Shown one piece after another: positions 1 to 47,866 of a stretch of 47,866 nt of DNA (its first letter is position 1; every line of letters begins with the position of its first letter). This DNA is from Candidatus Woesearchaeota archaeon (GTDB lineage Archaea > Nanobdellota > Nanobdellia > Woesearchaeales > GW2011-AR4): contig JACPDF010000029.1 in assembly GCA_016184145.1 (NCBI GenBank), positions 1 through 47,866 of the forward strand. The letters run 5' to 3'. A model generated the notes under the pieces. That model saw nothing but the letters and a program-made list of their open reading frames with translations. It had not been told where the DNA came from and made no database searches. The position numbers were made by a program, and so were the translations under genes.

Positions 1-1443
1 GTGTTTAAGCTGGAAGAGCAGGATTTTGCATGCACTTTCAAAAATAGCGATTTCAAGAGCATATTAAAATCAGGCTCCAACACAATAACGACATTCGCAG
101 ACTTCAACTTTGAGACATTGGCTTTCTTAAAGGTTTATTTTATGGATAGGGAAAGATTAAGGGCTATGACGAGGGAAAATCTGGATCCTTTCCAGGAATT
201 TGGAATCAAAGACAAAAAACCAGTTACAATATTCACAAACGGACCTGCTGCTATAGGTATGGAGACGACAAGCCCATTGATAGGGGTTGGAGAAAGCTAT
301 ATTACATTTCCTACATTAAGCATGAGCATACAGAACAACCAGGGCTGGCAGGGAAGAATAAAAAAATTTGAGGAAGTGATATTATTGCTGCCAAAAGGCG
401 TGGGCATTGCAAGCCCTGAAACAGATTGCGGAGAAAGGAAATTTACACGTTACTATGGAGACATGTGCAAGACAATTTCCTGCACTAAGGTAAACACAGA
501 ATGCATAAATGTATGCGACAATGGCTATACATCTGATTTTGACAAAAACAATTGCAAGGCTTCATGCGATGATAAGCTGAAAGCGTGCCAGAATGACTGC
601 AATTTCCTCTTTGAGGAGGAAGGGCAGCAATATGAAGGATTTGAATTAATCAAAGAAGATCTGGAAAAAATAAACACTAAACTTGCAAAAGACGACCAAG
701 CCACTGGAAATTTTGAATTTTTCAGGTGCAAGCTCAGCCCCAGGCCAAATGAAGTCCTGGAAAACACACCAATAACGACAAAATCTATAAGACTAAAAAC
801 AAGATACCAGTATACTGTTGAGAAGCCAGTATCCGTAAGGATAGACAAATTGACAACAGACGAAAGGACAACAAAGATTGGAGAGGTTGCAATTACTGGA
901 GTAACAAAAACCGAGACGCGCATTATAGAGCTTGCAAATCAAAGAAATTTTGCCATTCCATCTTTAGCTGTTTCAGTCGCAAATTGGGAGACAAGGGGGA
1001 GCTTTAACCATTGCAAAGACAGCACATTAAATTGCGGAACATCCAACTCAGGCAATGTGAACTGCAATCCGTCAGGAAGTTGCGGCGTTATGCAGATAAA
1101 CAAAAACGCGCATCCAGACCTATTCACACCAGGAGCCCAAAGGCTAAATTCTTTCGGCTGCAGTGCAGAAGAAACTGCTTATGATCTCGATTGCAACATT
1201 AAGTCGGGGATAGGGTTATTGGAGCAGAATTACAATACTTGGGGGTCAGACACATCCAAGTATAATAGTGCAGTAGACAATTATTGCAAGGACACTGTGT
1301 TAAATGCAAAATACAAATCCTATGTAAATCCTTGGGACAGGGCTTTGAGGGCTTACAATGGCTTTGGATGCACTACAGGCGCAGATGTAAATTATGTTGA
1401 GGAAGTAAATAAAATAAAAGAAACTAAATATTCAGGAAAATAA
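1..1443 (+). CDS. SLT-type lytic transglycosylase-like surface protein, 5' partial
   Basis: The reading frame is open from the first base, so the N-terminus lies outside the window. The C-terminal part (about residues 315-480) has the layout of a soluble lytic transglycosylase/lysozyme-like domain: an acidic residue in SVANWETRG (E330), the GVMQIN motif near 363-368, and a late ALRAYNGFG motif near 448-456. About 20 cysteines in the protein suggest an extracytoplasmic, disulfide-bonded product. The part before it (about 240-283) resembles the C-terminal module of the two lipoproteins downstream, with an F-x-C-x-L start and an RYQYTV strand. Family knowledge says such domains cleave peptidoglycan glycan strands; most archaea lack that polymer, so the substrate here is unknown (host, neighbour or prey wall, or another glycan). 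It is followed 10 nt later by the first lipoprotein, so the three genes look like one operon. Domain call fairly sure, activity inferred. Confidence 0.7.
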   Translation: MFKLEEQDFACTFKNSDFKSILKSGSNTITTFADFNFETLAFLKVYFMDRERLRAMTRENLDPFQEFGIKDKKPVTIFTNGPAAIGMETTSPLIGVGESYITFPTLSMSIQNNQGWQGRIKKFEEVILLLPKGVGIASPETDCGERKFTRYYGDMCKTISCTKVNTECINVCDNGYTSDFDKNNCKASCDDKLKACQNDCNFLFEEEGQQYEGFELIKEDLEKINTKLAKDDQATGNFEFFRCKLSPRPNEVLENTPITTKSIRLKTRYQYTVEKPVSVRIDKLTTDERTTKIGEVAITGVTKTETRIIELANQRNFAIPSLAVSVANWETRGSFNHCKDSTLNCGTSNSGNVNCNPSGSCGVMQINKNAHPDLFTPGAQRLNSFGCSAEETAYDLDCNIKSGIGLLEQNYNTWGSDTSKYNSAVDNYCKDTVLNAKYKSYVNPWDRALRAYNGFGCTTGADVNYVEEVNKIKETKYSGK

Positions 1444-1453
1444 TTTTTATCAG

Positions 1454-2419
1454 ATGACATCACAATATAATATCCAGAAAAAACTAATTTTAGTGTTGGG
1501 TATATTGTTTTTGATAGTCTTATCTGGCTGCAAAGGAACCTCAAATAAGTCAATAACAGATGAGGATGTCAGGAAAGGATTTGATGGTTTGGCAATGACA
1601 TTTACAAAGAATGCCCCTCCAGACAAGGTTTTTGAGCAGAGCATTTTTCCCATAGGAATTGAGCTTAAGAACAAGGGAGCCTCTGACATTGTAAAGGGAT
1701 TTCTCGTTATGGGGTTTGAGAAAGAATATGTGGATGCGTTAAAAGAGGCAAAGGAAACATTCGACATAAAAGGAAAATCAATATTCAACCTTAATGGAGA
1801 CGGAGAATTCAAGACCTTAAATGCACAAGCAAAGAAAGTGGGCTCGCAAAGTGAAACCCATCCATCGACAATATTGGCTACAGCATGCTATCCTTACAGA
1901 ACAGTTTTAGGGACGTCTGTCTGCATTGACACAGACGTCTTCGGGAAGCAACTCAGGAAAAAGGCATGCCAGGCAAAAGACCTTGAATTCACCAACGGGC
2001 AAGGCGCACCAATAGCGATAACAAAAGTAGAAGTAAGAATGCTGCCTGATGCAGACAATGATCCTAACAAGGTCATACCTCACTTCATAATATACATAGA
2101 AAACAAAGGCAATGGGGAGGTGGTTGCTGAGGATAAAATAGAGGATGTATGCTCGAAAAAGCCATTAGGATTCAAGGATTTTAACATGGTAAATATAAGG
2201 GCCTCCTTATCAGACAAAGAGCTTAACTGCAATCTAGGAGAAGCAGAAAAAGCTGAAGCGAGGTTAAGGGAGAAAAAAGATATTATAAGGTGCACACTTG
2301 AAGAGGGTGTACAAAGCAACAGGGATGCATTTACCTCTCCTTTAAAGATAGAGCTTGATTATGGGTATACACTTACAATATCGAAAGATATAACAATAGA
2401 AAAGATTTTGACATATTAA
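1454..2419 (+). CDS. Surface lipoprotein with paired Ig/CARDB-like repeats
   Basis: The protein has 321 residues. A hydrophobic N-terminal segment ends in a lipobox (LSGC, Cys26), so it is probably lipid-anchored outside the membrane. The body contains two segments with the ELKNKG and IENKGNG pattern seen in CARDB/Ig-like beta domains, joined by a conserved stretch with PTILATACYPY, SVCID and QGAPIAITKVEV. The same landmarks in the same order occur in the next gene, so the two are paralogues. The C-terminal strand module (IRCTLE, then a DYGYT segment) is also recognisable in the transglycosylase-like protein upstream. No enzymatic motif is visible. It begins 10 nt after the upstream stop and its stop is 1 nt before the next ATG, which supports co-transcription. 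The function is unknown; binding or scaffolding at the surface is a guess. Confidence 0.7.
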   Translation: MTSQYNIQKKLILVLGILFLIVLSGCKGTSNKSITDEDVRKGFDGLAMTFTKNAPPDKVFEQSIFPIGIELKNKGASDIVKGFLVMGFEKEYVDALKEAKETFDIKGKSIFNLNGDGEFKTLNAQAKKVGSQSETHPSTILATACYPYRTVLGTSVCIDTDVFGKQLRKKACQAKDLEFTNGQGAPIAITKVEVRMLPDADNDPNKVIPHFIIYIENKGNGEVVAEDKIEDVCSKKPLGFKDFNMVNIRASLSDKELNCNLGEAEKAEARLREKKDIIRCTLEEGVQSNRDAFTSPLKIELDYGYTLTISKDITIEKILTY

Positions 2420-2420
2420 T

Positions 2421-3407
2421 ATGGCCAGAAATGCAGGCATAATAAAAGTTGAGGTCTTTTTTGTTCTGCTACTGCTGATTCTTGTTTCCGGATGCCAGAT
2501 TAAAGCTGGCAAACAAAGCAGCAAAGACACATCAAAAGGAACAGACGGAATAACAATCAATTTTTTGCCCAATAACCCCCAAGACAAATACATAGTAAGC
2601 ACCGAGGAAGAAGAGCCTATATACATTATCCTGGAGCTTAGAAACAAAGGCTCCTACCCAAGAGAGAATGACATCAATGAGCTGAGCAGAGGGCAGGTTC
2701 ACATAAGCGGCTTTGACGATAATATCATACATATGGAAGAGAACTCAAAAAGACTTGACAGACAGTTCCTGGAGGGAAGAAGCTCAATAAACCCCGAAGG
2801 GGGATTTGACATGATGGAATTTAAGGGTTCTATATACACTTCTGGCATCGTTATAGAAAAATACGAGCCTACTATTTTAGCGACTTTGTGCTATCCTTAT
2901 GCAACGAAAGCAAGCCCTTCAGTATGCATAGACCCTTTCCCATTTGATGAGAAGCAGAAGAAAGTATGCAGGATAGGAAGCCAGACTTTAACAAGTCAAG
3001 GAGCTCCAGTAGCAATAACAAGCATTGATGAGGAAGCGTCAAGCACAAAGATACAGTTCAAGATAAACCTTAAGAATGCGGGGGGAGGGGATATAATAAA
3101 ATTAGACTCATTGGACAGGTGCAATCCTACTGGGGGCCAAGCTCTTGATAGAAATGATTTTGACAGGATAGAGCTGGTAAGGGCAGAAGCTGGATTAGCG
3201 ACATTAAGATGCGGCCCTTTTGCAGAAGGCAACGGCATAATAAGGCTGAATAACGGGCAAGGGTTTGTAATTTGCAGCCTGGATAAAGACAGCTACCAAG
3301 ATACAAAATCAGCCTATACAACCCCTTTAAATCTCGAATTCAGGTATGGCTATAGGACTACTGCTTCAAAGCCAATAAAGATATCTAAAATAACGACGAC
3401 AAGCTGA
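2421..3407 (+). CDS. Surface lipoprotein, paralogue of the preceding gene
   Basis: The protein has 328 residues, with a hydrophobic N-terminus ending in the lipobox VSGC (Cys25). It follows the same plan as the previous gene: an ELRNKGS segment near residue 75, the conserved middle motif (PTILATLCYPY, SVCIDP, QGAPVAITSI), a NLKNAGGG segment and a C-terminal module with VICSLD followed by FRYGYRTT. The landmark order and the matched cysteines show a tandem duplication followed by divergence. There is no catalytic motif. It is the last gene of the cluster; a hairpin-rich gap follows. The function is unknown; with the SLT-domain protein it may form one surface assembly, but that is inferred only from linkage and the shared C-terminal module. 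Confidence 0.7.
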   Translation: MARNAGIIKVEVFFVLLLLILVSGCQIKAGKQSSKDTSKGTDGITINFLPNNPQDKYIVSTEEEEPIYIILELRNKGSYPRENDINELSRGQVHISGFDDNIIHMEENSKRLDRQFLEGRSSINPEGGFDMMEFKGSIYTSGIVIEKYEPTILATLCYPYATKASPSVCIDPFPFDEKQKKVCRIGSQTLTSQGAPVAITSIDEEASSTKIQFKINLKNAGGGDIIKLDSLDRCNPTGGQALDRNDFDRIELVRAEAGLATLRCGPFAEGNGIIRLNNGQGFVICSLDKDSYQDTKSAYTTPLNLEFRYGYRTTASKPIKISKITTTS

Positions 3408-3628
3408 TATTGAAAGGTTTTATGCAAAATCATGAATTTCAAGCATAAAGTTTCTTACGAAAACTTTATATATTAGTTCTGTGTAAATATTTTGTTTTGA
3501 CTACAGAGTTAAAAATATGTGAAACTAAAAAGCGATGAAAGTACTGCGATGAGGTAAAAAAGCGTAACATATTAATAGTAGTAGCAATCCTTTTGTCCCC
3601 TTACAATTAAAAAAAGGGGTAGGTTTTT
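3408..3628. other. Intergenic region with two hairpins, TATA box and long leader
   Basis: The stretch opens with an inverted repeat (TTTATGC and GCATAAA, about 3419-3447) and a second one (AAAGTTT and AAACTTT, about 3446-3465), probably the end of the lipoprotein transcript. A TATA-like CTTTATATATT lies at about 3463-3473. A transcript starting about 25 nt downstream would carry a leader of roughly 130 nt before the TrmB-like ATG, much longer than at other promoters here. The leader holds a purine-rich AAAGGGGTAGG shortly before the ATG, which could act as a ribosome binding site. I see no tRNA or box C/D RNA. Confidence 0.5.
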
Positions 3629-4403
3629 ATGATAGTAAAAGAAGAGTTTTTGAGCAAGCTGAGAAGATATTTCTCTTTGAATTTATATGAGGTCAAAATA
3701 TGGACTGCTTTGCTTTCAAGAGGAGTAAGCACCGCAGGAGAGCTTTCTGACATAGCTAATGTACCAAGATCCAGATCATATGATGTTGAAGCTGGGAAAG
3801 CCTATAAAGTATCTGGCTGTTCCTCCTAAGGAAGTTCTTGAGAGGGTGAAGAAGAATGTCAATGATGATGCAAGAGAGCAGGTAAAAAGGCTGGAAGATT
3901 TGAAGAAAACAGATATTGTTAATGAGCTTAACACGTTACACAGCCAAGGCGTGGAATTAGTAGAGCCTGCGGATCTTTCCGGTTCTTTGAAAGGAAGGCA
4001 TAATCTGTATAATCACTTAGAGCTTACAATAAGGAATGCTGAAAACTCTGTAGATATAATGACTACAAGCCAGGGGCTCATGAGGAAGATAGAGGGCTTC
4101 AAACCTACTTTTGAAAAATTAAAGAAGAGAGGGGTAAAGATAAGGATTGCGGCTCCTTTGACAAAAGAAACAGCAGTTGCAGTAAGAGATATAGGGTCTT
4201 TAGCAGAGATAAGGAACACAGACTCAAAGGCAAGGTTTGTTATTGTTGATGGAAAAGAACTCATATTTATGATAATGGATGACCAGGAAGTCCACCCAAC
4301 TTATGATGTAGGCATATGGGTCAACAGCCCGTTCTTTTCAAGTGCATTGGAAAGCTTGTTCAGCACAGCATGGAAAGGAATGAAGACTACAGCAACGAAA
4401 TAA
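3629..4403 (+). pseudogene. TrmB-like transcriptional regulator, internal deletion with frameshift
   Basis: Two overlapping reading frames together give one TrmB-family protein. The first (from 3629) holds the N-terminal winged-helix part up to SRSYDV at about 3787. The second frame resumes at about 3786 with LKLGKPIKYLAVPP, then a coiled linker and the C-terminal TrmB/PLD-like effector domain to 4403. In normal relatives about 10-13 residues (the end of the recognition helix and the wing) separate these two points. Here they are missing and the frame changes, so the DNA-binding domain is incomplete. Possible explanations are a real deletion, perhaps between short repeats (TGATGTT is present at the junction), or an assembly error. 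Family members regulate sugar metabolism; the pentose-phosphate operon downstream would be a natural target, which is an inference. Confidence 0.75.
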
Positions 4404-4429
4404 AACAATTATTTTTTCTTTTTCAATCC

Positions 4430-4474
4430 CGAAAATCGCACTAATCCTGAGGTTTTTTAATGGTGCGGTTTTCG
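4430..4474. terminator. Inverted repeat between TrmB-like gene and transketolase
   Basis: CGAAAATCGCAC (4430-4441) pairs with GTGCGGTTTTCG (4463-4474) over 12 positions with one wobble, around a loop with a TTTTTT run. It follows the TrmB-like stop and a T-rich tract and ends about 16 nt before the transketolase TATA box. It may end the upstream transcript or act as an operator. Confidence 0.5.
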
Positions 4475-4489
4475 TTATCTTAAACAAAA

Positions 4490-4503
4490 GAATTATAAAA
4501 TAA
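4490..4503 (+). promoter_or_regulatory. TATA box of the transketolase operon
   Basis: GAATTATAAAATAA is centred about 29 nt before the ATG at 4526. That spacing gives a transcript with almost no leader, as at many other promoters in this window. Confidence 0.5.
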
Positions 4504-4525
4504 TAGTCCACTCTATCCAGTAAAA

Positions 4526-5350
4526 ATGGATAACAAAAAAATTGCAGAGTTAAAGAGAACAGCAAACGAAATAAGGAAAGAATCCATAATAATAACGCAC
4601 AGAGCGCAATCAGGGCATCCCGGGGGCTCTTTATCCGAGGCAGACATATTGGCTGCGTTGTATTTCTACAAGCTCAGGGTAAACGCAAAAAAACCCGACT
4701 GGGGAGATAGGGACAGGTTTGTACTGAGCAAGGGCCATGCATCCCCTGGCTATTATGCTGCTTTGGCAATGAAGGGATTTTTTTCAAAGAAAGAGCTGGA
4801 AAGCTTCAGGAAAATAAACAGCATGCTTCAAGGGCATCCAGAGCTTAAAATTCCAGGAGTAGATTTTGCAGGAGGCTCTTTAGGCCAAGGCGTGTGTTTT
4901 GCAAATGGTCTGGCAATAGCTGGAAAATTAGACAAAAAAAATTACAAAGTATATGTTTTGATTGGAGATGGAGAAGCGCAAGAAGGAGTTGTATGGGAAG
5001 CATCCATGTCAGCGGCATTCTACAAACTTGATAATTTGGTCTATATTCTGGATAAGAACCAGGTTCAGCAGACTGGCTTGACAAAAGATGTCATGGATAT
5101 CGGCAATGCTGCAGAAAAATGGAGGGCTTTTGGGTTCAATGTAATAGAGATAAACGGCCATAATATGGAAGATATCTTGAATGCACTTGATAGATCCGAC
5201 AATAAAAACGGAAAGCCGACGATGATAATCGCGAACACAATAAAAGGCAAAGGAGTTTCATTTATGGAATTAAACCATAAGTTTCATGGCAAGGCCCCAA
5301 ATGACGAGGAATTCAAAAGAGCAATGGAAGAATTAAATAAGAAGATTTGA
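4526..5350 (+). CDS. tkt: Transketolase, N-terminal (thiamine diphosphate-binding) subunit
   Basis: With its partner encoded next door, this enzyme moves two-carbon ketol units between sugar phosphates in the cytosolic non-oxidative pentose phosphate pathway. The protein has 274 residues, the usual size of the archaeal N-half subunit. Visible landmarks are SGHPGGSLS (29-37), LSKGHASPGYY (about 68-77), GGSLGQG (about 116-122) and the thiamine diphosphate signature starting GDGEAQEG (147-154), with the closing Asn in DKNQVQQ. The start is set by the TATA spacing. Its stop lies 5 nt before the ATG of the C-terminal subunit, so translation is probably coupled. Confidence 0.92.
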   Translation: MDNKKIAELKRTANEIRKESIIITHRAQSGHPGGSLSEADILAALYFYKLRVNAKKPDWGDRDRFVLSKGHASPGYYAALAMKGFFSKKELESFRKINSMLQGHPELKIPGVDFAGGSLGQGVCFANGLAIAGKLDKKNYKVYVLIGDGEAQEGVVWEASMSAAFYKLDNLVYILDKNQVQQTGLTKDVMDIGNAAEKWRAFGFNVIEINGHNMEDILNALDRSDNKNGKPTMIIANTIKGKGVSFMELNHKFHGKAPNDEEFKRAMEELNKKI

Positions 5351-5355
5351 TTAAA

Positions 5356-6312
5356 ATGGCAGGAATTGCAAAGGAACAGAAAGGGAAAGCGGCAACGAGA
5401 GACGGCTACGGGAAAGGCCTAATTTTAGCGGGAATAAAAAATAAAAATGTGGTTGCTTTAGATGCGGATTTAAGCGACAGCACAAGAAGCGAATGGTTCA
5501 AGGAAAAATTTCCAGACAGGTTTTTCAGCATGGGAATAGCAGAGCAGAATATGATTGGCACCGCAGCAGGATTATCTGTATCAGGAAAAATACCCTATGC
5601 AAGCAGCTTTGCAATATTTTCTGAAAGGGCTTTTGAGCTTATACGGAATATAGTCTCAAGAAATAATCTAAATGTCAAGATTGCAGGAAGCCATGCGGGT
5701 CTTGCTACCGGTGAAGATGGCAAGAGCGCTCAAGCAATTGAAGACATTGCCATATACAGAAGCCTGCCAAATATGACAGTAATTCAGCCAGCTGATGCCG
5801 TGGAAGCAGAAAAAGCTGTTGTTGCTTTATTAGACTATAATGGCCCAAGCTACATGAGATTATTAAGAAATCCGTTGCCAATAATACATGATAATAATTA
5901 TAAGTTTAATATTGGAAAAGGGGAAATATTAAGGAAAGGAAAAGATGCTGTCATTTTTGCTACTGGAACAATGGTGCATGAATCCTTAGAAGCAGCAGAG
6001 ATGCTTAAGGAAGAGAAGATAAATACCTATGTTGTTAATATCCATACAATAAAGCCAATTGACGAGAAACTGATAATAAGCTTGGCAAAAAAAACCAATT
6101 GCGTAATAACTGCAGAGGACCACAACATAATTGGCGGCCTTGGAGGGGCGGTTGCCGAGGTATTGGGGGAAAATTACCCATGCCTGATGAAAAGAATAGG
6201 ATTGGAAGACAGGTATGGGGAATCAGGGAAGCCAGCAGAGCTTTATGAGAAGTATGGGTTGAGCGCAAATAAAGTCGCAGAGAAAGTGAAAAAATTTGTT
6301 AAGGGAAAATAA
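5356..6312 (+). CDS. tkt: Transketolase, C-terminal (pyrimidine-binding) subunit
   Basis: This is the second half of the split transketolase, 318 residues from the ATG at 5356. A TTG three codons earlier overlaps the upstream stop and is a less likely start. GIAEQNMIG (60-68) carries the glutamate (E63) that activates the thiamine cofactor, and YASSFAIF and HAGLATGEDG follow as in the pyrimidine-binding domain. The C-terminal third is the usual transketolase C domain (AEDHNIIGGLGGAV). It sits between the N subunit and transaldolase with very short gaps, so the three make one metabolic operon. No residue looks abnormal. Confidence 0.92.
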   Translation: MAGIAKEQKGKAATRDGYGKGLILAGIKNKNVVALDADLSDSTRSEWFKEKFPDRFFSMGIAEQNMIGTAAGLSVSGKIPYASSFAIFSERAFELIRNIVSRNNLNVKIAGSHAGLATGEDGKSAQAIEDIAIYRSLPNMTVIQPADAVEAEKAVVALLDYNGPSYMRLLRNPLPIIHDNNYKFNIGKGEILRKGKDAVIFATGTMVHESLEAAEMLKEEKINTYVVNIHTIKPIDEKLIISLAKKTNCVITAEDHNIIGGLGGAVAEVLGENYPCLMKRIGLEDRYGESGKPAELYEKYGLSANKVAEKVKKFVKGK

Positions 6313-6315
6313 AAA

Positions 6316-6975
6316 ATGAATATCTTTATTGATAGCGCAAACTTGGATGAAATCAAAAAGGCAGCAGACATAGGCATTCTTGACGGAGTTACAACCAACC
6401 CATCCCTTATTTTAAAAGAAGGCAAAGACTACAAAAAAACATTGAAGGAAATCTGCAGCATTGTAAAAGGCCCTGTAAGCGCCGAAACTATTTCTCTAAA
6501 TACGGAAGGCATGGTAAAAGAAGGCAAAGAGTTTGCCAAAATCGCAAAAAATATCGTCATTAAGGTTCCAATGACATCAAATGGAATGAAAGCCTGTCGC
6601 TTATTGACAAAATCAGGAATTAAAGTAAATACTACGTTGGTTTTTTCCGCTAATCAGGCATTATTGGCAGCAAAAGCAGGAAGTTATCTTGTAAGCCCAT
6701 TTATTGGTAGATTAGACGATATAGGGGAAAAAGGCACGGAATTGGTCAAGGAAATAAGACAGATTTACGATAATTATGGCTTTAAATCACTAATCCTTGC
6801 AGCAAGCATAAGGTCCACAGAGCATGTCAGGGAAGTGGCAATGATAGGGGCAGACATAGCCACTATGCCATTCAATGTTTACAAGCAGCTATTTAATCAT
6901 GCCTTGACTGACAAAGGGATTAAAATGTTTTTAGACGATTGGGATAAATTGCAGAAAGGATTGAGGAGAAGATAG
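6316..6975 (+). CDS. tal: Transaldolase / fructose-6-phosphate aldolase family protein
   Basis: This 219-residue protein is of the short bacterial/archaeal transaldolase type (TalC/MipB-like). GVTTNPSL (24-31) forms an early barrel strand, and the Schiff-base lysine is K83 in VIKVPMT. FIGRLDD and ASIRS follow at the expected places. It starts 3 nt after the transketolase C subunit, which fits transaldolase work in the pentose phosphate pathway rather than stand-alone aldolase work, although sequence alone does not separate the two. It ends immediately before a convergent lipoprotein gene (6976). Confidence 0.9.
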
Positions 6976-7197
6976 CTAAACCTTTTCTATTTCTTCCAAT
7001 TCTCCAAGAGCCATATCTAGGCCATCATCAAATTCTTTTTCAATCTCTTCATCAGCAGGTTTTTGCGTTTCGTCAACAATCTTAATAGAGTCGGACATTT
7101 CTTTATCCCCCTGGGTTTGCTTCTGGCATCCAATTAGAAATAATCCAATAATCACCAATAAAAATAATCTTAAAAAATAATGATTCTTTTTGCTCAT
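6976..7197 (-). CDS. Small acidic lipoprotein
   Basis: This 73-residue protein has a hydrophobic N-terminal segment ending in the lipobox LIGC (Cys24). The rest is short, acidic and without recognisable fold (KEFDDGLDMALGELEEIE at the end). Its ATG lies 1 nt after the stop of the secreted protein upstream, so the two are probably translated from one mRNA. The function is unknown; a surface-attached partner of its neighbour is an inference. Confidence 0.6.
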   Translation of the reverse strand: MSKKNHYFLRLFLLVIIGLFLIGCQKQTQGDKEMSDSIKIVDETQKPADEEIEKEFDDGLDMALGELEEIEKV

Positions 7198-7198
7198 C

Positions 7199-8218
7199 TT
7201 AACCTCTAAAATTCTCTTTTACTTTACCGACAAAATCTTTCCAATCATTTTTAACTGCTAAAATAACATCTTTTCTTTCCTCTTTTGTCTTAGCTTCGTT
7301 GAATTTTGCCTTGTTTAGCTCTGTTTTCTCGATAAAGGCTGCGACAGTTTCCTTATCTGCAAGGCCGCGGTGCATGAAGTCTTCTGCTCTCTCCTCTAAA
7401 TCATAAAAGCGCCATTTTATCAAGTTGTATACCTTATTTTTTATTTCCCTCACGCATACAGACTTTTCTTCTCCTGTAAGCTTATTACACACTTCTTTTT
7501 CTTCCTGTATTGTCCCAAGGTTCATGAACCTTTTGACACATGAAACCCTTTCATCGCCTATTGGGAATTTCCAGCATGTTTGGACTGATTTATAGCGGGC
7601 TATGCAAATTCCTTTCTCGTTTCCTGCCAAGGCCCTGCATTCTTCAGGGAGATAATAAAGTTTGAGCTCTTTTTCCTGCTCTTCCTTTTCCATCCCGATT
7701 CTGCAAGCAACCCTTTCTTTCAGCGTTGTAAGATTGCTGCATTCAAGCCCTTCCGGCTCCTCATCTTTTTTTGTCTCTTTATCATTTTTTTCTTCTGTTT
7801 TATTGGCATCAGCCTCAGAATTCCCTGCTATTGAAACAAGCTCTTTGGCATCAATAATCCTTATATTTGCAACTTTCCCTTTTGTGCTTATCAGGTTGAA
7901 ATTAATGTCTGCAAGGCTATTATTGTTTAAATCAACAAAATTATCCCCTTCCGCCAGCTTAATGGAAATATCCCCAAAATTTACATTAATGGTCTCATTG
8001 ACTACATCTATTTTAAGCTCGTACTTGGTGCTATTTTTCAATGAAAATTTTTCCGAGTAGTCCTGATTAACAAGTATGTATACGGAGTCTCTGGAGCCAA
8101 AGCCCAGGCCAGAACTGCTTGAGCCACCACCACCTCCTCCAGCAGCAAGAATATGAGCTGGTAGCACTAGTAAAATAACCATCCATAAAACTATTTTGCG
8201 AATAATTCCAGTTTCCAT
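7199..8218 (-). CDS. Secreted Cys-rich protein with Gly/Ser-rich mature start
   Basis: The protein has 339 residues. A signal peptide (about 1-26, ending HILAA) is followed by a run of glycine and serine. An N-terminal beta-rich part (about 45-130) leads into a charged Glu/Lys-rich linker and then a mostly helical C-terminal region with about eight cysteines between 155 and 260 (such as C in LECSN, VACRI, EECRA, CWKFP, VSCVKR, EVCNK, SVCVRE). The start is supported by a TATA box (GTTTAAATAAATT on the minus strand, about 8239-8251) roughly 25 nt upstream. I recognise no family. A disulfide-stabilised extracytoplasmic protein is the safest description. Confidence 0.6.
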   Translation of the reverse strand: METGIIRKIVLWMVILLVLPAHILAAGGGGGGSSSSGLGFGSRDSVYILVNQDYSEKFSLKNSTKYELKIDVVNETINVNFGDISIKLAEGDNFVDLNNNSLADINFNLISTKGKVANIRIIDAKELVSIAGNSEADANKTEEKNDKETKKDEEPEGLECSNLTTLKERVACRIGMEKEEQEKELKLYYLPEECRALAGNEKGICIARYKSVQTCWKFPIGDERVSCVKRFMNLGTIQEEKEVCNKLTGEEKSVCVREIKNKVYNLIKWRFYDLEERAEDFMHRGLADKETVAAFIEKTELNKAKFNEAKTKEERKDVILAVKNDWKDFVGKVKENFRG

Positions 8219-8238
8219 GCTTCAGGTATAGACTCTAA

Positions 8239-8290
8239 TTTATTTAAACCTTTCCTACTGGTTACTTGGCAAATATAAAACTTTAAATAT
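8239..8290. promoter_or_regulatory. Divergent promoters for the secreted protein and pheS
   Basis: Two TATA-like elements sit back to back. GTTTAAATAAATT on the minus strand (about 8239-8251) is about 25 nt from the ATG at 8218. CTTTAAATATAG on the plus strand (8281-8292) is about 27 nt from the ATG at 8313. Both spacings predict leaderless or nearly leaderless mRNAs. Confidence 0.55.
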
Positions 8291-8312
8291 AGTGCGGATT
8301 TTAACAGATATA

Positions 8313-9866
8313 ATGGAAATAGAAAAAACAATAGCAACTTTGCATCCTCTTGAGAGGAAAGTACTCCCAGCTCTGAAAGAAACTAATTCTTTTGATAAAA
8401 TAGCTGAAAAAACAAAGCTGCAGAAAGTCGAGGTAATGAGGGCATTACAGTGGCTGCAGAACAAGAAGCTTGTGAGGATGAGCAAAAATCTTCAAGAAGA
8501 GATAAATCTCGGTGAGAATGGCTTAAAGTACAAAGAAAAGGGACTCCCGGAGAAATCATTTCTGCAGTTTGTGATGAAGCATGAGCCATGCTCTCTGGAA
8601 GAGCTGCAAAAAGGGACAGGGTTAAGCAGGGAAGAGTTTAGCATTAGTCTTGGAATCCTAAAATCCAAACAATTAATAGACATAGCAAAAGAGAAAACAA
8701 TTATCATTAAGCTAAGTAATAAAGCCAGAGAGGAAGGGAAGAAAACAAGTCTCCTAAACAAATTATTTGAAGTTGAGAATTTTTTAAACAAACCATTCCC
8801 CATTTATACTTCTCAATTAAAAGATGAAGAAAAGAAAGTTTTGGAGGAACTTAAAAAAAGAAAAGAAATAGTCAAAATAAACATTGTAAAGATAATAACA
8901 GCCCAGCCTACGGAGATTGGAAATAAAATTATAATGCACGGAATACAGGAAAAAGACATATTGGACAGGCTGACAGTTGATGTTCTAAAGTCAGGCTCAT
9001 GGAAAAACAAGAAGATTAGGAGCTACGATGTATCCATTAATGTCCCTAACATCTTTGGCGGCAAAAGGCATTTTGTAAACCATGCCGTAGATTACATAAA
9101 GAAGATATGGATGGATCTTGGCTTCAAGGAGATGAACGGCAATTTTGTCCAGACTTCTTTCTGGGATTTGGATGCATTATTTGTGCCCCAGGATCATCCT
9201 GCAAGGGATATGCAGGACACCTTTTATATCAAAGAGCCTGCTTATGGAAAATTGCCGCAAGAGTTGATGAGAAGAGTAAAAGCAACGCATGAAAACGGCT
9301 GGACAACCGGAAGCAAAGGCTGGCAGTATGAATGGTCAGAGAGGATTGCAAAAGATAATCTGCTGAGGACGCATACAACTGTATTATCCGCGCAAACAAT
9401 CGCAAAACTAAAGAAAGAAGGTTTGCCTGCAAAGTTTTTTTCTGTTGGCAAGGTTTTCAGGAATGAAACCCTGTCATGGAAATCATTATTCGAGTTTATA
9501 CAAGTGGAAGGAATTGTTGTGGATCCAAATGCAAACTTCAAGCACCTTAAGGGCTATTTAAAGGAATTTTTTGCAAAAATGGGCTTTCCTGATGTAAGGA
9601 TAAGGCCTGGCCATTTTCCCTACACTGAACCAAGCTGCGAGTGTGATGTATGGCACTCAAAGAAAAATCAATGGGTTGAGGTGGGAGGCGCGGGGATATT
9701 CAGGCCTGAAGTCGTAAAGCCATTGCTTGGCTTTGAATGCCCGGTTCTGGCATGGGGCTTGGGGATGGAAAGGACAATAATGGAATACTACAACATAACT
9801 GATGTTAGAGATATTTACAAGAATGACCTAAAGCAATTAAGGGAAGCAAAATTATGGATGAAATAA
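8313..9866 (+). CDS. pheS: Phenylalanyl-tRNA synthetase, alpha subunit
   Basis: This catalytic subunit charges tRNA(Phe) in the cytosol as part of an alpha2-beta2 enzyme. From the ATG at 8313 it has 517 residues, the archaeal/eukaryotic length. An upstream GTG at 8292 lies in the TATA box and is rejected. The N-terminal 160 residues contain winged-helix-like repeats (EKTKLQKVEVMRALQWLQ). The class II core follows with the DHPARDMQDTF segment, motif 2 around KVFRNETLSWK, and motif 3 (GLGMERTIM) near the C-terminus. The beta subunit gene follows after 13 nt. Confidence 0.95.
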   Translation: MEIEKTIATLHPLERKVLPALKETNSFDKIAEKTKLQKVEVMRALQWLQNKKLVRMSKNLQEEINLGENGLKYKEKGLPEKSFLQFVMKHEPCSLEELQKGTGLSREEFSISLGILKSKQLIDIAKEKTIIIKLSNKAREEGKKTSLLNKLFEVENFLNKPFPIYTSQLKDEEKKVLEELKKRKEIVKINIVKIITAQPTEIGNKIIMHGIQEKDILDRLTVDVLKSGSWKNKKIRSYDVSINVPNIFGGKRHFVNHAVDYIKKIWMDLGFKEMNGNFVQTSFWDLDALFVPQDHPARDMQDTFYIKEPAYGKLPQELMRRVKATHENGWTTGSKGWQYEWSERIAKDNLLRTHTTVLSAQTIAKLKKEGLPAKFFSVGKVFRNETLSWKSLFEFIQVEGIVVDPNANFKHLKGYLKEFFAKMGFPDVRIRPGHFPYTEPSCECDVWHSKKNQWVEVGGAGIFRPEVVKPLLGFECPVLAWGLGMERTIMEYYNITDVRDIYKNDLKQLREAKLWMK

Positions 9867-9879
9867 ATAAAAACAAAAA

Positions 9880-11532
9880 ATGCCAACCATAAACATAAGC
9901 AGGAAGGTGTTCGAGGAATATGTAGGTAAAAAGCTTCCCACTGATAAGCTAAAAGACAGGATAAGCTACTTGGGGACTGACCTGGAAGATGCAACTAACA
10001 ATGAAATTATTGTGGAGGTTTTCCCAAACAGGCCGGATATGCTTTCCGTTCAGGGCTTCTCAAGGGCTTTCAGTTCTTTTATAGGGGCCAAGACAGGCTT
10101 GAGGAATTACAAGGTTGAGCATTCACATGAGAAAGTCATAATTGACAAGTCAGTCAAGGACGTAAGACCGTATACGGCATGCGCCATAGTAAGAAATATG
10201 CATTTTGATGATGAAAAGATAAAGGAAGTAATAGACATACAGGAAAAGCTGCATATAACTTATGGAAGAAACAGGAAAAAAGTTGCCATAGGAATCTACC
10301 CATACGAGAAGATAAAGACGCCGATAACATTCAAGGCAGAAAATCCAGAAGATATAATATTTCAGCCATTGGAATTTCCAAGGGAAATAAACGCTTTGCA
10401 GATACTAAAGCAGCATCCTGCAGGGAAAGAATACGGACATTTGCTGGAAGGAAAGAAAAAATTCCCTGTTTTCAGGGATGCCAACAATGAGGTTTTGTCT
10501 GTGCCGCCAATAATAAATTCGCATAAGACAGGAAAAATATCCGAAAAAACAACAAATGTTTTCATAGAATGCTCAGGATTTGACTTTAATGTTCTGGAAA
10601 AATGCCTCAATATAATTATTGCAGCTTTGCACGAGATGGGCAGCAAGATTTATTCCATGGATTTAATAGACGGCAATAAAAAATATACCACTCCGGACTT
10701 AAGGCCTGAAGAGATGAAAGTCGACATAGGATTCATAAACAAATGGCTCGGATTAACCCTTAAGGAAAATGAGATGAAAAAGATGCTTGAGAGGATGGGT
10801 TATGGCTATAGCAACAAAAAAGCGCTTATTCCTGCCTACAGGGCAGACATCATACACCAGACTGATCTTGCAGAGGATATTGCTATAGCTTATGGCTATG
10901 AGAATTTCAAAGAAACAATACCTCATGTGGCAACTATAGCTGAAGAAGACAAATTTGAGGTTTTCAAGAGGAAGGTTTCTGATTTACTGGTTGGCTTGGG
11001 ATTGCTGGAAGCAAGCACATATAACCTGACAAACGAAGATTTTCAGAACAAAAGAATGAATGCTAAACTGGAGCTGATAGGTCTGGCTAATTCAATATCC
11101 TCAGATTACAACCGATTAAGGGCATGGGTAATACCTTCTTTGATGGAGATATTAAGCAATAATAAGCATCATGAATATCCGCAAAAAATCTTTACAATAG
11201 GAAGGATTTTCAAAAAAAATGAGAAATTTGACACCAATATAGAGGAAAATGAGAGGCTTGCAGTTGCTTTGGCATCAGAAAAAACTGATTATACGGAGAT
11301 AAGGCAGGCTCTTGACTATTTGCTCAGGAGCATTGGCGTAAAGTACGATGTAAAAGGAACGGAGCACAATTCATTTATTGGCGGGAGGGTTGCAAGAGTC
11401 AGCATAAATGGAAAAAATATAGCTTATATGGGGGAAATCCATCCGGAGGTTTTGTTAGACTGGAATCTTGAGGTGCCTGTTGCTGCTTTTGAGCTTAATC
11501 TTACAGAATTGTTTGAGATAATAAATAAATAA
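9880..11532 (+). CDS. pheT: Phenylalanyl-tRNA synthetase, beta subunit
   Basis: The structural and editing partner of PheS, with 550 residues, is the short archaeal type without the bacterial EMAP and anticodon-binding ends. The N-terminal region contains EVFPNRPDMLS, the B3/4 editing region follows in the middle (IINSHKTGKISE, then VFIECSGFD), and the B5 and catalytic-like core come later (AYRADIIHQTDLAEDIAIAYGY). It sits 13 nt downstream of pheS in the normal order and ends 5 nt from the convergent eL14 gene. No damage is seen. Confidence 0.95.
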   Translation: MPTINISRKVFEEYVGKKLPTDKLKDRISYLGTDLEDATNNEIIVEVFPNRPDMLSVQGFSRAFSSFIGAKTGLRNYKVEHSHEKVIIDKSVKDVRPYTACAIVRNMHFDDEKIKEVIDIQEKLHITYGRNRKKVAIGIYPYEKIKTPITFKAENPEDIIFQPLEFPREINALQILKQHPAGKEYGHLLEGKKKFPVFRDANNEVLSVPPIINSHKTGKISEKTTNVFIECSGFDFNVLEKCLNIIIAALHEMGSKIYSMDLIDGNKKYTTPDLRPEEMKVDIGFINKWLGLTLKENEMKKMLERMGYGYSNKKALIPAYRADIIHQTDLAEDIAIAYGYENFKETIPHVATIAEEDKFEVFKRKVSDLLVGLGLLEASTYNLTNEDFQNKRMNAKLELIGLANSISSDYNRLRAWVIPSLMEILSNNKHHEYPQKIFTIGRIFKKNEKFDTNIEENERLAVALASEKTDYTEIRQALDYLLRSIGVKYDVKGTEHNSFIGGRVARVSINGKNIAYMGEIHPEVLLDWNLEVPVAAFELNLTELFEIINK

Positions 11533-11537
11533 AATAA

Positions 11538-11978
11538 TTATTTTTTCTCTTGCTTGGCATTTTTAGCGGATTTTTTTGGCTTCTTTTTTTCCTCTAATGC
11601 GCCTATTTTTTCCTCTATACCGCTTTCTGTCTCTTTCTCTCTTTTTGCTGGTTTCTTTGCATCTGCTTTTTTCTTTTTTGGTTCTTCTTTCAATTCTCTC
11701 TTATTCTGCTTTACCGGCCTTTCTGTTTTCTGCTTTGGCTTTGTGTCCATTGCCTTTAATCCCAATTTTTCAAACTCCTTCCTTATGTCTTCATGGGAAG
11801 CGTTCTTTTTTACCTTGATAACATCCTTTAAAGGTTCTAAATGGAGAATATTGCACTTCCTTCTTCTTGTTTCGCCGTCTATAAGCACAAATTTATTGTC
11901 AAGAATGTCAACAATAACACACTTTAAGCCAGCGTCTCTGCCAGCCGTTTTTACACACAATCTTCCGATTTCGATCAT
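11538..11978 (-). CDS. rpl14e: Ribosomal protein eL14 with long Lys/Glu-rich tail
   Basis: This large-subunit protein is archaeal/eukaryotic specific. MIEIGRLCVKTAGRDAG marks the true start at 11978, preceded by the purine-rich GGAGGG on the minus strand; a longer frame to 12002 is less likely. The conserved KOW-like core covers about residues 1-80 (VDILDNKFVLIDGE). After that comes a low-complexity tail of about 60 residues of Lys, Glu, Ala and Pro, which is longer than the usual archaeal protein and probably disordered. It lies about 100 nt downstream of eL34 and is convergent with pheT. Confidence 0.88.
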   Translation of the reverse strand: MIEIGRLCVKTAGRDAGLKCVIVDILDNKFVLIDGETRRRKCNILHLEPLKDVIKVKKNASHEDIRKEFEKLGLKAMDTKPKQKTERPVKQNKRELKEEPKKKKADAKKPAKREKETESGIEEKIGALEEKKKPKKSAKNAKQEKK

Positions 11979-12001
11979 TTTTCCCTCCAATCTCCAAAAC
12001 A

Positions 12002-12078
12002 TAAGCTATGTTACCATTAGCTTAGGAGATTTCAATTTTTTTACTTAATCTTAAACAATAATTTTATTATAATGATTA
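12002..12078. other. eL34-eL14 gap with a hairpin
   Basis: TAAGCTA (12002-12008) and TAGCTTA (12018-12024) form a perfect 7-bp inverted repeat about 24 nt before the eL14 ATG. Farther upstream is an AT-rich tract with a GTTTAAGATT-like element (about 12048-12057, minus strand) that may be a TATA box. The hairpin could end the eL34 transcript or influence eL14 translation. Confidence 0.35.
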
Positions 12079-12348
12079 TTATAATGAACGCGCCCTTTTT
12101 ACTATTAAAATCCTCATGCATTTGCTGCACAAATTTCCCCCATAGGGCCTTTCCGGCCTTTTCTTTGTCTTTGGCAGATTACTCATCTTATTTGGCCTCT
12201 CCCTTAAAGTTCCTTTAAGAATAGCTCCGCAACTGCCGCATTTTGCCTTTCCCGGCTTCCTTTTTCTATAATGCAGTTTAGTCTTTCCTCCAGGGACCTT
12301 TACGTATACTCTTCTCAGGCTTCTTGATCTCTTGTATGGCTGCGGCAT
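12079..12348 (-). CDS. rpl34e: Ribosomal protein eL34
   Basis: This large-subunit protein, 89 residues, begins MPQPYKRSRSLRRVYVKVPGG, the family N-terminus. Two Cys pairs (CGSCG and CSKCM) form the expected zinc site. The start is fixed by a TATA box (TTTATAAATA, minus, 12369-12378) about 26 nt away. It is separated from the main ribosomal operon by a plus-strand pilin gene and the insertase, so it has its own promoter. Confidence 0.93.
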   Translation of the reverse strand: MPQPYKRSRSLRRVYVKVPGGKTKLHYRKRKPGKAKCGSCGAILKGTLRERPNKMSNLPKTKKRPERPYGGNLCSKCMRILIVKRARSL

Positions 12349-12617
12349 TTACCAGAGGAAATGAAAAATATTTATAAAGCTTTTCATACTCATCCACAAT
12401 TACCTATTATTCATTGTTGTGGCTTCGTAAGATTAAACTGCACTTTATTAATTATAAATTCTAGTTGCGGCTTAATACTAGAAAACGACATAAATTTTAT
12501 TTCATTTAGTATGTCGTTTTATATCTAGTAGCGGTTATTTATAAGTTAGAACTTATGTCCGCTACTATACATCAGAAATCTTTATATATAAAGCAAACGC
12601 ATTAAAGCTTTAGCACA
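12349..12617. repeat. Divergent intergenic region with nested hairpins
   Basis: Between eL34 (minus) and the pilin (plus) lie two strong inverted repeats. AAAACGACATA (12482-12492) pairs with TATGTCGTTTT (12510-12520), extended outward by ACTAG (12477-12481) and CTAGT (12525-12529). TAGTAGCGG (12526-12534) pairs with CCGCTACTA (12559-12567) with an inner ATAAGT/ACTTAT stem. The outer arms overlap, so the two hairpins compete. CTAGTTGCGG (12461-12470) and CTAGTAGCGG (12525-12534) are near-identical direct repeats. Both genes are transcribed away from this region, so ordinary termination does not explain it. A plus-strand TATA (CTTTATATATAAAG, about 12580-12593) serves the pilin. Confidence 0.7.
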
Positions 12618-13115
12618 ATGGTATCAGGATCAAGGGTTTTTAATAAAAGAGGTGTAAGCCCGTTAATTGCAACGGTTTTGCTGATTTCTTTTGCAGTAGC
12701 CTTGGGCTCTGTCGTTCTTAACTGGGGAAAGAACCTAGACATATCAAGGTCAGGCGATGCATGCTCCGGAGCAGCTATAAAGATAAGGAATATCGGGGAA
12801 GGGGAAGTATGCTATTCCGGCTCAGGCTCAAATATATCTATCAATTTCATCCTTGATAATCCTGGAGATGTTGATGTAGTAGGATTGAGCATATGGATTG
12901 TCGGGGATAAAGGGACAAAGCTGCTGGACCTGGATAATATTGAGATAAAATCAGGCGAATTATTAGATGTAAAAGATGACAGGATAAAATATGACTTCAA
13001 CACTTATGGCATGATAAACTATGTACAATTCATACCGAGAGTAAAAGCCGGCGCTGGAATTGACATATGCCCAAAAAATTCCGTAAAAGCCGAGAAAATA
13101 GGAAGCTGTCAATAA
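12618..13115 (+). CDS. Type IV pilin-like protein with archaeal class III signal
   Basis: The 165-residue protein starts with a short basic leader and KRGVSPLIATVLLI, the archaeal pilin N-terminal motif. Prepilin peptidase would cut near the glycine before VSP, leaving the long hydrophobic helix (about 13-37) for filament packing. The rest is a beta-rich outside domain with four cysteines (CSGAA, EVCYSG, DICPKN, GSCQ) and an N-P-G-D loop. A TATA box about 32 nt upstream supports the start. It is alone on the plus strand inside the ribosomal block, convergent with the insertase gene, and so looks like an insertion into that block. Whether it builds pili, an adhesion filament or another surface structure is unknown. 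Confidence 0.75.
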   Translation: MVSGSRVFNKRGVSPLIATVLLISFAVALGSVVLNWGKNLDISRSGDACSGAAIKIRNIGEGEVCYSGSGSNISINFILDNPGDVDVVGLSIWIVGDKGTKLLDLDNIEIKSGELLDVKDDRIKYDFNTYGMINYVQFIPRVKAGAGIDICPKNSVKAEKIGSCQ

Positions 13116-13145
13116 AATAAACTCTTATGTATCATGTATCATTTT

Positions 13146-13892
13146 CTAGTAAACTTTAATCACTTTTCTTATTATAATGCTGAAAAGTATGGCAAAAATG
13201 ATGTATGTTCCCAGCCAGCCAAGCTCCCATCCAAAAAGGTTAAGCAGTATCTTTTTCTTGTTCTCAATCTCTATTGTCTTTATTGTCCCGTCATTTACTT
13301 TCTTTATCGGGTCTTTGTACAGGTTTTCCGTTATAATGACATCTTTATCATATTTTTTACCGTCAGTGATGTACTCGAGAAGATATTCCCCCCTGTTGCC
13401 GCTTAAGCGCCATTCAACCTCACTGCCTTCAATCTCCTTTTTTGTGTCGCCATTGACTTTTATTCCTTCAGGAACGCTCAGCTCTATTGAGCCTACAATA
13501 TTTTTATCGAAGGTAACCTTTGTTGCAAATTCCTGGCCTGGAAGTACAGGATCATAAGCAAGGTGTGAATTCATCCAGCCGAAGATAAGAATAATAGGGA
13601 TAAATGAATATAGCATGCTTTTCATTGACTGCATCATATATTTTCCGTTTAACTGCATAATCTTTTTCTGGGATTGCATGGCCCTCTCAGGACTGTTCTT
13701 CAATTCTTTCATCCCTTTCTGCAGATCCTTCATCTCCTCCTTTAAGCTCTTCATCAGGTTCTGGTCAGTAGTGTATTTGTAGATCAGGGTTATTATCAGT
13801 GAAATCAAAAAAGAGAGGAGTATTACGGCCCACAGAGTAGGCAAATTAAGAAAAGGGGTAAAAACCGGATTTAATATATTCTCAAAAACCAT
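13146..13892 (-). CDS. EMC3/TMCO1-like (DUF106) membrane insertase
   Basis: The protein has 248 residues. A first membrane segment (about 20-40) is followed by a cytosolic coiled coil rich in Met, Lys and Glu (about 45-90), a second membrane segment (about 92-106), an outside loop beginning SHLAYDP with a beta-like region to about 215, and a last membrane segment (about 225-245). This is the plan of the archaeal YidC/Oxa1-related DUF106 family, related to eukaryotic EMC3 and TMCO1, which helps insert membrane proteins. The outside domain of about 100 residues before the last segment seems large for the family and may be a lineage addition. Its position just downstream of secY fits a joint role in membrane protein biogenesis. 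Confidence 0.8.
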   Translation of the reverse strand: MVFENILNPVFTPFLNLPTLWAVILLSFLISLIITLIYKYTTDQNLMKSLKEEMKDLQKGMKELKNSPERAMQSQKKIMQLNGKYMMQSMKSMLYSFIPIILIFGWMNSHLAYDPVLPGQEFATKVTFDKNIVGSIELSVPEGIKVNGDTKKEIEGSEVEWRLSGNRGEYLLEYITDGKKYDKDVIITENLYKDPIKKVNDGTIKTIEIENKKKILLNLFGWELGWLGTYIIFAILFSIIIRKVIKVY

Positions 13893-13907
13893 TCAAAAAT
13901 ACCTCTT

Positions 13908-14012
13908 TTAACCTCCCATAAACCTCCTCATCATGGGATTCATGTCGCATCCATCTTTTAAAAAAAGCTGGACCAAAACAAAAAGGATTTTCACTTCGCT
14001 CAAATCATTCAT
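13908..14012 (-). CDS. Micro-ORF repeating the SecY C-terminal tail
   Basis: This 34-codon frame starts with an ATG that overlaps the SecY stop codon (ATGA arrangement). Its last 12 residues (DMNPMMRRFMGG) repeat the SecY C-terminus exactly, because 35 bp at 14013-14047 are duplicated at 13912-13946. The middle contains a hydrophobic stretch (VKILFVLVQLFL). It could be a translated small membrane peptide or simply the scar of a duplication. Translation is not shown by the sequence. Confidence 0.35.
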   Translation of the reverse strand: MNDLSEVKILFVLVQLFLKDGCDMNPMMRRFMGG

Positions 14013-14047
14013 CCTCCCATAAACCTCCTCATCATGGGATTCATGTC
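13912..14047. repeat. 35-bp direct repeat of the secY 3' end
   Basis: The segments 13912-13946 and 14013-14047 are identical over 35 bp, spaced 101 bp start to start. The copy nearer EMC3 ends with TAA instead of TGA. The segment between is unrelated to secY. Confidence 0.9.
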
Positions 14048-15424
14048 CATCATATGCTGCCTTGAGATTTCCTCATAAAGCCTGTATATAATCATCACTG
14101 CAAGCAGAATTCCCGTCCCTGAGCTTAATGTGCCAGTTATATCAGCAAATCCAGACAAGAAGCCTATTGCCAGGCCGCCCATAACAGTTAATGGCCATAT
14201 GTATCTATTAAGAAGCCTTTCCAAAACCCTTTCATCTCTTCTAAAGCCCGGAATTTGCAGCCCGGAAGCCATCATATTTTTTGCCTGGCTCCTTGCGTCC
14301 ATGCCAGCTGTCTGCACCCAAAACATGCTGAATGTCATTGCAGCAATCATCATAAACGACAAATAAACTAAAGACTGTAAATAAGGAGCATACCCAATAA
14401 AAATTGTATGCTGCTCAATCATAGCCCTTATAATGTTAGGGCCTTGCAGCCAATATATAAAACCAGATATGGGCTGTCCAGTTACATCACTAAATCTGCC
14501 CAGTACAGGCGTTCCTACATTTTGTAAAAATCTTCCAATCAATTGTATATTTGCAATCAAAGCAGCAGCAAGTATTACTGGAATATTAGAAGTGTAAAAA
14601 AAAGCCAATGGCCATCTGACGCCATGCCCTCTGACCATGCCAAAAGACAATGGAATTTCAACCTTCATTGCCTGGGCATAGACGACTATAATGAAAATGA
14701 CCGTAGTTGAGACAAGGGTAGCCACCATAATTCCTGCTGTTGTTGGATCTCCTGCCGCAAGGCTTTGGAACAAAGCAGGCACTGCTCCTGCCGAGTATGT
14801 AACCCCAGCTAGGCCTGTGGGACCTGGAAGCCAGTTAAATGCCTGAACAAAAATGCTTTTGCTGACTCCAGCAGCTATAAACAAACCTACACCAGAACCA
14901 AAGCCCCATTTGCTCACAACCTCATCCATGAACAATATCATAAGGCCCCCTAAAAATAACTGGAATATAAGGACAAGTTCAAGCTGGCCATACAAGGGAG
15001 TGCCTAAGTATGCTGGATCAGGGGCCATGCCGCCCATAAGTACATATATTGATGACTCAAATATGATGAAAAATACGGACAATAATTTTTGCAAGCCTTG
15101 GAATGTCTTTTTCCCTTCTGTCTGCGTAAGGTCCAGCTTCAAAATTCCTGAACCATTAAGCAGCTGCAGGACTATAGAGGCAGTGACTATAGGGCCTATT
15201 CCCAAGCTTATGATGCTTCCAAACTCTGCGCCTAAAATTATAGATAATGTCTCAAATCTCTGCAGGGCATTAACGCCCATGCCAAATAACGGCATCAGCC
15301 CAAGAATAAAAAATATTACCAGGACAACAAGAGTCCATTTCAACTTTTCCTTGAAAGAAAGATGCTTCTGGGATGGACCTTCTACCTCCGGGAGGTTGTT
15401 TAAAATCGTTTTCCACACGGACAT
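14009..15424 (-). CDS. secY: Protein translocase channel subunit SecY
   Basis: The 471-residue protein has about ten hydrophobic segments. It shows the SecY family plug region and loops, including MVRGHGVRWPL after the fifth/sixth segment and RDERVLERLLNRYIWPLTVMG near the C-terminus. It forms the Sec61/SecYEG pore that moves proteins across or into the membrane. It is 1 nt downstream of uL15, the standard archaeal position. The C-terminal tail (QHMMDMNPMMRRFMGG) is duplicated downstream. Confidence 0.95.
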   Translation of the reverse strand: MSVWKTILNNLPEVEGPSQKHLSFKEKLKWTLVVLVIFFILGLMPLFGMGVNALQRFETLSIILGAEFGSIISLGIGPIVTASIVLQLLNGSGILKLDLTQTEGKKTFQGLQKLLSVFFIIFESSIYVLMGGMAPDPAYLGTPLYGQLELVLIFQLFLGGLMILFMDEVVSKWGFGSGVGLFIAAGVSKSIFVQAFNWLPGPTGLAGVTYSAGAVPALFQSLAAGDPTTAGIMVATLVSTTVIFIIVVYAQAMKVEIPLSFGMVRGHGVRWPLAFFYTSNIPVILAAALIANIQLIGRFLQNVGTPVLGRFSDVTGQPISGFIYWLQGPNIIRAMIEQHTIFIGYAPYLQSLVYLSFMMIAAMTFSMFWVQTAGMDARSQAKNMMASGLQIPGFRRDERVLERLLNRYIWPLTVMGGLAIGFLSGFADITGTLSSGTGILLAVMIIYRLYEEISRQHMMDMNPMMRRFMGG

Positions 15425-15425
15425 T

Positions 15426-15884
15426 TTATTGTTTTTTGCCTGCGCTTACAGCAAGTATTACCTCTCCGCCACTGCCTTTTACCTTCTCAATGGCTTTTTT
15501 GGAGGCATAAGAAACCTTTATCCTGTACTTATTTAAAACTTTGCCGCTTCCCAAAAGCTTATTAAATCCTAATTTTTCAAGGTCGACAGAATAAACATCA
15601 TTTTCCTTTACTGCAACATTCTGCTTGCTGAGTTTCCCTATATTGGCTTCCAGGTATTCTATATTTACAGGTCTGATATCAGTTGTGCTTTTGCTCTTAA
15701 ATCCGAACTTGCCGAAATATCTCTCTCCCCAAAGACTGGGCTTTTTTGAATCTGCCCTTTTTCCAGAGCCTGCCATTCCTCTGCCACCCTTGTTTCCAGC
15801 GCCTCTCCTCTTTTTCATAGCGCCGCAGCCGTGAGTTTTGCTGCCCCTGTACCTGTTAGATTTCTTTCTTTTGTTGACTGTCAT
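15426..15884 (-). CDS. rpl15: Ribosomal protein uL15
   Basis: This large-subunit protein of 152 residues has the Gly/Arg-rich N-terminus expected (RYRGSKTHGCGAMKKRRGAG, residues about 11-30, then GGRGMAGSGKRADSK) and the C-terminal half ending in the VILAVSAG strand. It lies 9 nt downstream of uL30 and 1 nt upstream of secY, the conserved archaeal order. Confidence 0.95.
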   Translation of the reverse strand: MTVNKRKKSNRYRGSKTHGCGAMKKRRGAGNKGGRGMAGSGKRADSKKPSLWGERYFGKFGFKSKSTTDIRPVNIEYLEANIGKLSKQNVAVKENDVYSVDLEKLGFNKLLGSGKVLNKYRIKVSYASKKAIEKVKGSGGEVILAVSAGKKQ

Positions 15885-15893
15885 CTTGCCTTC

Positions 15894-16358
15894 CTATATC
15901 ATCCTTTTTATGAGGTCATTAATCTTTTCTGCCCTGTAGCCAAGAGCTCCGCCTTTTTTGAATGGCATTTTTATACCTTTTCTCCCATAACCTTTTCTAG
16001 GGCTGTTTAAACGGAAAAATTTTTTTATTTTTTTGCCTTTAACATTTAAAAAATGATTATATTTTACTTTTTCTTTTTTATCCGAAACCCTTCCTTTGTA
16101 TTCCTCACTTTTCTTTTCCACCAAAAGATTGTAAGTTTCCCCGTCTAAGTTTCCCCATGTAACATAATCATTGACCTTATTTACCATGCCAGCGTAAGAC
16201 TCATTGCCAGGAACAATGACACAATAGTTCTTCTTGTATAGCCTAAGCTGATTGAGGGTCCTATCAATGTCATTTTTAGCGCCAATAGAGCCTCTGACCC
16301 TTACGATTGCAATTTTCCCGTTTTTTTCTTTGCTTTCTTCTTTTGGCATTTTAATCAT
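15894..16358 (-). CDS. rpl30: Ribosomal protein uL30
   Basis: This 154-residue protein is of the long archaeal/eukaryotic uL30 type. The core IAIVRVRGSIGAKNDIDRTLNQLRL is followed by VIVPGNESYAGMVNKVNDYVTWG and a C-terminal basic region with LNSPRKGYGRKGIKMPF. It overlaps the uS5 stop by 4 nt. A second Met (MPKEE) three codons downstream is an alternative start. Confidence 0.94.
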   Translation of the reverse strand: MIKMPKEESKEKNGKIAIVRVRGSIGAKNDIDRTLNQLRLYKKNYCVIVPGNESYAGMVNKVNDYVTWGNLDGETYNLLVEKKSEEYKGRVSDKKEKVKYNHFLNVKGKKIKKFFRLNSPRKGYGRKGIKMPFKKGGALGYRAEKINDLIKRMI

Positions 16359-17149
16359 GCGTTTATTTTTCCTTCAACAATACCAAGGCTGTCTGCCGTT
16401 TCTTTTTTTATCTTGATTTCTGTAAGCTTCTTCAGCGCATCAAAGCAGGCTTTGATCAAGTTGAGTTTAGTCCTCGTCTGGCCTGATGTCTGCGACCATA
16501 CGTCCTTTATTCCCGCTATGCTCAGCATTTTTTTGCACTCCCTTTCTATGCACAAGCCTGTGCCTCTTGGTGCTGGTATCAGCTTCACTTTCACTGAGCC
16601 GCATTTGCCTTCAACAGTAAAAGGCACGCTATGCGGATTCCTGCAGCCGCACTGCCAGCTTCCACAGCCTCTGATTATCTTGATTATGCCAAGCTTTGCA
16701 TTTCTTATGGCCTTTTCCCTTGCAGGAACTGTCTCTTTGCTTTTCCCATAGCCGATTCCTATATATCCATCTTCATTTCCCAGAATCGCAAATGTGCCAA
16801 ACCTTGGCTTGTTGCCTTCCCTTGTCTTCTTTTGCGTCTGCCTGAATACACGCCTCTGGCCTCCGCCAAATTTTCCTTTTGATTGGCCAACAAGCAAGAG
16901 ATCAGTGCTTAAGTTAGGCATCAATATGTCTGTGATCTGGTATTCAAGTATGTTAAGCCTGTTGTCCAGTATGTAATCTATGCTGTCAATTTCCCCCGAT
17001 TTAACCTTCTTTCCCAATAATGTTCTCGGATTCCAGCTTTCTTTATTAAATTCATGAGTAGTCCTTCCTTTTTTTTCTTCTGCCTTTTCCACGTCTATAA
17101 TCACGTCCTCCGCTAATTCTTCCTTTTCTGCTTTTACTTTCTCTGCCAT
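16355..17149 (-). CDS. rps5: Ribosomal protein uS5
   Basis: The small-subunit protein has 264 residues, including an acidic/lysine-rich N-terminal extension of about 30 residues. The double-stranded RNA-binding-like part contains RRVFRQTQKKTREGNKPR and GNEDGYIGIGYGKSKE, and the C-terminal part contains CGCRNPHSVPF and PAPRGTGLCIE, typical of archaeal uS5. It helps set decoding accuracy. It lies 2 nt downstream of uL18. Confidence 0.95.
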   Translation of the reverse strand: MAEKVKAEKEELAEDVIIDVEKAEEKKGRTTHEFNKESWNPRTLLGKKVKSGEIDSIDYILDNRLNILEYQITDILMPNLSTDLLLVGQSKGKFGGGQRRVFRQTQKKTREGNKPRFGTFAILGNEDGYIGIGYGKSKETVPAREKAIRNAKLGIIKIIRGCGSWQCGCRNPHSVPFTVEGKCGSVKVKLIPAPRGTGLCIERECKKMLSIAGIKDVWSQTSGQTRTKLNLIKACFDALKKLTEIKIKKETADSLGIVEGKINA

Positions 17150-17151
17150 TT

Positions 17152-17745
17152 TTACCCTTTGCCAAAATTTTTATCTATGCTGCCTTTTACCTGCTCAAAA
17201 TTTTTAGTTATGTTCTCAGGATCTATCTTGTTTTTTATACAGGCACCAAACTGTTTTTTAAGCAGTGCCTCGTTTTTTTTCAATGATTGCGCATAACCTG
17301 CTATATGGGCGCCACTTAGCCTCTCTTTGCTCGGCAGCATCTCTTTGCTGCAGGGTATGTTTAATCCCGCGTCCAAAGCGCCGGCAAGCACGGAGTACAG
17401 CCTTGAGCCTTTCACCGACTTGCTTAGCCCTATATCAAAAATTACCTGGTCTAGTCTAGCATTTTTTGCTTTTTTACCGAGCAAATAGCCTACGAGGTAA
17501 GCAGCGGGAATATTCCCAGTATTATAGTTCCAGCCGAATTTTTTCAGGTTTTGCGAATGTGATGCAACCCTTACAATATCCCCTTTTTTGTTGTATTCTA
17601 CTATAGATGCCTGTATATTCTTTAATGATTTCCTTACGACAAGCCTTGGCCTTTTTGCCGACAGTACCTTTACCCTTTTCCTGTAATTGGTAAGGCTTTT
17701 TCTTTTTCTTCTGAATCCTACCGTATAAATGCTGTCCCTTTTCAT
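17152..17745 (-). CDS. rpl18: Ribosomal protein uL18
   Basis: This 5S rRNA-binding large-subunit protein has 197 residues, the longer archaeal type. Landmarks are FRRKRKSLTNYRKRVKVLSA near the start, LVVRKSLKNIQASIVEYN, and AAYLVGYLLGKKA followed by GLSKSVKGSRLYSVLAGALDAGL. It overlaps the stop of eL19 by 4 nt, so translation is likely coupled. Confidence 0.95.
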   Translation of the reverse strand: MKRDSIYTVGFRRKRKSLTNYRKRVKVLSAKRPRLVVRKSLKNIQASIVEYNKKGDIVRVASHSQNLKKFGWNYNTGNIPAAYLVGYLLGKKAKNARLDQVIFDIGLSKSVKGSRLYSVLAGALDAGLNIPCSKEMLPSKERLSGAHIAGYAQSLKKNEALLKKQFGACIKNKIDPENITKNFEQVKGSIDKNFGKG

Positions 17746-18191
17746 TTTTTGATGAAGCCGTTTTCCTCCATGTATATCTTAAGGTGCCTTTTGCTCCTGA
17801 AAAAACCGCCTTTGCTTTTCATATAAAGGGACCTGTAGCCAGACCTCTCAATCACATCCTTGTCCCTCAGGTTCTGCAGAAAAGACCTCTGAGTTCTTAT
17901 GTGATTTGCCCACCTGCTTTTCTTTGGGATCCTGGCATTAACGCTACCCTTTCTTGATCCCGGGCCTTTCCTTCTACCCCTGCTTTTCTGGAGCTGGTTC
18001 TTTCTGATTCTGTACTTTGATGTCCCTATGGCCTTTTTTGCAATTATTGCCTTGTCTTTTATCAGGGATTTAATATCAGCTTTTGTTATTGCCTCTTTTA
18101 TCTCTTCAAGCCTGCTAGGATCCAGCCATACATTGCTCTCTGAGCACTTTAATACCTGCGCAGCAAGCCTTTTTTGTATTTTAACCTTCAT
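17742..18191 (-). CDS. rpl19e: Ribosomal protein eL19
   Basis: This archaeal/eukaryotic-specific large-subunit protein has 149 residues. QKRLAAQVLKCSESNVWLDP and the basic RKNQLQKSRGRRKGPGSRKGS are diagnostic, and a long C-terminal helix follows. It contacts 23S rRNA and an intersubunit bridge region in known ribosomes. It starts 1 nt after eL32. Confidence 0.95.
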   Translation of the reverse strand: MKVKIQKRLAAQVLKCSESNVWLDPSRLEEIKEAITKADIKSLIKDKAIIAKKAIGTSKYRIRKNQLQKSRGRRKGPGSRKGSVNARIPKKSRWANHIRTQRSFLQNLRDKDVIERSGYRSLYMKSKGGFFRSKRHLKIYMEENGFIKK

Positions 18192-18192
18192 T

Positions 18193-18759
18193 TTACCTTT
18201 CCCTCTTCGTCAACAGCTTGTCCTTTTCCTTCTTTTCCGCCTCTTTCTTGTCTTCCTCTGCAACTTTCCCAGCTGATTTTTCCTCTTCCCTAGCTGCTTT
18301 CTCCTTTACATCCTTCTTTTCCTCTTTTTTAGATTTCTTTTTCGCGGCCATTTCCTGCTCTGCATTTTTTATGTACTCCTCTGGATTCCTGATGTTCAAT
18401 ACATTAAACCCAAGCTCTTTTGCCTTTTTCAAAATTACAATCCTGTTTTTTTTGCCTGTAGTTGAGGAGATAATAACCCCATGTTTTTTATGGTCCAAAA
18501 CATCAAGTTGCTTTGAGTTATCCACTCTTCTTTCCTCAAGCCCTGTCTTGTGCAGACCCCTTACTTCTCTCGGGCTCCTGTAGCCCTTGGAGACTTTTTT
18601 GGACTTGCCTCTTTTGTTAAGCCTCAGTTTTGAATGCAAGCCCTTCGGTTTTCTCCATTTTCTCTTTAAGCCGGGCTTTTTGTGATAGTCCTGCCTGATA
18701 AACTCAGGCTTTCTCGCCTTTATCTTTCTCCTTATCTCAAGCAATTTTTCTGTGTCCAT
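18193..18759 (-). CDS. rpl32e: Ribosomal protein eL32 with charged C-terminal tail
   Basis: The 188-residue protein has the eL32 core in residues 1-130 (ARKPEFIRQDYHKKPGLKRKWRKP, then GYRSPREVRGLHKTGLEE). After the core comes an unusually long Lys/Glu/Ala tail of about 50 residues that is probably disordered. It starts 1 nt after uL6. Similar tails occur on several other ribosomal proteins in this block. Confidence 0.92.
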   Translation of the reverse strand: MDTEKLLEIRRKIKARKPEFIRQDYHKKPGLKRKWRKPKGLHSKLRLNKRGKSKKVSKGYRSPREVRGLHKTGLEERRVDNSKQLDVLDHKKHGVIISSTTGKKNRIVILKKAKELGFNVLNIRNPEEYIKNAEQEMAAKKKSKKEEKKDVKEKAAREEEKSAGKVAEEDKKEAEKKEKDKLLTKRER

Positions 18760-18760
18760 A

Positions 18761-19336
18761 TTATCTTACTTCCTTGCCATCCTTGTCTGTTATGTAAATG
18801 CCGTCCTGAAAAATCCTGAGATCGTATCTTGTCCTGCGGGTAAGCTGCTCGATATCAGCGCTTATCTGGCCTGCAATCTCCTTGCTTGCGCTTTCCACAC
18901 TTATTTTGTCCCCTTCAACCTTTACTGCTGCCCCTTCCTTAAGCTTGAGTACCCTGGGAACCTTTTCCCCTAAAAAATTTTTTACCGTAAGCTCATCTTT
19001 ATTCACGGAAACATTCATAGGGAAATGCCCCGAGCAGATTTTTAGCATATATTTGTGGCCTTCCAGGCTCCCTTTAATCATGTTCTTTATATGAGCGGCA
19101 TATGATTTTATCAGCTTCTTTTTTACTTTGCTGAACTTCCCTGCTTTGAGTATAATTAAGTCATTCTTGCTTTCTACCGTTATTTTCTTATCCGAAAAGT
19201 CCTTTTTAACCTCGCCTTTCCGCCCCTTTAATGTTAATATGCCCTTATCTATACTAACACTTAGCCCTTCAGGAATCTTTATTTCCGCAATAAGGTCCTT
19301 TTTTTTTGCCTTTCTGCTTTTATTTTCAGTTTCCAT
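18761..19336 (-). CDS. rpl6: Ribosomal protein uL6
   Basis: This large-subunit protein near the factor-binding site has 191 residues from the ATG at 19336, just after the uS8 stop. A longer frame to 19390 overlaps uS8 and is rejected. Landmarks are the two related beta domains, IKIPEGLSVSIDKGILTLKG and later VKNFLGEKVPRVLKL, with AHIKNMIKGSLEGHKYMLKI between them. An N-terminal basic extension (ENKSRKAKKK) is present. Confidence 0.93.
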   Translation of the reverse strand: METENKSRKAKKKDLIAEIKIPEGLSVSIDKGILTLKGRKGEVKKDFSDKKITVESKNDLIILKAGKFSKVKKKLIKSYAAHIKNMIKGSLEGHKYMLKICSGHFPMNVSVNKDELTVKNFLGEKVPRVLKLKEGAAVKVEGDKISVESASKEIAGQISADIEQLTRRTRYDLRIFQDGIYITDKDGKEVR

Positions 19337-19337
19337 T

Positions 19338-19730
19338 TTAGTAGCAATAAGCCAAGAGCTTTCCCCCAATCTGCTTTTTCTTTGCGTCATTATGCGACAT
19401 GATCCCAGCAGGAGTGGATAAGATCAGAATACCCATGCCCCTTGCAAGCAAATACCTTTTCTCAAATTTCTCAAACTGGTCGTTTTTTACGCTGTACCTT
19501 GGCTTTATGACCCCGCACTTGTTGATATTGCCCAGAAGATTTATCTTAATGAAATCTCCCCTGCCGTTCTTGATTTCCTCAAAGTCTCCTATGTAGCCAT
19601 TGTCTTTTATTACTTCAAGCACTTTCCTTATTATCTTTGATGAGGGAGCGGTCATGCTCTCGTGCTTTCCTATCTTCTCGTCATTCAATATTGATGATAA
19701 TGCATTTGCTAACGGATCATTCATTGTCAT
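19338..19730 (-). CDS. rps8: Ribosomal protein uS8
   Basis: The small-subunit protein has 130 residues, the normal archaeal size. It shows DPLANALSSILNDEK at the start and RYLLARGMGILILSTPAGIMSH in the C-terminal RNA-binding part, which ends in GGKLLAYCY. It binds the central domain of 16S rRNA. It lies 8 nt after uS14. Confidence 0.95.
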   Translation of the reverse strand: MTMNDPLANALSSILNDEKIGKHESMTAPSSKIIRKVLEVIKDNGYIGDFEEIKNGRGDFIKINLLGNINKCGVIKPRYSVKNDQFEKFEKRYLLARGMGILILSTPAGIMSHNDAKKKQIGGKLLAYCY

Positions 19731-19738
19731 TTTTTGCC

Positions 19739-19975
19739 TCAGCTGTACTTTTTAAACCCAAGCTCCACAGCATTTTCCCTGAAACACTGCCTGCACAGAT
19801 GAATGCCATAGCTGCTTATATGGCCCCTTATTCTCCCACACCTGACGCATCTCTTCAGGCTTATGCCGCAGCTTCTTTTTTTTGGAGCATTATGCTTGAT
19901 GTATTTCTTCATCTTCACAGGCTTGGCCCTGAGCTGCCTGAATTCCTTTTTATAATCGCTGTATGACATTTTCAT
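19739..19975 (-). CDS. rps14: Ribosomal protein uS14, zinc-binding type
   Basis: The 78-residue protein carries the four cysteines of the zinc-type S14: RCVRC and HLCRQC. The end ([12 protein letters not shown]) is the usual archaeal C-terminus. The ATG at 19975 overlaps the uL5 stop by 4 nt; a second ATG two codons later (19969) is also possible. The family is usually around 50-60 residues, so the N-terminal 20 residues are an extension. Confidence 0.93.
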
Positions 19976-20481
19976 TCACCTAGCTTCAAATTAAAATTGC
20001 TCTTCATGAAATCAATCGATTCATTTCTCCTGATGCGGTGCTTTTTTGGTATAGTATGCCTTTTCAAAGCCCTTTTCTTTATCCTGAAGCCGTTTCTTTC
20101 CAGAGTTATGCAAACCTGGAATCCCATAATGCCTATTTCAGGATCATACTTGACTCCAGGAACATCGATGTACTCATTAATACCAAATGATATATTCCCC
20201 TCATCATCAAAATTGCTTTGCTGCAAGGTATTATCTTTTGACTCGAGGAGCCTTTTCAATAATTCCGTTGCCTTGCCTTTCCTCAATGTCAGCTTGCATC
20301 CTATCGGCAATCCAGGCCTTAGACCCCACTCCTGGATCCTTTTTCTTGTGAATGTCTTTACTGGCTGCCTACCAGCTATGCTGTTGATAAGCTTCATTCC
20401 TTTCTCTAGCTTAGCCTGGTCCTTTCCAGCACCGATGTTCAGCGTTACTTTTTCTATGCTTATTTCTCTCATAGGATTCAT
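19972..20481 (-). CDS. rpl5: Ribosomal protein uL5
   Basis: This 5S rRNA-binding protein of the central protuberance has 169 residues. [20 protein letters not shown] and [20 protein letters not shown] are clear family motifs. It is 1 nt downstream of eS4 and overlaps uS14 by 4 nt. Confidence 0.95.
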
Positions 20482-20482
20482 T

Positions 20483-21187
20483 TTATTGTGTTAATTTAAT
20501 CAAAGGCTTGTCTCTGCCTACAGGAAATGCGTATTTTTTTAATGTCTCGACGACATCTCCCTTTTCGGTCTTGTATATGATTCTGTTGCCGGCAATATCC
20601 TGAACCTTCCCTGTTCCACCTATATGCTTCCCTCCTGTCAGGAATATCAAAGAGTCCTTAGCAAGCTTGATATGATCTTTTATCATAGACTTCTTATCGC
20701 TCAGATCTACAAGCACAACGTCTCCTACCTTGTAGCTGTCTTTTTCAACAAGCATGTTCTTTCCATCATACAAATTCAGCTGAGCCTTTCCTTTCATCCC
20801 TTTCATAATGCTCTTGCCGATTATCTTGCAAAGCTTAAGGCCGCTTTCATCCTTGCTTATCTTGATAAGGGTTATAGAGCCCTTTTTATCCAAAATAATG
20901 CGGAAATGCTCGCCTATGTCATTAAGCGACAAAACATCAAACAATCCAACCGGGAATTTAAGGTCTCTTCTTCTTATGCCGTCAACAGTTATGTCCTTGT
21001 TTGCCAGCATGAACTTTGCTTCCCTATTAGTTGCCGCATATCCGAGCATGTCCCTCAAAATGACATTCAACGGCAATGCCATCTCAATCTTATGGGGTCC
21101 AGGGCTTGGCTTTGTTATATACACTATGCCCTTTCTCTTTATCTTCCATGATTTCGGCGAAAAATGCCGTTTAAGATGCTTTGACAT
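20483..21187 (-). CDS. rps4e: Ribosomal protein eS4
   Basis: This archaeal/eukaryotic small-subunit protein has 234 residues. It begins with KHLKRHFSPKSWKIKRKG, continues with an S4-like domain (VILRDMLGYAATNREAKFM), and ends in a KOW-like segment (GKHIGGTGKVQDIAGNRI). It overlaps the end of uL24 by 17 nt, a typical compact arrangement. Confidence 0.95.
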   Translation of the reverse strand: MSKHLKRHFSPKSWKIKRKGIVYITKPSPGPHKIEMALPLNVILRDMLGYAATNREAKFMLANKDITVDGIRRRDLKFPVGLFDVLSLNDIGEHFRIILDKKGSITLIKISKDESGLKLCKIIGKSIMKGMKGKAQLNLYDGKNMLVEKDSYKVGDVVLVDLSDKKSMIKDHIKLAKDSLIFLTGGKHIGGTGKVQDIAGNRIIYKTEKGDVVETLKKYAFPVGRDKPLIKLTQ

Positions 21188-21572
21188 TTTTTTTCTTCCT
21201 CTCCAAAACTTTATTCCTCATCTTATCGTCTATGTTCAGTTCCGTGACCAAAAGATTGGACGGATGCAAAGGATGCCTTGTCTTTGTTCCGTCTTTTTTT
21301 GAAATTTCTATGCCGCTTATGTATACGCGTGTTTTTTTCAGGTCAACTTCCTCAACTTTTCCCTGCTTGTTTCTGAATTGGCCTCTCATGACTTTTACAT
21401 TATCGCCTTTCCTCAGGTTTATGCTCCTCTTGCTGTACTTTTTTCTCAGCTCTTTTGAAAGGTGTGCGCTGACAAACTTCTGCTTGATGTGCAACGGGGC
21501 GTTATGCCTGTACTTCCTTTGCTTTCTCGGCTGCACGCTTCTTTTCCACGAAGTTGCGAATTTTGTTTTCAT
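21171..21572 (-). CDS. rpl24: Ribosomal protein uL24
   Basis: This assembly-initiating large-subunit protein has 133 residues from the ATG at 21572 (MKTKFATSWKRSVQPRKQRKY). A longer frame to 21590 overlaps uL14 and is not supported. The KOW motif is in GDNVKVMRGQFRNKQGKVEEV. It lies 10 nt after uL14 and overlaps eS4 by 17 nt. Confidence 0.94.
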   Translation of the reverse strand: MKTKFATSWKRSVQPRKQRKYRHNAPLHIKQKFVSAHLSKELRKKYSKRSINLRKGDNVKVMRGQFRNKQGKVEEVDLKKTRVYISGIEISKKDGTKTRHPLHPSNLLVTELNIDDKMRNKVLERKKKNVKAS

Positions 21573-21582
21573 ATCAGCTACC

Positions 21583-21984
21583 TTAAACAACGATGCTCGC
21601 TATCTTTGCCACTCCTGGCCAACGTTCAGTGACTTCCTTTGCAATAGCGCCCTTGAACATTGTGCCTTTCGGGTTTCCTTTATCATCCTTTAAAACAACT
21701 GCAGCATTGTCCTCGAACTTTATCCTTGTGCCGTCAGCCCTCCTGTACTCTTTCTTCTGCCTCACTATTATTGCATGCACTACTTGTTTTCTCATATCTG
21801 GACGACCGCGCCTTACAGACGCCATGACTAAATCAGCAACACCAGCCGAAGAGATGCGCCCTTTTGTTGTTTTCAAGCCTACTACGGTAAATATCCTGAG
21901 CACCTTGGCTCCCGAATTATCGCAGGTTTCTACCTCGCTCCCTACAGGCAGCGCTCTCGTCACATTGGCCTTTATAGCTTTCAT
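21583..21984 (-). CDS. rpl14: Ribosomal protein uL14
   Basis: This conserved large-subunit protein has 133 residues and sits at the subunit interface. [38 protein letters not shown] and the end [10 protein letters not shown] are diagnostic. It overlaps uS17 by 4 nt. Confidence 0.96.
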
Positions 21985-22427
21985 TCTTTTTGCTCCTTGT
22001 TTGGTTTCTTTGCATTATCCTTATTATCTTCAGGTTTTTTTACTTCCTTCCTTACCTTTGACTCCTCTTCAGCCTGCATTCTTTGCTCAAACCCTTTTTC
22101 CCTGCCCAAAACCTCAACCACAACAAAGTTTTTGGTCTTGCTTAGCGGCCTGCATTCCATTATCTTCACAATGTCACCTTCATTTGCATTGATGCATGAA
22201 GGATTATGGGCTTTGACCCTGCTCCTTCTTTTTTCATACCTTTCATATTTCCTCAAGTAGTTCTTCCATTCCCATTCAACATTTACAGTTTTCTGCATCC
22301 TGCTTGATACCACAATTCCGGTAAGAATCCTCCCCCTACACTTCAAAGTACCATGGAACGGACAATTATCATCCTGGCATGCCTCCTTGGGATTACTTAC
22401 TTCCAAACCTATGTTTCTAATTTCCAT
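21981..22427 (-). CDS. rps17: Ribosomal protein uS17 with charged tail
   Basis: The archaeal-type protein has 148 residues. The [19 protein letters not shown] segment and the OB-fold core ([16 protein letters not shown]) identify it. After about residue 113 a Lys/Glu/Asn-rich tail follows, longer than normal archaeal uS17. It overlaps Rpp29 by 11 nt and uL14 by 4 nt. Confidence 0.93.
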
Positions 22428-22674
22428 TTTTTATCTTAATCCGGTCTTCCGGTTTCATCGCAATTATGTTCCCATCAACCTCAACAAAGCTGTCGTTTAT
22501 TTTAATCTGAAATAGAGAGTTTGCTTTCAAAATCCTTTTTCTTGCATTATTTGTCTTTACCAAAAAGCTGTTTTTTGTCTCATCAATTATTTTCCCTTCT
22601 ACTTTCTTGCCAGGGATGCTTACATGCTTCCCTATAAATTCCCCGCGCAATATGCCAACATTTTTCTGCGTCAT
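22417..22674 (-). CDS. rnp1: RNase P protein component Rpp29 (p29)
   Basis: This small protein of 85 residues binds RNase P RNA and helps process tRNA 5' ends. [25 protein letters not shown] and the C-terminal [13 protein letters not shown] form the Sm-like barrel seen in archaeal p29. Its place between aIF1 and uS17 is the conserved archaeal one. Confidence 0.9.
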
Positions 22675-22675
22675 C

Positions 22676-22984
22676 TTACCTTACTTCAATTGATTCCTGG
22701 GGAAAACCCATCCTGACCAAAAACTCCTTAACTTTCCCTTTGTGGTCGCCCTGCAGCTCTATCTTGCCTTCCTTTGTGGTGCCGCCGCATGCGAACTGCT
22801 CTTTGAGCTTTTTTGCAAGGTCCCTGATGTCAATCTCTTTTTTGTCAATGCCCTCAATAACAGTATAATATTTCCTGAACTTCTTCTTTTCAAGATATAC
22901 CTTAATTATCTGGCTTTCTTTTGCAATTGTTTCGCAAACACAAAGCTCTTTCACAAGCCCACACTTAGGACATATCTCACTCAT
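22676..22984 (-). CDS. Translation initiation factor aIF1 (SUI1 family)
   Basis: The 102-residue protein has an N-terminal possible zinc site (CPKCG and CVCE) and the SUI1 core (RKYYTVIEGIDKKE, KKLKEQFACGGTTKEGKIELQGDHK). In archaea and eukaryotes this factor checks the start codon during initiation. It overlaps uL29 by 4 nt. Confidence 0.94.
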   Translation of the reverse strand: MSEICPKCGLVKELCVCETIAKESQIIKVYLEKKKFRKYYTVIEGIDKKEIDIRDLAKKLKEQFACGGTTKEGKIELQGDHKGKVKEFLVRMGFPQESIEVR

Positions 22985-23226
22985 GCTTTTTTACCAACCT
23001 CATTTTTTTCGGTTTGCTGCGCCTTTTTCTCTTTTTTTGCCCTCTTTTCATGCTCTATTGTGATTATTCTTGCGAGGGTTTTCTTTATCTTCCTTATCTG
23101 GCCTGGATTTTTAATAGCGGTTCCTATCGCTACCTGTGCATTCATCTTAACAAGCTCTTTTTTCAACTCAGTTGCTTTTTCATCAGCCATACTTTTGTCC
23201 ATTCCCCTTATTTCCTTAACCTTCAT
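22981..23226 (-). CDS. rpl29: Ribosomal protein uL29
   Basis: This two-helix large-subunit protein near the exit tunnel has 81 residues. It contains KNPGQIRKIKKTLARIITI and a short Lys/Glu end. It overlaps uS3 by 11 nt and aIF1 by 4 nt, the normal order. Confidence 0.92.
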   Translation of the reverse strand: MKVKEIRGMDKSMADEKATELKKELVKMNAQVAIGTAIKNPGQIRKIKKTLARIITIEHEKRAKKEKKAQQTEKNEVGKKA

Positions 23227-23971
23227 TTTCCTTTACCTGCTTTTTCCTCGGTTTTTTTGCCGTTGTCTTGCTTTTGCTCTCCTTTTCAGGCTGCTCTTCA
23301 GAAGCCTCTTTGTCTTTTTTATCGCCTGTTTTCTCGGCTTTATTTTCTGTTACTTCCTCAACTTTTTCCGCTTTTTCCTTAATAAGCTCTACCTTATCCG
23401 GCAGCTTTGTATCTGGCGGCATAATGCTTACCTTTACCCCTATTATCCCGGTCTTCAGTTTTGCCTGACCTTGTGACTTATTGACGCCTACTATTGCGAT
23501 GTCTCCACATTTTTTCAGATAGCCTGAGTAAAATCTCCAGGATTTTGCCCTGCTGCTCGGTATTTTTCCAGATACTATTATCTCAACACCTAAGGCTCCT
23601 GATTTCATCACCTCTTCCATGATTTTATGACCAATTGCCTTGAATTTCTCCGCTCCAAACCTTTCCAATGAGTCTGTAATCTTTTCAGAGACTATCTTTG
23701 CATCCAGATTCAAATTTTCCACTTCGCTTATCTCTATCTGCGGATTTTCGAGATTGAATCTTTTCTTCAGATTTGCTGTCAGCTCTTTTATGTTCTGCCC
23801 TTTTCTCCCAACTATCAGGCCTGGCCTTGAAGCATAAATTACTATTTTTTCCCCTAATGGCGTCTTCAACATCTTTGTGTGGCTGTGTCCCACACTTCTG
23901 AGGTTATTGCTTATGTATTCCTCTATCTGGTGTTCCTTCATTTTCTGCGCTATGAACCTTCTTTCAATCAT
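23216..23971 (-). CDS. rps3: Ribosomal protein uS3 with charged tail
   Basis: The small-subunit protein has 251 residues. ERRFIAQKMKEHQIEEYI opens the N-domain. The KH motif is in RPGLIVGRKGQNIKELT (about 49-65), and the C-domain contains GVEIIVSGKIPSSRAKSWRF. After about residue 200 a Lys/Glu/Thr-rich tail of about 50 residues follows. It helps form the mRNA entry site. Confidence 0.94.
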   Translation of the reverse strand: MIERRFIAQKMKEHQIEEYISNNLRSVGHSHTKMLKTPLGEKIVIYASRPGLIVGRKGQNIKELTANLKKRFNLENPQIEISEVENLNLDAKIVSEKITDSLERFGAEKFKAIGHKIMEEVMKSGALGVEIIVSGKIPSSRAKSWRFYSGYLKKCGDIAIVGVNKSQGQAKLKTGIIGVKVSIMPPDTKLPDKVELIKEKAEKVEEVTENKAEKTGDKKDKEASEEQPEKESKSKTTAKKPRKKQVKENEG

Positions 23972-23978
23972 TTTTTAC

Positions 23979-24584
23979 CTACATTTCATTTTTTCCTGAT
24001 GGTTGAGCATCAATATCTTTTTCCGTTTCCTGCTTTTTAGGAGACTCTTTCCTTGCATTTGCCTCGATTGCTTCTTTTTTTGCTTCCACTGCAGGCTTGC
24101 TCTCCTTTGTTTTCTTTTCCGTTATTTTTTTGTTTTCTCCCTTTTTGCCCGCCATCTCCTTAACGACAATCTCTATGTTTGTCCTCTTTGCTTTCCTGCT
24201 TCTTTTCCTTCCGTAATGCATGACTGTGGCAGCCTTGTTTGCATTTATGTGCGTTATCACCAGGTTAGAGCTGTTCATGCCTTTAAACTGCGCATTGGCC
24301 TCGACAAGGCTTATGAGATCCAAAATCTCTTTTGATGCTTTTCCAGGATATCTTCCTGCAGCAATCCTATTTTTATGCCCCATGTTGTCATTGAACCTTC
24401 TAAAAGGAATGGCCCTCTTTTTTTCTATTACTTTGTTCAGCACATTTTTTGCATAGCCAACATCCTTGTTCCTTATGAAATTGCATATTTCAATACTCTG
24501 CTTAAATGAAATCGGCAAAGATTTTCCAATAACCCTTGCCATGTTCTCCTTTGAGTAGCTGCTGAACGAATAGTTTTTACCCAT
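23979..24584 (-). CDS. rpl22: Ribosomal protein uL22 with charged tail
   Basis: The 201-residue protein has the archaeal uL22 core (IGKSLPISFKQSIEICNFIR, then RRFNDNMGHKNRIAAGRYPG and HYGRKRSRKAKRTNIEIVV) in the first 143 residues. The remaining 58 or so are Lys/Glu/Ala-rich and probably disordered. It lines the exit tunnel in other ribosomes. It lies 7 nt upstream of uS3. Confidence 0.93.
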   Translation of the reverse strand: MGKNYSFSSYSKENMARVIGKSLPISFKQSIEICNFIRNKDVGYAKNVLNKVIEKKRAIPFRRFNDNMGHKNRIAAGRYPGKASKEILDLISLVEANAQFKGMNSSNLVITHINANKAATVMHYGRKRSRKAKRTNIEIVVKEMAGKKGENKKITEKKTKESKPAVEAKKEAIEANARKESPKKQETEKDIDAQPSGKNEM

Positions 24585-24585
24585 T

Positions 24586-24969
24586 TTATTTTACAGACAG
24601 CGCTGCACTTGATTTTGTAGCTCCTATTCCAGGTGCCGAATGCTCAACCCTGCTCCTTGTGAATGAAAATTCACCGAGGCAGCGGCCAATCATCTCTTCT
24701 GTTATGCCTACTATGGCAAATTCCTTGCCGTTATGCACTTTTATTGTCTGCCCAACCATCTCAGGCAAAATTATCATGTCCCTGCAATGGGTTTCAATGT
24801 TTTTTTCATTTCTCTTTATTTTCTTAAGTAGCTTTTTCTGCTGCTCAGTAAGGCCGCGCTTTATGCTCCTTCTTCTGCGCGCAGGAAGCAACTGTGCAAA
24901 TTCATTCAAGCTTAATTTTTTCAGCTCTTCCAGCGTTTTTCCCCCGTAAGTAAATTCTTTTCTTGCCAT
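24586..24969 (-). CDS. rps19: Ribosomal protein uS19
   Basis: This small-subunit head protein has 127 residues. [20 protein letters not shown] and [20 protein letters not shown] are diagnostic. It ends 1 nt before uL22. Confidence 0.96.
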
Positions 24970-24985
24970 TTTTAACTTGTTTTAA

Positions 24986-25699
24986 TTAACGTTTTGTTCT
25001 TCCTGTCCTTCTTGGAGCTATCTTTCCGACTTTCCTTCCAGGAGGATCATTTCTTGCAGATTGGGTAGGCCTTCCCTTATGGGCAGAACTCTTTCCTCCA
25101 AAAGGATGATCGACAGCGTTCATTGATGTTCCGGATGTCTGCGGCCACAATTTGTTCTTTGCTTTCATTGCATAAAATCTTCTGCCTGCTTTCAAAAACG
25201 GCTTTTCCTTTCTTCCTGAGCCCGCGATAATTCCGATTGTAGCCCTGCAGTCCGGCAAAAACATCCTTGTCTTTGCTGACGGAAGCTGAACAACAATCTT
25301 GTTCTGCATCTTTGTGACTATCTTTGCAAATCCTCCTGTAGCCCTTACAAATTTGCCGCCATCCCCTGGGTAGGATTCTATATTGTATATGGCAGTTCCC
25401 TCAGGAATGTTTTTCAGGGGCATGACGCTTCCTTTCTTTGCCTCAACATTATCCCCCATCTCAACTGTGTCTCCTATCCTGACTCCTTCCGGTGCCTGCA
25501 TTAAAACGATTTTGCCATTATCATATTCTATCTGCGCAAGCGGAGCGCTATGCCCCTGGCAATGTATGAACTCCTTTATCTTTCCATTCAATGTTCCCTT
25601 AGCGTTTATGTATCTAGCCTGTCCTTTATACCTGAAACTAGGCGCCCTGTACCTTGGGCCTCCTTTTCCTCTTGCTTGCTGAATCAGATTCTTACCCAT
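24986..25699 (-). CDS. rpl2: Ribosomal protein uL2
   Basis: This protein near the peptidyl transferase centre has 237 residues. HCQGHSAPLAQIEY, GDNVEAKKGSVMPL and the conserved C-terminal region WPQTSGTSMNAVDHPFGG are present, with the archaeal form VDHPFGG. It lies 8 nt after uL23 and 16 nt before uS19. Confidence 0.96.
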   Translation of the reverse strand: MGKNLIQQARGKGGPRYRAPSFRYKGQARYINAKGTLNGKIKEFIHCQGHSAPLAQIEYDNGKIVLMQAPEGVRIGDTVEMGDNVEAKKGSVMPLKNIPEGTAIYNIESYPGDGGKFVRATGGFAKIVTKMQNKIVVQLPSAKTRMFLPDCRATIGIIAGSGRKEKPFLKAGRRFYAMKAKNKLWPQTSGTSMNAVDHPFGGKSSAHKGRPTQSARNDPPGRKVGKIAPRRTGRTKR

Positions 25700-25707
25700 G
25701 TTACAAC

Positions 25708-25965
25708 CTACATTAACCCCAACTGCGTTGCTATGTCAATAGCGGGGTTTTTCTCTGCAAATTTTACATACGCCCTTTTTTCGCCTTTTCTTACGAATGT
25801 CTTTACATTCTCTACATCAACCTTGAACATCTCTTCCACAGCTTTCTTTATCACGCCCTTGTCAGCATCTATATCTACAACGAATATGAGCTTGTTCTGG
25901 CTTTCCATCAGCCTTATCGACTTTTCCGTCGATAAAGGATACTTGATAATTTTATGCGGGTCCAT
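25708..25965 (-). CDS. rpl23: Ribosomal protein uL23
   Basis: The 85-residue protein sits at the tunnel exit, where signal recognition particle and chaperones dock in other organisms. YPLSTEKSIRLMES and ENVKTFVRKGEKRAYVKF are diagnostic. It starts 1 nt after uL4. Confidence 0.95.
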   Translation of the reverse strand: MDPHKIIKYPLSTEKSIRLMESQNKLIFVVDIDADKGVIKKAVEEMFKVDVENVKTFVRKGEKRAYVKFAEKNPAIDIATQLGLM

Positions 25966-25966
25966 C

Positions 25967-26773
25967 TTATCTAAACAGCTTTTCTTTCTCCAAAGCCTCT
26001 ATTGCTGATTTTGTCCATAAAGTCAAACGTCCGGGGACTGCTCCTGGAGCAAGAAGCTCTGCATTAAGCTCTTTTACCCTTGCAATATCCACGCCCGGGA
26101 TGTTTGCAGCAGCCTTCGCAAGCTTGCTGTTGCCAGCAATAACTATCAATGGCCCTTTTTTTGTGATATATTTCCTTCCCCTAGATTTACCCTTTCCTGC
26201 CCTGATTGTCCTTATTCCCGCTCTTGCAAGCTCTTTTTCAAATCCAAGCTTGTTCAATGCATCTGTCACCTCTTTTGTTTTTGCAAGCTCTTCAAATTTT
26301 TTGTCCAGCACAAAAGGATAGGTTTCCGGCACAATATGGCCTCTCTCCTTTACAATATCCGAGATTATAGTGGCTGATATAGCGCTTCTTATCGCTTTTC
26401 TCCTCTCTTTTTTGTTGATTTTTTTCTCTAAAATTTTTTCTGACTTTGGAGGGTGGGCCCTTCTTCCTCCGACTGTATTTGGCGCAAATGCACCAACCCA
26501 GAACATTCTCCTGCCTCTTCTGGATAAGATTTTTCTCGGAGTTCTTGAGATACCAAAACCATAGCTGCCCCTATAGCGCCTTCTTCTTTTTGAAAGCGTT
26601 GAGGATGCCCTTTTTCCAGCCTCCGGAGCTGCACCATATACCTTTCTGCGGGCGCTTTGCAATGCAAGCACTGCCCTTTTTATCAAATCCGGCCTTATAT
26701 CTTCATTGAACTGGCTGGGAAGATTTATCTCTCCTGTTTTGTCCTTTGATGTTCCTAATATTTCCAGTTTCAT
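25967..26773 (-). CDS. rpl4: Ribosomal protein uL4
   Basis: The 268-residue protein is of the archaeal/eukaryotic type. It has an internal basic loop (RRRRYRGSYGFGISRTPR) that reaches the exit tunnel, GGRRAHPPKSEK, and the C-terminal end ALEKEKLFR. uL4 is the known feedback regulator of this operon in some bacteria, which is relevant to the structured leader upstream of uL3, though no such role is shown here. It starts 1 nt after uL3. Confidence 0.95.
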   Translation of the reverse strand: MKLEILGTSKDKTGEINLPSQFNEDIRPDLIKRAVLALQSARRKVYGAAPEAGKRASSTLSKRRRRYRGSYGFGISRTPRKILSRRGRRMFWVGAFAPNTVGGRRAHPPKSEKILEKKINKKERRKAIRSAISATIISDIVKERGHIVPETYPFVLDKKFEELAKTKEVTDALNKLGFEKELARAGIRTIRAGKGKSRGRKYITKKGPLIVIAGNSKLAKAAANIPGVDIARVKELNAELLAPGAVPGRLTLWTKSAIEALEKEKLFR

Positions 26774-26774
26774 T

Positions 26775-27743
26775 TTAAGCAGTCACATCCAAATTCATGC
26801 TTTGAACCACCGGAACTGCCGCGGGAATTTTGTCATTAGGTCTTATCGGCTCGTTGAACCTTATGAGCCTTTTTTCCGGACCGGCTATGGAGCCCTTTAC
26901 CAATATGAACTGATTTTTTACAACCCCATAACTTTCGAAGCCGCCTTTTTTGCTTATCTCATTGGCTTTGCCTATCTTCAAAAGCCATTTATTGTACTCT
27001 GTCCTTACATGATAGCCCATTTTTCCTGCTTTTGCAACTCTCCACATTATATGGCCCTGCGCCTTCCAGCCGCCTAAGCTTCCAACCCTCCTTACTCCTT
27101 TCTCTGATTTATGGCTCCTTAGGCCAACACCAAACCTTTTTACAGGCCCCTGGACCCCTTTTGCTTTTGTTACTGCATGAATATCAAGCTGCTGGCCTTC
27201 CCTGAAAACCTCGTCTATTGCAATCTCCTTTCCAAGCTTTTCCCGAGCGTACTTCAGCTGCTCTTCCTTATTGCCTCCAATGCCAATCTCAAACAATTCC
27301 GGCTTTTTCTTGCCTATGCCAGTAAGCTTTGGCTGAGTGTAAACAAGCAAGCGCAAAAAATCAAAGTCTTTGCTTTCTTTTGAGCCTTTTTTCTTCGGCA
27401 ATATTATTTTTCTTGCAAGTTCCTTGTCGAGATTATCTGCAAGAGTTTCAGAAACAAGATTTAAGCCATATATCGTGTTTTTGTAAAATTTTATAGAAGC
27501 AGTCTTGAGCGGGGGGCATTCGATGATTGTAACGGGGCAGAAAATGTCCATGCCCTTTGTTGTTGAATTTTTGCTGTTGTCGTTAATGATCAAGTGAGTC
27601 ATGCCGACTTTATAGCCCGCAAAGCCAAGCAACTTGGTGTCTTTTGACGGTGCCCAATACCTCACTCTAGCAAAAACTTTTTTGGACCTCTTCCTGGGCC
27701 AAAACTGCAAGCTTCCTCTTCTTGGTGTTCTTGTTACTGGCAT
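26775..27743 (-). CDS. rpl3: Ribosomal protein uL3, first gene of the superoperon
   Basis: The 322-residue protein starts at MPVTRTPRRGSLQFWPRKR (27743), the family N-terminus; a longer frame to 27800 lies in the leader. VKRFGVGLRSHKSEKGVRRVG and GHIMWRVAKAGKMGYHVRTEYNKW are diagnostic. It starts large-subunit assembly in other organisms. As the first gene downstream of the promoter it heads about 25 co-oriented genes running to the EMC3-like protein. Confidence 0.95.
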   Translation of the reverse strand: MPVTRTPRRGSLQFWPRKRSKKVFARVRYWAPSKDTKLLGFAGYKVGMTHLIINDNSKNSTTKGMDIFCPVTIIECPPLKTASIKFYKNTIYGLNLVSETLADNLDKELARKIILPKKKGSKESKDFDFLRLLVYTQPKLTGIGKKKPELFEIGIGGNKEEQLKYAREKLGKEIAIDEVFREGQQLDIHAVTKAKGVQGPVKRFGVGLRSHKSEKGVRRVGSLGGWKAQGHIMWRVAKAGKMGYHVRTEYNKWLLKIGKANEISKKGGFESYGVVKNQFILVKGSIAGPEKRLIRFNEPIRPNDKIPAAVPVVQSMNLDVTA

Positions 27744-27880
27744 TTTTCTTAATATCTTATTCAGCACAGATAAGTATGAATAAGGCAATTGCTTATGCAA
27801 AAAAGCCTTTTATTGACGTCCTTTTGTAGAAAACAGTCTTATGAACTGTACTGAAAAGGACATCTTTTCAGGCTTGTTCT
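27744..27880 (-). promoter_or_regulatory. Structured leader of the uL3 operon with two alternative hairpins
   Basis: Between the predicted start of transcription (about 27880) and the uL3 ATG lie about 137 nt, long for this genome. On the RNA strand CTGAAAAG (27871-27864) pairs with CTTTTCAG (27858-27851) around a 5-nt loop. The second arm overlaps GTCCTTTT (27861-27854), which can instead pair with AAAAGGAC (27825-27818), enclosing an ACAGT/ACTGT stem. The two folds share bases and cannot coexist, the design of a switch or attenuator. Confidence 0.55.
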
Positions 27881-27901
27881 ACCGTCTTGGGAATAATAGG
27901 C

Positions 27902-27911
27902 TATTTATAAA
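27902..27911 (-). promoter_or_regulatory. TATA box of the ribosomal superoperon
   Basis: TTTATAAATA on the minus strand is the only good TATA element upstream of uL3. It predicts transcription start near 27880, before the structured leader. Confidence 0.6.
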
Positions 27912-27985
27912 GGTTGCTATATGCGGTGCTGTCTAATCTGCGGGACTTTTAACCATTTCTTGCCCTCCTGTCGCTTTCGAGACTT

Positions 27986-28174
27986 TTAGGCATTTAGAAG
28001 TCTTTTAACAATACAATATTTGTCAATCTCATGATTTGTTGATTTTCTACAATTTTTTTTTGGTAAATTGATTATCTCTATATCATTGTATAGGAGGATA
28101 TTAACTGTATTTTTGGATTCTTGAGTTACTAATCCTACAACTTCATTATTGAATGTCACAAATTTTCCGTCCAT
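27986..28174 (-). CDS. Small ORF of unknown nature
   Basis: A 62-residue frame with a beta-like look (FVTFNNEVVGLVTQ, TVNILLYNDIEIINLP). It faintly recalls the Sm-like barrel of Rpp29, but a genuine Rpp29 is present at 22417. Its start overlaps the transposase remnant. A hairpin (AGACTT 27980-27985, AAGTCT 27998-28003) spans its stop. It may be noise next to a mobile element scar. Confidence 0.25.
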   Translation of the reverse strand: MDGKFVTFNNEVVGLVTQESKNTVNILLYNDIEIINLPKKNCRKSTNHEIDKYCIVKRLLNA

Positions 28175-28328
28175 CTTTAACAGCCTTTAATGACATTGTT
28201 CCCCATCTATTGCCTTTTAGCCAAATCCCACACCTTTCAGCAGGTGTCATTTTGTCCTTAACTCCTTTTCTCACAAAGTTATGGAATACTTTAAAGCCAT
28301 CTACACAATAAGTAGCTTTTCTGCACAA
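28146..28328 (-). pseudogene. C-terminal remnant of a DDE-type transposase
   Basis: About 60 residues resemble the extreme C-terminus of IS-element integrase-core transposases: a HNFVRK segment followed by KMTPAERCGIWL and GNRWGTM. Nothing upstream matches the catalytic DDE core; the small membrane protein gene lies there instead. So this is a scar of a mobile element between the primase locus and the ribosomal superoperon promoter. I found no clear terminal inverted repeats. Confidence 0.5.
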
Positions 28329-28334
28329 AAGTAG

Positions 28335-28628
28335 TCAAATAATATTATAACCATGTAACAAAGCCCATAAACCAATGAGAAAAGCTAAAATAGATACAGC
28401 TAAAATAGTATAATTAACCCATTTTGGAGTTTGTGATTTAAGTAAATCTTCTAATAAATCGTTAGTAACAAAAGGTTGTACTGTTTTTTTGGCGTCCCAC
28501 TCTTGCATCTTTTTGAGATCTTTAGATAATTTATCAACCTGCATTTCCCATCCCTTTAATAGACCAGGGTTTATTGTTGCTGTTATATCTGTTTTTCCGT
28601 CTTTACCTACTACTTTTAATCTGTTCAT
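28335..28628 (-). CDS. Small tail-anchored membrane protein
   Basis: A 97-residue protein with a soluble, mostly charged N-terminal part (including helical LKKMQEWDAKKTVQPF) and one hydrophobic segment at the very end (about 73-95), so it should be tail-anchored with the bulk in the cytosol. I recognise no family. It begins 25 nt after the primase stop and could belong to the same transcript, although an AT-rich TATA-like patch lies between. Confidence 0.5.
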   Translation of the reverse strand: MNRLKVVGKDGKTDITATINPGLLKGWEMQVDKLSKDLKKMQEWDAKKTVQPFVTNDLLEDLLKSQTPKWVNYTILAVSILAFLIGLWALLHGYNII

Positions 28629-28652
28629 CTGTTAATTGATTATAAGTTTTAC

Positions 28653-29996
28653 CTATTTTTCTGCCTTTTCCTTTTTACCTTCCGGCTCTTTATTGTAGAA
28701 AAAGGCCTTCCTTTGTGCATAGCTTACCGGATTCTTTATTTTGCTGCATAAATTATCAGGCTTGCAGACTCCAATGTCAACATAATACATCATGTTGTTG
28801 CAGTTTGGCGGCAAAATTTTTTTCTTTTGCGCTTTGTGGTACCTTAGCTGGCCAACAAGATAATTTTCCCTCAAGGGCTCTGTGTTTTTTTTGTTCCATT
28901 CCTTTAGGTATTTTTCTATCTTTTCATAATCCCATCCAAGGCTTGTAAGGGAATTTATCAGGATGAACAATGCCCTTTTCCTTCCATCAGCCAAGCCGTT
29001 ATTTATGAGCTTTATGCACGGGGGGAAAAATTCCTCCGGCAAAGCGGATTTTATTTCATAATCTTTTTTTGTTTCTGCCTTTATCTCATCTTCCCTTGCT
29101 GAGGTAAAATCAATGGCCTGCGTCAGCAGCTTTGCAGCCTCATTTTTTGAGACATCTCTTTTGTCAAGAAACCTTAGCTTTGAAACCTTTACATTCTCCG
29201 GCTTTGCATGGTCTTTTTCAAATTCCAGGACTTTTTCAGGATTTAAAGGAAGTGAAACCAAACCGGATTTCTCATGCAATGAGTACGGCATCCTGAATAA
29301 GTGCCTTGAGGATATAAGAATCGTGTCTATATTGAGGAAAGGCTCCGCATTCAAGCCTGCAATGCTGTCCCCAAATTCATTTTTTTCATGATAAACTATT
29401 TTATTCGGGTTTTCTTTGGTTTTTTCAATTACTTTTGAGAAATTATTATCCTCCAACTCCATTATTTTTTTGCCCAATGGCTTCTTTATCATCTCCTTTA
29501 TGTAAAAAGCTATCCTGCGAGGAGCGTCAGGAAACATGCCGCTTGTTTTCCGGCCTTTTATACCGTCTGGAAAAGCCTCAAATGGAACGCCAATATGGAA
29601 TCCCTTGTTGCCGGAGAACTTGCACGATACGGAGTTTATATCGTAGAACTTCAATGCCTTAATAACTAAATCAGCCGCAATCCTCGAATACTCGAAAAAA
29701 CTGCAGTCAATATCCAGGACAAGATCCCAGCCAATCCTCAACGATTCAGCTTCATGTCTTTTCATATCAGCATTTAACTGCAGGGGATTCTTCCATAGCT
29801 CCTCAGATGAATGGAAAGAGGTTGCTTTCTGCTTTGCAAGCTCCAATATGTCAGCCAGATTGTTAAGCACGTCCGGGCGCTGCCCAAACTTGTCGTTGTA
29901 CTTTACTGCTATTTCCCTATTCCTTGCAGCCTCTATCATCTCCTCCTGTATGTCTTTCCTTTTGTAGTGGCTTAGGGTTATATTTAATGGAAGCAT
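28653..29996 (-). CDS. Fused archaeal primase (PriS catalytic domain plus PriL Fe-S domain)
   Basis: The protein makes RNA/DNA primers for replication. In 447 residues it joins what is normally two subunits. The PriS part has the catalytic pair D95 and D97 in LVLDID, the SGNKGFH motif (128-134), D224 and the basic SSRHLFRMPYSLHEKSG stretch. The C-terminal part (about 325-420) carries four cysteines (C327, C399, C411, C417) spaced like the PriL iron-sulfur domain. Single-chain primases of this kind are known from Nanoarchaeum, so this supports a DPANN origin. The N-domain of PriL is missing. A TATA element (CATTAAATACTTC region, minus, about 30021-30031) lies about 27 nt before the ATG. Confidence 0.88.
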   Translation of the reverse strand: MLPLNITLSHYKRKDIQEEMIEAARNREIAVKYNDKFGQRPDVLNNLADILELAKQKATSFHSSEELWKNPLQLNADMKRHEAESLRIGWDLVLDIDCSFFEYSRIAADLVIKALKFYDINSVSCKFSGNKGFHIGVPFEAFPDGIKGRKTSGMFPDAPRRIAFYIKEMIKKPLGKKIMELEDNNFSKVIEKTKENPNKIVYHEKNEFGDSIAGLNAEPFLNIDTILISSRHLFRMPYSLHEKSGLVSLPLNPEKVLEFEKDHAKPENVKVSKLRFLDKRDVSKNEAAKLLTQAIDFTSAREDEIKAETKKDYEIKSALPEEFFPPCIKLINNGLADGRKRALFILINSLTSLGWDYEKIEKYLKEWNKKNTEPLRENYLVGQLRYHKAQKKKILPPNCNNMMYYVDIGVCKPDNLCSKIKNPVSYAQRKAFFYNKEPEGKKEKAEK

Positions 29997-30054
29997 GATC
30001 TCTGGTAAGGTTTTGAAGTATTTAATGATTATCCTTGAGGATTTACATAGGGCA

Positions 30055-30066
30055 AATATTTATATA
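30055..30066 (+). promoter_or_regulatory. TATA box of the biotin carboxylase gene
   Basis: ATATTTATATAC lies about 28 nt upstream of the ATG at 30089 and decides that start over an in-frame ATG at 30035, which lies upstream of the promoter. Confidence 0.6.
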
Positions 30067-30088
30067 CGGCAAAACAATACTTTTGGCC

Positions 30089-31984
30089 ATGGCAAAGAAC
30101 GGAAAAATGAAAAAAAGCGCAATGAACAAGATAGTTGCGACCCTGAATAAAAGCCTCGTTCCTTTGGAATATTCCTATGGCAAGTTCAAAAAACTGACAA
30201 AACACGTTAAAAAAACAGCTCCTTTGGTTTATGGGGAAGTAGAGAACCTGATCAAAAGCAATGTTGTAACAGTAGAAAAGAGCGGCAGATTCTTCAAAAA
30301 AATCAATCTTGCAAAGTTTGGAGAGGCAATAACATCCAATCTTATCAGGAAAATCCCAAGCATGGACGAAAAAGAGCTGATGAAAATAGTCAGGGATAAA
30401 AAATCCCAGACATTCATTGATATGCTGGCAAAGGGCCTTAGCACAGGGGAAAAAGAATACGCGACATTGCCGAAGGAAAAAAAATTCAACAGGGTTCTTA
30501 TAGCAAACAGGGGAGAGATAGCATTAAGGATCATAAGGGCGTGCAGGGAATTAGGCATAGAGACAGTTCTTGTTTACTCAAACACAGATAAAAATACTCT
30601 GCCTGTAAGATTTGCAGACAGGGCTTATTGCATAGGGGCAGCTGCAAGCTACCTAGATATCCACAAAATAATAGGAATTGCAAAAAAGACCCAGTCGGAT
30701 GCAATACACCCGGGCTATGGGTTTCTTGCAGAAAATGCAAAGTTTGCAAGTTTATGTGAAAAGAACAAAATCAAGTTTATAGGGCCAAGGTCAAAGTCCA
30801 TCGAGCTTCTTGGGGACAAAGTAAGGGCAAAGAAAACAGCGATAAAGGCAAAAGTTCCTGTTATAGAAGGAACAAGCATGGCATTAAAAAACAAGAAGCA
30901 CGCATTAAAGACAGCCAAGAAAATAGGATACCCGGTCATTATCAAGGCAGCCGCCGGAGGCGGGGGCAAAGGAATGAGAATAGTAAGAGGCAAAGAAGAG
31001 CTTGGAAAAGCATATGACAGCGCGGAAGCAGAAGCCCATCTATCATTTAGGGACAGGACATTGTATATGGAGAAATATCTTGAAGGCCCAAGGCATATAG
31101 AATTCCAAATATTAGGCGACCAGTATGGAAATATAATCCATATGGGAGAAAGGGACTGCAGCATACAGAGGAAGCACCAAAAGCTTGTAGAAGAGGCGCC
31201 AAGCCCTTATGTCAATGACGAGCTGAGGGAAAAGATGGGGGATGCTGCAGTAAGAATAGCAAAGGCAGCAAAATATGAAGGCGCAGGAACTGTGGAGTTC
31301 TTGCTTGACAAAAACAAGAACTTCTATTTTATCGAGTCAAATACAAGGATACAGGTGGAGCACGGCGTGACAGAGATGATAACTGGAGTGGATTTGGTAA
31401 AGGAGCAGATAAAGATTGCTTCAGGAGGGATGATTGCCCTCAACCAGGACAGCATAAAGCTTGAAGGGCATGCAATAGAATGCAGGATAAATTCCGAGGA
31501 TCCTATGGCTGACTTTGCGCCTTCAACAGGCACTGTAGTCAATTACCTTCCTCCCGGAGGCCCTGGCATAAGGGTTAGCAGCATATGCCATTCAGGCTAT
31601 AAAGTGTCGTCTGATTATGATTCCTTATTATCGCTGCTGATATGCCACGGAAGCACAAGGCATGAAGCTTTGTCGAGGATGGGGAGGGCTCTGCGTGAAT
31701 ATGTCATAGAAGGCATAAAAACAACAATACCCTTCCATCTTGCAGTGCTGCACAACAAGAATTTTGTAAAAGGGAATGTTACAACATCATTCATACAAAA
31801 GAACAACATAATCCAGAGTGTCAAGGATTATTGCTTTGATAAGGAAAAAGAGCTGGCAAAAGAGCAGAAAGTCATCCTGGTAACAACCGCAATAGCAAGG
31901 TTTATGGAAAAGAAGCAGGGCAACAACAAGCCAAATCCATGGGTGGCGGCAGGGAGGCAGGAGCTCATGGAAAATGAATCATGA
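30089..31984 (+). CDS. accC: Biotin carboxylase with N-terminal extension
   Basis: The enzyme uses ATP and bicarbonate to carboxylate biotin on a carrier protein in the cytosol. From 30089 it has 631 residues. The biotin carboxylase fold starts near residue 133 (RVLIANRGEIALRIIRA). The glycine-rich ATP loop (AAAGGGGKGMR), the HQKLVEEAPSP strand and the catalytic NTRIQVEH region follow, where the usual Pro after EH is Gly here. The Arg of GHAIECRINSED is present. A late SDYDSLLSLLI replaces the more usual YDSMIGKLI. The first 130 residues are basic and of unknown family, which is unusual. It overlaps birA by 4 nt. Partners are the BCCP and broken carboxyltransferase at 37418-39392. Confidence 0.88.
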   Translation: MAKNGKMKKSAMNKIVATLNKSLVPLEYSYGKFKKLTKHVKKTAPLVYGEVENLIKSNVVTVEKSGRFFKKINLAKFGEAITSNLIRKIPSMDEKELMKIVRDKKSQTFIDMLAKGLSTGEKEYATLPKEKKFNRVLIANRGEIALRIIRACRELGIETVLVYSNTDKNTLPVRFADRAYCIGAAASYLDIHKIIGIAKKTQSDAIHPGYGFLAENAKFASLCEKNKIKFIGPRSKSIELLGDKVRAKKTAIKAKVPVIEGTSMALKNKKHALKTAKKIGYPVIIKAAAGGGGKGMRIVRGKEELGKAYDSAEAEAHLSFRDRTLYMEKYLEGPRHIEFQILGDQYGNIIHMGERDCSIQRKHQKLVEEAPSPYVNDELREKMGDAAVRIAKAAKYEGAGTVEFLLDKNKNFYFIESNTRIQVEHGVTEMITGVDLVKEQIKIASGGMIALNQDSIKLEGHAIECRINSEDPMADFAPSTGTVVNYLPPGGPGIRVSSICHSGYKVSSDYDSLLSLLICHGSTRHEALSRMGRALREYVIEGIKTTIPFHLAVLHNKNFVKGNVTTSFIQKNNIIQSVKDYCFDKEKELAKEQKVILVTTAIARFMEKKQGNNKPNPWVAAGRQELMENES

Positions 31985-32703
31985 TGATAAACTTCAAATT
32001 CTATAATTATAAAACCCTTGATTCAACAAATAATAAAGCAGGAGAGCTTGTAAAGAAAGGCTATTATGATGTTGTTGTTATAGCGGAGAGGCAGACAAAA
32101 GGCAAAGGCCGCTTTAAGAGAAAATGGTTTTCCGATCCTGGCGGGTTGTATATGACAATAAGCCTAAAGGCTGATGACATTGATAAAACAAAATATCTTA
32201 CTTTCATTGCAGCCCTTTCTGTTTCAAAAACAATAAGAAAGCTGGCAAGATTAAGTGCTTTGGTCAAATGGCCCAATGACGTCCTGATTGACGGCAGGAA
32301 AATCTGCGGGATACTGACAGAAACAATCTCCGGCAGGGAGAATTACGCATTAATCGGGATAGGCCTAAATATAAACCAAAAGACATTCCCGGAGAGCATA
32401 TCCAATAAAACCACCTCATTAAAGCTTGAAACCAATAAACGGCATAATATCAAAAAAATCTCCGAATCAATAATAAAAGAATTCAACAAACTTTATAATT
32501 ACTACAGCAAAAAAAATTATGGAAAGATAATCAATGAATGGAAAAAATATTCCCACACGCTTGGCAGGAAGATAAAAGCAAAGACGGTAAATAAGACCTA
32601 TATCGGAAGAGCAATTGGCATAGATAACGACTGCAGCCTGATATTAAGGCTGGACAACGGAAAAATCCAAAAAATAATTGAAGGGGACATTTTTTCTGTT
32701 TAG
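31981..32703 (+). CDS. birA: Biotin--protein ligase without DNA-binding domain
   Basis: The enzyme activates biotin as biotinyl-AMP and attaches it to the carrier lysine, here presumably K93 of the BCCP. It has 240 residues. GKGRFKRKWFSDPGGLYMT (adenylate loop and active site), ALVKWPNDVLIDGRKICGIL and a C-terminal SH3-like domain (GRAIGIDNDCSLILRL) are all present. No N-terminal helix-turn-helix exists, so it is a ligase only, not a repressor. It overlaps accC by 4 nt and ends convergent with the thioesterase gene. Confidence 0.93.
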   Translation: MMINFKFYNYKTLDSTNNKAGELVKKGYYDVVVIAERQTKGKGRFKRKWFSDPGGLYMTISLKADDIDKTKYLTFIAALSVSKTIRKLARLSALVKWPNDVLIDGRKICGILTETISGRENYALIGIGLNINQKTFPESISNKTTSLKLETNKRHNIKKISESIIKEFNKLYNYYSKKNYGKIINEWKKYSHTLGRKIKAKTVNKTYIGRAIGIDNDCSLILRLDNGKIQKIIEGDIFSV

Positions 32704-33125
32704 TTCTGCAGGGCTTTTCTCAGCTCATCAGGAATCCCGGCTGATTTCATCGTTTTCTTGTTGACAAAAACATTCACAGTATGGCCTTCTGCCAGTAATT
32801 TGCCATTTTTCTTATTTACTATTTCATAATTAAACTTAATGCTGCTATTGCCAATATTATCTATCGTTGTTTTTATTATTATAATGTCATTATATGCTGC
32901 CGGTCCTCTGTAATTGCATTTTACCTCGACCACTGGCGCTATGAGGCCCTGCTTCTCAAAATCAGCATAGTCAAATCCTAATTGCCTTAGTATTTCTGTG
33001 CGCCCTATCTCAAACCATTTCAAATAGTTGGCGTAATAAACTACGCCTCCATGATCTGTGTCATTAAACTTTTTATTGGAACAGCCAAGCAGCCTTGAGC
33101 GGATTATAAAACAGGGCTTCGGCAT
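32700..33125 (-). CDS. 4HBT-family acyl-CoA thioesterase (YbgC-like)
   Basis: The protein has 141 residues from the ATG at 33125, a normal hot-dog fold size. A longer frame to 33245 would run through the shared promoter and into the aminotransferase gene. The active-site motif is NDTDHGGVVYYANYLKWFE, with the catalytic Asp, and a long helix follows. Members hydrolyse acyl-CoA thioesters; the substrate here is unknown. It shares a palindromic TATA with the aminotransferase. Confidence 0.82.
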   Translation of the reverse strand: MPKPCFIIRSRLLGCSNKKFNDTDHGGVVYYANYLKWFEIGRTEILRQLGFDYADFEKQGLIAPVVEVKCNYRGPAAYNDIIIIKTTIDNIGNSSIKFNYEIVNKKNGKLLAEGHTVNVFVNKKTMKSAGIPDELRKALQN

Positions 33126-33154
33126 TATTTCTTTTTGACATTTAGTTTCGGATA

Positions 33155-33164
33155 TATTTAAATA
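33155..33164. promoter_or_regulatory. Palindromic TATA box shared by divergent genes
   Basis: TATTTAAATA is a perfect palindrome, centred about 27 nt before the aminotransferase ATG (33187) and about 35 nt before the thioesterase ATG (33125). It may drive both genes. Confidence 0.5.
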
Positions 33165-33186
33165 AGGCTCAAAAGTACAACATCTT

Positions 33187-34257
33187 ATGCCAATCAGCGA
33201 TATGCAAAGGTTATCTCCATCGATGTTTATCGGAGTAAGGGGCAAAGGAATAATTTCATTCGGCTCAGGCCAGCCTGATTTGCCGCCCCCGAAAGAAGTG
33301 CTTTCATGCGCTGCTGATTATGATGATTTTAAGTATGGGCTCATTGCGGGGCAGACAGATTTAAGGGAAGGGCTTGCCCACGAATTCCGGAAATTCAATG
33401 CCTCAAAAGATGATTTTGTCGTGACTAACGGTGCTTCTGAAGCGCTTGATTTGACATTCAGGGCAATTGGAAATCCCAAAGACAAGATACTTCTGCATGC
33501 ACCTTACTACTATTCTTACAAGCCGCTTATTGAGCTAAACCACATGACTCCCTTATTTGTCAAAACAGACAAGGGCAAGATAGACATTGACGACTTTGCA
33601 GACAAGGCGCATGAAGCCAAAGCTGTTTTAATCAACTCCCCTTCCAATCCAACTGGCAGAATACAGGAAATTAAAACGCTTAAGCGCATTGAGAAAATCA
33701 CCCACGACCTTGGCATTCCATTAGTTTCTGACGAGGTTTACAAAGACCTTATTTACGAGAGAGAAAATTACATGCTTTCAGGAAGCCATGTAGTTACGAT
33801 AAACTCTTTTTCAAAGACATTTGCAATGTGCGGAGCCAGAGTCGGCTATCTTTATTCAAATGACAGGTCTATTGTTGATAAAGCAATAGAATTGAAAACA
33901 CACGCATCAATGAACACAAATGTTCTCGCCCAGAGAATGGCTTATTACGCGTTAAAAACCCCGAAAGAATTTGTTGAATCACAGGTTAAGATATGGAAGA
34001 GCAGAAGAGACATAATTTATGAAGGGATGTGCAAGCTTGGCCTTGATGTATGGAAGCCGGAAGGCGCATTCTATATTCTGCCAAAAGTCAAAAGCCCGAG
34101 AGATTTTGTGTGGAATATGTTCAAAAAGCACAAAGTGATCACTTACCTTGGAGAATGGTTTGGGGCTAAAGACAGGGTGAGGTTCTCATATGCCCTTGAT
34201 GCCGGCAAGATTGAAGAAGGATTAAAAAAAGTTGAGACTTATTTGTCTGGCCGTTAA
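33187..34257 (+). CDS. Class I/II PLP-dependent aminotransferase
   Basis: The protein has 356 residues. PLP-binding landmarks are NGASEALDLTF, SPSNPTGR (151-158), SDEVY (181-185) and the Schiff-base lysine K210 in SFSKTFAMCGARVGY. RVRFSYA near the C-terminus gives the substrate-carboxylate arginine. It is an aspartate/aromatic aminotransferase-like enzyme; the exact donor and acceptor are not decided by sequence. It is probably leaderless from the palindromic TATA. Confidence 0.88.
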   Translation: MPISDMQRLSPSMFIGVRGKGIISFGSGQPDLPPPKEVLSCAADYDDFKYGLIAGQTDLREGLAHEFRKFNASKDDFVVTNGASEALDLTFRAIGNPKDKILLHAPYYYSYKPLIELNHMTPLFVKTDKGKIDIDDFADKAHEAKAVLINSPSNPTGRIQEIKTLKRIEKITHDLGIPLVSDEVYKDLIYERENYMLSGSHVVTINSFSKTFAMCGARVGYLYSNDRSIVDKAIELKTHASMNTNVLAQRMAYYALKTPKEFVESQVKIWKSRRDIIYEGMCKLGLDVWKPEGAFYILPKVKSPRDFVWNMFKKHKVITYLGEWFGAKDRVRFSYALDAGKIEEGLKKVETYLSGR

Positions 34258-34306
34258 TGAGCAAGATTTAAAAAGAGGCTTATTAATTTGATAGTGTGGT
34301 ATATTA

Positions 34307-34540
34307 ATGGCAATATTAGAGCAAATACCATTCCTTAAAAGAATGCTTGAAATGGGCTATACAGTAGCCTTGGTTATTTTAATAAGCGGCATTGTGGGCT
34401 TAGTCCTGGCATACCCGGTAAAGTTGCTGTGGAACTTTGTGTTTGGGGCTATACTTACAATAAATGTGCTTCAGGCATGGGCGCTAAATGTTTTGATGGG
34501 AATTCTTTTCGGCAATAAGGCATCAAACGGCAGGAAATAG
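34307..34540 (+). CDS. Small membrane protein, possibly BofA-like
   Basis: This 77-residue protein has two hydrophobic segments (about 18-45 and 48-68). The arrangement GLVLAYPVKLLWNF with later glycine- and asparagine-containing segment resembles the SigmaK-processing BofA family, which also has archaeal members of unknown function. The match is weak. A TATA-like ATTTAAAAAG lies about 36 nt upstream. It is convergent with ecfT. Confidence 0.45.
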   Translation: MAILEQIPFLKRMLEMGYTVALVILISGIVGLVLAYPVKLLWNFVFGAILTINVLQAWALNVLMGILFGNKASNGRK

Positions 34541-34541
34541 C

Positions 34542-35261
34542 TTAAATAATCAATAATACAACAATAATCAATATCACTAATGAAAGATAATCCTTAACTC
34601 TTAGTCTTATTGGATTGAAATAAGAGACTCTCGCTCCATTATAATTTCTTGATACCAGCGCATCGCTGACAGCAGAGGCGCTGCTGAAAATCCTGTCCAA
34701 AAGCTTTATAACGAAAACTTTTACGTTCCTCAGCTTCTTTATGTTTCCCAGTCTTGCACTTTGCGCATCTCTTATTCTGTCAGCATACAGGAACAAAGCA
34801 GGTATAAACCTTATGGTCAAGGCTATCAGCAAAGAAAAGTTTCTGGTGTTTATCCTGATTGTTTCCAATGGCTTCAATAATCTCTCAATAGCCGTTATAA
34901 GATTGGTTATTGTTGTTGTGAATGTCAGTATAGATGCTATAGCTATAAACAGGATAAATCTCCATATTGTTAAAATGCCTCTGTTTAAGTCATTTCTTGA
35001 AAATATTATGTACATAAGCAATATAAAAAAGAAGATGAAGAAAAACGGCCTCAGGTTTCTCAATAAAAAAGAAAATTTTAACCTTGACAATACAATCAAT
35101 AATAAGAGAAATAGCGAGAAAACAGCCATCCGGGAATAAGAATCAATGATGAAAGCTGCGCTGCTAAGAACAGCGACAGATATTATCTTTATTCTTGGAT
35201 CCAGCTTGTGCATTATTGAATTTCTAAATACATACTGCCCAAAGGTTAATTTTCTAAACAT
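34542..35261 (-). CDS. ecfT: ECF transporter transmembrane subunit EcfT
   Basis: The integral membrane scaffold of an energy-coupling factor transporter, 239 residues. It has about five hydrophobic segments, the FGQYVFRNSIMHKLDPRIKI N-terminal segment typical of EcfT, and the two cytosolic coupling-helix motifs near AQSARLGN and ALVSRNYNG; these are weaker than the usual Ala-Arg-Gly signatures. The ATG at 35261 overlaps the end of the ecfA frame by 8 nt. With BioY and EcfA it should import biotin. Confidence 0.85.
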   Translation of the reverse strand: MFRKLTFGQYVFRNSIMHKLDPRIKIISVAVLSSAAFIIDSYSRMAVFSLFLLLLIVLSRLKFSFLLRNLRPFFFIFFFILLMYIIFSRNDLNRGILTIWRFILFIAIASILTFTTTITNLITAIERLLKPLETIRINTRNFSLLIALTIRFIPALFLYADRIRDAQSARLGNIKKLRNVKVFVIKLLDRIFSSASAVSDALVSRNYNGARVSYFNPIRLRVKDYLSLVILIIVVLLII

Positions 35262-35952
35262 CAAGACCAGCCTTCCTTAAAATATGCTTGTTCAATTTTG
35301 ATTTCTTATCATCAAAAGCAATCTTGCCTTTATTCAGAATTATCACTTTTTCAGAATCTTTTGTATCCTCAATAATGTTAGTTATCAATATTACCCCAAT
35401 TTTGCCTTTTTTGTTCAATTTTCTAATTATTTCCATGATATTCTTCTTATTTTTACTGTCCAGCATTGTCGTAGGCTCATCAAAAACAATATATTCGGGA
35501 CTCATCACTAGGATTCCTGCAAGGGCAACAAGCTGCTTCTGCCCAAGAGAAAGCATGTTGACATTCTTTTTTGCAAGATTTTCAATGCCAAGCTCTTTCA
35601 TTACTCTAGTTATCATGCTTCTCATTCTTCTTGTTTCTATCCCCAAATTTTCCAGGCCAAAGGCGATGTCCTCTTCCACTATAGAGTAAATAAGCTGGTC
35701 TTCGGGATTCTGGAACACAAAACCTACCTTTTTTCTTATGCCTTCCTGATTTTTTTTTTAGTCTATGTCCTCTACAATGACTGATCCTTTTACAGGCAGA
35801 AGCAAAGCATTAAGGTGTTTTGCCAAGGTTGTTTTTCCTGAGCCGTTTGCCCCTATTATTGCCGTATAACTGCCTTTTTTTATCTCTAAATTAATATTTT
35901 TCAAAATAAGCTCATCCTCATACCCAAAGCTCAAGTTCCTTATTTCTATCAT
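35254..35952 (-). pseudogene. ecfA: ECF transporter ATPase (EcfA) with in-frame stop and no H-loop His
   Basis: The reading frame covers a complete ABC ATPase but is cut by one TAA at 35758-35760, after IVEDID and just before a run of ten A. Downstream, in the same frame, come KKVGFVFQNPEDQ (Q-loop), LSLGQKQLVALAG (signature) and YIVFDEPTTMLD (Walker B). Walker A (GANGSGKTT) is upstream of the stop. The switch histidine is Asn (LITNIIEDT), so the ATPase would be abnormal even if read through. TAA is not a pyrrolysine codon. It lies between the redoxin and ecfT with 1-nt spacing upstream. It may be decayed, or an error at the homopolymer. Confidence 0.85.
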
Positions 35953-35953
35953 C

Positions 35954-36712
35954 TTATTCAAGCGAAAAAGAATATACCCTTAAATTTCCATTTGTTGTTA
36001 ATGTTAATTTTTTTGTTTCGCTGCTTTTTAATTCTGCAATTTTGTACAGTTTTGGCGTGCTTATCTTAAAAGTTTTTATAAACCTGCCATTTATTTTCAC
36101 ATAAACCTTAAGAGGCTTTCTGTTTTCCGATTCCGCGACAAAATTTATTTTTTTGCCTTTTGCCAACAAGACTAATGAGCCGTTTACTTTAAGAAATTCA
36201 TCATTTTGCCTATATTTTCCATCAATGTAAATAAATCCAAATCTCAGCTTATTTTTTATTTGAGAAATTTTTCCTTTCTTATTTTTTCCAGCGTATACTG
36301 TTGGAAATCTGGTGTATTTTGGCTCTTTATTGAATATGCATCTTGCTTTAATCCCAAGATGCTTTCTGACAGAGCTTTCCAATGCCTTATAATTTCCTTC
36401 CCCAATATGCTTGTATACTATTTTACTGTTTTTTATCAATAATTGCGATGGCCAGAAATTTACTTTTAGCTTATCTATTAATTCTTTATCTTTGTCAATT
36501 TTAACCGGAAACCTTATTTTATTCCGCTTTATTGCCTCAGATATATTGCCTTTATTTTTCTCAAAGCCCCATTCCGGAACATGCACAATAACTGTTTTTA
36601 AGCCATATTTACCGTATTTGGCATTCAGTTTTTTAATGTACCCTAATGACCTTATGCAGTTCATGCAGCTATAGGAAAATATATCCAACAATTCCAGCTT
36701 GTAGGCGCTCAT
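35954..36712 (-). CDS. DipZ-like thioredoxin-fold protein
   Basis: The 252-residue protein begins with a redoxin domain: FSYSCMNCIRSLGYIK carries the C16-x-x-C19 active site, followed by VIVHVPEWGFEK and FWPSQLLI with a cis-Pro at P88, matching the extra-cytoplasmic redoxin part of DipZ/CcdA fusions. The C-terminal half (about 130-252) is a beta-rich domain like the carbohydrate-binding-like end of DipZ. There is no signal peptide or membrane segment, so unlike DipZ it seems cytosolic or stays soluble. It overlaps bioY by 4 nt (ATGA) and ends 1 nt before ecfA, so it is embedded in the biotin transporter operon. A link to transporter redox state or to biotin chemistry is not known. Confidence 0.7.
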   Translation of the reverse strand: MSAYKLELLDIFSYSCMNCIRSLGYIKKLNAKYGKYGLKTVIVHVPEWGFEKNKGNISEAIKRNKIRFPVKIDKDKELIDKLKVNFWPSQLLIKNSKIVYKHIGEGNYKALESSVRKHLGIKARCIFNKEPKYTRFPTVYAGKNKKGKISQIKNKLRFGFIYIDGKYRQNDEFLKVNGSLVLLAKGKKINFVAESENRKPLKVYVKINGRFIKTFKISTPKLYKIAELKSSETKKLTLTTNGNLRVYSFSLE

Positions 36713-37296
36713 TTCATGTATCTTCTAATATCAACCTTATCGGCTATGTAAGCAGCTATCAGCAGCTTTATTGTATCTCCTATTATGAAAGGCAGCACCC
36801 ATCCCATCATTATTGCCGCGAATCCCAGGCCAGTAACAACCACGCCCCATCCAGCGCCTAATGCGTAGATTATTATCGTACCCGCTATCATGGCTAAAAC
36901 ATAATCAAGGTACTTTGGACTTTTTCTGAGCTGCAGTATTTTTCCTATTGCAAATGCCGCTATGAAATAGCTGAATAAATAGCCTCCTGTAGGCCCGAGC
37001 AAAGCCCCTATACCAGAGCTGCCGCCTGCGAAAACAGGAAGCCCTAAAGCGCCTACAACAACATAAAGTATCATGGACAATGCTCCATAATAAGGCCCAA
37101 GCATTGCTCCTGACAACAATACAACTAATGTCTGCAATGTTATCGGAACTGGAGTGAAGCCTAATGGTATCTTAAAAGGCGCTACTGCTGCCAGCAATGC
37201 AGCGAACAACGCCGCAAAAACCAGAGGCTTGAGATTATTAATGGATTTTACATTTTTTTCCGATTCTGACTTTTTTATTGTTTTCTTTTTTGCCAT
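36709..37296 (-). CDS. bioY: Biotin transporter substrate-binding subunit BioY
   Basis: The integral membrane S-component has 195 residues and about six hydrophobic segments. GFTPVPITLQTLVVLLSGAMLGPYYGA and the following GLPVFAGGSSGIGALLGPTGGYL are the BioY signature. The ATG at 37296 is preceded by a strong ribosome-binding site (GGAGGTG); a GTG five codons earlier is the wrong start. It opens an operon with the DipZ-like redoxin, ecfA and ecfT. Solitary BioY proteins can take up biotin in other organisms, so uptake might survive even with the broken ATPase. Confidence 0.92.
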   Translation of the reverse strand: MAKKKTIKKSESEKNVKSINNLKPLVFAALFAALLAAVAPFKIPLGFTPVPITLQTLVVLLSGAMLGPYYGALSMILYVVVGALGLPVFAGGSSGIGALLGPTGGYLFSYFIAAFAIGKILQLRKSPKYLDYVLAMIAGTIIIYALGAGWGVVVTGLGFAAIMMGWVLPFIIGDTIKLLIAAYIADKVDIRRYMK

Positions 37297-37334
37297 TAAA
37301 AACACCTCCACTAAACATTAACTTAAAATCATAT

Positions 37335-37350
37335 TTTTTATTTAAGCTTA
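37335..37350 (-). promoter_or_regulatory. Probable promoter of the bioY operon
   Basis: TTAAATAAAAAATATG-like AT-rich sequence on the minus strand lies about 45 nt upstream of the bioY ATG; the ribosome-binding site GGAGGTG at about 37304-37310 indicates a leadered mRNA. Confidence 0.35.
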
Positions 37351-37417
37351 ATTATTTGCATTTCCTCTATTTTCAATGAATTAATTTTATTATTGCATTA
37401 TTTTTAATGGTTTGTTT

Positions 37418-37801
37418 CTATTCTATTATTATCAAAATATCGCCTTTGTTTACCCTATCATTCTTTTTTACTTTTACTTCTTTTATTGTCCCTGCTTTTG
37501 GCGCAGTGATGTTGTTCTCCATCTTCATTGCTATTAATTTTACTAATGTATCCCCTTCCTTCACTGTGTCCCCTTCCTTGACGCTTACCTCATATATTGT
37601 GCCAGGCAATGGGGAAGCAATTGTGCCGGTTGCAGATTCAGCATGCTTTTTCTTTAGCGTCTCAAAAATAGCCGCTTTGGAATGGCCTGTTTCCACTTCA
37701 TAGACGTCTCCTGCGCAGTGTATAAGGATCCTTCCATCTTCGGTTTCCTCAACCTTGACATGGTATTCCTCCCCATCGACGTTAATGGTTAGTTCTTCCA
37801 T
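37418..37801 (-). CDS. Biotin carboxyl carrier protein (BCCP)
   Basis: The 127-residue carrier has a variable N-terminal beta part and the biotinyl domain in the C-terminal 75 residues. The lysine to be biotinylated is K93 in LIAMKMENNITAP. It passes CO2 between the biotin carboxylase and the carboxyltransferase. It lies downstream of the carboxyltransferase remnant and 122 nt upstream of bioY, with an AT-rich promoter region (ATTTTTAATTATAATAAG, about 37825-37842) before it. Confidence 0.9.
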   Translation of the reverse strand: MEELTINVDGEEYHVKVEETEDGRILIHCAGDVYEVETGHSKAAIFETLKKKHAESATGTIASPLPGTIYEVSVKEGDTVKEGDTLVKLIAMKMENNITAPKAGTIKEVKVKKNDRVNKGDILIIIE

Positions 37802-37847
37802 TGTTAATTAGTAGTTTTTATTATCTTATTATAATTAAAAATCATTC

Positions 37848-37924
37848 CCTAAATTTAGGCTCGGCGCATTACGGCCTCGCATCATTGGGCTGGAAATTTG
37901 CCCAACCGCCCCCATTGTGGGCGG
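37848..37924. ncRNA. GC-rich structured element of unknown nature
   Basis: In an otherwise AT-rich gap, three stems lie close together: palindrome CCTAAATTTAGG (37848-37859), TTGGGC/GCCCAA (37885-37890 and 37900-37905) and CCGCCC/GGGCGG (37906-37911 and 37919-37924). On the minus strand it lies between the carboxyltransferase end and BCCP. It could be a terminator, a small RNA or a small mobile repeat. Confidence 0.35.
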
Positions 37925-37950
37925 CACTAAACATCTGCCCTAATTGAACT

Positions 37951-39392
37951 CTATAAAGGAATATTGCCGTGCTTTTTGGCTGGCCTTCTTTCTCTCTTGG
38001 TTAATAGCATTTCCAGACAGCTTATGAGGATTTTTCTTGTGTTCTTTTCCTCTGCTATTATGTCAACTTTCCCGTGCTTTGCCGCGTCATAAGGGTTTAA
38101 GAAACGCTCAGTGTATTCCTTTACCCTCTGCTGCCTTGTTTTTTCCGCATTTTTTCCCTGCAATTCTCTCCTGTGTATTATATTGACAGCCTGCTCTGCT
38201 CCCATGACGGCAATTTCAGCATTAGACCATGCAATTACCTTGTCATAGCCCATTTCTTTGGAAACTAAAGCAATATATAGGCATACAATACTTTTGCGCC
38301 GTGCCTTATTATGCCATTATGCTCCTGGTCTACTCCTGGAAGGTAGCCAGTAACATCAACAAAGTTTATTATCGGTATGTTAAAGCTGTCGCATAATCTT
38401 ACAAACCTTGCAATTTTATCTGATGAGTTTATGTCCAGGCAGCCTGCCAAAACCTGCGGCTGATTGGCAACTATCCCTACCGTGTTGCTGTTTAGCCTTG
38501 CCAATCCTATTACTGCATTTTGGGCGTATAAAGGCTGAATCTCAAGGAACGTATTTTTATCCATGACCTCTTCTATTACCCCTTTTACATCATAGACTTT
38601 TTTAGGGTCTTTAGGGACAATTTTTGCCAAATTATTATTTAACCTGTCAGGCTTGTCGTTTGTCGGTATGAAATTGGGGTTTTCCATGTTGTTTTGGGGC
38701 AAATAAGAAAGCAATAGTTTTACCAGCTGGAAGCATTCTTTCTCGTTTTCTGCAATGAAGCTTGCCACTCCTGACTTTTCGTTGTGGACTAAAGGTCCTC
38801 CTAATCCTTCAAAGTCTATTTTTTCCCCCAGCACTGTTTTGATTACATCCGGGCCTGTTATGAACATGTTGCTTATTTTTTTTGTCATGAAGATGAAGTC
38901 AGTTAAAGCTGGCGAGTAAACAGCTATGCCAGCGCAAGGCCCGAGAATCACTGATATTTGGGGTATTACGCCAGAGGCAAAAGTGTTGTTTTTGAAGATT
39001 CTTCCTCCTGTGTCCAGGGCATTGACGCCTTCCTGGATTCTTGCCCCTCCGGAATCAAATAAACCTATAACAGGGCAGCCAATCTTCAATGCGTGCTCCT
39101 GAATTTTTGCTATCTTGATGTTGTGCATCTCTCCCATACTTCCCCCCATGAAAGTAAAATCCTGGGCAAAGACGCAGACAGGCTTTCCGCTTATTTTTCC
39201 ATAGCCCGTTATAACGCCATCTCCAGGCTGCTTTTTTTGCTGGAGGTCGTAATTAACAGAATCAAGCTCCATTAATTCATCTAATTCTGTAAAAGTGCCT
39301 TTATCCAAAAGCAAATCTATCCTTTCCCTTGCTGTCAATTTGCCCTTGTCATGCTGGGCTTTTACAGCTTCCTTGTTGTTGTTTTTTGCCAT
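37951..39392 (-). pseudogene. Biotin-dependent carboxyltransferase (MmdA/PccB type), deletion plus frameshift
   Basis: Intact relatives have about 510 residues. The first 372 codons (39392 down to about 38272) read well: ARERIDLLLD, GDGVITGYGKISGKPV, FMGGSMGEMH, FDSGGARIQEG, DVTGYLPGVDQEHNGIIRHGAKVLYAY. Here the frame ends. The rest resumes in another frame with IALVSKEMGYDKVIAWSNAEIAVMG and runs to RPAKKHGNIPL, the normal end. About 20 residues (the SEATVPKITVVLRKAYGGAY-like region) are missing at about 38270, with a net frame change. That region forms part of the second active-site half, so the product cannot be functional as sequenced. It may be a real deletion or an assembly fault. It probably had its own promoter (TTTTTAAACA, about 39430-39440, minus). 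Confidence 0.88.
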
Positions 39393-39538
39393 ATATTTAC
39401 TATCAAATAGGCATTAAGTTAAGAAGGAGTGTTTAAAAATGTTTGTGGGAATGAAGAGAAGAGGGGAAATGGCGTATAATGTTGTTATATGCACTTTTTG
39501 AGAATTTATTTAAATAAGTAAATCAAAGACTATTGAAT
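39393..39538. promoter_or_regulatory. Divergent promoter region
   Basis: A minus-strand TATA-like TTTTTAAACA (about 39430-39440) lies about 45 nt before the carboxyltransferase start. A plus-strand palindromic TTATTTAAATAA (39507-39518) lies about 27 nt before the ATG at 39539. Confidence 0.4.
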
Positions 39539-40618
39539 ATGAAAGAAAAAATTGAGGATCCATTTAGAATATCTTGGAAGAAAGACAAAAAGTTTGCTTT
39601 GGCTAGAATACTTACGTTTATAGGAATAGTTCCGTTATTTAATGCTATCAGATTATTGAGGCATGATGGAGGGGGTTTGCAATTATGGGTATCTGCAGTT
39701 CTTGGATTTGGTCTTATTTTTCTTGGTTCATACTTTATGGAAAAAACCAAGACCTACAAGAAGACGGCATATTACAAAATGGCTAAAACAATGGAAGGAA
39801 AAAATGACCCAAAACTCACAAGAAATCTTCTCATAACCGAAGGGGTTGTTTTCTTGCTATTTGCTGGATTGATAGGTCTTGGGGCTTTCTTGCAAGGAAA
39901 GGGAATTGATAACCAAATTAAATACTTTGATGAGATTTTTATGTGGAGTTTTGTAGCAATCTTTGCTTCTTTTTTCTTTGTAATGGCATATTTTGGAATT
40001 AAAAAGAAATATTTCATTTCCGCAGATTATTTGAATTATTTTCTTATGATAGGGATTGTGGTTCTTGTATTTCAAGGTGGAATTAACGCCGTTCTCATTG
40101 TGGGAGGGATTATCGGAATAGTCGCATTGTTTGTTTTTGGACGAACAAAGAAAAAAAGCAAAGACCTGAAAACGAAAGAAGACCGAGATATTTATGCTAG
40201 AAAGATAGGATATTTATTTTTAATCTTAGGAATTATTGTATTCCTGTTTTTTCTTGGACTAGAAGTAAGAGCAGCAAAAGTATTTGGTCAAGGACTTTTT
40301 GCAAATCCCTTCTTTGAATCTTTAGGTCTAGAGGTTTATGACCCATTTGACTCTAGATACCCAAATACCTTTAGAGATATTGTTAAAAGTGAATCTACAC
40401 AAACATATACCCTAAACGGAATTGAATATGAAGTTAAAGTAGGCAAGGTTGACAATAAAGGCGCCGAATTAATAATAAATGGGCATGACCCAGGTTTTTT
40501 GATTCCAGAAAGATACACCCTACGTTTACCAGATGGTGGTGCATTATTTGTTGAGAAAATTTTTTACGATGATTATTATTCCAAATATCAGGTAACTTTC
40601 TGGATAGGAAATAGTTAA
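39539..40618 (+). CDS. Multi-pass membrane protein with C-terminal beta domain
   Basis: The 359-residue protein has about seven hydrophobic segments between residues 20 and 250 separated by Lys-rich loops, then a soluble C-terminal part of about 90 residues. That part has a YEVKVGKVDN strand, an ELIINGHDPG turn and a VTFWIG end, a layout like small secreted beta domains common in DPANN surface proteins; the resemblance is only by eye. The palindromic TATA fixes the start at 39539 over the TTG two codons before. I recognise no family. It is convergent with another unknown membrane gene. Confidence 0.55.
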   Translation: MKEKIEDPFRISWKKDKKFALARILTFIGIVPLFNAIRLLRHDGGGLQLWVSAVLGFGLIFLGSYFMEKTKTYKKTAYYKMAKTMEGKNDPKLTRNLLITEGVVFLLFAGLIGLGAFLQGKGIDNQIKYFDEIFMWSFVAIFASFFFVMAYFGIKKKYFISADYLNYFLMIGIVVLVFQGGINAVLIVGGIIGIVALFVFGRTKKKSKDLKTKEDRDIYARKIGYLFLILGIIVFLFFLGLEVRAAKVFGQGLFANPFFESLGLEVYDPFDSRYPNTFRDIVKSESTQTYTLNGIEYEVKVGKVDNKGAELIINGHDPGFLIPERYTLRLPDGGALFVEKIFYDDYYSKYQVTFWIGNS

Positions 40619-40620
40619 AA

Positions 40621-41091
40621 TTACTTTTGATAAACTATTTTAAGAAACTTTTTAGTAAAAGTTAACATTAGGATATAAATTACAAAAACAGATACTTGTG
40701 CAACTATTAATGTAAAAAATAAAAGAGGATTAGATTCTAAGAATAAATAACAGTAATAAATTGTGACAATGTATAAGATTAATAACAATACAGAAAAAAC
40801 ACCAAATAATGTTCTATAAGGCAATGGAAAACTCATTGCAAATTCTTTAGTGGATTTATCTCTAAAATCTTCAGTAATTTTTTTATCATATTTTTTGCTT
40901 AGGGTTATTCTATGCGCATGTAAATAACTAACAATAAAAATGAAAGTAACTAGACTCAAAAAGAAAATTGTTGCGAAAAATAACTCTCCAGAATAGATAT
41001 AAAGAAAAAATCCAGTTAAAGTTGGGAAAAAATGTGTTATTAATCCTACTTTTTCAGAAGAAACCATTTCTAATGCTTTTTCGCTAACCAT
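40621..41091 (-). CDS. Membrane protein of unknown function, four hydrophobic segments
   Basis: The 156-residue protein has hydrophobic segments at about 19-35, 38-57, 92-114 and 122-145, with a charged cytosolic loop (about 60-85). A TATA-like element on the minus strand (ATATTTATCTTAA region, about 41115-41127) is about 28 nt upstream of the ATG. The gene is convergent with the preceding membrane gene (2 nt apart), and both may be accessory. No family was recognised. Confidence 0.5.
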   Translation of the reverse strand: MVSEKALEMVSSEKVGLITHFFPTLTGFFLYIYSGELFFATIFFLSLVTFIFIVSYLHAHRITLSKKYDKKITEDFRDKSTKEFAMSFPLPYRTLFGVFSVLLLILYIVTIYYCYLFLESNPLLFFTLIVAQVSVFVIYILMLTFTKKFLKIVYQK

Positions 41092-41189
41092 TTTTTAAGT
41101 AAAATCTAGTTAAGATAAATATGTTTTGGTAATATCTACATATTCTGTACAAAGAAAATAACAATATACTAGCGACACTCACGAACATG

Positions 41190-41233
41190 TAACACGCTTT
41201 TTGCGAACATTTTATGGGCGTTAAATCGTGTTA
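41190..41233. terminator. Inverted repeat downstream of radB
   Basis: TAACACG (41190-41196) and CGTGTTA (41227-41233) form a 7-bp inverted repeat with internal CGAACAT direct repeats (41182-41188 and 41204-41210). It lies between the radB stop (minus strand) and the unknown membrane gene and may end the radB transcript. Confidence 0.4.
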
Positions 41234-41246
41234 TGCGGGCTTTTTT

Positions 41247-41960
41247 TCAGAATAATTTGAAACCACGCCCTTCTTTAGTCCCAATAATGCCACCTTCTAC
41301 TATCTTAAAGATAATTTCTTTTTCTGACTCGATTGAGCGGTGCATCTTTATAATTGCCCTCCTGTTTCCAGCAGGAGTTAACTGCAATTCTATCAGGCAT
41401 TTGCTTGCATACCTCAATAAATCACCGCCTACCATGTTTATCTTGTCCTTTTCCTCAAAGTCAGCATAAACCTGGTTGGTAATTAAGACAGGAATGCCTT
41501 TTTTTGATGCTATTTCCTTGAGGCAGGAAAGCTGGTTCGCAAGCTCATTGTTCACTTCATAGACCTCCTCGGTTTTTCCCATTTCAAGCCTGTAAAGCAT
41601 GGCTATCGAATCAACAATGACAAGGCCTACCTTATTATTAATAGTCTCCTTCAGCTTCTCAAAGGTTTTTTTCTGCTCTTCAAAAGAATTTGGCCTGAAA
41701 AATGCCATATTGTTTATTGTCTTTAAATGATCTAGATTAATGGAGCTGCATATCTGCTTAAACCTTTCAACAGAAAAATTGTTTTCAGTGTCAATGTAAA
41801 TGACTTTTTTGCCTAAACGTGCGGTATTTGTCGCGCAGAGTATGCACAAATTAGTCTTGCCAGAGCCGGAAGGTCCGTAAATGGTGGTTATTATATCAGT
41901 TTCGTAGCCTCCATCCAATAATTTGTCAAGTATCTTGCTGCCAGTGGGAAGTTTTTCCAT
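41247..41960 (-). CDS. radB: Recombinase paralogue RadB
   Basis: The protein has 237 residues and the RecA/RadA core only, without the N-terminal helix-hairpin-helix domain, as expected for archaeal RadB. Walker A is GPSGSGKTN (29-37), and Walker B is in VGLVIVDSIAML. RadB assists RadA in recombination and repair in other archaea. A TATA element within the 3' end of the upstream transferase gene (ATTTATAATTA, minus, about 41976-41986) lies about 25 nt before the ATG, so it can be transcribed separately from the glycosylation operon. Confidence 0.92.
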   Translation of the reverse strand: MEKLPTGSKILDKLLDGGYETDIITTIYGPSGSGKTNLCILCATNTARLGKKVIYIDTENNFSVERFKQICSSINLDHLKTINNMAFFRPNSFEEQKKTFEKLKETINNKVGLVIVDSIAMLYRLEMGKTEEVYEVNNELANQLSCLKEIASKKGIPVLITNQVYADFEEKDKINMVGGDLLRYASKCLIELQLTPAGNRRAIIKMHRSIESEKEIIFKIVEGGIIGTKEGRGFKLF

Positions 41961-41979
41961 AAGGAGGGAGAAGCAAGCG

Positions 41980-43365
41980 CTAATTATAAATCTTTTCGAA
42001 TATATAATATTTACAAGAGCCTTTTTCTGCTGAGCGCGCTAACGAAAAAGTCTCCGTCAATAAATTGATAAAATCGGAGTGCTTTTTGCTGCAGCCCTCA
42101 TCATGACTGGGGCAAGGCAGTATGTCGCACGTATTTATTAAAACCGCACCGGCATTTCCAATATTCCTTTCCAGCTGGTCTATCCTTTCTGAGCCATACA
42201 GCGGGTAATAGACAAGCTCATCAGCCTTCTTGTCTGAAAAAGCTATGAATGCGGGATTGGATATCCAAAGACTGCCAGCATCAGCCTCCCCACTATACTC
42301 ATAAAATAAGTCAAAACCGTCCTCGTAGCTATCAAACCTTAAATCAGGCAAACTCAAAGCAAAAAAGACAGCCAGCAAGGAATACAAAACCAAATTCCTT
42401 CTCTTCTTCAGCAGGCCAGCAAAATAAACCATCCCATAGCTTGCCAGGATGTAGAGCAATGGCAACACGGGTATCAACAAACGCATTTCTTTGTGCATTG
42501 CTGTATTATAGAGCATGAAGCTCCCTAGGAAAGCAAAAGCCAGGGCATATCTGCCAAAGTTGTATCTTCTCAGGGCAAATACGAGCCCAAGAATAGAAAA
42601 GACAGCAAGGAAGTTTTCCTTTACAATGGAAACAAAATAAAAATAAAGCGGCTGATTGAAAACCCAGCCAGTATACTTTGTCATGAAGGCCTGCACGGCA
42701 AAAGGATAAAATAGGCTACCATAGAGGAAATAGTTGAATATTAGGTAAGGAACCACGGGAATGAGGAAAAATACACAGAAATTTAAAAAAGCCCTTACAT
42801 TCTCCTTGTTCCTTGCTGTTAAATAAAGCAACAATAAAAACAGCGGGAAAGCGATAAACAGCTGGAAAAATCTCGTCATAAAGGCTATCCCAAGGAATAA
42901 TCCGGAGTAATTATACAGCCTTCTTATGAAAAAATAAAGCCCCAGCAAAACAAAAAATGTTGACGGGATTTCAGTCTGCATTATGTTTGAAAACACGAAA
43001 AATGTCTGCGATAATGACAGGAAAAATGACGCAATGAAAGCGATTTTCCTGTCAAAGAGGCGCGAAGCAATTATATATACCAAAAGAACAGTTCCTAAGC
43101 TAAACAAAATTGCCGTTATTTCTCCAAACAAGATTGGGTTGAGGCCGAGCTTCCAGTAAAATCCCAAAACAATGGGCCAGAGCAAAGGCCTGGAGGCTTC
43201 CCATAAACCAACGCTGCCAAAGGAATAAATATACTTCCCCATGCCAAGAAATACTGCTGAATCCCACCATATGTCATGGTGGACAAGCAAGGAAGATAAA
43301 TAAACAATAGAAATCAAAATAAAGAAAATAAAAAATGCTGTGTTTTTCCTCAACCACCGCTCCAT
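41980..43365 (-). CDS. PMT/ArnT-type (GT39-like) membrane glycosyltransferase
   Basis: The protein has 461 residues from the ATG at 43365, about 26 nt from a TATA element (ATTAAATATTA, minus); an ATG six codons upstream (43383) is possible. About ten hydrophobic segments are followed by a soluble C-terminal end of about 80 residues. The first outside loop has the acidic motif HHDIWWDSAVFLGMGKYI, where the catalytic Asp of lipid-phosphate-sugar transferases lies. Such enzymes transfer sugars from polyprenyl-phosphate carriers to proteins or lipids outside the cytosol. It is the third gene of an operon with a GT2 and a membrane thioredoxin. Confidence 0.82.
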   Translation of the reverse strand: MERWLRKNTAFFIFFILISIVYLSSLLVHHDIWWDSAVFLGMGKYIYSFGSVGLWEASRPLLWPIVLGFYWKLGLNPILFGEITAILFSLGTVLLVYIIASRLFDRKIAFIASFFLSLSQTFFVFSNIMQTEIPSTFFVLLGLYFFIRRLYNYSGLFLGIAFMTRFFQLFIAFPLFLLLLYLTARNKENVRAFLNFCVFFLIPVVPYLIFNYFLYGSLFYPFAVQAFMTKYTGWVFNQPLYFYFVSIVKENFLAVFSILGLVFALRRYNFGRYALAFAFLGSFMLYNTAMHKEMRLLIPVLPLLYILASYGMVYFAGLLKKRRNLVLYSLLAVFFALSLPDLRFDSYEDGFDLFYEYSGEADAGSLWISNPAFIAFSDKKADELVYYPLYGSERIDQLERNIGNAGAVLINTCDILPCPSHDEGCSKKHSDFINLLTETFSLARSAEKGSCKYYIFEKIYN

Positions 43366-43396
43366 AAAGGATAAGTGCGGCAATTAATATTTAATC

Positions 43397-44077
43397 TTAT
43401 TGGCATATTGAATGCTCCCTGTACCTGCACAAAATATCTGCAACCTGATTCTTGTTCTTCAGCCCGCAGTAGGTATCCTCTTCCACAACAATGCACGGGA
43501 AATCTGTAATATTATAAAAAAGCCCCAGAGTTCTTACAGAAGCCAGGTCCAAGTTGGAATCAAAGGAGAAAAGCGCGATCTCCGGGTCTATCTCCTTGTT
43601 CAAGTCTGTCAGCACAAAAGCCTGCGCATCGCAGTCAGGGCAGTCTTCCTTCTTCTTGTAAAAATACAATATTACTGTCTGGTTAAAGTTGCATTGCTCT
43701 TTCATGCTCTTGAGCATTGAAAAATAAACGACCTCATTCCTGTTAAACTTGCGCTTCTGCTCCTGATAGAATGGGTCTATGCTAAACTGCTCCGTAGCCT
43801 CCCTGTACCTGTCTATTTTAACGCCAGTATCCCACAGGGTCTTGTCCATGTAAGACAATGTATTTTCCAGCGACAGGCATGTTATATTGCCTCCAAACAC
43901 ATCATTCATCAATGAAAGAGCCTGTATCTCCTGGTACTCATCAAGAATTTCCTCCATCCTGCCAACAACAGCATTTTCCCTCTGGGAATTAAGGTAAAAA
44001 TTTAGGGAATAGATGGAAGCCAGCAGCAGCACAGTTATTACAGCTGCGTAAACAAAAATGTTCTTTTTGATCACCAT
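43397..44077 (-). CDS. Membrane-anchored thioredoxin-fold protein with CPDC site
   Basis: The 226-residue protein has one N-terminal membrane segment (about 8-29), then an outside domain. Residues about 130-210 look like a thioredoxin fold: VILYFYKKKEDCPDC gives a strand followed by C146-P-D-C149, and TDFPCIVVEE gives the cis-Pro (P194) strand. An extra N-terminal helical part of about 100 residues and further cysteines (C67, C129, C195, C204, C217, C225) are present. It overlaps the GT2 by 7 nt and lies 13 nt before the PMT frame, so all three should be made together. A disulfide-exchange role on secreted, glycosylated proteins is inferred, with the Ost3/Ost6 subunits of oligosaccharyltransferase as an analogy only. 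Confidence 0.7.
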   Translation of the reverse strand: MVIKKNIFVYAAVITVLLLASIYSLNFYLNSQRENAVVGRMEEILDEYQEIQALSLMNDVFGGNITCLSLENTLSYMDKTLWDTGVKIDRYREATEQFSIDPFYQEQKRKFNRNEVVYFSMLKSMKEQCNFNQTVILYFYKKKEDCPDCDAQAFVLTDLNKEIDPEIALFSFDSNLDLASVRTLGLFYNITDFPCIVVEEDTYCGLKNKNQVADILCRYREHSICQ

Positions 44078-45306
44078 CTAACCTTTCTCCTCATAAGGAC
44101 AATAAAAAAAGATGCAAGCCAGAAGGCCTGGTACATAAAGAAAAGAATAAAATACCCAAAGTACAAAGATGGCTTTCTCTCTAAACTGCTTCTTGCTATG
44201 CCTAGGCTGTAAGTCACCAAAAGTATCATTCCAAGGATGCCAGACAGGCCAAAAAACAGGAACATGCTTACTGCAAGCAGGTCAAAGTCAAATGTCATAT
44301 TGGAGAAAAAATTGTAGTTGGTCAACGAATAATACGAAAGATTCCTGAATATGTTTGAGAACAGCAGATAGGTGGAAAATACAAACAGCCCAAGCCCGGA
44401 GGCTATGAGGGCATAATTGAAAGGGATGAAATAGCCAAAAAGCCCTGTCTTGTTCTTGGCCAGAATATCCTTGTGCTGCCATAGCGTGAGCAAGGCTCCA
44501 GAATACCAGCGTCTTCTCTGCCTGTACAGCCCTTTCATGTCGTGAGGCGTTACTGTGTGCACGGCAGTAGACATGCAGTTTGCGATCTTGTAGCCTGATT
44601 TGTGGATTCTATAGGCAATCTCAAGGTCTTCTGTTATATTTTCAGGATCAAAATAACCTATCTTATCCAGCAGTCTTTTCCTGTATACCGAGAAAGGGCC
44701 TGGAGTGACATGGACGCAATTAAACAAGGAAAAAATCTTTAAAAACAATGACAGGCCGAGTATATACTCAAGCCTTATTATTCTCTGCAGGAAGTTTTTT
44801 GCAGACCTTACCTCGACAGAAACTGTTACAGAGCCTACCTTCTCGTCTTTGAAATAAGGGAGTGTTTTCCTTAATATGTCGCTTGGCACTATGGTGTCAG
44901 CGTCCATGCACGCAATATAGCTTCCTTTTGCTAGGGAAATCCCTTGGTTTAATGATTTGGCTTTGCCCTTGTTTTTGCTGTTGTCAACAAGAATGATATT
45001 TTTGCCTGTGTGCTCCCTCACTATATCTGCTGTCCTGTCTATGCTGCCGTCATTTACAATTATGACCTCAAAAAGGCTTTTTGGATAGTCTATAAGCTTC
45101 AATGACTTAATGCAGTCTGCTATAGACTCCTCTTCATTATAAGCAGGCACTATTATGCTTATTTTAGGAAGCTTGTCGTTCTTTCTGAACTCAGGGGAAT
45201 CATAAAGCTTTTTCCTGTTGTAGAAAAGAGCCAGCATGAAGACTACCACAAAATAAGTGGACAAAAACCACACAACATGCACCAATATAGCGTAGTAAAT
45301 GTTCAT
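44071..45306 (-). CDS. GT2 membrane glycosyltransferase
   Basis: The protein has 411 residues. An N-terminal membrane segment (about 8-29) precedes a cytosolic GT-A domain with IIVPAYNEEESI (51-62), VNDGSID, the metal-binding DAD (135-137), the catalytic TED (225-227) and RQRRRWYSG (262-270). Three further membrane segments close the protein. These motifs fit processive-type enzymes such as hyaluronan/cellulose-like synthases or polyprenyl-sugar synthases. It is the first gene of the operon, with a TATA-like GCTTATATACC (minus, about 45339-45349). It might make the lipid-linked sugar that the PMT-type enzyme uses. Confidence 0.85.
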   Translation of the reverse strand: MNIYYAILVHVVWFLSTYFVVVFMLALFYNRKKLYDSPEFRKNDKLPKISIIVPAYNEEESIADCIKSLKLIDYPKSLFEVIIVNDGSIDRTADIVREHTGKNIILVDNSKNKGKAKSLNQGISLAKGSYIACMDADTIVPSDILRKTLPYFKDEKVGSVTVSVEVRSAKNFLQRIIRLEYILGLSLFLKIFSLFNCVHVTPGPFSVYRKRLLDKIGYFDPENITEDLEIAYRIHKSGYKIANCMSTAVHTVTPHDMKGLYRQRRRWYSGALLTLWQHKDILAKNKTGLFGYFIPFNYALIASGLGLFVFSTYLLFSNIFRNLSYYSLTNYNFFSNMTFDFDLLAVSMFLFFGLSGILGMILLVTYSLGIARSSLERKPSLYFGYFILFFMYQAFWLASFFIVLMRRKVRW

Positions 45307-45357
45307 TTTTACAATTCTGTTAAAATGTGTGGCTTTTGGTATATAAGCTTTATGCGG

Positions 45358-45810
45358 CTATTTATTCTTTGTCTTTATGAAATCCCCAATTGTGAAGCCT
45401 TCTGCCTTTTCATGCCTTAATTCCTCATGCTTTTCCTCGTATTCCTCTATAAGCTTAATTCCAAGGGCCTTTTGCAGCTTTTTTGCAAGCTCTATATTAG
45501 GATGAAAATTTCCTGATTCGAGCTGATGTATCAAGGATTCTTTCTCATTGAGCTTTTTTGCAAAGTCTTTTTGCGTCAATCCAAGCTCTTCCCTTCCTTT
45601 TCTTATCTTTTCAGCATAGTTGTCAACTATTATATCCATTGCCTCAGGCTTTTCTTCTGCCTTCTTCTGCCTTATTTTTTCCACTTCATGCTGCTTCACT
45701 GCACCAAGAATCTTTCCAAACCTGCTGCAGTTCTGGCATACAGTAAGCACTGCTCCTTCTACCTCTGCCTTGAACATACTTCCGGAAGAGCCGCACATGT
45801 CGCATAGCAT
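45358..45810 (-). CDS. mbf1: Multiprotein bridging factor aMBF1
   Basis: The 150-residue archaeal MBF1 has an N-terminal zinc ribbon (CDMCG and VCQNC), a charged linker and a helix-turn-helix domain (about 65-120; [26 protein letters not shown]). It is a transcription-coactivator-like protein in archaea. The ATG directly follows the YjbQ stop, so the two are co-translated from one mRNA. Confidence 0.93.
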
Positions 45811-46212
45811 CTAATCACCAAGAACAGTAACAGCAATGCTCCTTTTCCTGGGGCCGTCTAACTCAAATAAAGAGATAGCCTGCCACGTCCCCAATTGGAG
45901 CTTTGCATTTTTTATAGGTATTGTTTCTGAAGGCCCCAATATTGTGGCTTTAATGTGGGCATCGGCATTCCCATCAAGCTTATCATGCCTCCAAATGCCT
46001 TTTTCAACTAATTTGTTGAGGGCATCTATAGTATCCAAATATATATTTGTATCAGCATTCTCATTAACCACAATTGCAGCAGTGGCATGCATTGCATAGA
46101 CATTGCATATACCGTCATTTACCTTTGATTTTTTTACTATTGAAGAAACCTGCTCTGTTATATCTATCATTTCCTGGCTTTTAGAAGTGGATATAGTTAT
46201 AACTTGCTGCAT
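45811..46212 (-). CDS. yjbQ: YjbQ/UPF0047 family protein
   Basis: The 133-residue protein has the family landmarks HATAAIVVNENAD, DGNADAHIKATILGPSETIPI and LGTWQAISLFELDGPRKR. Members show weak thiamine-phosphate synthase activity in some bacteria; the physiological role is unclear. A TATA element (ATTTAAAAAATA, minus, about 46232-46243) is about 25 nt before the ATG, so the transcript is probably leaderless and includes mbf1. Confidence 0.9.
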   Translation of the reverse strand: MQQVITISTSKSQEMIDITEQVSSIVKKSKVNDGICNVYAMHATAAIVVNENADTNIYLDTIDALNKLVEKGIWRHDKLDGNADAHIKATILGPSETIPIKNAKLQLGTWQAISLFELDGPRKRSIAVTVLGD

Positions 46213-46418
46213 ATTCCAGATGATATTATCCTATTTTTTAAATCTTTCTTCGCATTTAAATGCAAATATTCTATCCAGTCTTTAACTGGTGGTTTGAAAT
46301 AAACTGCTCCATAGCGAATATTTGCATTCTTAGAAACCTGACCCCAGTCACAGAGTGGGGGGTCTGGTTTCTCTTGAAATAAACAATGTTTAAAAACAGC
46401 GATATTTAATCCTGATGT
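46213..46418. repeat. Inverted-repeat-rich divergent intergenic region with a gene remnant
   Basis: AATGCAAATATTC (46259-46271) and GAATATTTGCATT (46316-46328) form a perfect 13-bp inverted repeat, enclosing CCAGT/ACTGG and a TTGAAATAAAC copy that recurs at about 46374. AGAAACC-T-GACCCC (46332-46345) pairs with GGGGTC-T-GGTTTCT (46359-46372). On the minus strand about 40 codons (NIRYGAVYFKPPVKDWIEYL and neighbours) read like a protein fragment overlapping this region. A plus-strand TATA (GTTTAAAAAC, about 46388-46397) serves the kinase gene. Confidence 0.6.
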
Positions 46419-46913
46419 ATGAAAACAATAATTGTTACAGGAACGCCCGGGACAGGAAAAACACAACTTGCAAAAAAATTAGCCAGTAAACTGAATTTCG
46501 ATTATATTGATGTAAATAAGATGATAAAGAAATATAACATTTCTGAGGGGTACGACAAAAAAAGGAAGACCAAGATTGTGGATGTCGCCAAGCTAAATAA
46601 AACACTAATTAGGGAAATTAGCAATTTCAAGAAAGATAAAAAAACTAAAGGAATAATAATAGATTCCCATTTATCCCATTATTTACCGGAAAAATATGTT
46701 GATTTGTGCATAGTAACCAAATGTGATTTAAAGGCATTGCAAGAAAGATTAAAGAAGAGAAAATACCCGAAAGAAAAGATAAGGGAAAATCTGGATGCGG
46801 AGATTTTTGATATTTGTTCAGTTGAAGCAAGAGAAAAGGGGCATAATATTCTGGTTATAGACTGCACTAGGTCAATAAATATTAAAAATATCATAAAAGT
46901 GATAATAAAATAA
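46419..46913 (+). CDS. Fap7/AK6-type nucleoside kinase-like ATPase
   Basis: The 164-residue protein has a P-loop GTPGTGKT (8-15) and the IIDSHLSHYLP motif where the Fap7/hCINAP family has its acidic-x-His site. Such proteins combine adenylate-kinase activity with a role in small-subunit rRNA maturation. No ordinary adenylate kinase is seen in this window. The TATA box gives a leaderless start; the cyclophilin-like gene follows after 22 nt. Confidence 0.88.
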   Translation: MKTIIVTGTPGTGKTQLAKKLASKLNFDYIDVNKMIKKYNISEGYDKKRKTKIVDVAKLNKTLIREISNFKKDKKTKGIIIDSHLSHYLPEKYVDLCIVTKCDLKALQERLKKRKYPKEKIRENLDAEIFDICSVEAREKGHNILVIDCTRSINIKNIIKVIIK

Positions 46914-46935
46914 ATCCAATATTAGACTAATAAGA

Positions 46936-47330
46936 ATGAAGATAAAGATTAAATCTGGAAGAACAGAAGCAATAGCGGAATTGAAAGATACTAAGACTGC
47001 AAAAGCAATTTACGAAAAACTACCAATAGAAAGCACTGCAAGCATATGGGGGCAAGAGGTTTATTTTGAAATCCCGGTAAACTTAGAAGCAGAGAAAGAT
47101 GCTAAAGAGATAGTTTCTAAGGGTGATATAGCTTACTGGCCTGCTGGTAGGTGCTTCTGCATTTTCTTTGGAAAGACACCAGCATCACAGACGAAAGACC
47201 AAAAGCCGCTTCCAAGGTGAATGTTTTCGGCAAAGTTAAAGATGATTATACCATTTTCAAAAAAATAAATGGTGGAGACAAAATAATTGTTGAAAAACTG
47301 ATTGGCAGAGATTATAGTGGCGGAATTTAA
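46936..47330 (+). pseudogene. Cyclophilin-like (TM1367/DUF369-type) protein, frameshifted near the end
   Basis: The first 90 or so codons read as a small cyclophilin-like barrel: TKTAKAIYEKLP, WGQEVYFEIPV, AYWPAGRCFCIFFGKTP. In the annotated frame it ends early at 47220. From about 47210 the frame +2 continues with ASKVNVFGKV and further barrel strands to a TAA at 47328-47330. One extra A in the run of four at about 47208 (GACCAAAAG) would restore the frame. So the C-terminal third is lost unless the base is an error. The true stop lies inside a hairpin (47320-47356). The function of the family is not known. Confidence 0.75.
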
Positions 47331-47507
47331 TATTTGTAATGATTGTTAAATTCCGCTAATACACGCGAAAATCGGAGATTTTCGGTGCGTAAAAATGCAT
47401 AGCATTTTTTGCACACAAAATCTGAAAGATTTTGCTGTGTCCTGAAAATCCAAGGGATTTTCATGATAGGCACGGATTACCTATTACAAAAATTAACTTC
47501 CGTGCCT
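47320..47507. repeat. Tandem run of six hairpins
   Basis: Six inverted repeats follow one another: GCGGAATTTAA/TTAAATTCCGC (47320-47330, 47346-47356); CGAAAATC/GATTTTCG (47366-47373, 47377-47384); AAAAATGC/GCATTTTT (47391-47398, 47402-47409); CAAAATC/GATTTTG (47416-47422, 47428-47434); TGAAAATCC/GGATTTTCA (47443-47451, 47455-47463); AGGCACGGA/TCCGTGCCT (47468-47476, 47499-47507). Three share the core AAAATC...GATTTT. It separates two co-oriented genes; the last hairpin ends just before the TATA box of the next gene. Confidence 0.75.
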
Positions 47508-47519
47508 ATAAATTTATAA
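47508..47519 (+). promoter_or_regulatory. TATA box of the NFACT gene
   Basis: ATAAATTTATAA is about 30 nt upstream of the ATG at 47544, consistent with other promoters here. Confidence 0.5.
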
Positions 47520-47543
47520 ATCCTATTCTCTGTTTTTTATGCT

Positions 47544-47866
47544 ATGGCAAAACAATTAGGCTCTTTGGAGATGCATTTTCTTCTTAAGGAGCTAAAGGAG
47601 CTGGAAAAGGCAAGGGTTGACAGGGTTTATAACGCAGGCAATGAAGAAGTTTATGTACAATTCCATAAGAGTAGCGTTGGGAAGAAGATATTAAGGATAA
47701 TTGTTGGAAAAGCAATTTTTGTTTCTGAAGAAAAATCCTCTGATGAGAAGCCGTCTCATTTCTGCGTTATGCTAAGGAAGCATCTTGAAGGAAAAATACT
47801 TGAGTGCATAGAGCAGATAAAGCCAGAGAGAATTATAAAATTTGTTTTTAAGTCGAAAGAGGATGA
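47544..47866 (+). CDS. rqcH: NFACT-family protein (RqcH/NEMF homologue), 3' partial
   Basis: The first 107 codons are in the window. Landmarks are MHFLLKELKELEKARVDRVYN, the EEVYVQFH strand, and the conserved HFCVMLRKHLEGKIL with IKPERIIKFVF. Family members bind stalled large ribosomal subunits and, in bacteria and eukaryotes, add C-terminal tails during ribosome quality control. The rest of the gene is beyond the window. Confidence 0.88.
   Translation, partial: MAKQLGSLEMHFLLKELKELEKARVDRVYNAGNEEVYVQFHKSSVGKKILRIIVGKAIFVSEEKSSDEKPSHFCVMLRKHLEGKILECIEQIKPERIIKFVFKSKED

Follow-up and report, generated by a model that had tools for sequence, protein, structure and literature searches.

A conserved pairing of a membrane GT2 glycosyltransferase with a predicted outward-facing thioredoxin-fold protein in DPANN archaea

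The window analysed here (the whole stretch of DNA under study) is a contig of 47.9 kb from a DPANN archaeon of the Woesearchaeota type, whose source genome of 1.02 Mb is 97% complete. ORF calls and Pfam matches gave, on the minus strand, the gene order MBF1-like, GT2, TRX, PMT_2 and RadB-like (Table 1). The three central genes had been described in a first-pass annotation as overlapping or tightly spaced, and all of them were found in place, with a 7-bp overlap between GT2 and TRX and a gap of 31 nt between TRX and the start codon of PMT_2. Short GT2/TRX overlaps were seen again in close relatives. For PMT_2, the ATG at 43365 is favoured as the start codon over the TTG at 43383.

Table 1. Features of the glycosyltransferase-thioredoxin locus, in window coordinates.
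Feature	Position	Strand	Basis
MBF1-like HTH protein, conserved flank, outside the pathway	45358..45810	-	Pfam, loci of relatives
TTATATA, putative archaeal TATA box, about 34-40 nt ahead of the GT2 start	45340..45346	-	by eye
GT2 membrane glycosyltransferase, 411 aa	44071..45306	-	ORF; Pfam Glycos_transf_2, E 1.5e-37
7-bp overlap between the end of GT2 and the beginning of TRX	44071..44077	-	sequence
TRX, CPDC thioredoxin-fold protein, 226 aa	43397..44077	-	ORF, profile, model, Foldseek
TRX CPDC active-site codons, residues 146-149	43631..43642	-	computed from the gene start
PMT_2 (GT-C) integral membrane glycosyltransferase, 461 aa	41980..43365	-	Pfam PMT_2, E 2.2e-11
RadB-like RecA-family ATPase, conserved opposite flank, outside the pathway	41247..41960	-	Pfam, loci of relatives

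GT2 is predicted to consist of an N-terminal membrane helix, a cytosolic GT-A domain and C-terminal membrane helices. Its catalytic motifs are D86, D135xD137, E226D227 and Q263RxRW267; the DxD, ED and QxxRW motifs are thus complete, and they are invariant across 21 sequences. The best NCBIfam match was PgaC_IcaA (E 3e-52), at 178 bits far below the cut-off of 422, and comparison of the GT2 profile with solved structures in the PDB gave chondroitin synthase, 6yv7 (E 7e-31) and BcsA/cellulose synthases. In Pfam and NCBIfam, only GT2 and GT2-related families were found, with no match to phosphoglycosyltransferase families. Because the motifs are complete, and because the nearest curated model and the solved structures agree with them, GT2 is classed from its sequence as a membrane-embedded QxxRW-type transferase of the cellulose-synthase-like motif group, with predicted activity at the inner face. 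The earlier description of this protein as a cytosolic sugar-priming enzyme was therefore abandoned. The poly-N-acetylglucosamine synthase PgaC/IcaA is likewise a QxxRW GT2 with membrane helices; however, it has PgaD/IcaD as its accessory partner, whereas the present GT2 adjoins a thioredoxin protein. Entries 6yv7-6yv9, which we take to be a cellulose-synthase-like archaeal mannosyltransferase and which reportedly come from a 2020 study by Gandini et al. (cited in PMC8993221), resemble GT2 as an archaeal membrane enzyme of the same family, and to our knowledge no thioredoxin partner accompanies that mannosyltransferase.

The product of TRX has one predicted membrane helix at its N-terminus (residues 7-25), followed by long helices up to about residue 129 and then by a thioredoxin domain at about 134-219, which carries the CPDC motif and a cis-Pro at 194. 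Its profile matched solved thioredoxins (E 2e-6), the AlphaFold2 model (mean pLDDT 80) has the order beta-alpha-beta-alpha-beta-beta-alpha, and a Foldseek search with this model placed thioredoxins on top (E 5e-5). A thioredoxin fold, which the first-pass annotation had proposed for the CPDC protein, is thus supported at the level of prediction. No curated Pfam or NCBIfam family reached its cut-off for the TRX of the window. Weak matches to Pfam TraF were obtained with 22 of 40 TRX members, the window protein falling under the gathering score; TRX has a weak likeness to TraF/TrbB and other exported thioredoxin-like proteins, but it sits in a different gene context. Because positive charge precedes the sole hydrophobic segment, the C-terminus is predicted to face outward, and the earlier placing of the thioredoxin on the outside of the cell is supported to this extent.

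Residues C67, C129 and P194 are invariant in all 63 TRX members that reach those columns. CxxC is present in 53 of the 63, with varying intervening residues; it has been lost in lineages with tandem copies or with a fused form of 700 aa, and also in 2 of the 20 TRX loci examined outside the order. Since some lineages keep GT2-TRX after loss of CxxC, it cannot be that redox activity is essential everywhere. The source genome encodes VKOR (G000:C17:22253-22621) and CcdA-like proteins, possible redox partners that make outward thiol chemistry plausible, but VKOR was found in only 29 of 59 relatives sampled, and its absence from about half of them speaks against the proposal made below. Several cysteines in exported-looking proteins of the window are consistent with such chemistry, though they are no test of it. 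No conserved cysteine was found on the predicted outward segments of GT2, so the enzyme's own thiols are no obvious target of TRX. Positions 1-1443 of the window encode an incomplete protein, cut off by the contig end, that has 19 cysteines and looks lysozyme-like by eye in its C-terminal part; it is a possible client of an outward oxidoreductase. At four other loci (L037:7970-10087, L038:8163-10268, L039:7479-9581 and L040:6389-8515) TRX is without CxxC and is extended by a C-terminal fusion of about 470 aa; the L037, L038 and L040 proteins gave no Pfam match, and the one in L037 gave no solved relative.

The assignment of the third gene to the PMT-type transferases held, on its sequence: the PMT_2 match scores 44.7 bits against a Pfam gathering cut-off of 26.1, and the profile matched solved mannosyltransferases and ArnT, which places it among the GT-C enzymes. 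D35 and C425 are invariant in 20 PMT_2 sequences, and C425 lies together with C418, also conserved, in a C-terminal domain predicted to face outward. At L062:7868-10360 a PMT-type protein that adjoins TRX is fused to a C-terminal domain resembling DUF2334/polysaccharide deacetylases, and similarly long PMT proteins occur in L066 and L071. In many families of the order, two further GT-C proteins of about 490 aa are encoded upstream in the cluster by genes A and B (for example in L037, L053, L062 and L091; the A and B families of L091 had no Pfam match above cut-off). When compared with solved structures, the profiles of A and B matched STT3 and AglB for the most part. These are their best solved relatives, and the likeness lies in the GT-C class; A and B differ from AglB/STT3 in their length, in the absence of the WWDYG motif from 25 A and 25 B aligned sequences, and in being missing from the window locus. 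In the window lineage two canonical AglB genes are found elsewhere in the source genome. A model of A, built from three sequences, reached a pLDDT of 47 and was set aside. A conserved cysteine pair is present in 30 of 31 A proteins, and one cysteine in 42 of 43 PMT proteins; a check for joint loss of these cysteines and the TRX CxxC found none.

Conservation of the neighbourhood was then surveyed. With a single-protein query, TRX was found in 92 genomes among 118 relatives; a profile search of a phylum-wide sample of 327 genomes recovered it in 286, among them 206 of the 235 good ones. With the window's own genome excluded, 91 relatives had a TRX hit, and in 79 of these GT2 is the immediate upstream neighbour on the same strand; so it is in 19 of 20 loci that were sampled beyond the order, in other families of the class. 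These two counts rule out a chance adjacency. PMT is directly downstream of TRX in 38 of the 91, so the trio named in the first-pass annotation is conserved, the GT2-TRX part of it far more than the PMT part. A GT-C gene of some kind lies within a few genes of TRX in 53 of 60 loci of the order and in 14 of the 20 outside it; the STT3-like pair upstream is missing from 15 of these 20. A frozen chromosomal block could not by itself account for the pattern, since in the same 20 loci RadB is near TRX in none and MBF1 in 7, and GT2-TRX remains.

Two other arrangements occupy the same locus. In L157-L163 and L170, which belong to the window's family, a cassette of GT2-GT2-PMT is found without TRX, and this counts against the GT2-TRX proposal set out below. 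In L164-L169 and L171-L173 the locus holds a Yip1-domain protein, a divergent TRX, a Thioredoxin_4 protein and two GT2s, often with the same PMT, so that thioredoxin-fold proteins meet GT2s there a second time. The divergent TRX of L164 has CSIC, and the DsbA-like Thioredoxin_4 protein of this alternative cassette is apparently without CxxC.

Correlated evolution was assessed from Kimura distances between loci, with partial correlations controlled for the flanking MBF1 and with Mantel tests. The GT2-TRX partial r was 0.73 over all and persisted within the separate sequence groups, at 0.70 in tier 1, 0.70 in tier 2 and 0.78 for tier 2 restricted to the order (Mantel p 0.001); with RadB as the control it was 0.61 over all and 0.80 in tier 2. 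A and B formed a second tight pair (partial r about 0.76-0.78). By the same measure TRX showed little correlation with PMT (0.06-0.15, the upper value in tier 2 of the order) and none to speak of with A (0.01, tier 2 of the order). Raw identities had given higher TRX-PMT values; the corrected distances and the within-clade test were preferred. Linked genes that are transferred together can also yield such correlations when their products do not touch, and the flanks control for this in part; Mantel tests do not wholly correct for common descent, and distances become noisy as they approach saturation. Because the distances of TRX follow GT2, and not PMT or the STT3-like GT-C proteins, the conserved unit, as judged from sequence comparison, is the GT2-TRX pair, with PMT and the STT3-like proteins as looser partners.

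The pair also seems to have been exchanged as a unit, because one and the same set of 14 genomes holds the closest TRX and the closest GT2, and because G001, the second genome of this genus, carries the other type of both genes (27% and 36% identity) beside a PMT that is relatively close (42%). The closest-TRX and closest-GT2 sets each form a clade with support 1.0. We attribute the one extra GT2 in the latter clade split to G003, in which a contig end truncates TRX and which contributed no loci to the label set.

We propose that TRX is an outward accessory subunit of GT2, redox-active in most lineages, and we give this proposal about an even chance of being right. GT2 would draw sugars from a donor in the cytosol and probably transfer them onto a lipid carrier or onto a growing surface glycan. 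TRX would be its dedicated single-pass partner, presumably in a physical complex, with the helical segment and the thioredoxin domain on the outer face, and its CxxC would make it a thiol-disulfide oxidoreductase in most lineages. Its clients would plausibly include the cysteine-containing outward domains of the neighbouring GT-C transferases, as well as surface proteins during glycan attachment. PMT_2, or the STT3-like GT-C pair in other families, would use the lipid-linked sugar outside. The topology, the complex, the redox activity and the nature of both glycan and acceptor are what we infer here, and a link to surface glycosylation is supported for a thioredoxin predicted to face outward.

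The first-pass annotation had envisaged a coupling of disulfide formation to protein glycosylation, analogous to the oxidoreductase subunits of oligosaccharyltransferase but built from different parts. The different parts are borne out. Ost3p/Ost6p and MAGT1/TUSC3 share with TRX a membrane-anchored thioredoxin fold, a CxxC and a link to membrane glycosylation enzymes; however, Ost3p/Ost6p have four C-terminal membrane helices and partner STT3, whereas TRX has one N-terminal helix plus a helical segment, and its proposed partner is GT2; STT3-like genes adjoin it in many loci but show no correlated evolution with it. When 40 TRX members were compared with Pfam, OST3_OST6 did not figure in the top 25 families by number of matches, and it gave no match with the TRX of the window. 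Since both the family match and the membrane layout fail, TRX is no member of Ost3/Ost6. Ost3 homologues have been reported in Asgard archaea (PMC10307638). As for the coupling itself, TRX is tied to membrane glycosyltransferases throughout the order and class, and this part stood; a subunit placed at the protein-glycosylating transferase is not favoured, because TRX tracks GT2 (0.7-0.8) rather than PMT or the STT3-like proteins and because most loci outside the order do without the STT3-like pair.

A role like that of Ost3/Ost6 by function, in which TRX would hold acceptor proteins by their cysteines and thereby let a GT-C enzyme (PMT_2, A/B or AglB) glycosylate them before folding, has a precedent, since the eukaryotic MAGT1/TUSC3 bind the cysteines of their clients as mixed disulfides during the action of STT3B (PMC7563561). 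The redox-type CxxC of most TRX members and the frequent GT-C gene near TRX would fit it, as would the A/B pair beside the unit in many families, with A matching STT3/AglB best. However, A and B are without WWDYG, canonical AglB genes lie elsewhere in the source genome, and a family match of TRX to Ost3/6 was not found. Above all, TRX covaries with GT2 and not with A or PMT, and because the correlation points to GT2 instead of the GT-C enzymes, we regard this role as unlikely. A TRX that is structural only, a scaffold or stabilising subunit of GT2 whose CxxC forms a stabilising disulfide without turnover, would agree with the GT2 correlation, with the long helices ahead of the thioredoxin domain, and with the retention of the gene pair and of Cys67/Cys129 where CxxC is lost. 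Against it, the CxxC is kept by most members with varying inner residues and an invariant cis-Pro, like that of active oxidoreductases, and we doubt this reading to a similar degree. It seems quite improbable that TRX works as an exported oxidoreductase on the cluster's own enzymes, maturing them at the outward cysteines of A and PMT, and that its linkage to GT2 is historical. The nearly universal cysteines of A and PMT speak for such a role, but they remain where CxxC is lost, and both adjacency and correlation single out GT2 and outlast the loss of other neighbours.

The accessory-subunit proposal can be carried one step further, tentatively and with more doubt than belief: GT2-TRX might be a redox-coupled membrane glycosyltransferase of two components, present in most of this DPANN phylum and evolved independently of Ost3/Ost6. 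The outward TRX would then link the making of glycan on the inner side of the membrane to thiol chemistry, or to the handling of acceptors, on the outer side. If so, Ost3/Ost6 would be joined by a second, independent case of glycosylation coupled to an oxidoreductase. A literature search, mostly without subscription journals, found no account of the pair. Most DPANN archaea have not been cultured, and little is known of their cell surface. The occurrence of the pair in most genomes of the phylum, with a TRX outside the curated families, marks a core surface process, and two small membrane proteins would, if the two-component reading is true, offer a testable handle on coat building in these archaea.

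Elsewhere in the window, a biotin cluster extends over positions 30035-39392; all names except that of the carboxyltransferase come from reading the sequence. It includes genes for biotin carboxylase-like (30035-31984), biotin protein ligase-like (31981-32703), BioY-like (36709-37311) and biotinyl carrier-like (37418-37801) proteins. The carboxyltransferase (Pfam Carboxyl_trans) is split into two ORFs, 37951-38253 and 38265-39392, perhaps by an assembly frameshift.
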